Assembly (NCBI RefSeq): GCF_019649055.1
Contig: NW_026570303.1
Coordinates: 248,001 to 312,000, forward strand
Direction: 5' to 3'
Source of the DNA: Paramacrobiotus metropolitanus
Lineage: Eukaryota > Tardigrada > Eutardigrada > Parachela > Macrobiotidae
DNA: 64,000 bases
The position numbers were made by a program, and so were the translations under genes. Each line of letters begins with the position of its first letter. The stretch's first letter is position 1. This document shows, piece by piece, positions 1 through 64,000 of the stretch. The notes beneath the pieces were generated by a model. It searched no databases and was not told where the DNA came from. It saw nothing but the letters and a program-made list of their open reading frames with translations.

Positions 1-14
1 CTGTAATTGTTCCC

Positions 15-386
15 TTACCGCGAGCAGTCGACGTTGAACCAGTAATCACAGATCAAGGTGACCTGGTCGAATACTGTGGTATTGTCGCAGATGTAGCTGG
101 TCATATTCCCGTTGATATCACACCGATGGTACACTTGGCACTGGAACTCCGTATCGGCATAGTAACCCGGCATCTTCTTGGAGTTGCAGTCGAAGCCGCC
201 CTGCGGAATGGGTACATACGTCGGATACTGACCGTCGGCCTTCTGCGTCAGCATGGCGGCCACCGAAGCGGCATCCATGCGCGGCTTCTGCAGATCCCAG
301 ACGTAGGGCGGTCCCACCGCGCCCGGATTGGCTCGGGGTGCGCAGTATACGGCCGATAGTAGACCAAGGAACACGATGACCTTCAT
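15..386 (-). CDS. Secreted single-domain chitin-binding (peritrophin-A/CBM14) protein
   Basis: This gene encodes 123 aa in one exon. Translation is taken from the ATG at 386 because a hydrophobic signal peptide (MKVIVFLGLLSAVYCA) follows directly and a TATA box lies about 90 bp upstream; an upstream in-frame ATG at 551 lies beyond that box. After a short linker the C-terminal half carries six cysteines in the ChtBD2/CBM14 pattern (FDC, FQC, HRC, YIC, LIC, VDC) with the usual aromatic residues between them. Family knowledge: such domains bind chitin in cuticle or peritrophic matrix through three disulfides. One domain plus a signal peptide suggests a small cuticle or gut-lining matrix protein. 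The stop is a TAA at 15-17, so the gene is complete. Confidence 0.87.
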   Translation of the reverse strand: MKVIVFLGLLSAVYCAPRANPGAVGPPYVWDLQKPRMDAASVAAMLTQKADGQYPTYVPIPQGGFDCNSKKMPGYYADTEFQCQVYHRCDINGNMTSYICDNTTVFDQVTLICDYWFNVDCSR

Positions 387-470
387 GGTTAAAGTAACGT
401 ATATATGCGTTGATAAAAATAAAATTCTTGAAGTGGGATTACTGGCGCTGGATGTGTTATTTGATGCCGG

Positions 471-483
471 TGTTTTATATAGG
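471..483 (-). promoter_or_regulatory. TATA box of the peritrophin gene
   Basis: On the minus strand the sequence reads CCTATATAAAACA. It sits about 90 bp before the ATG at 386, which leaves room for a transcription start near 445-450 and a 5' UTR of about 60 bases. Confidence 0.65.
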
Positions 484-599
484 CGGTCGGACCAACGCCA
501 GATAAACGCATCGCTTTGTTCAAGGCCACTCGCATGCTTAACGCCATGCACACTTGGAGAAAAGGGTTGTTTTTTGCATGGTGAGAAAAACAGCCGGAA

Positions 600-3500
600 G
601 CGACAGGCAAGCGTGGATAAGCGTTTATACTCAGAAGCCGACTATTTAGCCGCTACTGCAGAAGCGTGACCATCCTGTTGTTGGGAGTCTTCTTATGGAA
701 ATTACATGCAAGACTGCCGCCTGATTCACGCGTTTAGCATTTCATAATTCAAAGAAGTGTCGCTTAACTGTTTGTGGTTTTTTGTCGATCGATCCATGGC
801 GATGACGAATACGGCTGGCAAATGACCATATACTGCGATTTGAAAAAATAATAATTCATTTATAAACACATTCTAGCAAGTAACTTCCTGAGTACCGCAA
901 CCAGAATTGATTGCACCGTGCACGTAATGAAGACTTCATACAAATGAACCGCGGAAACACAAAATCTTATGAAAAAAATTTATTACATTCTTAATGTTAT
1001 TTATGCACACATTTTTATACGTTGATTGCTACTGTACTATTAATTAATTTGTAGGAAAACCAGTCATTTGGGCGATTAAATAATTTTTTAGTTATAAGCA
1101 GTAATATTATGGAAAACTTATGACAATGCAAAAAACGCAAAAACATTGCTGTTGCGAACTGGAAACGGTCTACATCGGCAGAGCAACGCTGAACTTTAAA
1201 CAAAAGCGCTTTCCTAAAACAGTCAGGCATCATCGTTTGCACGTGCAGTGATGCATCGCTTTTCCGCGGAAAAACCGCACAATGCATTTCTAATCTAAAT
1301 AATCATGAAGTGGCTCCAGTTATACTACGCTTGTATGATAACAGCAATAAAGCCAACAATATCTATCCTTGTTGCCGAAAAAGCGCCCATAGTATTGTGT
1401 AACAAATATAACAGAGTGGTGTGATTGTTAGGAGCACCGAATTATGGTGGCGTTGTATATATGTCCTCCAGATGTGTTCGAAAATTTTCTCAGGTGCCTG
1501 GGCTGGTACACATTCGACTGCTTGCAAGATCGGGTCACGTGTCAGCCGACAGTGAACAGACTGTTACAAAAGCTATAAAGTCCAAAATACGGTGGCGTGG
1601 TTTTAGCGCGTTTTTTCGATCCTGGTTTTTTGGTGTGGAGCGTTTATTATTGAATCGGTATATCGGCTGACCAGCTACGTATGCAAGCTGTGAGACATAA
1701 GCCAGATTACCGGTATTTTAAACAGAATCGAAGCGTGCTACTGTATATGGATGGCAAGTTGGCAACAAAACACACGATGCCGTTTCCTTACATATTATGC
1801 AGCTTGCGTTTTCCGACGATGATGAAATTAATTAGAAAAACTGTTTATGCCACGGTATTTACTGTAGTCTGTAGTTATTCAGATAACTGGTACGGCTAGG
1901 GAGATAATAATATTCTCCATGTACAATCCGTATGTGCATGTACTTGTACTACTGGCAATTATTTTCTTAAAGCAGTAATTATTATTTTCATCAAGTTCTC
2001 TACCTTTACATTATGCACAACAGTAGGCGTTGGAATATTAAATTTATGTACATTTTACTCTGTACACTGATAACACTCCTTAGATTACGGTAAAGTTGCA
2101 TGACCTTTTACTGTTCTCAAATTAATCACATTCATATAGGTAAGGGTGCAGCAGTGCTGCATCATCGCAGTACAGATAAATTTAATATAAAAAAATAATG
2201 AACAATGTTCAGTGCTTTTTAAAGGAATTAAATGACTGAGCACCACTTTTGTTCGAGCCTCGAACCTTCAGGTCTTCCTCCAGTTGAGGACGCTTCACCA
2301 GTACGTATCGGTAAATGGTATAACATCGTATGCGTGTACAAGAGTGCGCACTTCGGCGCAGTACAAATTTTGCAAAAGTGTATGCAAGAAAAGCAGTTTA
2401 AGTACTGGTACACAGTAGCAGTCTAGAAGCCATGGAACGGTAGAAGCGGAAAAACATGCCGGTGGAAAAACATGTGTACTTCTATCTATAAAGAAACACA
2501 CTCTAAAGCGACAAAGAATAATTGAAAATCTGAAATCAAAATGTGTCACTTACCGGGTAATTATTATTATACTAGTAGACCCCGCGCAAACTGCGCGGAA
2601 TAAATCGGCGATAAATTGTTATTTATGGAAAGCTACAAAGCACAAACCCATGACTGCAAATTTAGTTTTATTGAGCGGAGCGTATAAGAATATTTTAGTT
2701 AGTGCGTCCCGACAAAACAATCCAGTGATGCGACCGTACGACCACCGATGTCAACCTTTAGACCACTTAGAATAAAAATACTTTCCAGTTTCCTCCAACT
2801 GTTTACACACAATTTAAACCTGATGAAGACTTCAAAATTTCGTTGTGTTCTTTGGTGAACTTTTTATTGATTAACGTCGACAACTTAAGCACAGTGTCTT
2901 GCTTGCGACCCCCGCTGCAGATAGGCGCCGCCTATGATTCCGCTTTCTGTTACGTGCTTATAAAATTTGTTTCAAGTTTGGCAAAAATCTATGCATTTGT
3001 ATAGTACATCCCCAACGCGTTGTCGCCTCCCCAATCCCAACCCCAACCCATCCCAAACCCAACCCATTTAACGCCAACAACATCCCCAACCCATTAAACG
3101 CATTGTCGCTTCACGCTTACGTCCTCACAGATGGTTCATTAATGTAGCTTGTCGCACCCAGGCGCACCGGAGAGGTATTCCCTAGTTTTTTTGTTCTGAC
3201 CTTTGATGGGAGCTGATCTGACGGAATGCTTTATAGCTGGCGGAAAGATAGATTAGAATGCGGATAAGCTTCGCTTTTAAATTTTCTGTTTATGTTAAAT
3301 TGTTGAATGCTAAAAATGCGGTTTTGTTTTCATAAAACCGTTTTTGTCTACGTTCCTTAGCGGAAAAATATCCCTTCTGAAAAATATTTTACCTTCTCTA
3401 CCTTCCCCCTGCTGGAGGCTCGCGCTCCTCATTTAGGTCGCCGTGAAAAGATTTGCCTTGGGCCGCTTTCTCCCCGGGCGGTTAGACTCGAATCCTAGTG

Positions 3501-4555
3501 CGTACGCCCGGTGGGACTGGGACTCGCTGTTTTGCTCGAGTAGTCCACATCATTTCCAGTCGAACACCAAAATTCTCAAAATCGACTTTCAGTCTCTCAC
3601 AAAATGATGTTTATTTGAGATTTGAAAAAAGGATAAAATATTCCACTTTATTGGCACGGCAGCAAAAGCCAACCGCCCTTTGGAAGCAGTTTTAAATTTT
3701 AATTAATACATCTAATCAACCCGTTGCGAAAGGCAACTACTTTATCTTTGGAATTTGGGTCGCTCCCACTTTCCAGGAGATTCTGCATGTTCAGTCTTTA
3801 AGAAACATCACTTTCCGAGCCTACATATTTTAAAACTAACTCTTAATAAAATCTTATGAACTAAAGGCAGTCCGATAACTAACGGACACCAAAGTTCCAT
3901 CAAGTGTAGATGTCTTTTCCTGTGCTGTTCGTGCCAGTGGTGGCTTGGGTGGGTTTGCAGTGGTGGGTTCTGCACTTTTCCCGTAGACTTTGTATGTTAA
4001 GTTCTTTTAAGATTTTCTCTAAAACTTCACATACTTTCAAAAAACTAACTGGTTTCTGCAAATCTGCAAACTCGCGGCTATTGAATGACATATAGACATC
4101 AAAGTTTGGTTCAGTGGATCGCTCAAAAAAGGGTGACAGAAATGGAATTCGCTAAGGCTTATTTTATTAATATATAGGATTATACGACGAATTAAAAAAT
4201 GAGATTATTATTGTTACTGGTATTTTGCGCAGGCAAGCGCTTTTCTGTTCGAACCCGGTGCTGGGTAGACGTGGTCAAGTCGACACTGTCGTTAGTTTGA
4301 AATTTTAAATTATCTATTGAGCTGTGGACCTCGAGTGGCCGATCACCACTTTTTCGTCAGACATTTATTTGTATGCGTGACATTTGATTTAACAATCATA
4401 TGTACAGTATGTTTGCTTGTGTTGGCATGCTGATGCAATTAGCGGACACAAACTGATTCTAACGCAATGCATATCTGGACTAAGTTAAACTTACACCATC
4501 CTACGCGACCCGTACATAGATTTCCTGGAACTGGAAGTATTGCATGATATGGACC
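600..4555. other. Intergenic region without a recognisable gene
   Basis: This is AT-rich DNA with only short reading frames that lack family motifs or convincing splice signals. Two local features stand out. A small perfect hairpin (CCGCGC, loop AAACT, GCGCGG) lies at 2582-2598 at the edge of a stretch that could be an old transposon end. A low-complexity CCCAACC-type tract lies at about 3010-3110. Confidence 0.5.
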
Positions 4556-5239
4556 TTAAGGGAAGTGGGCCGGTACTTGGTACCAAAGTCGTGTACATGC
4601 ACGAAATCTTTCACTTTCGCGCATTCCCAAACCGTTTGTTCTTTTGCTTTATGACATTCTGTAGCCAAATGATTTATATGCACAGGCGAGAAAACCGTTT
4701 GTGCGCGCAACATCCGGTTCGGGAGTTATGGCTTTTAGAAAATTCCCAAAAGTTTAAATGCATTCAGGTGTACCAAAAGTCTCATTATGGACCGATCTCC
4801 TTCAAATTTTGCACGTAAATGCACATGGCCATGAAGATCGTTTTTACACCGATCCACTGTTCTAGCATGTTTTTCAAATGTTAAAATGAATTTCAAAAAT
4901 TTTAATATTCATTTTAAAATTTGAAAAAATATCATGGAAGTCTGGATCGGTGTAAAAACGATCTTCATGGTTATGCGCTTTACGTGCAAAATTTGAAGGA
5001 GATCGGTCCATAATGAGACTTTTGGTACACCTTAATGCATTTAAACTTTTGGGAATTTTCTAACAGCCATAACTGAACCGGATGTTGCGCGCACAAACGG
5101 TTTTCTCGCCTGTGCATATAAATCATTTGGCTACAGAATGTCATAAACCGAAACCAAAATGTGTTTGGGAGTGCGCGAAAGTGAAAGTTTCCGTGCATTC
5201 ACACAAATTTGGTACCATGTACCGGGCCACTTCCCTTAA
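4556..5239. mobile_element. TTAA-flanked foldback element (MITE-like)
   Basis: Two arms of roughly 320 bp form a long imperfect inverted repeat centred near 4890. The left end reads TTAA-GGGAAGTGG and the right end CCACTTCCC-TTAA, with the TTAA copies at 4556-4559 and 5236-5239. The centre is an AT-rich turn. The reading frames on both strands are mirror images of each other and carry no transposase motif, so this is a non-autonomous foldback element. A TTAA target duplication is the hallmark of piggyBac-type transposition, but the terminal bases (GGG...CCC) are not the usual piggyBac CCC...GGG, so the family is open. Confidence 0.75.
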
Positions 5240-5968
5240 GAGAAATCGCGTAAAGTGCCCATTACGGTAACGGTGCACAGCACCAGCAGAATACAGAGTA
5301 GGGCGGAAACGTTGCTTTGCTCGAAAAGAGCAATCGATTAATGGCGCATTCATTATCGGGTGTTAATGGACACTCACCGGGTGCGACGATGGCTCATTTA
5401 TATCCACAGTACTTACATCGTATGCGTTCTCGACTGCCCTTGCGTAGCAGGTGTAGATAACCAAACGCTACGCTAATGTACTGATCTATCCATTTCGCTA
5501 AAGGGAGGCAACACGGGGTAGCGATAGGCCTGCCGAGCCCATCATCAAGTAAACTACCGATAAATGTTCTGCTGTGGTTCAAGTCCCTCGTCGTGTTTTT
5601 TAATCAATTTGGTCGGGTTTTTGTTAAGGACAACCATGTGTCCTAACAGTAACGTGGGAGTGGTTGATTATCGAGTCCGATTCCTTAACACTTGAAAGGC
5701 GTGGCCGGATGATTTTTTCTAAATCATGCTGTAATGTCGTTCAATAAGTTAATTTCAAAAAAACCCTTTTCCATATTTTGGAAATTTCTTTTTAGAGAGA
5801 CGACATACAGGGGCAACGGCGAGTGGGCGTCGACTTCAATGGTATTCGCCCTCTAGCGACTGAAGCATGCAAGTCATTGCGCAGGCCGTTTTTGGGTTTC
5901 TTGATTCCCATCATTCCATTTAGTGAAATTACTGATTTCGGAATCCAAGTGTTACGGAATGATTACTG
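5240..5968. other. Intergenic region upstream of the receptor cyclase
   Basis: I see no gene here. The stretch holds only short open frames and ends at the TATA box of the receptor guanylate cyclase. Confidence 0.5.
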
Positions 5969-5976
5969 TATAAAAG
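5969..5976 (+). promoter_or_regulatory. TATA box of the receptor guanylate cyclase gene
   Basis: TATAAAAG lies 95 bp before the ATG at 6071, a spacing like that of the other TATA-driven genes in this window. Confidence 0.55.
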
Positions 5977-6070
5977 AGCAAAGTTTCACCCCTTAACGTG
6001 TTTTTCGTTTTTTTCATTTTTGGATGAACTAGTAATCTATACGATGCACGTTGGCTGAAACTCTTGTACA

Positions 6071-9000
6071 ATGACCTTTTTATTGCTCTTATTCCTGTGT
6101 ACGCCGGCTTTATCATGCAATATGTCGGTGGTGGCCATTACTCCGTTTCGGTCGCCAATTTATTCCGATCATCATATCGTTGGCCCAGCTATCAATATCG
6201 CTCTACAGAAACTACAGGATAAGGTATTGCCTGGTTGCAGCATTCGGACATATGTTCCCAAAGAACCTTGGCAAGTCAATTGTGACGAAATTGAGGACGC
6301 TGCCGCGGACTACATTTCCCACATTTACTATGCTAATCTCAACGGAACGCATCCATTGGCTGTGGTGTTTGGGCCTACCTGCACGTTTGGCATTCGCATT
6401 GTGGCTGACGTACTGAAAAGTATGGTGCTAATTTGATTTTATTACCGTCTCACTCGGTGATATCACTTGCGCAAGCCAAATCGTTAAACAACCATGCAAG
6501 GCGAAACTGTATTGCAGCTAGGCCAAAGAATTATGTACCGAGTTTTAAATGTTTTTATATAAGATTTTGTGTATAATAGTTTGCTCATTACTGGAAGCAT
6601 GTGGTCTAAATATCTCACTAAATTTGATTACTACAGGAAAAAATAATGTAACCGTAAGTATCGATGATCGAAGGTACGCTTTCGAAACGTGTCCGTTCTA
6701 CGAAATCTGTTTGCCAGCATAACACACACGTAAACGCAAGTGAAAGGAATTTAGGCTCAATGGTGACCTTGCACTTGCATACATAAAGTCGTTGACCATG
6801 TTTGACGCGTGTCTGCCAACACAAAGACATGTGTGACCTAGTGTTGGGCCGGCCCGGCCCAGGGCCGCGGCCCGAACGGCCCGGGCCGAGGTCGGCCTGG
6901 CCCTTTTGTGAGGGCCGCGCCGGGCCGCGGCCCTCGGCCCGGGGAGAAGGGCCATGGCCCGGGCCGCGGCCCGGGTCGTGGCCCGTTGTGGACGTTAAAT
7001 ATTGAAAAAGACGTAGAAAAACAAAAAATTTCATTGCGATTTACTGAAATTTAGTAGTTTTCAATGAGTTTTTCTTAATTTTCACAGCAAGAAACGTTTC
7101 TAGGCGAAAATCCGTCTATTTTTCCGTTGACATACACGCTGTAGCCGCTTACATAATGACATCCGGGAAAAAATATCACTGTGCTGCAAGACGGCCCGGG
7201 CCGCGGCCCGGGGATATGTCGGGCCGCAGCCCGGATCGGCCCGCGGCCCGGGCCGTGTAAACGACGGCCCGGCCCTATTGCTCGGGCCGGGCGGCGCTGG
7301 GCCGGGCCGGGCCGACCCAACACATGATGTGTCACATCAGAAAGATTGAACGTCGGAGCAGTGTAGGCTAACCTAAATTAGCTGTAGCCGGAAAATGGCT
7401 TAGCGCTGGCTTCTGGAAACCCAGTGCAGTATGTGCGGCAAAGTTGAGCACCACAACTAAATTGATGGGTCACTAAACAAGGGCATACACTGCATTTTCC
7501 GTGAAACCTGTCAGCATTATAACTTTTAGTAGTCAACCCGTGGCATGCCGTGCCCATCAAAGCCTGCCTGCGTCTCAAGTTGACTCAGAAAAACCAAGTT
7601 TACAAAGGACAAGTTTACATAGAAAAGCCAGTAGAAGGGTTCGAAAGAAACGCCCTTTAATGGTAGTATTTTATTTTGCGTGGAGTGTGACTGTGTAAAG
7701 TCAGCGAGTGGTCTTATAAGTCTTTTTTGATCACTTTTTGTTATTTATACGAGTAAAATGCGGCGAATTTACGTGGCGGAGGGTTTCTCATATTGTTTTG
7801 TTAATTAAAGCGTTTTGGAAGTTGTAAACCATTTATGCAGATATCGTACAAAAAATAATTCGCACAATATTTGCACATTTAGCGAATGCTTCAAGACTTA
7901 GTATCATCTACTGCATGAACTGCAGAGCAATGCAAAATTGTGGGTTGACTGGGACTCATTTCAAGTGGTCTAGTGTGTTAACATAAGACCGGTAATGATC
8001 GAACAGATTATTCTCATAAAATCTACTTTCGCATTTTATCCGATGAGCGGTATTCTGTTTTCCCAAACTACAGTTTCCAAATGCTGCGGGGTTTTGTTAG
8101 AAATAACTCTGAAAACGAATTCAGGAGAATTCTGATGACGGATTGCTGATTAATTCTAGGTCAAATATTGTACTTCGCTTTACGCAAGTAATTTTTACGC
8201 AGCGGTTTTTCAGACTGGAACATGTTACTTATCGACGGCACTGGCATCGCAACATTCCTTACCGACCGCGTCCGCTTTCCCAACATCCTCGGCTTCTCCT
8301 ACACTCAGTCTCGTGCTGGTACATTCTTGTACCAAGTGCTTAAACTATTCAACTGGACGGATGTTACTGGAATCTACGACGTGGATGACGCCGTATGGAG
8401 GGCCATGTTTACGTTAACCGAGTACTTGACGGGCAAGACGGATGTCCGATTTGAAGCACGACCGTACTTCTTAACCAAAAACAAGAATAACGCGTACGCG
8501 GATATTCTGCGCGCCGTGCAAGAAGCTCATCGAAGGTCACGAAGTACGCGTACATACCATGGTTAGTAATGTGCTGCACATAATACTGTATCTATGGGTT
8601 CTTATTGCAGTTATTTTTATTTTGGGCGACCCAAAGACAATCCGGCTGGTGATGGTACGCTATTTTGGGGAAGAAACCGACGGCTTCAGTATTATTTTGG
8701 GACAACAGTAGCTACCAAGTTTTTCAGTGGTGATTTTTTTGCAGTTGGCTGCTTTCTCGTTGGGATACACAAAGGGTGATCATGTAATATGCGCACTAAA
8801 ATTGATATAACCAGCTTGGTACACATTCATAAAGTTAGAAACATACTTATTATGGAATTGTAGATTTTCATTGCCGGAGCTTATTTCAAAACTAAGAATT
8901 ACTTTGGCACACCGAAGTGGGATATGGGATTAGAAAGTGACAATGTAAGTAGTAAGTACCAAGTAGACGTCGTGACCCACCACCGCGTAAACTGGTTAAG

Positions 9001-12000
9001 TGGTCTATTCGATACGGCGTACCAGTAGGTAATCTGTCTAGAAACCGTTTTGCGCCTTCCTGGTGTTGCAATGTGGTATGTATTAGTATGAGTAGCAGTA
9101 TTACATAACTTGTTATCCCATAACAGGTATCGCATATATAACAGCATGTGTTCTCCGAGTAGTTTCCTTAGTTGATAATTTGTATTTAGATTTAATATTG
9201 ATTTGTTCCACGGTCGACCGGTCTGAGACGATCTGTCGTTGCTATGATCAACATAGAGCATAATAATATTGTGGGTGCTTATGGGTTGTAGGATACGCGA
9301 GAGGCATTTCGCAGCCTTTTCCTGATTAAACAACGCATACCGTCTTCCCCGGAATTCCGAGAGTTTAATCAAACGGTGCAAGAAATGGCTATCCGCGATT
9401 ACAACCAATCGATAGCACCATATGACGAGGTACAAAGGTCATGGAAAAACGAGAAACTGCTGGCAGGTGTATAGGCCAATATCTGCCATCAATTTCTCGT
9501 TTTTCCATGAACTTTGAACCTTTCTAACAATAATTTTTGTAGTTTAACATCAAGCTAAAAATATACGACAAAGTATTCATCAGAAACCATTCCTCAGGTT
9601 CACTTTTTCCAAGACAGGCTTTCCGACGCTGACGTTAACCTGGTTTAGGTGAACATTCACGCTATTGGCTTCCATGACGCGATCTTGACGTTCGGCCAAG
9701 TGGCCAATGAAACGCTGGCGGCTGGCGAAGATAGTTTTGATGGCCGCAAAATGGCGAAACGGTTCACCAACCGTACGTTTTACGGAATACGAGGGGAAAT
9801 CACACTGGATGCGCAAAACAACCTTGTTGGCAATTTTGAACTGCACCATTTCCGCTACAATGCCGGCATTTTTGTGGTATGAATTGTCAACGTTAATAGC
9901 ACGCTGTCACTGGGCATGAAATCAACACTGTAGTAAGATAAATGCCTTGTATTCGTTAGTAACTTTTCGAAAAAGAAATGCTGGTTTTAGTTTTTGTTCT
10001 ATTCATTTTACCGTTTAACAGAAGGTAATTGATTTTCCTGAGACGGCTACGGTGGCGCAGACTATCACGGATATTGAGTGGCCGTATTCAGACGGACCTC
10101 CACCCAATGAACCATTCTGCGGGTTTGCCGGAAATAATCCTAAATGCGACCCGGCTCGTATGTTCATCATATATGCAATGCGCGGGGCTTTTTATAAAAT
10201 GTTTTTTCCAGGCAGTACAGATACAAGCTTCTAAGACACTTGCATGTAATCATAATCAATGCATTGCTACAGTATTTACTTGACGGAGAACAATTACAGT
10301 AGCACATCGCTGATTTCTTTATATCCTTGTAGAAAGTTTGACTTTGTACATTGCTGTTGGATCTGCCGCCGCGGGCATATTAATCCTGGTTGCAGCGACA
10401 GCTGGCACTATCATGTACGCTGGCTGATAAATAACCAGTTGCATCTGTTTTGTTTGCCCAAACCTTGTTCGAATAAACACTTGTGCTGCTGCGTTGTCTA
10501 ATATTGTCTGACTAATTTATAAACTGGCAGCTCGAGTTTTTTATTGCAGGCTTATCAGGCGCCGAACAGCCGATACTGAATGGTGGAAGATCGCACCTGA
10601 CCAGTTCCAGGTACTTATACTGTATAACCGAAACTTTGTACTCTAGAAATGCTACTACCGGTAAGCAACGAAAACTCTATATACAAAACTCTACATGTAT
10701 TTTGAAATTTGGCATCCGCATTCTGTATCACAATGAATATATATCATTATCATTTAGTCAATTAGTAATGAAATATTAAAATAAAAGATTCACATTAAGC
10801 GTGCTACGTTCTACTTTGTAACTGTCAATAATAAAATATCGCAGCTTTAAAGACCTCGTGCTGTACTTGTGCCAATATCGTAATATGAAAATGTCGCCTT
10901 AGCGCCGGTTTGAAACGTTAGTGCCATTTTCAATCATATTCATGCAATCATGCTTACATACAAATGCCTGCATTAGTACTTCATATCGTCGCTGACCGAG
11001 AGTACTCAAATCTCCGATGGGTTATTATGTAGTTTCCATGATGCAGCTTCCAGTGATTTTTTTACCATAGGATCCGGAACAAACAGGAGAACAAGCCATG
11101 ATACAATCCAATCCGGTAACGATGCAGCACTTTCTCCCAGCAAAACTGTCTGATCGAACGCTTTCGGAATTGAAACGTGTAGGACTTGTCATCGGAAATT
11201 TGACATTTACTTAAAATTAATTATAGAATAACTTTCTCCTACTAATGATTTATACAAAACTGTGTATTATACAGCTACGAACGACAAAATCTGATAAGTT
11301 GGTGAGAATATTCGGCATTTTGCTGAAAGAAGACCGTGGAATCGTCTTATACGAGGCATGTCCAAAAGGTTCGATTTATCAAGCGACACGCAGCGGCGAT
11401 ATGTTTATGCAGGATACATCATTCCGATTGTCCATGCTCAGTGACATTATCGAGGTGAGGTCATACAAGGCTCCAGTGATTGGGAAAATGTTAAAAAAGT
11501 CTTGGAGTCAGTACTTTCGCGGAAGTTCACAAGGGTTTTTAACTTTCTATGTATTTTAACCATCTACGCATGGAGATCAAATAAAATGGACCGAATTTTT
11601 CCCTTTTTTCATTTCTTACAGGGATTAAATTTTATTCACAATTCGTGGATCTATTGTCATGGACGGCTGCGCAGTTCCAAATGTCTAATCAACTCGCGGT
11701 TTATGGTAAAAATCACCGATTATGCATTACAAGATTTAAATGTGGAAGACCATTTAGCGACGGGAGATCAAAAGTGGATGGCGCCGGAATTGCTGCGCAC
11801 GGCTAATTTTGCATCGGCCAGCGGGAAGCGGCGAGCGGATGTGTTTAGCTTCTCTATAATTTTAAGCGAAGTCTGCCTCCTCGGTGACCCTTACAACAAT
11901 GCTCAAGATTACGACAAATACACTGGTAGGTCTTAAGCACATACATAAATAAAAACACAAGAAATTTTACCTTTTCCCTAAGAACTTAATCACCGTCAAC

Positions 12001-14171
12001 CACATTGACTCTTAAAAAATGTTAGAAACAACAGATGATTTACTGTAATATCAAAAGTTTTTAGTGGGTTTCTTTTAGTCTTTTTCAGGGTGAAAGTTTT
12101 GAAGAAAGTTAGTGTAAGGTTTCATTACAGAAATCATAGATACTTTAAAAGAAGGAAAGCCACCAGTAAAGCGCCCCAACTTGGAGAAAATCTCCATGGA
12201 CCCGGTAAAAGCTGAAGGACTTCGTAATTTAGCGGAAGCATGCTGGAAAGAGAATCCAACGGAGCGGCCTACCATGGCCGAAGTGGACAAGATGTTTCAG
12301 CGAATGCGCGGAAAGAATGCCGGCACAATGATGGATGACCTTATGAAGCGTATGCAATCCTATGCTGATGAGCTGGAGCACACGGTTGCCGGTCGGACCG
12401 CGGAATTACTGGAAGAAAAAGGAAAAATTCAGAAACTGCTGTTCGAAATTCTTCCCAGGTATTGCAAATAAGTTATTTAAACATAATGTGACCGGGAAGT
12501 GTAGATCGCAATAGAAATATTATTTATGACTTTCTGACGGATGTTTTTAAATACCTGCAGGCCGGTGGCGTTGGATCTGATAGCTGGAAAAACTATACAA
12601 CCGGAACAGTTTGAGTCGGTGACCATTTTATTTAACGCCGTGGAAGGATTCTCACAGATTGCATCCACATGCTCACCCATACAGCTGATTGCCATCATGC
12701 ATTCACTGTATCTGGCCATCGATAATGAGATATCCGCCTTCGATGTGTACAAAGTGGAAACGACAAATGACGTTTATTTGGTAGCCTTTTTTGATTATTA
12801 CATGTAAACTTGGTGAATTACATGTTTAGGTGAATTGAGAATATTTATTGGATAGTGTATATTCTACTGTATATGTACATGCTTCGTATGTGATTTTTCT
12901 GTATAATGTGCAGATAGCAAGCGGTCTACCAAAACGCAACGGGACGAAGCACGTAACGGAAATAGCAGCCTGTGCGCTGTCTTTAGGGAATGCTGCTCGA
13001 AAGGTCAACAGACAATCCAGTGAGCTGCAGCTCAAATTTGTGACCGGATTTCACACCGGTATATACTCCGCTTATATTCAGCTAATTACTTAGAACTTTG
13101 TTGTTAGAGACGACAGGCAGATAATCGTCCGTTTTAATTGTAAGAAGTTCATTAAAATTCATAACAAGGCTCCAGATAATAAATATGATAACAAGTAATT
13201 CATAAATTAAGTCCGTCAGCACTGTAATATGATCTGCTGTTTACCTGTGCAGGACCAATTGTGACGGCCGTTGCGGGCGATCGTTTGCCAAGATACTGTT
13301 TGTAAGCTATTCTCCATATATTTCTACGTTCAGTCTTGCAAAATTCCTTAAGTTGTTGCGCACTGGAAGCCTACCTAAACCGCATCCAGCTGCATTAATG
13401 CAGCAATAACTGCATCCTGGATAAAAGTTTTATTTGAACTCTGAATTGCCTAGATTCGGTGACACAATTAACACAGCCAGCCGGATGGAATCAACTTCTG
13501 AAGGTGCAGCTATATTCATTACTCTACGTATACTAGTTTTTGTTAACTTTCTTTCGTGTACGGCATACCGGCAATGTTCTTACTACGGATTACAAAATCA
13601 AAAACAACCAAATCCAAAAAGCTATAATATTACACCAGTGTATACAATATATAAATGAGAATGCGGAAATGTAGAGATGATGTTTATGTAGAGCCGGCAA
13701 AGTTACTGATAGTGGTCTGAACATAATCTTAAGTTCTATTTATGCCGGTAATGGATTAAGCGAGACTTCCATTTTTCAAACGACAGACACATTAAAGTCT
13801 GATTAAAAATACTACTAAAATTAATCGCAGGTGACAGGATTCAAGCTAGTTCTTTCTCCGTGGCGCTCATTCCGGAAACGTCTGACCTCTTGTTTTTACC
13901 ACGGGGAGAAATTTTTGTGAAGGTAAAACCAATTCTTCTTCACGCGTCGCGTCACTTGTAATCAGACTTTTCTTTTTTAATTTGTTTTTTCTTTCTGCTG
14001 CACCCAAATGACGTGCAGGAAACAGAAATTATTAGCATACAATTTCAGATGTTGTTTGACTTGTGTATTACGCAGGGAAAGGGCAACATGTTGACGTTTT
14101 GGCTTGTCGGCTTTAAGTCCAAACTGGATACGAGCAGACTGCATTTGACGGAAGAGTCCGCTGCATGCTGA
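6071..14171 (+). CDS. Receptor-type (natriuretic-peptide-receptor-like) guanylate cyclase, probably catalytically impaired
   Basis: Twenty phase-compatible exons give 1027 aa: 6071-6419, 8214-8543, 8611-8654, 8745-8783, 8864-8944, 9292-9429, 9649-9876, 10022-10157, 10333-10414, 10550-10610, 11071-11178, 11275-11454, 11622-11925, 12131-12458, 12561-12780, 12914-13058, 13253-13301, 13454-13527, 13831-13922, 14076-14171. Order: signal peptide; ANF-receptor-type extracellular domain (to ~448); transmembrane helix (~452-476); WWKI juxtamembrane motif; kinase-homology domain without a visible glycine-rich loop; coiled linker; class III cyclase domain (~803-1010) ending GKG..LTFWL. Known family role: peptide binding outside the cell drives cGMP synthesis inside. 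The guanine-selecting Glu869 and the cysteine of RYCLFGDT are present, and metal-binding Asp873 is kept. The other metal-binding Asp (FSDIVGFT in relatives) is Ala829 (FNAVEGFS, codon at 12637). It may be inactive alone or need a partner. Confidence 0.88.
6828..7340. repeat. GC-rich foldback element in intron 1 of the cyclase gene
   Basis: Two blocks built almost only of GGCCCGG/GGGCCGC words (about 6845-6985 and 7190-7316) lie in opposite orientation around about 200 bp of ordinary AT-rich DNA. The outer edges match in inverted orientation: GTGTTGGGCCGGCCCGGCCCA at the left and TGGGCCGGGCCGGGCCGACC followed by CAACAC at the right. The surrounding intron is AT-rich, so the blocks look inserted. 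Long open frames here are by-products of low complexity, not genes. Confidence 0.65.
9430..9519. repeat. Hairpin at the 5' splice site of cyclase intron 6
   Basis: The left arm (GTACAAAGGTCATGGAAAAA and onward) pairs with a right arm ending about 9519 over roughly 38 bp with few mismatches; the loop is about 10 bp. The left arm starts exactly at the GT donor that follows exon 6 (ends 9429), so the splice donor is inside the stem. Confidence 0.7.
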
Positions 14172-15311
14172 GCAGCGAATACTGTACGTACCGACTCCGT
14201 TCTTCTGCTCCCGGGCAACAAATTACTGGACACCATTAGCCACATGCATTATTTACTTTCGGTGAAATAAATGCTCAGAAGCAAGATTAGTTTTGATTAT
14301 TTTAACCCTGTCGCTGCAATCAACAGATCACACGTTTTCTTAGTAAATCGCACAGCTCTTGTTTACTGTAAATGGATGTTTTTATCAACAAATACGAGAA
14401 CGAAAAAAGAAAATACGAAGTCAGTTTCGCGAACGTTTCGTTCGTACGTCCAAATAAACAAACAAATTATAAAAAATATTTCTTTGATATTTTTTTATTG
14501 AACAGAAGACTCGGCTACCGAAAGAGTGCTTAAGGTCACGGCGGACAAAAACCTGATTCGCTTAATCGAGCTACCCACTGGGTTACCAATATGTATAAAC
14601 AAGGTCCATAAAAACAACACGCAAAAGCCCGTTTTTCCCTCCAGCAGTAACTAATGCATATATGTTTTCCTAATTGTACCTATCAGTCGCGCGGCGTAAC
14701 GACACTCCAACACGGAGGAATACTGAGGGCCGTTTCTTCAACAGGATTGGCATGTCCCGGGAGACACGATTGGAGCATCCTCGACCGTATCTGCAACATT
14801 AGTTAATATGCGTACCTAACGGCAATAACGGCCGTAGCGTTAATGTGTTGCGTGAGTTCATACCGGCGTCCCAACGTTATTACACAACCCTACCACGCAC
14901 CATCTGTACAGCGGCCCATCAAATGCCGGTACATGCGTGGGCGCACTACAGATACGAGTATGATCCGATTGCACCGAGCAGCAGTCATGAAAACAAAAAT
15001 ATAATGTTCTTGTTTATTTAGCACGCTGCACACAGTGTCGTATGTAGTGTATCTGTGTAATTCGGTATCAGAAAGGATCGTGTAATATTTTGTTGTCCTA
15101 AAGTGTTTACATTCTGTACCGTACAGACTGTACGGTGTTTATGGGAAAGTGGCAATTTTGTTTGGCTGTCTGGATTCTGAACAATTGATGGGTGTGTGAA
15201 GAAGCACTTCCGGGGTGTGGGTGAAAATTCCGATTAATTTGCGGTGGCGTCATGGCTCGTTAATTCGTGCCTGTTATTATTTACCCTGATGATTTTTTAT
15301 TAGCTAAAACC
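14172..15311. other. Intergenic region between the cyclase and the acyltransferase
   Basis: I see no coding region with support. The stretch must hold the 3' end of the cyclase and the promoter of the next gene. Confidence 0.5.
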
Positions 15312-18300
15312 ATGGTGAAAATCTTACGAACTGCAGAAGACTTGAAGGTGGTCTTGCAGGATTTGCCTGCGTTTTATCCCAAGTCGCATCCTGTAAGTAC
15401 TAATAATGTTCTCACTCTCTGCGTTTCCGGTGTATACAAGCTATAATGCGGTACAACGAAAAATTATTCTTACGAAATTATGACAACTAGCGTGTAAAGA
15501 ATGCATACTCCCGCGTGAAAAAATACGCGAATTACGATTGCAGCAGGCACGCATTTTTGTACTGTATATTTAGACAGATACATTTGTGTTGATTTAAATA
15601 TTGTGTACTTGTGCAAATTATAATTTTTCTTGCATACAAAGCTTACAGTCTGAGAAGAATTTAGTACGTAGTATGATCCTTCTATAAATTACTTTGTTAC
15701 TTCTGTAAATTACAACTTACAGATTATAAATTACTTTTATAAAAATTAATTCTATTATAAATTGCAGTCCAAATCAAAAGGATAAAACAGTAACCGAAAA
15801 GCATTGCAAATAAATTTATTTTATCGCGCACATTGCTGAAGTTTCTCTAAATCAAAAAGGTTTGCTACAAATTAGTAATTTAGCAAGCAGTAAAATAACA
15901 GACAGGCGATTTTATATTTCCGACGGTCAGTAAAAAAGTGCTGATCGCTTTGCAAATTCCTGCACATTGGAGACTATGTACTGTATATGCAACCTAACAG
16001 GCATACAGTTTTACTGCAAGGAGAAGTCGATATGGCGGCACTTGAACTGGAAACAGCTGTTGGTCTTGTTATTTGCTAATTATAAACAGAGCGTCATGTC
16101 ATAATTATCCCGCAGGCATCGCTCAGTATTGAAGCTGCATTGTTAGTCAACCGTGAAAAGCTACAGATATCTATCTGGGACTAGTTTCTCTTACTTGAAA
16201 ATTTAATTGCCTAGCATTCGAAATCCGAATGCATTTGCGCCGGCAACAGAACGTGCGGCTGCGGCGATATGCAGTAGTGCGTACGATTTAACGCGCTAGT
16301 ACTAATATTTTGTTGCCTACAACGTGTTTATAATAGTCATTTTGTTGATCTACTCGTAATTTCAAATGCAACACTCTAAAACTCACGTATCTGTACTTCT
16401 CCCATAAAAATGCGGTATTTTCCCGAGTGCGTACTGGTGCCATAAAAATGCGGTGTGATTGCCTCGATTATCTACGAAAAAGATAAGCTCGCATTCACCA
16501 CATTTCAACTATTTGCAGACAAAAAATTATGGCAAGATTTGTTTTCTACAGTTCGCCGCCCTCCGTCAGTCAATGCGTCATATTCTAAAGTTTAAAAACC
16601 AAATCGCAACTTTGCATTCAATTTTTGTTTGTTCGATTTTCAACCAGTCAATGCAGATTTTTAACGTTTGACGACATATTTCCGAACAAAGTCCATTATG
16701 TTTTTGCATTATTTTTCCACGATTAATTACAACAGAACAAAATTTTTAAAAATTTACTGTAATGTACTCATTAAAATATTTAAACGTAATCGTTAAGTTT
16801 GATTGAAGTTGTAGTAAATTTCGAGCTGTTAGAGGTCTTTGATTATATTGTATTTGGATGCGCTGCACATGCATAGAAGTATTCCTTTCCTCTACTCATC
16901 CAGGCGGAGATCCAGCCAAACACGGTAAAGCCAGCAGGAAACACCATTGACAATGTGCAGAGACGTAGACAGTATCTTTCAGTATACTGGGCACAAAATA
17001 TCTACTTCCGGTTGGTTAAAATACCACCGGAAGTCGAGTGAGTGTTCTGGTTACGCCCGGCCTTTTGTTGCCGCAGTCTGTCAATCAGCACACAGTCCTA
17101 TTGCTCGCACATATGCAACGACAAAAAATGTACATTTTACGATGGTTTTGAATAACGACTCACGTTAGACGAATTAACGACGCATATCCCTCGTGCCCAC
17201 ATATTATTGTGAATTGTGATCCCTGTACAACTGCATTTAATTTACGTTTGCGTGATGGAACATAACTGACGCTGCTCTCCAAGATGGCATTATGATCTTT
17301 ATCTGTTCATATACTGCAGCAATGTTAAAAGTTTTTAGTTGTCCGTCAGACGTGTATGCGGTTGATGATTGATTTATTTCCGGTAGTCTAACCACTCGAG
17401 ATTAGTGGTAGTTTTCGTTAATTTACGTGCATTCCAGACATCGCTACTGTGTGCAGTACTTTTTTGTAGTTACTGATACTGCATAATACGTAAATAAATT
17501 CATTAATTTTGGGAATGGGTAATATCGTATCTGAACGGTCTTGATGACTTGCGTGATTTTCATTTTCCGTACCACAAGCGAATGTAAAAACGATAAGACA
17601 CATTTAATGCTACGCAGAACTTACGCAGACAAATATAGATATAACTTGGTTTTTTATATGACATTAATATTTCACGTGTGGCAGAAACATCATATGCCCG
17701 ATTGCGTGTACTGTGATCCATTTAGTATTCTTATATAAGAGGCGAAAGTAAACGCGTTCCACCGTTCCCCTGTACTGCTGCCGTCATCCGCCTGGAGTGT
17801 GACGTTACGGCAATACATGTGGTTAAATCTGGCGCGGTACGTAAGCGCCATGTTCAGCCACAACGTCCAACTCCAGTCGGGTGACGGCAACAGTACAGGG
17901 GAACGGTGGAAGACGTTTACTTTTGCCCCCTATATGAAATGTTTATCTGCGGTGCTGTGCGCAACAGTCTGATTGCTAATGTTAGCGTTGCACTCTTGCA
18001 AAACGCAAAACAAATTGCAGAATAAATATGTTAAATATTTTCACCAAATTTAATGATAAAACGGCCGTGAATTTACCACATGTGACGACACAAACACCAG
18101 GTTATACGAGTACTACAAAATAATTTTGTTGATCACGCACGTGCGGAAAGGTGTTACTGCACCAACTTTTGCTTTCGAACTGCCGGAAGTAGATAAAAGT
18201 AGCTGCAGGTACTAGAATTAATGCAAGAATTAATAGTACCGGAACTGAAATATTGTGCTATCATTTCGCGTTGCGATCTGCGTCATTCGGTATTAATTAG

Positions 18301-20302
18301 GGAAACAATGCAATCGCCCAATTCAAAAATAATCATTTCGAATAAATGACTTATTATTGCTATGTTAAGCAGTTATGAATTACATATTTAGTTATGAAGG
18401 TCGTCAGTATCAAAGTACGCAAGAAACGTTTAACAGCTGCATGGAAACTGTTTGCAGATGGAAGTTTTGATCAATAATGCTATCGCCAAAACATGCGAAT
18501 GGCCGGGTATGGAGTTTATTGTGGATGATTATCCCCAGTGGAACGTCTGCTTGTACCGACCAATTAAGAATTCTGAAGTGAGTGACGGTAATGATAAAAC
18601 GTAGAACCATTGAGGAAATGTAGAACTATTCTGCGTACATTTACTGAATAAACATATCTGTGTACATTTACTGAACAGATATGAGTATATCTACATATCT
18701 GTATATTGCTGTCTTGTTCCCACTTCCTATGGACAGCAGTCAGATCGTACTGCCTGCAATAAAAATTACGTCATAATTATATAGGTCATAACGTCGTAAT
18801 TGTTACGTCAAATTTCGTCCTAACTCATAGACAAAAAGCATTTACCTGAATAATAACAAAATTCCCTTTTTAAAGCTACATGTGATCATGATATCTACCG
18901 TAGTGAGTTTTATTAACAAAATAAAATACAATTTTGTACATAAAGTAATATGTCTAACAGACCTTACTTTTCAGAAGGGGATGATTGTATTAATTTGTTA
19001 ACAGGATTATGTGAATCGGCAGACAAAATATGGTGTATCCATTTTTTGTAAAAATACCGAATCCTTGGAAAACTTTTTGGATAATCCGGATGCTATAGAT
19101 TGGGACATGCCGGTCAATTTCCATGGTTGGTACTTTGCAGCTAAGCACTATAAAACTGCTGAGTAAATTAGCAAATTACTAGGACAAAATTAATCGTATT
19201 TCCGGTAAAATGAATTATGCTAACCTTGCTATAATTAAATTACTAACAGCGGACTTACACTATGGGCGTTGCATTGCAGCTATACCACGGACGGAAATAT
19301 TTGACATCATTCGCCGAAAATGTCTTTCTGTTAATCCCGATTTACTGTGGGATGGAAATGAACATTGTCATGTATTCCTTTTATCACCGGACCAAATTAA
19401 AACCACGTAAGCTCTTGCGTCACAGTTCATCAGGTTACTTTACAGTAAGTTTTTCCATTTGCTGAATAATCCAGTAGCCTGGCGAATCCGCTTACGAGGA
19501 ATTGTTATCACTCTTGAAAGTGGGCGACAACACTTCTGGTAGCAACTTAAGCTAATTCTAAGCCACAGCAAAACGTGACCCAAATCTCACCTATATTTGA
19601 CCTGTGTATTTTCTAGAGTATAGTTTTAGAGGCGAGTTAAAAAGGTCACATTTTGTTTCAAAGATATAACTAAAGACACCACAGTGCCATGTATAAGTCG
19701 TGACCTTTATGATGATCTAAAACATTGTGGTTTGTATCTGACATTTCATATCAAACAGTGTAGCTACTAGTTTCCGTAAATAACATAGTTTTCAATACAG
19801 CACTCTTCCTCCGGGACTACATTTGGGCGAACTCCGTGAGAGCCACCACGCTGACTACGTCCTGGACCGCTGGGACTTTACCGAGCCGGAGACCCGTCCG
19901 TATGTCCACTATTTACTAGCAACAGCCTCCGATTTTCCCAACGCGGCCATCTTCGATATGGACACGGGGCTACCGTGTGCTTTCCTCCTATACACGTGCG
20001 ACGGGGCCATGGGCATGGGCTGGGTCAGTCCCAATTACCGCAACAAGGGCCTGTTCCAGATCGTCAACTACGAACTGGCCCGGAAACTTTTTGCGCTCGG
20101 CCACAAAGTCGCATGGACGTACGTGCGGGAAGATAATGAAGCCGCTGTACGAGCGTACCAGAAAATGGGAGCGAAAAAGTGTGATTTCCAGATTGACTGG
20201 CTGGTGTCGCGGCCGCGCGGCGACACCGGCGAGCATAAAGCGTTTGATCGGCATCGCAAAGTGGAGAATAGTACGGGAGATTTAGTGAATACGACGTTAT
20301 AA
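15312..20302 (+). CDS. Glycine N-acyltransferase-like protein (GLYAT family, GNAT fold)
   Basis: Five exons in agreeing phase give 316 aa: 15312-15392, 18458-18577, 19005-19125, 19280-19406, 19801-20302. The N-terminal half follows the GLYAT pattern: an opening LPAFYPKSHP, then VDDYPQWNVCLYRP, which matches the family's VD.WP.....RP segment. The C-terminal half is the acetyl-CoA-fold part, with MGMGWVSPNYRNKGLFQIVN and the later REDNEAAVRAYQKMGAKK, in which the asparagine and the NxxAxxxYxKxG pattern are typical of GNAT enzymes. Known members transfer acyl groups from CoA to glycine or other amino acids. Substrate here is unknown. Length is near the usual ~295 aa. The first intron is long (3.07 kb) and holds a foldback element. 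Confidence 0.85.
17734..17934. mobile_element. Short TATA-ended foldback element in the acyltransferase intron
   Basis: Inverted ends of about 45 bp share AAAGTAAACG and a run with CCACCGTTCCCCTGTACTG on the left and its complement on the right. Both ends begin with TATA, consistent with a TA or TATA target duplication. No coding capacity is seen, so it looks like a MITE. Confidence 0.65.
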
Positions 20303-20819
20303 TTTTCTTGAATTACGATATTCTCTGTGTTTGTAGTTTTTACGTTATGCCCGCAGTCAGACGAGAGAGGAACGAAACTATTGAAACATAAAGTGGTGAA
20401 TAAAATGAGGACCCGAACCCTGCATATATCGTAATGATGCTGTTTAGTTCTTGCTGTATATGTGAGAAACATACCCAAAATTCAACGACATCGTCATGAC
20501 ATGTGCAAAGCACAGTATGAACTATAAATCATTTTGCATACAAATATATAGTCAGTTATGTTACTGGATTTTATTTACTGCCAATCGAGATCGGTAAAAC
20601 TTAAAACACATTAAAACGTGAACGGTAATAAACCTCAATTGGTTCAATATCTTATCCAAATATCAAAGGATAAAGCTACTGATTAATGGCCATTGAAATC
20701 AATGCACACGACTGCGAAATACGAGTATCTACGTATTAGCAATCTATATAAGGTTTCTTGGTACATATGTACAAATGTCCCATTTAACCGATTTTTGGAT
20801 TAGTGTGCCAGCAACGTCA
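20303..20819. other. Region between two convergent genes
   Basis: I see no gene here. It lies between the acyltransferase stop (+) and the stop of the minus-strand peptide gene, so it holds two 3' ends. Confidence 0.5.
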
Positions 20820-21053
20820 TCAGTTGCCTCGATGGGCATCCTTGTGGTATTTGCCATCGTTCTTGGCTTGGTCGATGATATCGGGATGCTTAGGCAACGG
20901 CTTCTCGTTGGGCAGTTTCGGCAGTGGTTTGTTCTTGGGGTCGTTTGGATCTGGCAGATCCTTGTCCTTCTTGCCCTTTCCTGCATCAATGACCCCGGCG
21001 AAAATGGCGAAGCACAGCGTCCGCACAACGAGGAGGCGTCCAAGCAAAACCAT
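20820..21053 (-). CDS. Small secreted Lys/Pro-rich peptide, divergent paralog
   Basis: The gene encodes 77 aa in one exon. An N-terminal hydrophobic signal (to about residue 24, ending FAIFAGVIDA) is followed by a mature, cysteine-free, strongly charged segment that begins GKGKKDKDLPDP and ends KYHKDAHRGN. It is plainly related to the plus-strand triplicate copies at 22.0-24.4 kb: the same signal-peptide frame, the same GKGK start, a proline ladder (NKPLPKLP) and the identical KDAHRGN end. The start at 21053 lies just after the conserved GGTCAAA leader, and a TATAAAG box sits at 21173-21179. I do not recognise the family. Composition suggests a disordered extracellular peptide; the role is unknown. 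Confidence 0.78.
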   Translation of the reverse strand: MVLLGRLLVVRTLCFAIFAGVIDAGKGKKDKDLPDPNDPKNKPLPKLPNEKPLPKHPDIIDQAKNDGKYHKDAHRGN

Positions 21054-21172
21054 TTTGACCTTTAATAGAAACCGCACAGCTAAAGAAATTGAAGACGTTT
21101 CCGACTCAGTGGAAAATATAGAAACTTTGTAATCAGCTAATTGCAGAAGTACTCTACGGTTTTTTTCTTGCA

Positions 21173-21179
21173 CTTTATA
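21173..21179 (-). promoter_or_regulatory. TATA box of the minus-strand peptide gene
   Basis: TATAAAG on the minus strand, about 120 bp before the ATG. It is embedded in a block (CGTGTATAAAGTGCAAGAAA) that resembles the promoter block of the plus-strand copies. Confidence 0.6.
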
Positions 21180-21841
21180 CACGTAATCTACCGCACTACG
21201 GAATGCTTATTATTCGGACTTAGAGGCTGAAAGATGTTGGTGATTCATGTTGTCTGTTACCGGGTTTCCCAATCAAAACATTACACTCTTGAGAAACCTT
21301 GACGTACTGTAGGTTTTCTACAGTTGCGTTTTGTATAGCAACTGATAGCCCATGTTGTTCTTTATAATTCCGGAGGCTGTTCTGGTCTGTATGCTGGTGC
21401 GTACGGTGATGCATCGTGCAACGGTCCCGCTCACGTTTTTTAAATGTTAATTGTTATTCAACCGACTCAGTAAACTGACAGAAACCGAAACTTTTCTAAT
21501 TGGCACAACATCCGTTGTTGTCTGTGCTTCCTCCAAGAAAATGACGGAATCATTGTTTTTTATTGTGGACCAGATCCAAGAAATTTAAGCAGTGGAAAGC
21601 TGCACGATTAGTCATAATTTCTGCACGCTTCCCACAGAAATCGACCGGAAACAGTCTCCGGATATTTACAACAAATGCTTACCAGGTCTAGTGCCAGATA
21701 CCATGAGGTTGCCGTAAGGTTTTTTGTGTGTTTTGTCTTTGCAAAAGAGACCTGCGACATACATATATCGTGACTCAATAACATCTTTCGAACTAAACGC
21801 TTAAATAATAAATATTTAGAAATACAACAAATGTGTATACG

Positions 21842-21848
21842 TATAAAG
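21842..21848 (+). promoter_or_regulatory. TATA box of peptide copy 1 (repeated in copies 2 and 3)
   Basis: TATAAAG, 127 bp before the ATG. Identical boxes occur in the other units at 22934-22940 and 24024-24030, and related ones precede the decayed copies at about 25184 and 29810. Confidence 0.6.
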
Positions 21849-21974
21849 ATGTTGAAAAACCGCGTAGTGATACCGCAGTTGGCTGATAAACTTTGTACAT
21901 GGTCCATTAACTTTAAAAGGTTTTCGTTTTCTTCAGCTATACGCTTTAGGAAACCTGTAGGACTATAGGTCACA

Positions 21975-22214
21975 ATGGCTTCTCTGCGTTTCCTATTCGT
22001 TGTACTGACGCTGTGCTTCGTCATTTTTGCCGGGGTCACTGAGGCCGGAAAGGGAAAGAACGACAAGGATCTGCAGAATCCGAAAGACCCCACGAACAAA
22101 CCGCTGCCGAACCTACCGAAAGAAAAGCGGTTGCCTAAACAACCCAGCATCGCCGACCAAGCCAAAGAAGAAGGCAAATACGAGTATCACAAGGATGCTC
22201 ACAGAGGCAACTGA
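21975..22214 (+). CDS. Small secreted Lys/Pro-rich peptide, tandem copy 1
   Basis: The gene encodes 79 aa in one exon. The signal peptide runs to about residue 24 (MASLRFLFVVLTLCFVIFAG, then VTEA). The predicted mature peptide is about 55 aa, with no cysteine, rich in Lys, Asp/Glu, Asn and Pro; it starts GKGKNDKDLQNP, has a proline ladder in the middle (NKPLPNLPKEKRLPKQP) and ends YHKDAHRGN. There is no Gly-Lys-Arg amidation site, so this is not a classical neuropeptide. Composition predicts intrinsic disorder. The poly(A) signal of the original gene is missing from this unit. I do not recognise the family, and function is unknown. Confidence 0.8.
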   Translation: MASLRFLFVVLTLCFVIFAGVTEAGKGKNDKDLQNPKDPTNKPLPNLPKEKRLPKQPSIADQAKEEGKYEYHKDAHRGN

Positions 22215-23066
22215 TAAACATACTGGACAATTACATAAATTAATCTAGAGGCGGTACTTGTGCAGATCGAACAGCCTTACCGATATAATTTGAAATCATA
22301 CACACTGATCTCGCTAGCAGTGGCTATTAGCAAGAAGATTTAATTTTGCTGTGCGGTATTCGGATTGTACTGTATATCGAACCGATTGAGGTTTACATTA
22401 TGACACCAGTTCAATTGCTTATCTGTATATAAAACTGATAGCCCATGTTGTTCTTTATAATTCCGGAGGCTGTTCTGGTCTGTATGCTGGTGCGTACGGT
22501 GATGCATCGTGCAACGGTCCCGCTCACGTTTTTTAAATGTTAATTGTTATTCAACCGACTCAGTAAACTGACAGAAACCGAAACTTTTCTAATTGGCACA
22601 ACATCCGTTGTTGTCTGTGCTTCCTCCAAGAAAATGACGGAATCATTGTTTTTTATTGTGGACCAGATCCAAGAAATTTAAGCAGTGGAAAGCTGCACGA
22701 TTAGTCATAATTTCTGCACGCTTCCCACAGAAATCGACCGGAAACAGTCTCCGGATATTTACAACAAATGCTTACCAGGTCTAGTGCCAGATACCATGAG
22801 GTTGCCGTAAGGTTTTTGTGTGTTTTGTCTTTGCAAAAGAGACCTGCGACATACATATATCGTGACTCAATAACATCTTTCGAACTAAACGCTTAAATAA
22901 TAAATATTTAGAAATACAACAAATGTGTATACGTATAAAGATGTTGAAAAACCGCGTAGTGATACCGCAGTTGGCTGATAAACTTTGTACATGGTCCATT
23001 AACTTTAAAAGGTTTTCGTTTTCTTCAGCTATACGCTTTAGGAAACCTGTAGGACTATAGGTCACA

Positions 23067-23305
23067 ATGGCTTCTCTGCGTTTCCTATTCGTTGTACTGA
23101 CGCTGTGCTTCGTCATTTTGCCGGGGTCATTGAGGCCGGAAAGGGAAAGAACGACAAGGATCTGCAGAATCCGAAAGACCCCACGAACAAACCGCTGCCG
23201 AACCTACCGAAAGAAAAGCGGTTGCCTAAACAACCCAGCATCGCCGACCAAGCCAAAGAAGAAGGCAAATACGAGTATCACAAGGATGCTCACAGAGGCA
23301 ACTGA
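23067..23305 (+). pseudogene. Peptide gene, tandem copy 2, frameshifted
   Basis: This is the same gene as copy 1, but one T is missing from the run at about 23116-23119 within the signal-peptide codons. The frame shifts after about residue 17, so the mature peptide is not made and an unrelated basic frame follows. All other bases of the mature region are as in copy 1. It is either a real loss in one copy of a redundant set, or a sequencing or assembly error in a homopolymer. Confidence 0.75.
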
Positions 23306-24156
23306 TAAACATACTGGACAATTACATAAATTAATCTAGAGGCGGTACTTGTGCAGATCGAACAGCCTTACCGATATAATTTGAAATCATACACACTGAT
23401 CTCGCTAGCAGTGGCTATTAGCAAGAAGATTTAATTTTGCTGTGCGGTATTCGGATTGTACTGTATATCGAACCGATTGAGGTTTACATTATGACACCAG
23501 TTCAATTGCTTATCTGTATATAAAACTGATAGCCCATGTTGTTCTTTATAATTCCGGAGGCTGTTCTGGTCTGTATGCTGGTGCGTACGGTGATGCATCG
23601 TGCAACGGTCCCGCTCACGTTTTTTAAATGTTAATTGTTATTCAACCGACTCAGTAAACTGACAGAAACCGAAACTTTTCTAATTGGCACAACATCCGTT
23701 GTTGTCTGTGCTTCCTCCAAGAAAATGACGGAATCATTGTTTTTTATTGTGGACCAGATCCAAGAAATTTAAGCAGTGGAAAGCTGCACGATTAGTCATA
23801 ATTTCTGCACGCTTCCCACAGAAATCGACCGGAAACAGTCTCCGGATATTTACAACAAATGCTTACCAGGTCTAGTGCCAGATACCATGAGGTTGCCGTA
23901 AGGTTTTTGTGTGTTTTGTCTTTGCAAAGAGACCTGCGACATACATATATCGTGACTCAATAACATCTTTCGAACTAAACGCTTAAATAATAAATATTTA
24001 GAAATACAACAAATGTGTATACGTATAAAGATGTTGAAAAACCGCGTAGTGATACCGCAGTTGGCTGATAAACTTTGTACATGGTCCATTAACTTTAAAA
24101 GGTTTTCGTTTTCTTCAGCTATACGCTTTAGGAAACCTGTAGGACTATAGGTCACA

Positions 24157-24396
24157 ATGGCTTCTCTGCGTTTCCTATTCGTTGTACTGACGCTGTGCTT
24201 CGTCATTTTTGCCGGGGTCACTGAGGCCGGAAAGGGAAAGAACGACAAGGATCTGCAGAATCCGAAAGACCCCACGAACAAACCGCTGCCGAACCTACCG
24301 AAAGAAAAGCGGTTGCCTAAACAACCCAGCATCGCCGACCAAGCCAAAGAAGAAGGCAAATACGAGTATCACAAGGATGCTCACAGAGGCAACTGA
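24157..24396 (+). CDS. Small secreted Lys/Pro-rich peptide, tandem copy 3
   Basis: This copy encodes 79 aa with the same predicted protein as copy 1. It is the only tandem copy followed by the ancestral AATAAA signal (24618), so it probably represents the parent gene's 3' end. Promoter and leader match copies 1 and 2. Identity of copies 1 and 3 at the protein level points to very recent duplication or ongoing homogenisation. Confidence 0.8.
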   Translation: MASLRFLFVVLTLCFVIFAGVTEAGKGKNDKDLQNPKDPTNKPLPNLPKEKRLPKQPSIADQAKEEGKYEYHKDAHRGN

Positions 24397-24623
24397 TAAA
24401 CATACTGGACAATTACATAAATTAATCTAGAGGCGGTACTTGTGCAGATCGAACAGCCTTACCGATATAATTTGAAATCATACACACTGATCTCGCTAGC
24501 AGTGGCTATTAGCAAGAAGATTTAATTTTGCTGTGCGGTATTCGGATTGTACTGTATATCGAACCGATTGAGGTTTACATTATGACACCAGTTCAATTGC
24601 TTATCTGTATATAAAACAATAAA

Positions 24624-25183
24624 ATTCACTTTTGAATAACTAGGAGAATTTACTTTTATACAGTCATAAATACCCACGGCTGTTATTATACTTCTAATTG
24701 TAATCATCGTCATGATAACAGTAATGTATTTAATTAACACTGTCCGAAAATAGTTGTCTGATTTGTTTGATTAGAAACTGAGAACTGAACCTGAGCAGCC
24801 TTTAGGAACACTAATTTCTTTTTAGAACAATGGTTTCGCAGAGTCTTTGCAACGTGTGATGCGCAGTTCCCATAAACACGTATGACATAATCTATACGAG
24901 TCGTACTCTGGATGATTTTTCTTATAGAGTATTATTATTTTGCTGTTAACCGACGCATGTTAGAATAGAGTGCGAACCCGTGCAGTTACCGTAAGGTACT
25001 TTCTTTGTTTGATTTCGCTGGATAGCCACTAACATTTCGAAAAACGTGTGCGTGACTGTTTGCATAATGCGTTGGTTGTCATTTAAGAGAAACCTGCTAA
25101 AACATCGTGACTCACTAACACCTTTTGGGCTATACAGACTCTGTACGCCTGAATAATGAACATTCAGAAATGCGATAAAGATG
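24624..25183. other. Spacer before decayed peptide copy
   Basis: No intact gene. Parts resemble the upstream part of the triplicated unit and the region near 29.7-30.1 kb, so it is old duplicated flank. Confidence 0.5.
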
Positions 25184-25745
25184 TATATAAAGATGCAAGA
25201 AAGAAACCGTGATGCTGCATTTGGCTGATTAGGAAGTTTTTACATGGTCCATTTCATTTTGCTTAGCTGTATGAATTACTAATGGTCACAATAGTGTCTT
25301 TGCGAGACCACTTCGTTGTGCTGACGCTGTTCTGACGCTCCATTTTTGCCAGAAAGGGTAAGAAGGACTAGGATCTGCAGGATCCAAGAGGCTTCAAAAA
25401 TAAACTGTTGCCGAAACGGCAGAACGAGGAGCCGTCTTCTAACAGCCCAGTATCAACAACCAAGCAAAGGAAGAAAAGCGAATACCACAAGGATTCTCAC
25501 ACAGGCAACTGATGATAAAATGGACGACACCAAAGTTAGTCTGTAGACGGTACTTGTATGTACAGATCGATTCGCCTAACATACGTTTAAAATTTTAACT
25601 CACTAATTTCACAAAAAAGGACTAGCAGCAAGAAATTTAGTTTTACTAGGGGGTTTTCGAATTGTATATCGAACCGCTAGATGCTTATTGCTTATATTAC
25701 AACAAAAGTTTACTTATCTGTATATAAAACAATAAAATTCCTTTT
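25184..25745 (+). pseudogene. Decayed fourth copy of the secreted peptide gene
   Basis: The promoter (TATATAAAG at 25184-25192), leader (GGTCACAAT), coding region (about 25291-25512) and 3' end with AATAAA (about 25729) align with the tandem units. The start codon has become ATAGTG, a stop lies inside the signal region, and indels shift the remaining frame. Pieces such as the AAGGATTCTCACACAGGCAA end still match the KDAHRGN codons. It is a clear pseudogene. Confidence 0.75.
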
Positions 25746-26551
25746 CAAATAAGTGGAAGTGTTTTCTTTATACTCGTACAGTCAGAATTACGAAAAGTTT
25801 AACAACAGTCAATAATCAGCGTATAAAGTATAATCACCACTGTCCCAAAATAGAGTGGTGATTATACTTTTACTCACCTTTTTGCATAGACATGAGCATT
25901 TAATTGAGCAATACCCTTACGAACACTAATTATTGGTCTTGCACAGTAATCTGCAAAATGCCATTTGAAATGCAAATGCACCTAAATGTGACACAGTCTA
26001 AACTTTTGATTATTTTTCTGATAGAGTGCAAGTATTATCATTTTATCGTTAACAACCGGACAAGGATGTAATAAGGCTCAGTCTCGTGACGTTTCCGATT
26101 ATAAGTGCGTTAACGATTAGACATCGTTAAAAAACCATAAAGTAGGCTTTAGTCGCTTAATTCCAAAAATTTATGATTACTAATAAGCGATACTAGAAAG
26201 TTATTACATCGCTTACTATGCATTGCATTGTGTAGTCGCAATGCATCATTTGACGGTACATATACAGGCACGTGTAGACCAGGCACGTGCTTTAATTGCT
26301 CATAAAAAACTTAATTCCAAAGTCCAATTTCAGAACGCCGTTAAAACAGTACTGTACTGAGAATACTGAGAAAGAATTATTTGTGCAAGGTGTCGATTCA
26401 GAGTTAAGTGCTACCCTGGCATATACCCCTGAATAGCGTTACCCTGTACAGATAGATACCCAATTTGCCCACAGCGGATAGTGGCGTGTTTGACACGCAC
26501 TGGACGTAATTGCGACTATAATTCTTAAGCAGCTACTGATGAGCAAATGTG

Positions 26552-26559
26552 TATATAAA
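26552..26559 (+). promoter_or_regulatory. TATA box of transporter gene A
   Basis: TATATAAA, 123-130 bp before the ATG at 26682. The block around it (TATATAAATGATCA) is conserved upstream of the duplicate gene at 30658-30665. Confidence 0.65.
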
Positions 26560-26681
26560 TGATCAAATGGGCAATATTACCATTGCAATGCTCTGGTAAG
26601 CAGATTAAGCCATACATAAACTGCTGTTTAGTGAGTGAAGCAGGTGGTTAATACTTGGTTTTTTAATGCAATAACTGCAAT

Positions 26682-28767
26682 ATGGGAGAATCAGCTAGTA
26701 CCGGCAGCGTTCGTGACCCTCTCACAGCAACAACTTTCTTTGCCTGCTTTATTGTGGCGCTCTCTGCGTGGTTCACAGGAGGCTACAGTTCAGCGCAGAT
26801 CAACGTTCCACAGAACCTGATCATCCAATGGATTCGCCAGGTCCAGTGCGCACGCATAACGGATGATTTAGCGCCCACCACTTCCAGTCTGAACGGTACG
26901 CACAGAGATGCAGTTTTGTGGTGCTCCGATGTCCCCGAAAACGAAACATCCCTGCACCTGCGAGGTAGCGGACGTTTGGGGGCCATCTGGAGCATGATCG
27001 GATGTGGGGTCATGTTGGGCGTATCGGTGGGATTATTGGTGACGAATCATTTGGTGGAGTGGTTAGGATTCCGGAAGGCGCTTCTGGTGTTCAACGCGTT
27101 GGAATTAATAGGAAGCATCGCCGCAGGCTGTAGCGTAATTGCCAGATCGTACGAACTGTTTATCATTGGTAAGAAAAAGACTGGAAAACGAAATTTTACA
27201 ATTTGATCGTTTAGTGAGGGTAGTACCGTCCTAAAGTTGCCCCTAGAGGCTAGTACCGTCCTAAAGTTGCCAAGATTTGTAAAAGATTTTCTTAACGGGC
27301 TTTCAAATTTTTTTTGGTTAATTCTGAATATATTATATGTTCTTGATTCAATTTCACACGATTTTTATTTTATGAAGGCTAATTATGGACAGAAATTCTA
27401 AAAGAATCTTATGTTTTTTTTGTACTCTTCAAAAATTATTTACTGTTGCCTGTATAATAATTTTCCAGCCAGCCAAAATAAAATTACGTTCTAGCGAAAC
27501 CCCAAAAATTAAAACAATAAAAAATGTATGGAAAACTCGTAACAGTAGCGGCTTTACAAATATGCAGATGACCTTTCTGGCACGTTTGTGTTAAGCTAAG
27601 TCAAACAATTTTTTTTCATGTACAGGACGAGTCATCTTTGGAGTGGGAAACGCTTGCGTGGTGGTTTGCGGCGTATACGTAGCGGAAATCAGCACGAACA
27701 ACCATCGGGGCGCGTTGAATGTTCTTGGAACAGTATCGCTCAGTGCAGGAATACTGTTGGCGAATGTTATTGGACTACCGCAACTGCTCGGCACTCACGA
27801 TAATTGGCATCATATGTATTGGATCTGCCTCTTGCCCAACCTAATTTTCATCGCTTCATACCATTTCCTGCCAGAAAGTCCTCGTTGGCTGTGCAGGAAA
27901 GTACGCGACACCGGCAAATTGGAAACCGTACTGCGGCGTCTGCGAGGCCGGCAGAATGTGGACGCCGACATCTGCGTCCTACAAAACGAAGTGGAGTCAG
28001 CCCAGAAATTACGCAGTCAGAAGCTGTCGATTCTTGATCTTTTTCGTGATGGGTTCTTGCGGAAAATCTTGGGTATATGCTTGCTAACTATGGCGGCGCA
28101 GCGCTTAACCGGCTATTCGGTGGTGTTAGTTTATTCAACGGAAATGCTACGCCAGTGCGGAATTACTCAGGCATTAGCATCCTATGGAACCATCATTTTG
28201 ACGGCGCTGTCAGCCGTGGTGGCCCTTCTTAGTTCGCCGTTGCAGGACCTTGTGGGACGCCGACCGATGCTGTTAGGTGGCCTTTTCGGTTGTGCACTGT
28301 CTACCGCGGCCATGGTGGTTTTCACGGTGTTGACGAAATATGCGGTGTGCTCCACGTGTCAGTACGGCAACCTGGTGGCCATGGCTTTCTTCGTGGTGTG
28401 CTATGCGATGGGACCGGCCAGTGCACCGTTTCTCATTACGGCGGAGATGTTCGGTATGACCTCCAGACAATCAGCTTCCGCGTTCGGGTTTCTCGGCAGT
28501 GTATCGTTAGCTACGGTAATTACTGCGGTGTTCCCCACTATGCAGGCGTATTTTATGGAATGGACGTTCACGATCTTTGCCGGTATTACAGTCATTCTGG
28601 CCATATTTCTGTCGGTTTTGCTGGTAGAAACAAAAGGAAAATCGTTTTTGGAAACACAGAAAACATTAGAGGATCGATTTTGTGCGGGAAGAAAAGAGCC
28701 ACGAGAACCTATAACTCCCCAGGGAAAGGACCTTGAAAAACAGTGCAAAACACTTGAAAACACTTGA
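26682..28767 (+). CDS. GLUT-type (SLC2/MFS) sugar transporter, copy A
   Basis: Two exons (26682-27168 and 27626-28767) give 542 aa. This is a major-facilitator transporter of the plasma membrane with about twelve hydrophobic helices. Sugar-porter signatures are visible: a large first loop with several N-glycosylation sites (NGT, NET) between helices 1 and 2; PESPRWL after helix 6; a QRLTG segment in helix 7 in place of the QQLSG of glucose carriers; GRRPMLLGG between helices 8 and 9; and VETKGKSFLE at the cytoplasmic end. It probably moves hexose or a related polyol by facilitated diffusion; substrate cannot be read from sequence. It is a close paralog of copy B with the same intron position. 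Confidence 0.88.
27220..27271 (+). repeat. Two direct copies of a ~21 bp word in the copy A intron
   Basis: TAGTACCGTCCTAAAGTTGCC occurs twice, separated by ten bases, in the only intron of transporter A. The duplicate gene's intron lacks it. Confidence 0.7.
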
Positions 28768-29689
28768 CCCCAGGGTGCTAATATCTAACAATCTACACGT
28801 TCGCCCGAACAGTGGTTATTGTTCCCTACTAAGTATTAGTACAGGACATACAAAACATACTGTATACTACTGCGCACTTGTATTAGTTGTATACACATTC
28901 ATAGGAGTAGTACTGGGTAAGCATGCCTTCTGAGAAAGTGTTATTGTACTACGGTGGTATTGCTGACTACTATTGCACCTGTACTCAGCCTACTGCGGCA
29001 GCTTCAAAGATTGTGGCATGGTTTCTTGTAACAGTGTTTGCATGTGGCATAGTTTCTTCTTAATGATTGTTACTATATGTAGTATGTACTGATCTATACA
29101 CTGTTTAAATCGTGATGCGTTGATGCTAAAGGTCAAGTGGAAGTGCTATCAATTGTTTTTGACTTTGTTCCAGTACCAAGTTGTCTGGTATAATAGTGGT
29201 TATCAACATAGAAAAATATTAAACATAAACATAAAGAGCATACACGGCTCGACAGCGGTATCAAAATGGTACATCCGAACCAAATGCTAGCGATAGATTT
29301 ATTGATTGTAATTACTGCACACGGGTAAGAAACTCCTGTGATAGCGGTTGTGCAGCATACAGGGTACTCTTATTCCTGCGGCTGACCTAACTGAGACTCG
29401 GGCACTACTCGTAGTACTTCTATAGTAAGACTCGAGGCACGACTCTTGTGTTTATTACTGGGATGTTAGATTATATTGTGGAATTGAATAGGTATTTCTG
29501 CAATACTCCCATCAACTGAGCAGGCTCCACATAAAGTACAGACTACAACTACGCACATAAAACTATGAAGGTATCTGTACAGCTGCGACAAGCTGTGAAT
29601 TCCGAGCTTTCGCAGCTGAGATAAGCCAAACTTGCCACGTTTGCCTTGCCAGAAAGGTTATCACGTCATTGCCAAAAAATCAGATGCCA
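28768..29689. repeat. Intergenic DNA with a repeat shared with 37.4-37.9 kb
   Basis: No gene seen. Several blocks match the DNA before the secreted Cys-rich gene. For example GATTTATTGATT, followed by a TAATTACTGCACA-like stretch and AAGAAACTCCTGTGAT, recurs near 37675-37720, and GGCACTA after ACTGAGACTCG recurs near 37768. A further block near 29520-29625 (ACTATGAA...TTCGCAGCTGAGA) recurs near 39420-39500. Confidence 0.6.
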
Positions 29690-29965
29690 TGAGGTTAGCG
29701 TAAGGTTGCATGTGTTAGTTGTCATTGTAAGAGCAACCTCCTACCAACATCGGGACTCACCGTTCGAGCTAAACGCCTGAATAATGACCATTTAGAAATG
29801 CGACAAAGATGTATAAAAGATGCAAAAAAGAGACCGTACTTTAATGCTGTAGTGGAGTGATTAGAAAGTTTGTACATATTTCATTCACTTCCACAAGTTT
29901 TCATTTTCCTTAGCTGTACGATTTTACTAGAGGTCACAAAGGTTCTTTGCGACGCCTGCTCGGTG
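29690..29965 (+). pseudogene. Remnant of a fifth peptide gene (promoter and first codons only)
   Basis: The sequence aligns with the promoter and leader of the peptide units: AACGCCTGAATAATGACCAT, TATAAAAG near 29810, and GAGGTCACAAAGGTTCTTTG in place of the GGTCACAATGGCTTCTCTG start. The rest of the coding region is deleted, and the match resumes beyond it in the transporter promoter region. Confidence 0.55.
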
Positions 29966-30584
29966 AGCAAACACTGTATCTGTATAGTGGAGGGTCTCAC
30001 GGCTCACCTTTTTGCTTAGACATTGAGCATTAAACTTGAGCGGCCTTTAGGAACACTAATTATTAGTCCTGCAGAGTAGACTGCAACATTTGAACCTGCA
30101 AATGCACCTAAAAATGACACAGTCTAAACTTTTGAATATTTTCTGATAGAGTATAAGTATTATCATTTTATCGTTAATTAGCCGGACAAGGATGTAATAA
30201 AGCTCAGTCTCGTGACGTTTCCGATTAGAAGTGCGTTAACGATTAGACTTCGTTGAAAAACCATAAAGTATTCTTTAATTAGTCGCTTAATTCCAAGAAT
30301 TTACGTTTGCTAATAACCGATACTAGTTATACTAGTTATTGCATCGCTTACCATGTAGTGCATTGTGTAGTGACAATGCATAATTTGCCGATAAAAACAG
30401 ACCAGGCACGCGCTTTACCTTTGCTTAATTGCTCGTAAAAACTTAATTGCACAGTCCAGCCTTCAAAGCACCGCTATCCTGAGAAGAAATTATATGTGCA
30501 GGGTAACGATTCAGAGTTAAACGCTAACGTACGTAGCCTATAGATGCACAATTTGTCCACAACAGCTAGTGGCGTGTTCGACAC

Positions 30585-30626
30585 GAACTGGACGTAATTG
30601 CGACTATAACCAATTACGTCCAGTTC
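30585..30626. repeat. 16-bp perfect inverted repeat before the copy B TATA box
   Basis: GAACTGGACGTAATTG, a ten-base loop, then CAATTACGTCCAGTTC. It ends about 32 bp before the TATA box. Copy A has the left arm but not the right arm. Confidence 0.8.
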
Positions 30627-30657
30627 GCAAGAAGCTGCTGAGTGATAAGCTTGTGCG

Positions 30658-30665
30658 TATATAAA
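30658..30665 (+). promoter_or_regulatory. TATA box of transporter gene B
   Basis: TATATAAA in the same TATATAAATGATCA context as gene A, about 160 bp before the ATG. Confidence 0.65.
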
Positions 30666-30821
30666 TGATCAGTTTAAGACTGTTACCACTGTAATGCGCC
30701 GTTAAGTTAGTGGGTATTGATATTGTATCTCGATTAAGCTACTTCTCTACATAAACTGCAATTTTATACAGAGTACGTTAAACAGATTACTTACTTGGCT
30801 TCTTAATGCAGTAATTGCAAT

Positions 30822-32676
30822 ATGGGAAAAGCAGCTAGTACCGGCAGCGTTCGTGACCCTCTCACAGCAACAACTTCCTTTGCCTGCTTAATTGTGGCGT
30901 TCTCCTCGTGGTTCACAGGAGGCTACAGTTCTGCGCAGATCAACGTTCCACAGAACCTGATCATCCAATGGATTCGCCAGATCCAGTGCGCGCGCATAAC
31001 GGATCATTTGGCACCAGCCGGTGTCAGTCTGAACGGTACCCACACCGATGTAGTTTTGTGGTGCTCCGTTATCGCCGAAAACGAAACATCCTTACACCTG
31101 CGCAACAACGGTCGTTTGGGGGCCATCTGGAGCATGATCGGATGTGGGGTCATGTTGGGTGTGTCGGTGGGATTCTTGGTCGCGAATCATTTGGTGGAGT
31201 GGTTAGGATTCCGGAAGACGCTTCTGGTGTTTAACGTGCTAGAAATGATGGGGAGCATCGCAGCGGGATGTGGCGTGACTGCTAGATCATACGAGTTGTT
31301 TATCATTGGTAATAAGAACAAATACGAAAAACTGGAATTTTGCAAATAAACTATTTGATAACTGATGGGCTTATTACTTACATTTTCGAGAAACCTTATT
31401 ATTATTATCATACTCTATTTTTAAATGAAGATTTTTTACTGGGCCATTGAAAGATTTGTTTGGGTAATTTTGAAAATATATCTCATATTTTCTCGGTTTA
31501 ATTCCTTCGATTACATTTGTGTTACGCTAAACTATACAATACAATTTTTATATATGTACAGGCCGATTCATCTTTGGAGTGGGAAACGCTTGTGTGGTAG
31601 TGTGCGGTGTATACGTAGCGGAAATCAGCACGAACAACCATCGCGGATCGTTGAATGTTCTTGCCACAGCATCGTTCAGTGTCGGAATATTGTTGGCGAA
31701 TGTCGTTGGACTACCGCAATTACTTGGCACTCCCGATAACTGGCAGCATACGTGTTGGATCTGCCTCGTACCCAGTCTCATTTTAATCGCTGCATATCGT
31801 TTCCTGCCCGAAAGCCCTCGCTGGCTCTGCAGGAAACAACAGGACACCGGCAAACTGGCAGCCGTACTGCAGCTCCTTCGGGGCCGGCAGAATGTGGACG
31901 CCGACATCTGCGCAATACAAGATGAACTAGAAGCCGCCCAGAAATTAAGCAGTCAAAAGCTGTCAATTCCTGACCTGTTTCGCGATAGGTTTCTGCGGAA
32001 AATCACTGGCATATGCTTGCTGGTAATGGCCGCGCAACGTTTGACCGGCTTTTCGGCGGTGTTTGTCTATTCCACGGAGATATTCCGTCAGTGCGGAATA
32101 ACGCAGGCCCTAGCGTCTTACGGAACCATTATTCTAACTGCACTGTCCGCCGTGGTGGCCCTGCTTGGTTCACCGTTGCAGGATATTTTTGGGCGACGGC
32201 CAATGCTGCTTGGTGGTCTTTTCGGATGTGCGCTGTGCACTGCGGTCATGGTGGTTTTCACGGTGTTGACGAAATATGCGGCATGCAATACGTGTCAGTA
32301 CGGCAACCTGGTGGCCATGACCCTCTTCATGGTGTGCTATGCGGTGGGACCGGCCAGTGCACCGTTTCTTTTTACGGCGGAAATGTTCGGCATGTCCTCC
32401 AGGCAATCAGCTTCCGCGTTGGGCTATCTCGTCAACGTCTCACTAGCGACGGTGATTACAGCGGTCTTCCCCGCCATGCAAGCATATTTAATGGAGTGGA
32501 CATTTACGATCTTCACCGGAATTACATTTATTCTAGCCGTGTTTTTGTCGACGGTGCTTGTAGAAACGAAAGGAAAATCGTTTCTGGAAATACAAAGCAT
32601 GCTGGAGGATCGATTTTGTGCGGGAAGAAAAGCGTCGCTGGAATCAATGATTTCCCAGCGCACTGATCTTGAATAA
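30822..32676 (+). CDS. GLUT-type (SLC2/MFS) sugar transporter, copy B
   Basis: Two exons (30822-31308 and 31562-32676) give 533 aa. It is collinear with copy A: the same first-exon length (487 bp), the same split glycine codon at the splice, and the same motifs (PESPRWLCRK, QRLTG, GRRPMLLGG, VETKGKSFLE). Replacements cluster in the first extracellular loop, in the linker after PESPRWL and in the C-terminal tail, which is shorter. Frame and helices are intact, so both duplicates are likely functional. Differences in loop 1 and helix 7 (YSVVLVYSTE versus FSAVFVYSTE) could shift substrate preference; that is inference. Confidence 0.88.
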
Positions 32677-33566
32677 CTCTTGCGCCCAGAAAGCTAGTAC
32701 AAATGTAGCAACAAGCGCTACCTTCGTATGAGGAGCTGTTTTTGTTACTAATAATTGTTAGTACAAAATGTATAAAGAAGTTTGCACATAACCTACCCCT
32801 CGTGAAAATGAAAGTTACTAAAAACATCTAGTTACGAAAAGAAGTACATGTAAAGTTATTCTAAACTTACAAAAATGTTTTAATGGCAGCCGATTATAAC
32901 TTGGACCTTTCATATAACTTACGGAATACTTCAAGTTGGTCAAAAAGTTAGTTTTACTCGTGCAGTCGTACTATACGGCACTGACGCACAGTCACGGCAC
33001 TGTTTGTAATAGTAAACATGTAAACCGAGCCGTTTTCGAAACAACTAGCCGCATAAAGCAATCGCAAAGTACTACAGGCTGTGTTTTTAATAAGCAGCTG
33101 CACCAAGTTGCATCCCTGCATAACTGCATTGCCACTTTATAAGTACAACGCAATTTTACAAAAAAGGTTTGAATATCCCGTAGTTTTAAAATATTTTTGT
33201 TTGTAATTGCACATGTAAACGTATTCCAAAAATTCAATTTATACTCTCGTATATTTCTCTAGTTCATTCAGACAATAAACAATCAAGTAAGTATTCGTAA
33301 AAGAAACGTTAAACAAAATTAACTTATGTGATTAATTTAACTACTAAACTACTAAATAATTAAGACGTTGTACTGTAATAAAATTCTATAAAAACAAATT
33401 ACACAAATAACAATAATTTTTTATGGCAATATAACCTCACCTCAAAGTCAAAAGAGCAGCTACGTGAAAGGTATGCATGTTACCCCACGAGGTGGCGGTC
33501 GCGATAAGGCCGCGCGGTCGACCGCGTAGCTCAGCTGGCTAATAAGTTAATAACACAGTCGAGCCG
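32677..33566. other. Intergenic region between transporter B and the retroelement
   Basis: No gene seen. A tRNA-like word at 33525-33540 is too short to call. The retroelement breaks off at the right edge of this stretch. Confidence 0.5.
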
Positions 33567-34481
33567 TTACCATACCATGAAACCCAGAGAACATAAAAGA
33601 GAAATTAATTCGTTTTGGGCGCATAAGCAAATTTCATAAGTTTCCCCAATTACTATAAAATCGTCTAAATAAGCGACGATAGCGAATTTACGGCGCCGCA
33701 TCATGCGGCAGATGGCCGTTGAAATTTTTTGAAAAATTGATGGGGCGTTTGAAAGCCCAAAACAAAGAAAGTTATCTACATAAAAACTCTCCGATTCGTT
33801 TGGGAACTGCCAGCGGAAACCTTGGAGTTGACGATGCTCCGGTTTGACTGGAACCCAGCGGTATGCAGACTTGATGTCTATCACCGCGTAAAAACAACCA
33901 GAACTGCTTAGCCTAATTACATCTTCGAGAGACTGAAATGAGAATGCTTCGGCATCAATAAAGGAGTTAACGCTGCAGTGAAGAGGGCGACTGCAATCTG
34001 TGATAGGGCGCAAGGCTGTGTTGCCTTTCTTTGAAACCGCACCGATGGCATTAATTCGCAACGGTTTATAACTTTGTTTTGATAGTCTACCCGTTGCCAA
34101 TTCTTCGGAGAAAAGACGGTCTAGAAAGGGTTTTGCCTCAGGAGATAAGGCGCTCTTGTAATTTGTACAGTCCGCCGGCGGCACTGAGTGAATATCCGGC
34201 ACGAGAGAGAAACCCTGAGCGAGTCCAGTTAGCAAAAATAGGCTATCTGGGTGGTCTGCTTCAAGCTCTCTTGACCAGTTTTCAATGCTGCGAGTAAGAG
34301 AGGAGCGCAAAATCAGATCGGCGTCAAGAGATAGGGAAACGTTATCAAAAACAACATAATTAGGCGCAGGTGTTTGCGGTGAGGCTTTAGTGTGAAACGT
34401 TCCCGCGGTTTCGCTGATTGCCGGCAGTGCAACTGCTTGCTGGGTGGCCTTCGCTGCCACAGTGCCCACAGATATGTGCAA
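33567..34481 (-). mobile_element. DIRS-like retrotransposon: reverse transcriptase, 3'-truncated
   Basis: An open frame of 304 codons encodes the finger and palm of a reverse transcriptase. Visible motifs are AVIDIKSAYRWVPV (motif A), FLCFGLSNAPSIFQ (motif B) and VAYLDDFIVIG (catalytic YLDD, motif C). The HRQLQGFRWQF segment before motif B is typical of DIRS-type elements rather than Gypsy. The frame stops right after motif C (LGFMVW), so the thumb, RNase H and tyrosine recombinase expected for DIRS are missing. No ATG opens it; its first codons overlap the gag-like frame by 95 bp in the +1 register, so the intact element probably used frameshifting. The copy is dead. Confidence 0.8.
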
Positions 34482-35613
34482 ACCCGGTGCAGATATTGGC
34501 GTTACATTTATTCTCTTGCCAGAAGAAACAACAGGAAAAGCGATAGCGCCGCTGCCCGTTTTGCTGGCTTTTGTTACTGTTGCCGTACCCGCGAAAAAGC
34601 TGCGCTTTTTTGCCTGTTTTAATGACAGTTAGAGCAGGCCGGCGGTTGCGTGCGTAAAAATGCTTATCACATAACAGTGCGCGTTTATGAGTATCGCATA
34701 AATCGAATTTCTCATAATTCGCGTTAAATCGAAATTCGTCGTCAAAAGCCAAAACTGATTCGTCGGTGTAGTCCCGATGGCGCACGACAAGAAATTCAAT
34801 GTATTCAAGGTAAACTTCAAGCGCATTCTGATATTTGCCCGTTACCGTTTGCGCTAGGCGCACGGCGGTTCTAAGGCTGTATATCAAGAAGTCATCAAAA
34901 GTCAACTGTGTTGCATCCGGTTTTACACGTTTGCCCTTCTCATTTAAAATTTTCGCCGCTTGCTTGTGTGGCAGAGGAAGTTTTCGAGCCACACTAGCAA
35001 GCTTGGCTACTGACTGTGAGCGGGAACGAACGGATGACTTTGAACTACGAGATAGGTTACTGTTTGACCTACCTCCACTGGTGTTGGATTCGCTGCGTTG
35101 TTGATTGCGGCTGGGACGGTAGCGTCGACGGGAACTGTTGCGCGATGAGTTGCTGGCCGCCCGGTCGGTGTTGTTGGCCTTGCGTTGGTCGATGACACTA
35201 CGCAGATCGCCGGTGTTGGCGCGCTGCTGCCGTGGCCCAATAAACAACTGCACTTCCATGCGGTCGGCGTCCATGGTGATGAACTTCAGATTAGACGGGA
35301 AATCCTGACACAGGGCCAGTCGACGCAATTTTTTGACGGTGGCAAATCCGGCATTGAGGATTTCGTTGACCGATTGTTCAGCAAGCTGCAGTGTTTCCCC
35401 GAGGATGGTAACGGAATCAGGATCGGGAGTTGGTTCTTCCACCACTGAAGGAGACCGGTCGTGAGAGCCCTGTGAATTCTCCATACCGTAATGATCGTAC
35501 AGTCGAATCAGCATATCATTCTTGGTGCCGGAGTCATCCACTTCTTGGCCGCGACAATGGTCCATCAGCTCTTCTTTAGTGAGTTTCTTAAGGGCAGTCT
35601 TGCTGGGGGCCAT
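34387..35613 (-). mobile_element. DIRS-like retrotransposon: gag-like protein with SAP domain and zinc knuckle
   Basis: The predicted protein of about 408 aa starts at MAPSKTALKK (35613); an in-frame ATG 36 bp upstream is possible. Residues about 8-42 (LTKEELMDHC...GTKNDMLIRLYDHYG) fit a SAP DNA-binding helix-turn-helix. A long Ser/Arg/Asn-rich basic stretch follows, then a helical region, then a CCHC zinc knuckle near the end (CGHCGSEGHPASSC). Such a SAP plus knuckle ORF1 fits the nucleocapsid-like protein of DIRS elements. The frame is intact, so the insertion is not very old. Confidence 0.75.
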
Positions 35614-35983
35614 GGCGATATTAATCAACCAAATTAAAAACAAATGCAAGCAAAAAATAACTACTGTGTAAGCAAAAGCTTATGACAGTGCGTCAAAATT
35701 TATATCAATTCAACTAATTGATGAAACCAAAAACTTATCTGTCTCTAACTATCTATAAGATAGTACAAGAGAACGATAATAGGAGTTATTCAAAAAGTTG
35801 TACGGAGAACGGGAAAACGTTAAAGGTCACACAGTGCGTACACTGCACTAACAAGATCACAAATATAACGCTGCGGAATCAAAGTGTCCGTGGACTATTT
35901 GATTGTGGCAGCAGTTCAAAACAAAAATTTCCTTAACGTCAGCTTGCAAATGGTCTAATGCGATGGTCTTGACCGCGCTCCCG

Positions 35984-35992
35984 CTTTATATA
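35984..35992 (-). promoter_or_regulatory. TATA box upstream of the retroelement gag frame
   Basis: TATATAAAG on the minus strand, about 370 bp before the gag start and followed by a GC-rich segment. It could be the element's own promoter. Confidence 0.4.
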
Positions 35993-37960
35993 CAACCCGG
36001 CAAGGGAAACGGGCGCTGGTCAGACAGTGTGGGAGTAGCCGTCACCTCTTCGACCAATAATAGGTAGATTCCCGAGGAATCTTAGCTGTCGAGCCGTTGA
36101 AATGAATTTCAACGCACTTGCTGACTTGCCCTAGCTGCTTTGAGGCTTGAGCACATCACTTTGTTTCACTTTGTGACTTTTTACTTTTGTTACACTTTGT
36201 TTTGATTTGAAGAGTTTAGTAGAAAATGATTAAGATCTGAAACCAGACGTGATCTGTAGCTTTCTGTATGGAATTTTGAAAAACTGAGTCAGAAAGCAGT
36301 ACCATGTTAAAATTACTTCACCACGGGTTCACGAGCAGAATCACTGGTGACTGTTGAGAGCGTCTCTGCTGAATGAGGAGCCTGCAGCTGGATTGTTGGA
36401 CGAAACTGCAATGATTCGCTGTTGTTCTATTTACAAAAGGTATGATGCCTGGTTCTAAAACGTTATAATTATGAGGCAGCCATAAGATTCGCGAGTCGAC
36501 TCCGTTCTAGTAAGCGTACAAAATTGGAAATCATGAAAAGTGCGTATAAGTGACAAGTCCTAAGACTGAGCGATCTTGATTTTTATCTTTATTTTTTTGC
36601 TATACGGGCTGTCTGTCTGTTGGGCTCTAATTTCCTCACATCCTTTTGAAAATCCCTTCAAACAACATTGACGGTACTACTTGTCAGTTTTAAAGGCGGC
36701 AAAGTTAAATTTTGGTGTATTTGTCTCAGGTTCTTTGGTTATTTTTGGAGTCGACTCCGTGGAACGATCTTTCACCTTCATTAGGCGTTTTATTAATTCC
36801 TGGCGCCATCTTTGTAGCGTTCGAGAACGCACAGTGGTCCTTTGGATGGAGGAGGGAAGCACAATGCGTGTTTAAAAAAAGGTGAGCTCCACACTGTAAA
36901 TTTGTCATTTGTGTATTGTGCGTGTAGTTCAAAATTGTTGATATGGTAAAATAAGTGTTTTCCCGTTCCTCAGGAAACTGTAACGGATTTGCCCATTTGA
37001 CGAACTGGGGTCGACTCCGGAAGCGAAGCAGGCTTGTTCTTGTTTAGTTTTTGGCTATTGTCGTAAATTCTACCGGTGTGAATTTCTGTATTTAAAAAGT
37101 GTCACAGACGATAATTTGCTGTTTAATTGCTAGTTTTTGCTGTAATGTTAGTGTCATTTTTTGTGCGTTCTGGACTGAAGTTTGTGTATGATTACGAGTA
37201 ATGTGCGGCAAAAGTTGCAATAAAACGTCTGACAACGATAAAGCAAAAGTTGTGAATGCAGTACCATAAAACTTCTAAAAACGACTGCCAAATTAAGTTG
37301 GGAATTATAAGTTCTACGCTAACTTTTGCGGCACAAAAAGATATAGCCGCTGTTCAAATAAAGTTACAAAAAAACTAATACATTTTCACGAGGGTACGGC
37401 GTTCTATTGAAGTTTCAATTGTTATGTGTAATACATTTCTTAATTGATGCATATAACATACCGTTTACTGTACATGTATTTTACATATATCGTGATGTTC
37501 AAGGTCGATATGCTACCGTTGCTACTAGTATCTACTGTACTGTTTCACTTCCGCCAAATACCAGATTGCCTGGCTTTATAGCGGATAAATTGCCTATTAA
37601 ATAAACGTTAAAAGCGATTACACAAATCGATAGCGGTATTAAAATGCTACAACGGAACCAAATGGTAGCGATAATGATTTATTGATTTTAATCATTGCAC
37701 AAGAGTAAGAAATTCTTGTGATTTGGATTTCGGATCACCATAGTCATAACCTTGAGGGTGGCCTAACTGAGACTCGGGCACTAGTACAGTTAAAAGTTTT
37801 GGTATTTGATCTATGCTGTTAGGTTATATTGTGGAAATCAGCACAGTATTCCAACAAACGTTCAATTAAGTAAGTTCCGTTGCTTCTTCGTTACGTTGCC
37901 GCTTAGTACCAAAAAACTTTAACCACTGTAATATAACCGATAACGCCAGCAGCTGCAAAC
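35993..37960. other. Intergenic region with three copies of a 10-12 bp palindromic word
   Basis: No gene seen. The word GAGTCGACTCCG (core GTCGACTCC) occurs at about 36493-36504, 36749-36760 and 37010-37019. The right part (37400-37900) is the flank repeat shared with 29.1-29.5 kb. Confidence 0.55.
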
Positions 37961-38941
37961 ATGCAGGGTCTTTCCGGTGTGGTTAACGTTGTGCTTGTAA
38001 TCTACGTATCCTATAACGTTTTTTGTTCTGCACAGAGCCGCGATGAAGGCTGTGAAAGTCCAGCTACAGCATACCGGTGCTATACAGGTCCGGCGGCCAG
38101 CGAGCCTGCATTCCATTTCGATTCCGCTCCGTGGCCGATGACAGATGAGTACTTAGACTCTCACCGTTCAGACGCCGAGCGCTTGTGCCGGTAATAAAAA
38201 TCATTAATATAATTAAAAGTTTCTGACGTCTTGATCGTTTTGGTCTCAAGAGCTGACCTTTTCTTCGTTTTCGATAAAATTACCTACTTAGTATGTGTTA
38301 TTTAGAACAGTGATGTTGTAGAGCCTCCAATGAAACAGGACAGTGCTTGCGAGATGTGCTTTCCCGTTGTTCTAATGCCAAGGCCCCGAATGTATGGCTT
38401 CTAGCCGAATTCCTAATTGCCATTAGCGCGTTATGCCAGCAGCCCCGTGGTTCCCTACCGTTTTATCGAGCCATGGATGCCTGCACCCGGAAAGAATTTC
38501 CCTTTATTGATTATCTTGCGCGAAGGGTCTTGGAATCGGATTTGAGTGACCAGCACCTCTCACTCAATGCTACAATGGCACACCACCTTTTATGCAGGTA
38601 TGCACAAACAATGCCATACTCTGTAACCCTGGGGACGTTTTTTACTATTACAAGTACAAAATTTTTATGCAGACATACAAGGAAATCTTATATTACTCGT
38701 ATATAATTTTTGTTATCATTGGTAATAACAACAAGTGTCATAACTTTACGATGCGATATAGGACCCGTAAAGTGATCAATGTGCACCGTGATGCAGGTTT
38801 TTTCAGCTGACTGAATCGAGCTTTAACGTTAACGGCACATTGAGAACCGAGTTGGTGCAGAGATGTGGAAACGAAGGCATGCTTCACGCCCTGGTGGATG
38901 GGACCAAGACCCTTCATTCTCTGCATTGCTCTTTGGATTAA
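37961..38941 (+). CDS. Secreted cysteine-rich protein, unrecognised family
   Basis: Three exons in matching phase (37961-38190, 38322-38597, 38797-38941) give 216 aa. The N-terminus is a signal peptide (about MQGLSGVVNVVLVIYVSYNV, then FCSAQ). The mature part has about ten cysteines spread over the whole length, several N-glycosylation sites (NET, NAT, NGT) and mostly predicted-helical segments such as SLPFYRAMDACTRKEFPFID and YLARRVLESD. This looks like a small secreted or haemolymph-type disulfide protein. I cannot name a family; nematode DUF19-type and arthropod 27-kDa haemolymph glycoproteins have a similar look but I see no diagnostic match. Flanking DNA is duplicated from 29.1-29.6 kb. 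Confidence 0.7.
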
Positions 38942-39933
38942 CTATATTTTGTTTCGTATCGGTTCCATCGTTTCTTAATCTAAATTGCTTACCCAATTAT
39001 GTAACAATTATCTAACAATTAAAAAATATTATGGTAATATTTATACCACAACAGTGTATTTTTGGTTGCCTCTTTTGATTGAATAAAATCTAAATCTGAT
39101 ATTCGAGTACGTACCTTAAGCTATGCAGAAGATTGACTATTCTTATAGACGAAATGTTATTAGAGACGAAATGTGTCTGCATGAACGAACAAAAGTCCGT
39201 AAAAATCAATAAGTACCATTTTAGCAGCGTCAACACCCGTAACAAGAGCCTTACGAGGTACTCGTAACTCTGCATCACGGGAGCACAGTATATGCAATAC
39301 TTCGTAGTCAGCAAATTTTTCATACCCAGTAACACAAATTTATGGTTTTGAGCCATCTTCCGTCATCACGGTAGTTTTATTAGGGCCGATTTTTGTTCCC
39401 TCTCAGTAACTGAGTACGCTCTACAGCTACTCTGTACATATAACTATGAAAGAACAGCTGCATCATGCTAATTCCAAGTCTTCGCAGCTGAGACTCACTA
39501 ATTTCTATCAAAACATTCTCATGATTATCATGACATTCTCATGATTTACACTAATTTCTATTAAAACATTCTCATGATTCACATTTTCTCATGATTTAGA
39601 AAAAATGCATCGCAGAGTAGAGTGCATGCATGCACCTTTAAATTAACTCATACATTTTTCAGCAGAAACGAAACAAAACCAAAAAACTAGACATAATACC
39701 GGCCAGTAAAATCGCGCTATGAGCAACGCTCGTCCTTTGATCGCAAGCAGCATATAATTATATCGGCATCCAAATTCTACTAATTTAAAACCTGCAATCC
39801 GTCGGCATTTACTCATAAAATATAAAACAAATTGGAGAGTAAGATTAAAGCTGTAATCCCGATTGGCTCACAGTCTGAACAACTACATTAAATACTGCGT
39901 CTAATATGCATGCATAAAACCGTTGATCCGTGG
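38942..39933. other. Intergenic region with short direct repeats
   Basis: No gene seen. The words ACATTCTCATGATT and ACTAATTTCTAT(C/T)AAAA recur several times between 39505 and 39600. The part near 39420-39500 repeats DNA from about 29520-29625. Confidence 0.5.
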
Positions 39934-40290
39934 TTATCTCTGCCCAGCGTTCATAGCAGCAGCCGGACTGGAGCGCTGTCCGGCATTGGCAAAGGTAAAA
40001 AGGAGCGCCTTCTCATCCGTATCCGGATCGCGGATCTCCCACATAAACATGGGCGACAGCAGGCGCGGTGCATGCTCCTCCAACAGTCCACTCCGCTTGC
40101 CAAACCGCATGGGTATGCGATTCTTACAGCGGAAACACTTGACACTGGTGGGATACATGGTACATACCAGCATGCAGCCCTTCTGATAATTCGCCGAGAG
40201 GTCCTGTGAGGAAAGGTCAGCGGTAGCGGCTGTGTCCGTACACTGGACAGCCACGATGAGGACAGCGAAAAAATATAGAAAAGGTGACAT
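39934..40290 (-). CDS. Candidate neuropeptide precursor with a four-cysteine, PMRF-amide product
   Basis: The gene encodes 118 aa from the ATG at 40290 (an in-frame ATG at 40305 would add five residues). The signal peptide is MSPFLYFFAVLIVAVQC or ends close to it. The next segment has four cysteines in a C-x3-C-x8-C-x2-C pattern (GCMLVCTMYPTSVKCFRC) and runs into KNRIPMRFGKR, a textbook Gly-Lys-Arg amidation and cleavage site. The predicted product would be a disulfide-bridged peptide ending RIPMRF-amide. A spacer without other dibasic sites follows and the protein ends with a repeated NAGQR word. I do not recognise the exact family. A TATTAAAA-like box lies about 100 bp upstream. Confidence 0.65.
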   Translation of the reverse strand: MSPFLYFFAVLIVAVQCTDTAATADLSSQDLSANYQKGCMLVCTMYPTSVKCFRCKNRIPMRFGKRSGLLEEHAPRLLSPMFMWEIRDPDTDEKALLFTFANAGQRSSPAAAMNAGQR

Positions 40291-40305
40291 TTTGAAAAGA
40301 CCCAT

Positions 40306-42438
40306 TTTATGAGGGAATAGAGCCGGGGATGCAGGGAAAGGGGATGATAAAATGCTGCACAGGATAAGGATGGAGTAATATGCCGTGCGGCGGGCGATTT
40401 TAATAGCCGGATGGTAGGGCCCGTAAACACATAGTGTCAATTACGTCAGACTAATTAGTCGGGCGACTTGCTATGGATGCCCATGCGGATGATTAGACGA
40501 TGCTGGTACCCCCCGTTGACGTCTGTTCGTTTCGCCTAACAATAGCCGCTTTTATCCTGTAGGACAACATAGGGATGATATTCGCTCTTGCATCGTGGAA
40601 ATGCGAGAGATGCGCAGGGAAACGCACAACAACCAGGTTAAGTCGGATGTCGCATTCGGCGGTATAAAGAGATGATTAATCTAGGTGCAGTATATTGGTC
40701 CAATTGGTTCCGGTAATTTGTCCATGTCATGTACTTGCTGATTTCCGGTTGTGCAGTGCGATTCCGAAAAATTAGACATCGATTTTGGATAGCTGGTGCT
40801 TCTTTAATTTTGTTTGTGTGTTACAAGATTTGTAGAATGCGCAGGACTTTTCAAGATGAGCGCAAACTGCAGCCGTCATGCAACGACAGCGATGTAGTCA
40901 TATGTTTTCTCCTTTGAACTTTTACATAATAATATTAACGACAAAATTGTTCTGTCGCCAGCCGGTTACTACAATCGCTAGTAAAAATTATCTCCTCGGT
41001 CTGAAACATGTGCTTACGCAGATATATTCTGTACAAATGGCCCCAACGGAAAAGCAAATTCCGTTTTTGGAAAGTGTAAAGTTAATTAAGCATGATCGCG
41101 CTAAACCCAGTCACGTGCTGGTAGCGCGTAAATAATCCCAAAATAGGTTATCCACCTGGCGACTGGAAAAAAAGAAGGGAGCCTAAAATACTTGCTTTCA
41201 TGACTTCACTTGCATGCGCTGTAAATATTTGTATAAAAACCTTTCTGCCTTTACTCAGAAAAATCGATTTCCACACATATTTTGTGAAATTAGGTATAAC
41301 TGAAAACTGCTCCGAACGTAGCGGCGCATCAAAACGCAAATATTATTGAATTCTAGAACTACTGTATTTGTGCGTAAACCGTGTTTAGGTTGACTGTGAA
41401 GTACGCGTAGCGCGCATAATTATTACAAGACAGAAGTAATAATTCAAAATGTATATTGTACAGTACTCGTATTTATGCCACTCAAAGACGGAGATTGTGT
41501 AACATCAACGGTCACGCAGCATAAAATATTAGTTAAAATCGGCTTTCAATAAAAATTATTGTTATATGTACAAAGTATGCAATCTGTAGATTGGGTTGCT
41601 GGAATCGGTACTCGATACTTTGTCGAGTATTTTTTTAAAACTTGCGCAAAGTTTGTCACATGCGTTTGTCCCTTGCCATAGGAAAGTGACCGAAAGTCAA
41701 CCAATGCGAGGGAGGTAATCACACGATGGATCAACTGAAGTGGTAATTCGGAACAAATCATTTCCTCGAGCGGTCCGCTCACAGTCAGGCTTATGCGAGA
41801 GATTGTCAAACTTGGAAAGATGGCGTTCGGCTTGGGTGTTGTCTCTTGTTCAAAGTAAAGTAGATAATCTCCTGAGAATTCTGCGTTCACGTTACCGTTG
41901 ATTAAAAAACCTAAGAAAGTGCTGTACCTGTTACTGAACAGAAACGCTGCCCTGGCTTGAAGTTTGTGCCAGTAATTATACAGTAACTTCCGGAATCATG
42001 AGACATGAATGCTTTATGCTTCGAATTTCCTTTCCTATGAAAACAGTATACCTCACAGTTGCCCACACCAGAAACATCAGATCAGTCTGATCTACTCTAC
42101 ATGTTCACATTTTTTCAAATTCTTTCGCAGAGTATTAAGCATTGCATTGAGTCGGCTATGACTGCGCAGTGTTCATTTCTGGTCTCCCTTAACCGAATTT
42201 AATAGTCAGCGAGACTTTTCATCGTTTTATGGTTATTTTTCTGCAGTGGCCTTCCTGTCTTGTTGTAAGACTGTATTCTTGTTGCTGATGTTTACTGTTA
42301 AGTGCAGTACTAAATCTTATATACGCGTATCCGCTTTATATCAGCTCTAGAGACCGACAAGGTCACCGGTCATTATTTGATTTTTTTAAACACGGCGTAT
42401 TGGGACAATAGAGCGCCAAAACATACCCGAAGTGCTTA
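40306..42438. other. Region between two divergent genes; one unexplained open stretch
   Basis: Mostly no gene. On the minus strand 41546-41995 stays open for about 150 codons without an ATG and looks protein-like in composition (for example YNYWHKLQARAAFLFSNRY and FQSLTISR-like words). I see no family match or flanking exon, so it may be a gene fragment or chance. Confidence 0.4.
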
Positions 42439-43571
42439 ATGCTTTCCTACGGTGAAATCCTGAGAATTATGAATTCTTCAACGGCATCCAATTTAACGAT
42501 ACCAGCATGGGTCGTATACAAAAAGCCTCTGGTCATTTGGTGTTTTGCGACATTAAGCATATCCGTCGTCGGGATAATTCTTTACGCTCTGTTATTAACC
42601 GTCATCATCCAGCGAAAAGCCTACCGCTCCGGATGCGAGATCCTGATTCTCCACCAAATCTTCGTGGACGTTGTCATGGTGGCCATTCTCATCCCCAGCA
42701 ACATCCTTAACGTCTATCTGGGCCAGTACAATTTATTCGGCTATCGGGACTGCGCGGCAATGCACTTTATTTTCATGACGACCCTCGGAGTCTCCAACTG
42801 GTCACAGACGACACTGGCCGTCAACCGGTTTGTGGCCACCCTCTATCCACACTCGTACAAGTACTGGGTGTCACCGGTGGCTCTGGTCTGTATGGTGGCT
42901 TTTGATTGGCTCTTGACTATAGCTAATAATATACCGGAGGCACTTAGCGTGGATGGCAGTTACGGATTCTCCCAGACGTGGCGCAACTGTGGATACTGGA
43001 TCAACCGTCCGGGACTGTTCATTCAGTTTTACGTGGCAATTAATATCTACATCCCCACCATTGTTATGATGTTGTTGTACTTGGTCATTTTTGCCCGAAT
43101 CGGTCGCATGCGGAGAATTACGGTGGAGAGCAGCTCGACCAGTCTGGATAGGAGACGCAGCCGATTTCGTCGGCGTGTTATGATGGCGAAGATTTTGTGC
43201 TTTACGTCGTTATGGTACTGCGCCTGTTTCTATCCGCAGAACATCGCCGGATCGCTGCGTGTTGATGGGAAACTGGTGTTTATGCAATTGTGGTTGCGGA
43301 CGCTTTATTTGTGCGGATACATTTTGACACCGGTACGATACTGGATACTGATACATTTTACTTGCGACAGTTTTTACGCGTAGCTGGTTTGGTTTTGCAG
43401 GTGTTCTTTTTCGGTCTCAATCATGAGTACCGCGCTGCCCTGGGAAGGATCATGCAAAGGATATTTCGATGCCGGTGTAATTTCGTCTTTAGAACCATCG
43501 TGATTCACTCCCGTGAAGAAACTGAAGGGAGCGGAGAAACCTTCGGTCTTAAAAAGCTTACGCCACGATAA
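42439..43571 (+). CDS. Class A (rhodopsin-like) G-protein-coupled receptor, orphan
   Basis: Two exons (42439-43332 and 43401-43571, intron 68 bp) give 354 aa. N-glycosylation sites (NSS, NLT) are followed by seven hydrophobic helices. Helix 3 has the conserved cysteine (RDCAAMHF) and ends in VNRFVATLYP where DRY normally stands. Helix 4 has FDWLL with the conserved Trp. The third loop is short and basic (RRRSRFRRRVMM). Helix 7 is split by the intron at YILTP and continues VFFFGLNHEYRAAL, with LTP...NHEYR as helix 8. The missing Asp and Tyr of DRY and the weak NPxxY mark a divergent lineage-specific receptor. Ligand unknown. ATG 42469 is an alternative start. Confidence 0.82.
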
Positions 43572-43903
43572 CGAACACCGCGAACATCATGCGCATGCAA
43601 ATGATTCGACGGATTGCATTATGTATCGGTGAATGGATAACACGAAAAGCGGAAGCCAGCAATCGTAAACTTAGCCCGATAACTTGTCAATCACCGCGGT
43701 ATTGTTAACCTTATCGCATTTACATGATGGCTTTTGATTACTGTAAAAGCTTTTCGGGAATGGAAATTGTGCATGTCTATATGCAACTGCGCACGACGGC
43801 ATGACACTTGCGCAAAACAAATCAGCATCCGGGAATAAATATAAGAGGTATAAGGATGACAACATTATAAGCCGTTTCAAAAGATATGCTAAATGACTGA
43901 GCT

Positions 43904-46519
43904 CTACGGTGATCTCCATCCGCCAAACGCCTTCTCCAGCTGCCGTGCGACTGCCAGTGACAAGCGATCTTGCTGGAAATTACTGACCACCTGGATACCG
44001 TAGGGTAGCCCATTTTTATCGAGACCCATTGGGACGTGGGTACTTGGCAGTCCAATGGCATTAAAAACAGCTGGAAAAATTAGCGGATAAATATTAACAG
44101 AATAGATTGTCAGGCATAATCAGTTAATTATGAAATAGAAGACTACACACATATTTTACTGAATACGTTTATTGATTATTAAAGTCTCATCTGTTACGAG
44201 TATAGAAAAACATCCTTACAAGTATAGATGAAATTCATATGCATGGCCAAGGCTCGGTTGTGGTAGGGTGCCGTGTGAGGATGTGTGGGGAGTATCAGTA
44301 TGCCATCATCCCCAAGGATCTTCACAAATTCACTTTCTAGCCTGTTTCTCATTTCACAATAACAGCTTCTGTAAAACTACAATCAGCTCCTGTAATAGAT
44401 CCTTTTCCAGTTCGAATGGATACTGAGAAAGGGGAGCGGCGGCACTACTTTCGCAAAACCAGATTAACATACCGAAAAGCTGGATCCGGTTTGTGCTGTT
44501 CCACCCAAGCCAGATACAGAGCAATCAGAGTGTGCTCGGACCGTCCACAAAGAAGCCGGCCGAACTCGTGAACGGGATCCAATTTGCCCTTTCCGTTCAC
44601 CATATCGGCAGCATAACTGTGGGTCGGGTTGTGGATGACCTCGGCTTTCCAGATATCCGATGCATAGCGAAGGTCTACCATTCGACTCTTAAAATCTTTC
44701 TCTGGAACCAGTTGAGCCTTGAACTGTCCGGTCAGATGCATGACCGCCTTCAGTACAGCATCTTTAATGCACCTCTCCACGGGCGTGATGAAGGGATTTT
44801 CGATCTGCAGTAAATAATGAACACGCAACTTCGACAGATCGACTTCCGTGTCCAGAGATAAGGCTTTGGCATTTGGTCCCAATAAAACCTGTAGCAAAAC
44901 ATCACGACTAAAATGAACGACAGAATATGTATAGCAAGAAGCGCATTACTTTACAGAATGGCGCCAGGTCCTCCGCGTAACGACACAACGGCCCCACCGT
45001 CGCAAAGCGTGCTGACTCATCGGTGGCCGGCGGATACTTGCCCTCCAGGGGTGTCAGCCCGCGCGTTGGTTTGTGGCCAAAGACCCCGCAGAAAAATGCC
45101 GGCATCCGTATACTGCCACCGATATCCGAACCCAATCCGCACGGTGATCCCGCCGCCCCGACAATCACGCCTTCGCCGCCCGATGAACCGCCAGTTGCCC
45201 GGTTGGGATCGTAGGGATTGTTGCTGCGCCCGTACAACTTGTTGCTGGTCTCCCACCACATGCAGATTTCCGGGATATTGGTCACGCCCAAAATTATAGC
45301 ACCTACGATGCTGTGTATTTTATTAGGCTTTTCGCAATATTTTTACTGTCAGGAAGGCGCATAGACTTGGTCGGGGCGCACAGCCTGTAATGACAATGTC
45401 ATGCACGATTGCTTCTTCCATACCGGTGGAAATTGTTTTCGTATTAAAACTTCACTGAAATTTCAGAAAAAGATTTAAGCTAGAACTTTTGAAGAAGGAC
45501 ATATTTTTAAAGGATCACGATTTACGACCACCCGGTGTGACAGCGAATTGGCGGTTTTTATCTGGAAATCTCCAATCTGTAATGCAGTACTGTATGTACT
45601 AGAACTTGTACTAGAACTTCCGGCTAGGTTGACAGTCTAGCATGGGATTTTAAACTTTTTAAACTTCATGATTCACAGACAAGGGAAAGGTAAATCAAAA
45701 GAGAAACAATGCGATGTAAGTGAAAATCAAATTGACAAAATTTAATTTAATTTTCAGTTGCTTTATCTAACATTTACTATCTGAGTGCTCTCCTTTACGA
45801 GGGCAGTAAAAATTCTTCTGTTTTTTGATTTTTTTCTTGTGAATAATTTTTAGTGGTTGTGCCAATCAGAGTGATGTATTTTACTAATTTACGTAGTGTG
45901 TGGCTCGAGGTTTATGATGATTCTCGTATCATTAAGATATAAATTTGCATTTACAATCGAACTTGCAAGACAAAACTATTGCAGGTCTGTAAACTTACAA
46001 TTTTTTAAAAGTGTAAAAAACTTGGTAATCGCTCTGTTTACCGGCATCGCGCAGTCGTCGTACGGCCTCGCAGTCTTCCTCCGCCAAGATCCCTTTCCTC
46101 GCCGGTGTACCAGCCGTAAACGGCATCCCTTTAACCATCCAGCTCTCCTTCACCGATATGGGGACGCCGAGAAACGGTTGACGTTCTTCGGAGAACTCTG
46201 ACTGGTCCAGATTGTCGAATCCGATGCTGCGTAAGCGTCGGTCCAGCTCGCTGGCTTCCCGTCTGGCTGCCTCGAATCGCTCGGCCACCATTCCGTTGAC
46301 GATAGGATTGACATGCTTCAGGCGTTGGATGTACGCTTCAGTTACATCATAACTGGAGATCTCGCCGGCGCGGATTCGTCTAGCCGTGGAAGTGGCACTT
46401 TGAAGTAGCAATTCCGATCGAATGGGTGGCAGCCGTTGTTTCGTACCGAAGATCCAGGTGAATATACTGAATACCAGATTAGACACTAAGTCCATCGCAA
46501 AACGGATGAACCACCACAT
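43904..46519 (-). CDS. Fatty-acid amide hydrolase 2-like amidase, copy A
   Basis: Five exons (46519-46042, 45302-44950, 44888-44473, 44368-44220, 44070-43904) give 520 aa. This is an amidase-signature serine hydrolase. The catalytic Lys lies in GVPISVKESW, the cis-Ser in GGSSGGEG and the nucleophile Ser in GSDIGGSIRMPA, so the Ser-cisSer-Lys triad is complete. An N-terminal hydrophobic helix (FAMDLVSNLVFSIFTWIFG) anchors it in membrane, as in FAAH2. Family members cleave fatty-acid amides such as anandamide or oleamide. The homologous start of copy B is ACG here, so translation must begin ten codons later at 46519. The exon sizes after exon 1 equal those of copy B. Only about 75 bp separate it from the talin-like gene upstream. 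Confidence 0.88.
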
Positions 46520-46593
46520 CCAATCGGCCAGTGTCCAGTATTCCGTCGTCTTAAATTATTCAGTAGTGCTAGCGTTTAAACGATGCAATTCGT

Positions 46594-48393
46594 CTACTTA
46601 CAGATGCAGTAGTTACGATGCATTTCGTCTGTATTCTGTATTTTGTACTGTCGGTTAAATGTTCTGCCACATACATGTTTCTGCAGTTTGTCTAGTTCTT
46701 CTTCATATTTACGCCTTAAATCGTTTGCTTCACCCTGAGATGCCTCCATGGTTTCAGTGCTAGCTTGTGCCATGCGTTTACTCGATGTCTGAAAGTAAGA
46801 AACAAGATAGGTAATCAACATTATGCTTGAACAGCTACACGTGGGACCAACTTCTACTGAAGTCTGCTGGGCCAAGTCGCGAATATTAACGGCTGCATCA
46901 CGCATTGCTTGGCGTCGATCTTGATCATGTGGTGCAGCAGCACATAACTGATTAAAACAATAGAAACCGCGATTAGAACGTACGCCGAATTACTTCAAAG
47001 TGTTCTACACCTTAGCTGCTTCAAGGAGACGGGTGGTTGCATCCTCCAGTTGTTTGGCAGCAGCCAAAGGATGTTGCTGCAGACCTTTTCCTGTAACAGC
47101 TTCCCCTTCTGACTTCAGTCCTTTTACAAGCTCTGCAGTAGCTTGCAACAAAATCTGAATATACAGTCTCAGATGATCCAAGTCTTCTGTATCATCAATT
47201 TTTAATAATAATGCTAGTTACCTTCGCTTGTCGAATCATTTCAGCCGGCTCCGGGGCCTTGCACAATTGTGAAGTGCTCAGGGTGATAGCTCCAACCGAT
47301 GCCTCAAGATTAGGTGTCGAATCAGCCACAGTGTTGATCAAAGAATCTTGATATTCCGCACTATTCACGCAGTGCACGATCTCTTTGCCCGCTTCGCCCA
47401 CCCGGATAGCTTCCATCAGAAGTTGACGGCGTGACTGTTAAGCAATAATTTTCTTTAATTCTACAGCGCCATGTAAACGACCAGCGTGCAAAAATTTACA
47501 TACAGCATCGTCAAATCTTGCTGTATCCAGCAGATTACGAACGGCTTCGACTAATTTATGTGTTGTTTTGTAGAGTTCATCTCCTTTCTTATCATCTTCC
47601 AGAACAGCCGCAATAAACTTAACGCTGTCCACCATCTCTTCCAAATTATCGATACTAACGAATATGCACATGCGGAATCGTTCTGGATAATTAGCTGAGA
47701 AAGCATATTCAGCAGCTTACATGGTGTTCACCGATCCTTCAATAGCGACACCTTCTCGCTTCCGTACGGACGGCGCGGTTAAGTCAACTATCTGGTCAAT
47801 ATGACGAGTGATACGAGCCATCTGGGTGCCCACAGCTTGCCTTGTCGCTACCACCTTTTGCGCCACCCATTTTTTCGAAATCTACAGAAAATGAAAAATC
47901 CAGGCAGAAAACGGTCAAAATTTTGTGAGTTACTTCGTACCGGATCTTCGCCAACGGGTGGAAGAACAGCTGGTTTTTGCAGACTATCCACAATTTTGGT
48001 CAGTTTATTAGCCGCTTTAGACGCTTTTGCCGCAGCCGGGTCACCGCCATCTACAGTATATGTATAAAAAAACTGAAAGCCAAACTTAACGCTATGTGTA
48101 TCTGTAGGTGCACTGACTAACATTCGTTGGAAGCCAACTTTGAGCACAATTTTGGACACTAACTTACCACAGTACTACTGGAAATACGTAACTACTGGTG
48201 TAAATACAGGTACAGGAATAACATAACATAACATCATTGTAGTAGTCTAACTGCACAGCAAAAACTGGTGCTTACTTGGAAGGGCTTTCGAGCACTTGGA
48301 CCACACGAAGAACCATAGCGCACCCAATAGTGCAGCACCTGTTGCTAGTAACACACCGAGCGAACATGAGTATCCCCCCGGAACGTCGGCCAT
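46594..48393 (-). CDS. Membrane-anchored talin-rod-like helical-bundle protein
   Basis: Eight phase-compatible exons (48393-48276, 48050-47941, 47881-47721, 47654-47504, 47434-47222, 47154-47011, 46947-46858, 46788-46594) give 393 aa. Residues about 11-32 are one hydrophobic helix (LGVLLATGAALLGALWFFVW) with a short N-tail, so an N-terminal membrane anchor is likely. The rest is Ala-rich amphipathic helices. LAAAKQLEDATTRLLEAAK followed by CAAAPHDQDRRQAMRDAAVN resembles talin rod repeats (AAK.LADAT..MVEAAK.AA.HP...). There is no FERM head or I/LWEQ tail, so it is a small talin/vinculin-superfamily relative. Function is unknown; membrane-cytoskeleton linkage is inference. The last 26 residues come from DNA shared with the FAAH 5' flank, so the true end may differ. 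Confidence 0.68.
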
Positions 48394-49150
48394 GTCATTC
48401 CGAACGCTTTAAAATAGTATAAAATAATAGTGTTGTTGCCGAATTTGCAGTAGTTAACCGCGCATGAAGCTGCGAATGAAACTTACAATATTACGCTGTC
48501 AGGATACAGATTACGAGTACAGATACTTCGTGCACATATCTGCATACTGATTACTGTGGCTTTACTATTACGGTAAAGAATTTACATTAAACAAGCAGCA
48601 ACAACGTAACGGATAGAATACAATCACAGCTCGATATGATTGTAGCAGTACCGCAAGATAGAAAGTGGACGAGCGCGACTTTTTTGTACAGATATAGAAG
48701 TTTAGCCAAGGTCAGTGAGCAGTAGTACTGCGCCTATTGCGATATGTTATCGTTATTTCGGAAAGCCTTTGTAGTCCTGTCAAAGTGCAAATTTCGGTCC
48801 ACGTGTAAAAGCAGGCTTGCTTGAATTCAGTCTACTAGTACAATTTATGGCGATTACGAAGTCTTTTGTTAGCCGTACGGCATAAAAAGCAATGATGGTC
48901 AACGGCTTTTAGGTACTGGGAAATTCCATAGCTCATATTTTTTTAACATTTTCATTGAATAAAGCGCATCCGCCTATTTACCCAAACCCATTCTGAAGAT
49001 AAGAATAAAGAAGTGGCCATATAGTCAAGATCTAACGCATAAAAAACGATGCAGATTGTGTTGTTTTAGCAGGTCCTTTCTTCGCCCATTATGAAGTAAT
49101 AAGTAATACTTAGAAACAATGTAAGCAGTTATCCCAGTGATCCTTGAGCT
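48394..49150. other. Region between FAAH copy B and the talin-like gene
   Basis: No gene seen. It holds the 3' end of FAAH B and the promoter of the talin-like gene, both on the minus strand. Confidence 0.5.
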
Positions 49151-51863
49151 CTAAGGTGATCTCCATCCGCCAAACGCCTTTTCTAATTGCCGTGCGACTG
49201 CTAGGGACAAACGATCCTGTTGGAAATTGCTGACCACCTGGATACCATACGGTAGTCCATGTTTGTCCAATCCCATTGGGACGTGGGTACTGGGCAGTCC
49301 AATGGCATTAAAAACAGCTAAAAAAATAACCCGGATTGGCTTCACCGAATATTTGCAAAATATAATTAACTAATTCTATTTTACTTTTTAATTTATATTT
49401 TTAAACTGTCTTTTTATAATTTTATTTTATTTTATCTGATTTTTGTTTCTTTTTTAGATATATTTTATCTAGTTACACATATCTACCAACGCTTTTTAGC
49501 TAGAAAAGTATCCTTACACGTATAGATAAAATTCATATGCATGGCCAGGGCTCTGTTGTGGTAGGGTGCAGTGTGAGGATGTGTGGGAAGGATTAGTATA
49601 CCGTCATCGCCAAGAATTTTCCTAAATTCACTTTCCAGCCTGTTTCTCATTTCACAATAATAGCTTCTGTAAACACAACTGCAATCAGCTAACATAGGAG
49701 CTCGGTTTTCCAGTTCGTGTAATATAGGGAAAATGAACAAGGGGAAACACTTTCGCAAAAGAAGACCATCAACGTACCGGAAAGCTGGATCCGGTTTGTG
49801 CTGTTCCACCCAAGCCAGATACAGAGCAATCAGAGTGTGTTCGGACCGTCCACAAAGGAGGCGGCCGAACTCCCGAACGGGATCCAGTTTTCCCTTTCCG
49901 TTAACCATATCGGCAGCATAACTGTGGGTCGGGTTGTGGATGATCTCGGCTTTCCAGATATCCGAAGCATAACGAAGATCTGCCATTCGACTCTTAAAAT
50001 CTTTTTCCGGGACTAGCTGAGCTTTGAACTGTCCGGTCAGATGCGAGACCGCCTTCAGTACGGCATCTTTGATGCACTGCTCCACGGGTGTGACGAAGGG
50101 ATTTTCGATCTGCAGTAGATAGTGGACGCGCAGTTTCGACAAATCGACTTCCGTGTCCAGAGATAAGGCCGTCGCATTCGGTCCCAATAAAACCTGTATC
50201 GAGAATTTACATCGAAAATGTCCGAAAAACTTTGTATAAAACGAAGCGCATTGGTTACTTTACAGAATGGCGCCAGGTCCTCCGCGTAACGACACAACGG
50301 TCCAACAGTCGCAAACCGCGCTGACTCATCTGTGGCCGGCGGATACTTGCCTTCCAGAGGCGTCAGTCCGCGGGTGGGTTTGTGGCCGAAGACCCCACAG
50401 AAAAAGGCCGGCATCCGAATACTGCCACCGATATCCGAACCCAATCCGCACGGTGATCCGGCTGCCCCGACAATGACGCCCTCGCCGCCCGACGAACCGC
50501 CAGTTGCCCGGTTGGGATCGTAAGGGTTGTTGCTGCGCCCGTACAACTTGTTATTAGTCTCCCACCACATGCAGATCTCTGGGATATTGGTCACACCCAA
50601 AATTATGGCACCTACGATGTTGCTTTGCATTAGGTTGCTCGGAAGGCGAACATACTAGTGTCTATGAAAACGTCATTATTATTTCACAAAAAATTTCAAT
50701 TTAAAACTTTTAAAAAAGGAAATTCACGATTGCGACTACCCGGGATAACATGTACAACGCAATGGGATTTGTATCTAGAAATTTTCCATTCTTAGTTCCC
50801 ATTCTTTCTTTTAAATTTTCGTCGTACTTCGTAAAAGTTACTTTTTTCCAATTTAGAAAAAAACTTAAAAATTAGGAATAGTTTCGAAGAATAATTCTCA
50901 GTTGGAAATGCATGGTTTGCAACACGAATTACGCATGAACAGCCAATCTTCGCGACTCTTTAAGTATCTTCGCGACTCACAGACAATTGCAACGTAAATT
51001 GAAAAGAGAAACAATGCGATTTAAATTAAATGAATTCTGACAAAACTAGTTTAATTTGCAAATGTTTTGTCTTTTTACTCTTTGAGTACTCTGATCTGCG
51101 TTGGTAATAAAAATACTTATAATAGTTTTTATCGTGAATAATGTTCAAGTATGTAGTTGTGCCAATCAGAGTGAAGTATTTTACTGAATACGTAGTGTTG
51201 TGGCTCGTCATTTGTGATCTACGCGTACCCGTTTCGTCAAGATTTAGCTCTACATTTACAATCCAACTTGCAAGGTAAAAAAATTGCAGATCTGTAAATT
51301 TATAACTTTTTATAAAATTTAGTACTGCTGAATCAGTTATAATCGCTCTGTTTACCGGCATCGCGAAGTCGTCGTACAGCCTCACAGTCCTCCTCCGCCA
51401 CGATCCCTTTCCTTGCCGGTGTACCAGCCGTGAACGGCATCCCTTTAACCATCCAGCTCTCCTTCACCGATATGGGGACGCCGAGAAACGGTTGACGTTC
51501 TTCGGAAAATTCTGATTGGTCCAGATTGTCAAAACCGGTGCTGCGTAAGCGTCGGTCCAGTTCGCTAGCTTCCCGTCTGGCTGCTTCGAATCTGTCGGCA
51601 ACCATTCCGTTGACGATAGGATTGACATCCTTCATGCGTTGGATGTACGCTTCAGTTACGTCCAAACTGGAGATTTCGCCGGCGCGGATTCGTTTAGCCG
51701 TGGAAATGGCGCTTTGAAGTAGCAATTGCGATCGAATTGGTGGCAGACGTTGTCTCGTACCGAAGATCCACGTGAATATACTGAAGACCAGACTGGACAC
51801 GAAGTCCATCGCAAAACGGATGAACCACCACATCCAATCGGCCAGTGTCCAGTATTCCGTCAT
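49151..51863 (-). CDS. Fatty-acid amide hydrolase 2-like amidase, copy B
   Basis: Five exons (51863-51356, 50611-50259, 50193-49778, 49666-49518, 49317-49151) give 530 aa, close to the usual FAAH2 length. The start is MTEYWTLADW. N-terminal membrane helix, catalytic Lys (GVPISVKES), cis-Ser (GGSSGGEG) and nucleophile Ser (GSDIGGSIR) are all kept. It is highly similar to copy A and the intron phases are identical. Intron 3 (49667-49777) contains no stop in the exon 3 reading frame, so retaining it would give a longer reading frame through the exon 3/4 region; the matching intron of copy A is not open. Both copies likely hydrolyse lipid amides at membranes. Confidence 0.88.
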
Positions 51864-52818
51864 TGTGAATGACTCAACAGTGTTCGGATTTTAACGCTGC
51901 AATTCGCGTGAGTAGTTAATCGTTATCCCTGTATTGTCTGTTAGATATTTCTGCTACATTGAAAAAGCTTAATGCACACAGAAACCAACAACCGATAAAA
52001 GCAGAAAAATTATTAGTGTCCAACTCAATTGCAACTAACTCTGCAGTTCCAATTTCGTGTTGGTTCCATATTATGTTACTTACAACAGTACCTTGAGTGA
52101 ACTGCAGTTCGATTAGATAGACTTTTGTTTACTACGCAACCTTGTATAATAATATCGCGCACATCACCGCAAACCTGAAAATGCAGTTTGTACCGCGGTA
52201 ATTCAAAGTTTGCAACGATGTCTGGCTTTACAAAAGCAAACAATGATGTCTTATCTTAGGGATGCTCTTTAACCGTACGCTTACACTTGAATGAATAACT
52301 GGTGCTTCCGCTCTACGTGTGCAAAGGGTAGCGGACAGAAAAATTCACACAATTAGACGAAAAACATCTTCTATAAAATAAAACAAAACGTCATATAAAA
52401 CAACACAATAAGTTCATAAAAGAAACTAAAAACATGCATTTATGCCGAATTGTTACGCCCCAGTATTATTGAGACAAAAGGAGAAAGAGAGTGGGAAAAG
52501 ATTTTGCAAACAATGCTTTTACGCAATACAATTATTATAAGCATAAATACAAGGTACTTATGCGGGTACATGTAGAAATTGTTAGATCCGGCTTTACTGG
52601 CAGAAATTTCGAAATTTCTTTTCGAATCCTTTTCTATTTGTGGTGTGCTTACCTATGTGGGATAATGTGTCATCAATCGGCAACCGTCATACTCTCATTG
52701 CTCAACCGGGAATTACATGTATATTTCTGTTGCAGGATTCTTTGTGTGGTTGGGTTGCGTGCTGTAGACGTTGAAATACGTTTTTTGATTTTATCGCTTT
52801 GGCAAAGTTACATTCACA
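51864..52818. other. Intergenic region between FAAH B and the H4 pseudogene
   Basis: The first about 95 bp resemble the DNA 5' of FAAH copy A. I see no gene in the rest; an open frame leads into the H4 pseudogene but has no family match. Confidence 0.5.
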
Positions 52819-53125
52819 ATGACTGTCGTGGAAATGTTGGTAAAGGTCTCGGAAAAGGAGGTGCCAAGCGTCACCGTAAAGTCCTCCGTGACAGTATCCA
52901 AGGCGTCACCAAACTAGCCATCCACTGTCTGGAGAATCGTGGCAGAATGAAGCGTATTTCTGGTTTGATATACGAGGAGACGCGCGGCGTAGTGACGCTC
53001 TTCCTGGGGAATGTTATCGGCGAAGTCGTCACCTATTCTGACCATGCCAAACGCAAGACCTTCACCGCCATGGACGTGGTGTATGCTTTGAAACGCCAAG
53101 GCAGGATGCTCTACGGATTTGGATT
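52819..53125 (+). pseudogene. Histone H4 pseudogene
   Basis: The sequence follows histone H4 from the start (ATGACT) to YGFG. One base is missing directly after ATGACT, so the ATG is out of frame with the rest. The H4 frame keeps [31 protein letters not shown] and [14 protein letters not shown]. It has many changes at sites that are nearly invariant in real H4, for example [13 protein letters not shown] in place of KPAIRRLARRGGV and [11 protein letters not shown] in place of VFLENVIRDAV, and the stop after YGFGG is lost. No histone 3' stem-loop follows. Confidence 0.85.
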
Positions 53126-53932
53126 GTGGAGTGCATCTTGCGCTGATTTTACAAGGTCGTCCTACACTCTGGTATGCTTTAGTCCATTTTCTGTCTTTTT
53201 AAAATGTTGTTAGCATATCAGTTTTCAAGTTTTGATTGACGGAAAGTGTCGCATAATCGTGCGGACTGGCACATCACAGTAGTAAGCAGAATTAAAAGTC
53301 TTGCAGTTGAGAGGCTAGCACCATAAATTGTAGTGCATAGACACTACAGAGACGGGATATGTCACACGCCGATTTCATGATTTGACTGTAGGAAATGAAA
53401 TTACTCCATGTACTTAAAAGCTACTGCAGTGAAAACATATTTGCGCGGCCATAGCTTTGTCCGCATAGCTTTTTTCAAAAGACAGATACTGGCAATAAGA
53501 TGCTAACAATAATTATTATGTACAGTGCAAATGTACAATTACTATGATACAATGTACAGATACGGTACATTAAAGTATTTACAGATCCATACCGTATGTA
53601 CAGATAGGTACAGTGATGCGCGTACAGCTACGCTACGTCGGCACATCTGCAACAATTTTATTAATTTTAATCTTGTCATAAGTCATCCATGTGCGTGCAC
53701 TTGAAATGGTGCAGTACATAACCAACATGCTTAAGTGAAAAATTTTATACATAAGTTACGAAAAATCTGTACCAAAACTCTTTGCGTTCATACTCATACT
53801 AGGTAATATTAGGCAACAATTAATGAACAAAAATTAGCCGAAACTTCTTCATTTTTTATCGCGTTATAGAATAATCTAATGCAATCCAGTATAGTGGGAT
53901 GATTATAAAACGAATAAAATCCAACCCGCAGC
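53126..53932. other. Intergenic region between H4 pseudogene and PKD
   Basis: No gene seen. Simple TACAGTAC/GTACAGAT-type words are frequent near 53515-53640. AATAAAAT forms near 53910 could not be assigned with certainty to the minus-strand kinase. Confidence 0.45.
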
Positions 53933-56900
53933 TTAAAGATTCATATCTTCATCCATATCTGATCCCTCATTATCACTGTCCTCATAATTAACCGACGCAT
54001 AATCCGGCTGAGCCGGCGCGAAACCCGGCAGATTGCGACTGCGACGGTACTCTTCCCAGCGTGCATCGTCCACTTCATGCGTCAGATAGCGCACTCCGAC
54101 ATCGCTCTCCAGTTTCCGGAGATCGGCATACATCTGGTAGTCCAGGAACCACCGATGCTGAATGGCCTTGTACACCGTGAAACGATTCTTAATCTCCACC
54201 ACCACGACATGCTTGATCAGATCGATGGCCGTCTCACTGATCTCCGACCAGGGATTGGGTGGAAAGAGGAAGGCGGCATTCTTAATCTGATCGGAGATGT
54301 CTTCGTTCTCGTTGAAGGGGAACACCCCGGCCAGCGACACGTAGATGATAATCCCCACGGACCACATATCGATCAGCCGGTTGTAGCGTTTATTGCGGGT
54401 CAGGGCTTCCGGCGCCAAGTAGGCCGGTGTCCCGACCAGGGACTTGCGGAAACTCTGCTCGCCGATGATCTTGGCGAAACCGAAGTCACACAGTTTAATC
54501 TGTGGGAAATCGCTCTCAGAGGTGAGGAGAATGTTCTCCGGTTTCAGATCGCAGTGGGCGATCTTTTTCGCGTGTAGGTAGCCGAGGGCTGTGAGGATCT
54601 GGTAGGTGAAGAATTTAGCCATGCGCTCGGGGAGGCGTTTCTTCTCCGTGGCCAGGATGAATTTCAACATGTCGCTGCAGAGTTTCTCCATCACAATGAA
54701 CACGTGCTGTTGGTTCTCGAAGAACCCGTCCACATTGACGACGCCCGGATGATTGAGGGAACGGAGTATTTCGATTTCCTGTTTCATGCGGATGGCTTCC
54801 TTCTCGGAGAGGCGTGGCTTATCTGTGACCTTAATGGCAACCTAATAACCAAAAACACAGTGTTCCTCATTAATCGTTAACGACTCTTGCGGCTGCAACG
54901 CGAAAAAAGTGCTGCATAATGCATGGACTATTTCTACTTCCGTCAGACCGCCAGAATAGAAACCACCGGACTAAAATTTATATAGAAAGCCGACATGTAT
55001 TTGTCATAGAATAAAATCGTTACTCGTCAGACTCCATTTAAAAAAAACGTTTTTACGTGCCAGTGTGCCACATGTGTCGCTGACTTTCACAGGCGAGAGT
55101 TTTATACGCTCACAGAATCATAGACAAACGTGTGAGAAACGTAGTAAAAGGGCTTGATTTCAGGCTTTGACGTAAAGGCGAAAAATTCGATGACTTTCTA
55201 ATAAAAAAATTCGATAAAGTAATATCCTACTCACATTCCGTAATTTTTTTCAGCGTTTTCTTTAAGTGGTGTGACAATGATTGCTGCTCATTGTTGCTAT
55301 AATAATTATGGCCATCGCCGAATAAAAAATATTTGAAGAATCTCTTGATCCGCTTTAAGCAGTAATATGTGCGGAAGGCCTACTAATGCTGCTTTAAAGA
55401 TTAAATGTTTGCCGATTAGAAAAGGTAAAAAATTTTACCTGCTTTCCAGTAGGTCGCGACGTGGCTTCGTACACTACACCAAACTGTCCGGCACCAAGCA
55501 CCCCGTCGGGAAAGATTTGATAGTAGGCGAACACGTCTTCCAGTGCGGCAAACAGCTTATCCCGTCGCTCCACACCTTCGGCCCGCCCGATGGGCATCAG
55601 CGATTTTTTAATGCGGATGGCCCATTCTTCCGCCGCCGATGACTGCGGCTTGTCGCCGATGTAGAACACCATGTTGTTGGTGCGCAGCTGGAAGGTATGC
55701 GGTGCCGGGTACTGCACACCCGGATCGATGGTGAAGATTTTGTCCAGGTAGATTTTATTGTACACGGACTGGTCAATGTTGGACTGATACATGACAATAT
55801 ATTTGGAGGTCAGTTTCCAGTAGTGATTCAGCCGGGTCGGATTCTTGCTGGTGAAGTGCACCACCCAGCCTTCCTTCAACGAGGGTAATACTTCCTTGGG
55901 GCCGGTTTTCATTGTCTGGTGGATACGGCGGACGGTTATCTGATCGCCCCGGGTTTCGTCTAATTAAAAATCGACCACGCATTAGCAACGTAAAGCAAGT
56001 GCCATTATATGTACGTAACTAGTGACGATGTGTCAATACGCAAACTCTAAGGTACGTAAGGGCCATATTTTCATGCCAACATAATTACGAATAATACATC
56101 ACTTAACTGCTGTACGTGTCAATACTAATGGCACATCTACTTTTGTAATCATAATTTATGATTCATAAATGCATCAAGGAAACTGCCAATAACACGCAAA
56201 AACCAGCTAGTATCTGTAGGTACATCAAAACTCAAATATTTTACGTATGTGCGTATGTATTTACATGACTGTATCATTTGTATGTATTTACGTATATCTA
56301 TATGTATGTTGTATGTTACAAGGTGCTCCATTTCTGCGGAAAAATATATCAGGAGGATTATGTTGCTGGTATTAATAGTGGAAAATTATGCAGTTGTGTA
56401 GATAATAATAATTACAAAGAAATATTTGTCTGATATATGTAACAGCATCTGCATCATTTGCTAAGTTATGCTGTCAAAGCACCACCTTAAACCGTTTATT
56501 AACCAGTTTTCCTGTTAGTGAAGCGTTCGTGTTTTGGGCTACAAATCAATAATGTAGAGGAATTCGCAGCATTACTCAATTTAATTATAGGGCTTGCAAG
56601 TTGCAACTGGATTGTGTTCTTGTATTCTTTATCCACTCATCACATATATCAGGTCGGGATCGCGTGACACGCCGCGCACAATCATCCCCGAGAGAAACTA
56701 ATTTTTCTTATCCCCCAATTCCTGGATGACGTTATTCCTGTCATTAACTTTCTTGCCCCGGCGAACATTAGAATGGCGAATAATCTGGATAATTGTCACA
56801 TGAGCATGAATGTATTTCTTATCCCTGCAGCAGTGTCATGTAAACTTGCACAGATTCTACAGACAGGCTTTCTCACACAGAGCGACTAAGTGCGTGCCGA

Positions 56901-59900
56901 TCAGCGGCTTTTAATCAAGTAATTACTTCCATGTCCCCGTAAGGCCTAAATCCCTGTTCTCTTTGCCCTCCAGGAAACCTTTTTCAATGACGCTATGAGT
57001 ATGATTAAATTAATTCACATTGTGGCAATCCTGTTAAATTACAGCGAGATCATCTCGTTCTCGTTGAGCTCTATAGTCTAATGTCTCTGACGGTTGCCCA
57101 ACGGAAATAATCGCCGCATTGGTAAAAACTGCTTTTTCACGAAAGAGGTTTTATGAATTTGGCCGGAAGATATTGTTGCATAGGTGCCGGTATGTTACTG
57201 CTGTGCGTCGGCATCAGGTATACACTGACGGCAGAAAAACTAATTTTTTTTCTGTGTCGCGCGTGTGACATGTATGCCGGCAGGTTGCGTCAACTGTAAG
57301 GGGAAGCTGCGACAAACATCATTGAATTCAGACAGGAAACAAATATTCGAAATTGAAGCTTCTATGCTTTTACCCGGCACTTGTAAACTTGAGTACTACC
57401 TGTACAGATTTTAAAATTAATTCAATATCACCGACCGAAGAATTTCTTTGCTATAATCCACATTGAGAAAAATAAATCATAATAATTCATCATGAATTAA
57501 CGGTTAAATACGGCATATGCCGAAAATTAAGAATATTATTGTTGCCAGCGCCTGCAGAGAATTTGCATAGGTTTTGGATGATTCGGTGAGAGCGGGTAAT
57601 TCAAAACTCTTATTATACGTGTATAAAAGGGGATTTTAATTTTTGCCGCACGAAACGCACTGGCTAACGTGTGTGTGAGGTATACATTATTACATGTGAA
57701 ATGATTAGAAAAGCGTTATGGAAGTAATATTGCGCGGAGTATGGATGCTCTTGATGGGCTGAGCGCATTACCTAAATAGCACTTATCAATTATCGAGAGC
57801 ACCCCTATCAACCCCATCTGCCGGCGTTCCCATAAACGACCAACAACGCCTACACCCGCCAATTTTCCACCGCTGCAGAATCCCTCCGCTGCCGGTGTTA
57901 TGCTCCGGCACGGTACAACAACATGATCTTCAGGGTGCCTTCTTTGACCATGAAATTTGAATAACTCGCTCATGAAAGAATAATTATTACTATCAAAAAA
58001 ATTATGATCTTCCAGTTAAACAAAAAGGAGTATTTAATTTCCGTGATGCTGTTTCTGCAGACCGAAAATTCTGACTTTATCTTTTGAAAACTGGCGTTTT
58101 CTGCATGACAGCTACGGCATATTACCGTAAATAGTAACAAAAAAATAGTCAGAAAAACTCAAACAGCCGTTTTTCCATTCCATTAAAAACCATCACAAAA
58201 TTAGCTACTTCCATCTGCCACTGAACCGTTGATCAATTTATAATTATTTATTTCAGTAGATCAAATTGCGGTTGCTTATTTTAATCCTTAAACTTTTAGC
58301 TATGATTAGCATGACCGCACTTGCTTTATTTTACAGCATGTTAATAAGCTAAACAACTACCTAAATCTTATGTATGTATGTAAAATGGATTGATATATAG
58401 TATAGGTATCCAGGATTGCCCTTTATAAAGTCCACGTACCGTATTTTATACGTATTTTGTATGGAGACCGGTTATTAAAATCTAAAGATCTTTTAATTTT
58501 TGTAAAATCCTATAGAGTTTGCTGCTTTTAATTATTGTAAAATTTCTATAGGCCCCGCGCCGTTGCATTCAGACAGTCGAAGGTGCATAGGTGAACACCG
58601 CACTGCACTACACTTACGGTGCGGAGCCGGCGGTGTGTTCTGATGTTGACTGGGCACTTCCTGTTCCATATCGGTCATATCGAAGTTATGCGTGGAACCG
58701 CTATCCGACGTGGAGTCCGTCTGGCCGACGGCGGTGGGCGAGGCCATGGACGGCGGTTCGCCGGCACAGTCGGCCGGGGCGCTCTGGGCGCACTTCTCAT
58801 GGCAGTTGGTCTTGCAGTCCTTGCACTGCAGTCCCTGCCGGAAGAGGCCCTTCAGCAGCTTATTGCAGTATTTGCACACGGTGGGCTTATTGTAGGATTT
58901 GATGATGAAGGTGTGCGGCACTTTCACGCGATTGGTCATTATCTCGTCGATGATCGGTGGACGGATGGATGTGGAGGAGCGTGATGGGGAGCGGAGGCGG
59001 ACATGATCTTTCTGACTGGCCGGTACCTGCACAAGTAACACGTTACATAATGCGGTTGAAATATAATAATTTCTACTAATTATATTTCAATCGAACCGGC
59101 TGAAAACTATAAATACTAATAATATTACTCTATTTTGGTCGAAAAATTGTGATTTCTTTTACCTTTCGTCTATTTAAATGGCATATATTAGCGCCGGTTT
59201 CCGTTATTACGGTGATTTAATAAATATTTTTTTGGATCGTGATAAAAATTCAGGAAGCCCGTCATAGTTGGTTTCTAAGAAATTGTGTCGTATTATTTGA
59301 TGTGGATAGTATTTTGTGTTGTGTTTGCCAGCTGCAGTCCTTGTTTGAAAACACAATACAACATGAATCATTCCGGAAAGGAAGCCGCGGCCAATAAAAA
59401 TTTTGACTGATTTATGGCTACCTTTCAACTTCGGCGTGTTAATAATTGTGCCAGAAGCTATTTTTATTTATTTAGAAGTTTATCTACAAGTGGCTGTCAC
59501 CTGTGCCTTTGTCAACAGAAACGCAGTTCTTCACGTACTGCATGGTCATAAAATTATTCTGGTAAAAAACTTGAGAACAGAGAATACACGGCATTTTTTA
59601 CAAATTTTTGTTCTGGCAAGAAAAATTAGAACAAAATTTCATTGTATCACATAAAATTTTGCTCATGTAAAGATAAGTGATACAGCGTGTCTGGACCGAC
59701 TTTAACACAGCATTTCCGGATTCTCAGGACTACATAAACCGTTGACTTTAAATTTATATACAAAAATACCCGGACCTGGTTGGTTTGAATATATATGGGA
59801 CCCAAAATTGACGCAGTGCGCTTCAAACCAATATCGAAAACAATAAGTTCAAATCAATGGTACGCAAATCACCCTTGATACCTCGACCATCGGCAATTAT

Positions 59901-60849
59901 TTTTCAAGCACTTATAATTATTAAGAAAAATAAATAATAAACTAACCGAACAGAAAAAGAGTTAACAATAAGACATTATAGGGACATGCATATCGGTACA
60001 TGTATGTACGAATGTACGATCGCAGTTAAATGGCATGGAGTAATGTACGATAATTACTGTTAACGTGTAAACAGATTACAGGTCTATGATTAGTTATTAA
60101 TCTAGCACAACCTTGATGGCATTTCCAATGGCGTTTTTATAAAGTCGCCAAATGCCGGGCATATAAACAACCTACAGATTAGTTACCAATCTGCCATTTT
60201 CTCCAAGAAAAACCAATAATACAAATGGAACGCGCAATTAACCCAGCAAGACAAGCGTGAATAATGAATGACCCCTCCCCGCATCCCTTACCTCCAAATG
60301 CCCCGATACACCCGACATGGTGGAATCACGTGACTCCTGTGTATGCATCACCGGGCGGGCCAGCGCATAGGAGCAGTAGTTGGGAATATTGTATGCGCAC
60401 TTTTTATGACAATTCAGCCCGCAGTATTCACAATGCAGTCCCTGCCGCACCAGCCCCATGAGGAGTCCCCCGCAGTGATCACAGAAGGTCGGACTCTTAT
60501 AGCTGTGGATCACATAGGAATGCGGCCGGCAGTCGGCCGCACCGGCGCCATTGGCGATCGGCCGCCCGGAGACGAAGATCTCCAGCAGAATCCCATCCGT
60601 CACCTCCGACACCGTCTCCAAATGTACCAGAATATTCTTGGCATTATAATCATGCCGGAATAGCATAATACTGTCCTGGACGTTGGTTAGCCCATGGGTG
60701 GGAAATTTGCGCTCGATGAAGAGACATGCCGTCTCCTTCAGGAAACGCAGGCTCAGATCACTGTAGCGGCAGTTGATCTGTTCGCGGGTTAATCCGCACT
60801 GTAGATGGATGGTAAGACTGGAGTCGTCCTTCATTTCCCCCATGACCAC
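53933..60849 (-). CDS. PKD: Protein kinase D (diacylglycerol-regulated Ser/Thr kinase)
   Basis: Four phase-compatible exons (60849-60292, 59026-58618, 55959-55439, 54841-53933) give 798 aa. Order: N-terminal ubiquitin-like region; C1a zinc finger (about 108-160, [20 protein letters not shown]); C1b (about 218-268, [17 protein letters not shown]); PH domain (about 345-445); kinase (about 475-745) with [16 protein letters not shown] (Lys500), [13 protein letters not shown] and an activation loop [16 protein letters not shown], in which the two serines match the family's activating pair. The tail is acidic ([16 protein letters not shown]). Known role: binds diacylglycerol at Golgi or plasma membrane, is activated by novel PKC, and controls vesicle fission and stress signals. 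Introns of 597, 2658 and 1265 bp. Confidence 0.93.
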
Positions 60850-63800
60850 GGAAGCGTTTCACCGACAAATCAATTCCCACAACAATAAAACACAATTATA
60901 CCAATAATGGGCAATTTTTTCTCCCTCTAACCTCTCTCCGCGCCGGGAATCAGTTACTACGCAAATGGCCGCTGATTTGTTGCAATTATTCAGGCAGATA
61001 ATAACGCTAACACGCGGTGTGTTGATTATGCGGATAATATGTGTATTCCGTACAAACAGGTTGCTGGCAGTATGAGAATAATGTTTGCGCTGCGGCGGAA
61101 TGTATTCAACAAAACATCATTGGACAGCACACACGGCTGCTGAACGAAGCGCTTTTATCAAGTATGTAATAATGCTACAACCGGCAGCTGTTCAGCTACG
61201 GTAAACACACGGCTGAGAGTTTTGCTGTGCAAAAATTTACTCGGCGGTATATATCGCTAACAGGCATCAACACAGCAGTGTATCAAGGTACCGTATGCCG
61301 GCATGTGTATATCGCACAGTGCCATCGGCGGATGTTTCAGCCGTTAAGGTAGAGCGATACACATCCGACGTACGTGGTCGCACCAGTACGTCATTTGGCG
61401 CGACATACTACGAATGTGGTTCCGTGTGATAACAGACTCTTGCGGTGTGGCGTGCGCCCTGTCGGCAGCCGGGGAAATTATGCCAACCGGACGTTCGGGC
61501 CGTGGACTGTACTTTGTACGCAGTAGCGGTGCCCGTAGTTTACGATAAGGAACACAGTGAGCAGGATAACCGATCTGGATGAACTATCGATGAATCGGGG
61601 GGATTAACCTTGAACTTGCTTGTCAGTTGTGCCGTTTTCCGGAATTATGGTGTTACTATATAGCAGATGTTTTTTGCATCTATTTCGTCACTTCCGAGGA
61701 TGAATAACCGGTACAATAATCACAATAATAAAAAAAACATGGAGAAAATTTCAAACACCTACGGCGTCAAGCAAAAAATAAGGAAACGAAGAAGGAAAAC
61801 GCATAAACGAAAAAATAAAATAATGTAATATTTTAGAATACTGGACTGGAGATTTATCCAGCTCGACTTTCTGATTGTGAGTGCGGCTTTTGAACCAGTA
61901 TTTATGATACACTGATACAGTATTATATAATTGTGGCGATACAACTTATATATGTGGGCGTTGAAATCGGTGAAGAAAATGGGCGATGTAATCGATGAAA
62001 AAAAATCCTAAGGAAAACAATACCACAGAACAGGCCGAAAAATAAAATAATAGAATAGACCCATTTTCCACTATATCAATTTAATAATTATGGGAACAGT
62101 CGCATTGAATTAATATGGCCATTTCACTGCAAAAAACTTCCTACAACAACAAATCACAAGAACAAAGCTGGCACGCTTATATTCTGCTATAGTTCACTCA
62201 TAAAATCTTTTTTCTGAGTGATGTCCCGGTTAATCCCGTTGCCGGCTTATTTACGGTAGTATTAAAATCTAAAGATAGACATGATTATTTACAAACATAC
62301 AAAAAAAATTTTTCAAAAACTATCGAAACTCAACCGCGTTTTCACACCCAAGGGTCATTTCGCTGATTTTGTTTGTTGCTGTTAGAGGTCAGATCACGAT
62401 ATCACTACTGTGTATCGTGGATGTTTTTAACTTTACCAACCCCGATAGTGTATGTCCATATAGCACGCGAATGAAATAGTAACACGCTGCCATCGATTAC
62501 TTAATTAAATGGGCATGGATATTATACTGCCCCGCAGCGATACTGCATGTTTATATACGCGCTTCTGTTATCGTGTATGCATATTTATGGAGCACGCACA
62601 TTATAACCGAGAGTGGTGACTATCGGATATTATTTACACAGTTTGCGGATCATATTATTGGCAAACAGGGCGCTTTTATTGTACCGCAGTCGAAATTAAT
62701 CACCAACCTGAACAGCAGCCCGGCGGTATAACAAGTGCTGCCCGATGAGGAGTAATCTAATTCACCTACCGGAAGTGTGGCCGCAGACCCCGCGCTTCTT
62801 AATAGTTTTGTTACTGCGGCAATTTCAAATAAATTCCCAGAATAACAAATTCACACCGATTCCGTTCCTGTGGTGCTCCTTCAGCTGTTGAAACTTGCGC
62901 GTACGCAGTTTCGCTTTGTAGCGGTTTTATATTGTGGCTGGGAATGACGTGAATTACGGAGTAAAAACAAATCCCAGATACGCGAACAGTAATTGTTATT
63001 TTAGCGTGTTCGTGGAGTATTAGCACAAAATGTATCTTAATAATTATATATCTGTAAATCAATACTATGTTATTAATAATACGATATCACGTGGCAGCTG
63101 GCTTTAATAACCATTTTATATATTTGAGGTATACATAAAAAACGTTATGTTCAAAGCACATGCCGTTAAAAGCTAAACACATAAATCGCAAATATTTGTT
63201 ATTTGTTCCTTAACTTACTAATAGAAAAGTATTTTCACAAGGCCTCATTTAATAAAGACAAGTGGAGACATTTTCAGTACAAAGAGTTGGCAGTTTTTTT
63301 AATGTCTACAATTAAATTTTACGAAGCATTGTTTGGGACAGACAGATCAACGCTTCTGTAGTTTCTTTTTACTCTGGTGGCCAGTGCTTTCAGTTTCACA
63401 TGTATAAATGTATAAATTTAGCCAGGGCACAATTATGATTTCAGCAGTTTCGTTTTCCTCTTACTTCAAATAAAGAAAGAACCGATGGTGATTATAATCA
63501 TGTGTGACTTTTACGCACATGCAATGACAAGTAATCCCACCAAAAAAGCCTGGATTCTTGTTTTACTCACATTAGTAAATTTGTGGTATTTCAGCAATTG
63601 TACTGTACAGTAATAGCCCTTAGTTTGTTGCACAATGCATTCCTTAAATTTGGCGTAACTGTTTGCGGTCTATACGCATTACACGGACAAAAAAGCCCCC
63701 GACTCTACTCAATGCTAATCCACACCATGGCTGAATGGAGAGCAAACAGACAGCATATCGAACCGTGTAAAATTGATTGAGTTAAAAGGGGACCGGGTAA

Positions 63801-64000
63801 TCGGCAATCACAACATTATCCCAAACTCTCAACAAGATCGATGGCTTCTACTGATGTTGCCATTTAGCTGGACGACAAGCCGGCTGCCACACTTTGTACC
63901 ACTAAGCACCCCGGCGCTCTGGTAACAGCGTAAACGCCGCCGCTGCGCAGCGGTCCCTGGATCGGTGGCACGTTAGCCGTTAGGGAGATTATGGCAGCCG
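60850..64000. other. 3.1 kb with no recognisable gene
   Basis: The first part must hold the PKD promoter. I find only short open frames without motifs or paired splice signals. Local composition is AT-rich up to about 63.8 kb and turns GC-richer at the window end. Confidence 0.5.

Follow-up and report, generated by a model that had tools for sequence, protein, structure and literature searches.

A tandem triplication within a small family of predicted secreted Lys/Pro-rich peptides in the tardigrade Paramacrobiotus metropolitanus

The tandem array and its neighbouring copies

The window that we analyzed, the whole stretch of 64,000 nucleotides from Paramacrobiotus metropolitanus, carries at 21341-24615 an array of three direct units on the forward strand, each 1,091-1,093 bp in length. 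A preliminary description of this DNA had reported three near-identical units of about 1.09 kb that differ by a few bases, and this was confirmed, since the units measure 1,093, 1,091 and 1,091 bp and their alignment contains four differing columns. The features at the locus are the following:

20820..21053, minus strand: partner gene INV with its stop, 77 aa, head-to-head; outside the interval reported before
21341..22433, plus strand: tandem unit 1, 1093 bp
21369..21375, minus strand: CTCCGGA at -322 of INV, inside unit 1; recurs at 22462 (unit 2) and 23553 (unit 3)
21656..21662, plus strand: CTCCGGA at -319 of copy 1
21842..21847, plus strand: TATAAA at -133 of copy 1
21975..22214, plus strand: copy 1 (T1), coding sequence with stop, ATG at 21975, 79 aa, intact
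22434..23524, plus strand: tandem unit 2, 1091 bp
23067..23339, plus strand: copy 2, frame as assembled, ATG at 23067, 90 aa, with a one-T deletion
23525..24615, plus strand: tandem unit 3, 1091 bp
24157..24396, plus strand: copy 3 (T3), coding sequence with stop, ATG at 24157, 79 aa
24618..24623, plus strand: AATAAA, 221 nt past the stop of copy 3; absent at the junctions behind copies 1 and 2
about 25104..25725, plus strand: older decayed copy, with ATA for ATG and internal stops; outside the interval reported before

Three of the four differing columns are single-base homopolymer indels, and the fourth is a C/T substitution that is private to copy 2 in the alignment of the three units. Copies 1 and 3 show zero substitutions over 1,091 aligned bases, which by the rule of three makes a divergence above about 0.27% unlikely. 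Every one of the three units gave E = 0 in a DNA search of the genome (169,799,020 bases in 533 contigs, with the contig of the window labelled C83), which excludes a chance repeat. The array is absent from the Tandem Repeats Finder list because the longest period there is 500.

Copies 1 and 3 encode an identical intact peptide of 79 aa. The previous claim of a 79-codon gene in each unit fails for the middle one, which is frameshifted as assembled: copy 2 lacks one T from a run at alignment column 684, within the signal peptide, departs from the family frame past residue 17 and continues to 90 codons in a foreign frame. Its substitution lies about 15 bases from this deletion and reads GTCATTGA, like INV on INV's strand, a match that may be coincidental or reflect conversion. 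The published assembly of Paramacrobiotus sp. TYO is described as based on R9.4 nanopore reads, with Canu, nanopolish, Pilon and HaploMerger2 as the programs used (PMC8277472), and in a later study the TYO strain is called P. metropolitanus (PMC11191345). If the window stems from this assembly, the frameshift in copy 2 is possibly a nanopore consensus error; residual homopolymer errors are plausible where near-identical repeats are assembled from nanopore reads, so the frameshift is not to be trusted without the reads themselves. Likewise, if the window belongs to that nanopore-based, HaploMerger2-processed assembly, neither the copy number nor the three homopolymer indels can be taken as certain.

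The preliminary description had placed the array correctly, while its account did not include the inverted partner INV, the decayed copy or the paralogues on other contigs. The INV protein is 71% identical to that of copy 1. The decayed copy shares 65% DNA identity with the unit; when it was compared with unit 3 in blocks of 100 columns, the identical fraction was 0.61-0.81 in the 3' two thirds and about 0.42-0.54 in the part preceding it. As this decayed copy adjoins the array, the locus had already duplicated before.

A family of constrained coding genes

A protein search of the genome returned 12 matches at E<=10, corresponding to 11 gene copies at five loci, and a second query returned the same 11 copies. 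Counts of this kind are lower bounds, and the family comprises at least 11. Besides the three tandem copies, INV and the decayed copy in the window, there are two copies on contig C440, two on C143, one on C3 and one on C49. Eight of the 11 are intact, namely T1 and T3 (79 aa, identical), INV (77 aa), the four copies on C440 and C143 (70 aa) and the C3 copy (76 aa), and the other three are disrupted, namely copy 2, the decayed copy (about 25104-25725) and the C49 copy, which has a stop inside the conserved motif. Head-to-head pairs occur at three of the five loci, with ATG-to-ATG distances of 922 bp in the window, 2165 bp on C440 and 1862 bp on C143. The C440 and C143 loci are diverged segmental duplicates, whose collinear stretches of at least 400 bp are 74-85% alike.

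These genes are constrained. Across the 27 pairs of differing intact copies dN/dS ranged from 0.025 to 0.40, and dS exceeded dN in all eight of the pairs tested (one-sided Fisher's exact p from 0.0021 to 2.4e-9, for eight pairs chosen from the 27, with rounded counts and with shared ancestry, so that they are not independent). The seven distinct intact proteins have 22 invariant alignment columns, which include NKPLP as well as the Ile, Gln and Ala of a P(S/D/T)I(T/A/I)(E/D)QA motif. The members of the family are coding genes under purifying selection and not chance frames.

The peptides contain KPLP blocks and, toward the C terminus, a short motif that is conserved. By inspection, the first 24 residues of T1 are hydrophobic and signal-like, in agreement with the secretion proposed before, and the remaining mature part of 55 aa contains 20% Lys, 13% Pro and no Cys, with a net charge of +4, a pI of 9.5 and a charged fraction of 0.40, nine of its residues being acidic. 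The mature C440 and C143 peptides have 46 aa, 28% Pro and a net charge of +5 or +6. In all eight intact copies the mature peptide lacks Cys, has a pI of 9.5-10.2 and falls on the disordered side of the charge-hydropathy line, and across the family the net charge is +4 to +6 and the charged fraction 0.30-0.42. AlphaFold, run on two proteins of the window with a two-sequence alignment, predicted helices at residues 3-24 (the signal) and 59-66, and neither a strand nor a further helix of at least four residues; at a mean pLDDT of 64 and a pTM of 0.24, the model is weak evidence. The mature peptide is cationic and Cys-free, and it is probably mostly disordered. A Lys/Pro-rich peptide, as had been proposed, agrees with the composition, and probable disorder agrees both with the composition and with the low-confidence model. 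The description of the peptide as cysteine-free applies to the mature part, as the signal peptide has one Cys, and the term highly charged suits the 40% of charged residues but overlooks that this is a mixed-charge chain with a net charge of only +4. A neuropeptide precursor was considered and rejected, since the KR at T1 residues 51-52 is KP in the other six of the seven aligned proteins and the dibasic site is therefore not conserved.

The peptide had been said to belong to no assignable family, and Pfam, NCBIfam and the PDB indeed gave no match above cut-off for these proteins; with 11 copies at five loci in its own genome, however, it is not an orphan. NCBIfam returned one chance-level match (TrbK_Ti, E 0.22) for one of seven members, and the best PDB E values were 1.2 for T1 and 0.62 for the family profile. 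The Pfam family DUF4576 (PF15144) matched weakly at T1 residues 4-49, covering the signal peptide and the first repeat, and four of the seven members gave such weak matches; T1 scored 13.8 bits against a gathering cut-off of 27 and the best E among the seven members was 0.054, which does not amount to membership. Among the papers listed by our literature searches, no title names such a peptide family, which does not imply that it is unpublished, since BRAKER models are mentioned for the published assembly (PMC8277472). The family is without a database name and is worth naming.

A mobile element was unsupported as the source of the copies: all nine genome DNA matches of unit 1 were family members, although very common words are passed over in this search and scoring is confined to the best candidates, so that nine matches are no proof of rarity. 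Retroposition is an unlikely source too, given that promoter and intergenic sequence is part of the unit. We also rejected contamination and a prokaryotic origin, as 243 pattern matches in a collection of contigs (genome_contigs) yielded 0 confirmed relatives.

Upstream elements, boundaries and the age of the array

We compared the upstream regions of six members of the head-to-head pairs (T1, INV, the two C440 and the two C143 genes). All six have CTCCGGA at -315 to -333 and a TATA-type hexamer (TATAAA or TATATA) at -115 to -133. CTCCGGA was not found upstream of the C3 copy, the decayed copy or the C49 copy, for which the start position was assumed. Shuffling gave a chance of about 0.01 for CTCCGGA per 420-bp upstream region, and the six occurrences are not independent because the copies are homologous. 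The combination of CTCCGGA and TATAAA was rejected as a family-specific regulatory signature: at a spacing of 185-207 bases the pattern has 123 matches genome-wide, compared to 78 for the reversed control, and fits only three of the six pair members (INV and the minus-strand genes of C440 and C143), the gap in T1 being shorter and two members having TATATA. The same pattern search brought up four copies of another repeat within 6 kb at G000:C88:269488-275255. A splice-site-like TTTCTTYAG precedes the ATG in both T1 and INV.

Copies 1 and 2 keep the upstream region with CTCCGGA and TATAAA but are without the AATAAA of copy 3. The nearest poly(A) variant, TATAAA, lies about 213 nt beyond the stop in all three units, and INV has its own AATAAA about 245 nt beyond its stop. 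The dosage amplification proposed in the preliminary description is thus doubtful as assembled, with the middle copy out of frame and AATAAA missing after copies 1 and 2, and the extra copies may therefore add little product.

The left edge of the unit lies 288 bp upstream of the INV ATG, and its right edge immediately before the AATAAA at 24618, which belongs to the tandem gene. The two internal junctions are identical, and the trinucleotide AAC at the breakpoint is common to the left flank, both internal junctions and the right flank, which suggests a duplication joined at microhomology. We propose that one arm of the head-to-head pair, with the boundaries just given, would have been duplicated at this 3-bp AAC microhomology and afterwards expanded to three units, presumably by unequal exchange. 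Only one arm of the pair is multiplied in the window.

Very probably, the array arose when a single gene of this small and constrained family of predicted secreted KPLP-type peptides was triplicated in tandem very recently. The young age suggested earlier is supported by the lack of any substitution between copies 1 and 3 over their 1,091 aligned bases. The triplication itself is ordinary gene-family turnover and unsurprising, and the array would mark a very recent copy-number change in cultured lines.

It is unlikely that an assembly artefact accounts for the triplication or for its exact copy number. Three of the four differing columns are homopolymer indels although runs of at least four bases make up 6.6% of unit 1, and the published assembly is described as nanopore-based and haplotype-merged (PMC8277472), as an artefact would have it. 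On the other hand, the two internal junctions are identical and share microhomology with the flanks, reads with the reported N50 of about 17 kb (PMC11191345) would span the 3.3 kb, and the adjoining decayed copy testifies to an earlier duplication at the locus. It is less likely still that the array is old and was kept alike by gene conversion, because the noncoding parts of the unit are as alike as the coding part and neither INV (dS 0.51) nor the adjoining decayed copy was homogenized, even though the sole substitution of copy 2 yields the INV reading at that place and, over a 229-bp block beginning 3 bp ahead of the ATG, the inverted arms share 93.9% on C440 and 90.8% on C143; the differences between these arms are mainly silent, so that constraint can explain their likeness.

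Possible functions of the peptide

The preliminary description had named matrix, antimicrobial and stress-protective factors as possibilities. If the signal-like start is removed after Ala24, the peptide would be released as a mostly disordered cationic chain of 46-55 aa. Such a chain might bind an anionic extracellular surface (a secreted matrix, the cuticle or a microbial envelope) through its Lys/Pro repeat, and the conserved P(S/D/T)I(T/A/I)(E/D)QA helix might provide a specific contact. This binding of an extracellular anionic surface by repeat and helix together is the function that we favour, tentatively, over its rivals; simple polycation binding is disfavoured by the nine acidic residues in the 55-aa chain. 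When this functional step is joined to the evolutionary account of recent triplication, we regard the whole, our best explanation, with moderate confidence.

A somewhat less likely possibility is a host-defence peptide working in the manner of the proline-rich antimicrobial peptides, which would be secreted, linear and cationic and would act on bacteria. Peptides of that class hit the 70S ribosome or DnaK of bacteria. A survey of tardigrade immunity (Mapalo and colleagues, 2020) is reported to have left it open whether tardigrades possess novel antimicrobial peptides (PMC7056985), and for this reason such a role is attractive here. The proline-rich antimicrobial peptides of arthropods and mammals (apidaecin, drosocin, abaecin, Bac7 and others) are, like the family, secreted, linear and of net positive charge. 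The signal-like start seen by inspection and the Cys-free mature peptide with a net charge of +4 to +6 agree with this model, as do the 28% Pro of the four C440 and C143 peptides and the turnover in copy number.

We used ten proline-rich reference peptides listed in a review table (PMC6017362). Four of the seven distinct family peptides, with 28%, fall within the 25-46% Pro of these references, and T1, INV and C3, with 13-17%, lie below it. Several properties depart from the antimicrobial model. The PRP motif was absent from all seven distinct family peptides and present in eight of the ten references. This motif is a typical hallmark of proline-rich antimicrobial peptides and not a universal one. 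The family has Lys where the references have Arg (Arg 0-4% and Lys 17-25% in the family, and Arg above Lys in nine of the ten references), its acidic content is 9-17% compared to 0-13%, and its mature length is 46-55 aa compared to 15-35. The C-terminal helix predicted for the family is also unlike proline-rich antimicrobial peptides, and the low dN/dS gives no sign of an arms race.

An extracellular stress protectant, that is, a secreted disordered polyampholyte guarding a secreted matrix during drying, is supported by the charged fraction of 0.30-0.42, by the disorder expected from charge and hydropathy and by the fact that the source organism is a tardigrade. The secretory abundant heat-soluble (SAHS) proteins of tardigrades share with the family the N-terminal secretion signal and the phylum. 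SAHS proteins are described as a secreted heat-soluble family that is related to fatty-acid-binding proteins (FABPs) and rich in beta-structure, with four exons in SAHS1 and SAHS2 (PMC3429414). No such similarity was found in our family, in which a single open frame encodes 70-79 aa including the signal, Pfam gave no lipocalin match for any of the seven members, and the PDB gave no FABP match for T1 or the family profile. The best lipocalin-family match in the genome is an ordinary fatty-acid-binding protein. The antimicrobial and the drying-protectant roles are equally open, each with a minor share of the likelihood, and a protectant would not be SAHS-like by sequence.

It is conceivable, and rather improbable, that this KPLP family is lineage-restricted and, with its head-to-head pairs, shared upstream elements and amplification at one locus, represents a new class of tardigrade extracellular effectors, either as a novel antimicrobial family or as a drying protectant. 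Small, constrained and predicted to be secreted, the family has a likely cleavage site and synthesizable products of 46-55 aa, in a probably anhydrobiotic tardigrade.

Other features were observed in the window. A frame at 39934-40440 (minus strand) has a signal-like start, four Cys and an MRFGKR site, and gave no Pfam match; it is a possible neuropeptide precursor. Retroelement frames lie at 33567-35679 (minus strand), with RVT_1 found in one of the two frames scanned and not in the other. Two closely similar tandem genes at 44445-46555 and 49483-51890 (minus strand) are, as we presume, amidase-like, and the one frame tried had no Pfam match. The frame at 52827-53129 (plus strand) is histone H4-like, with about 100 residues aligned to H4 in the PDB at E 2.3e-44; it carries many changes, has no Met at the expected start and is probably either an unusual variant or an H4 pseudogene in decay. 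Beside the peptide array lie two similar tandem genes at 26667-28767 and 30807-32676 (plus strand), the first of which matches the Pfam family Sugar_tr at E 5.3e-64.
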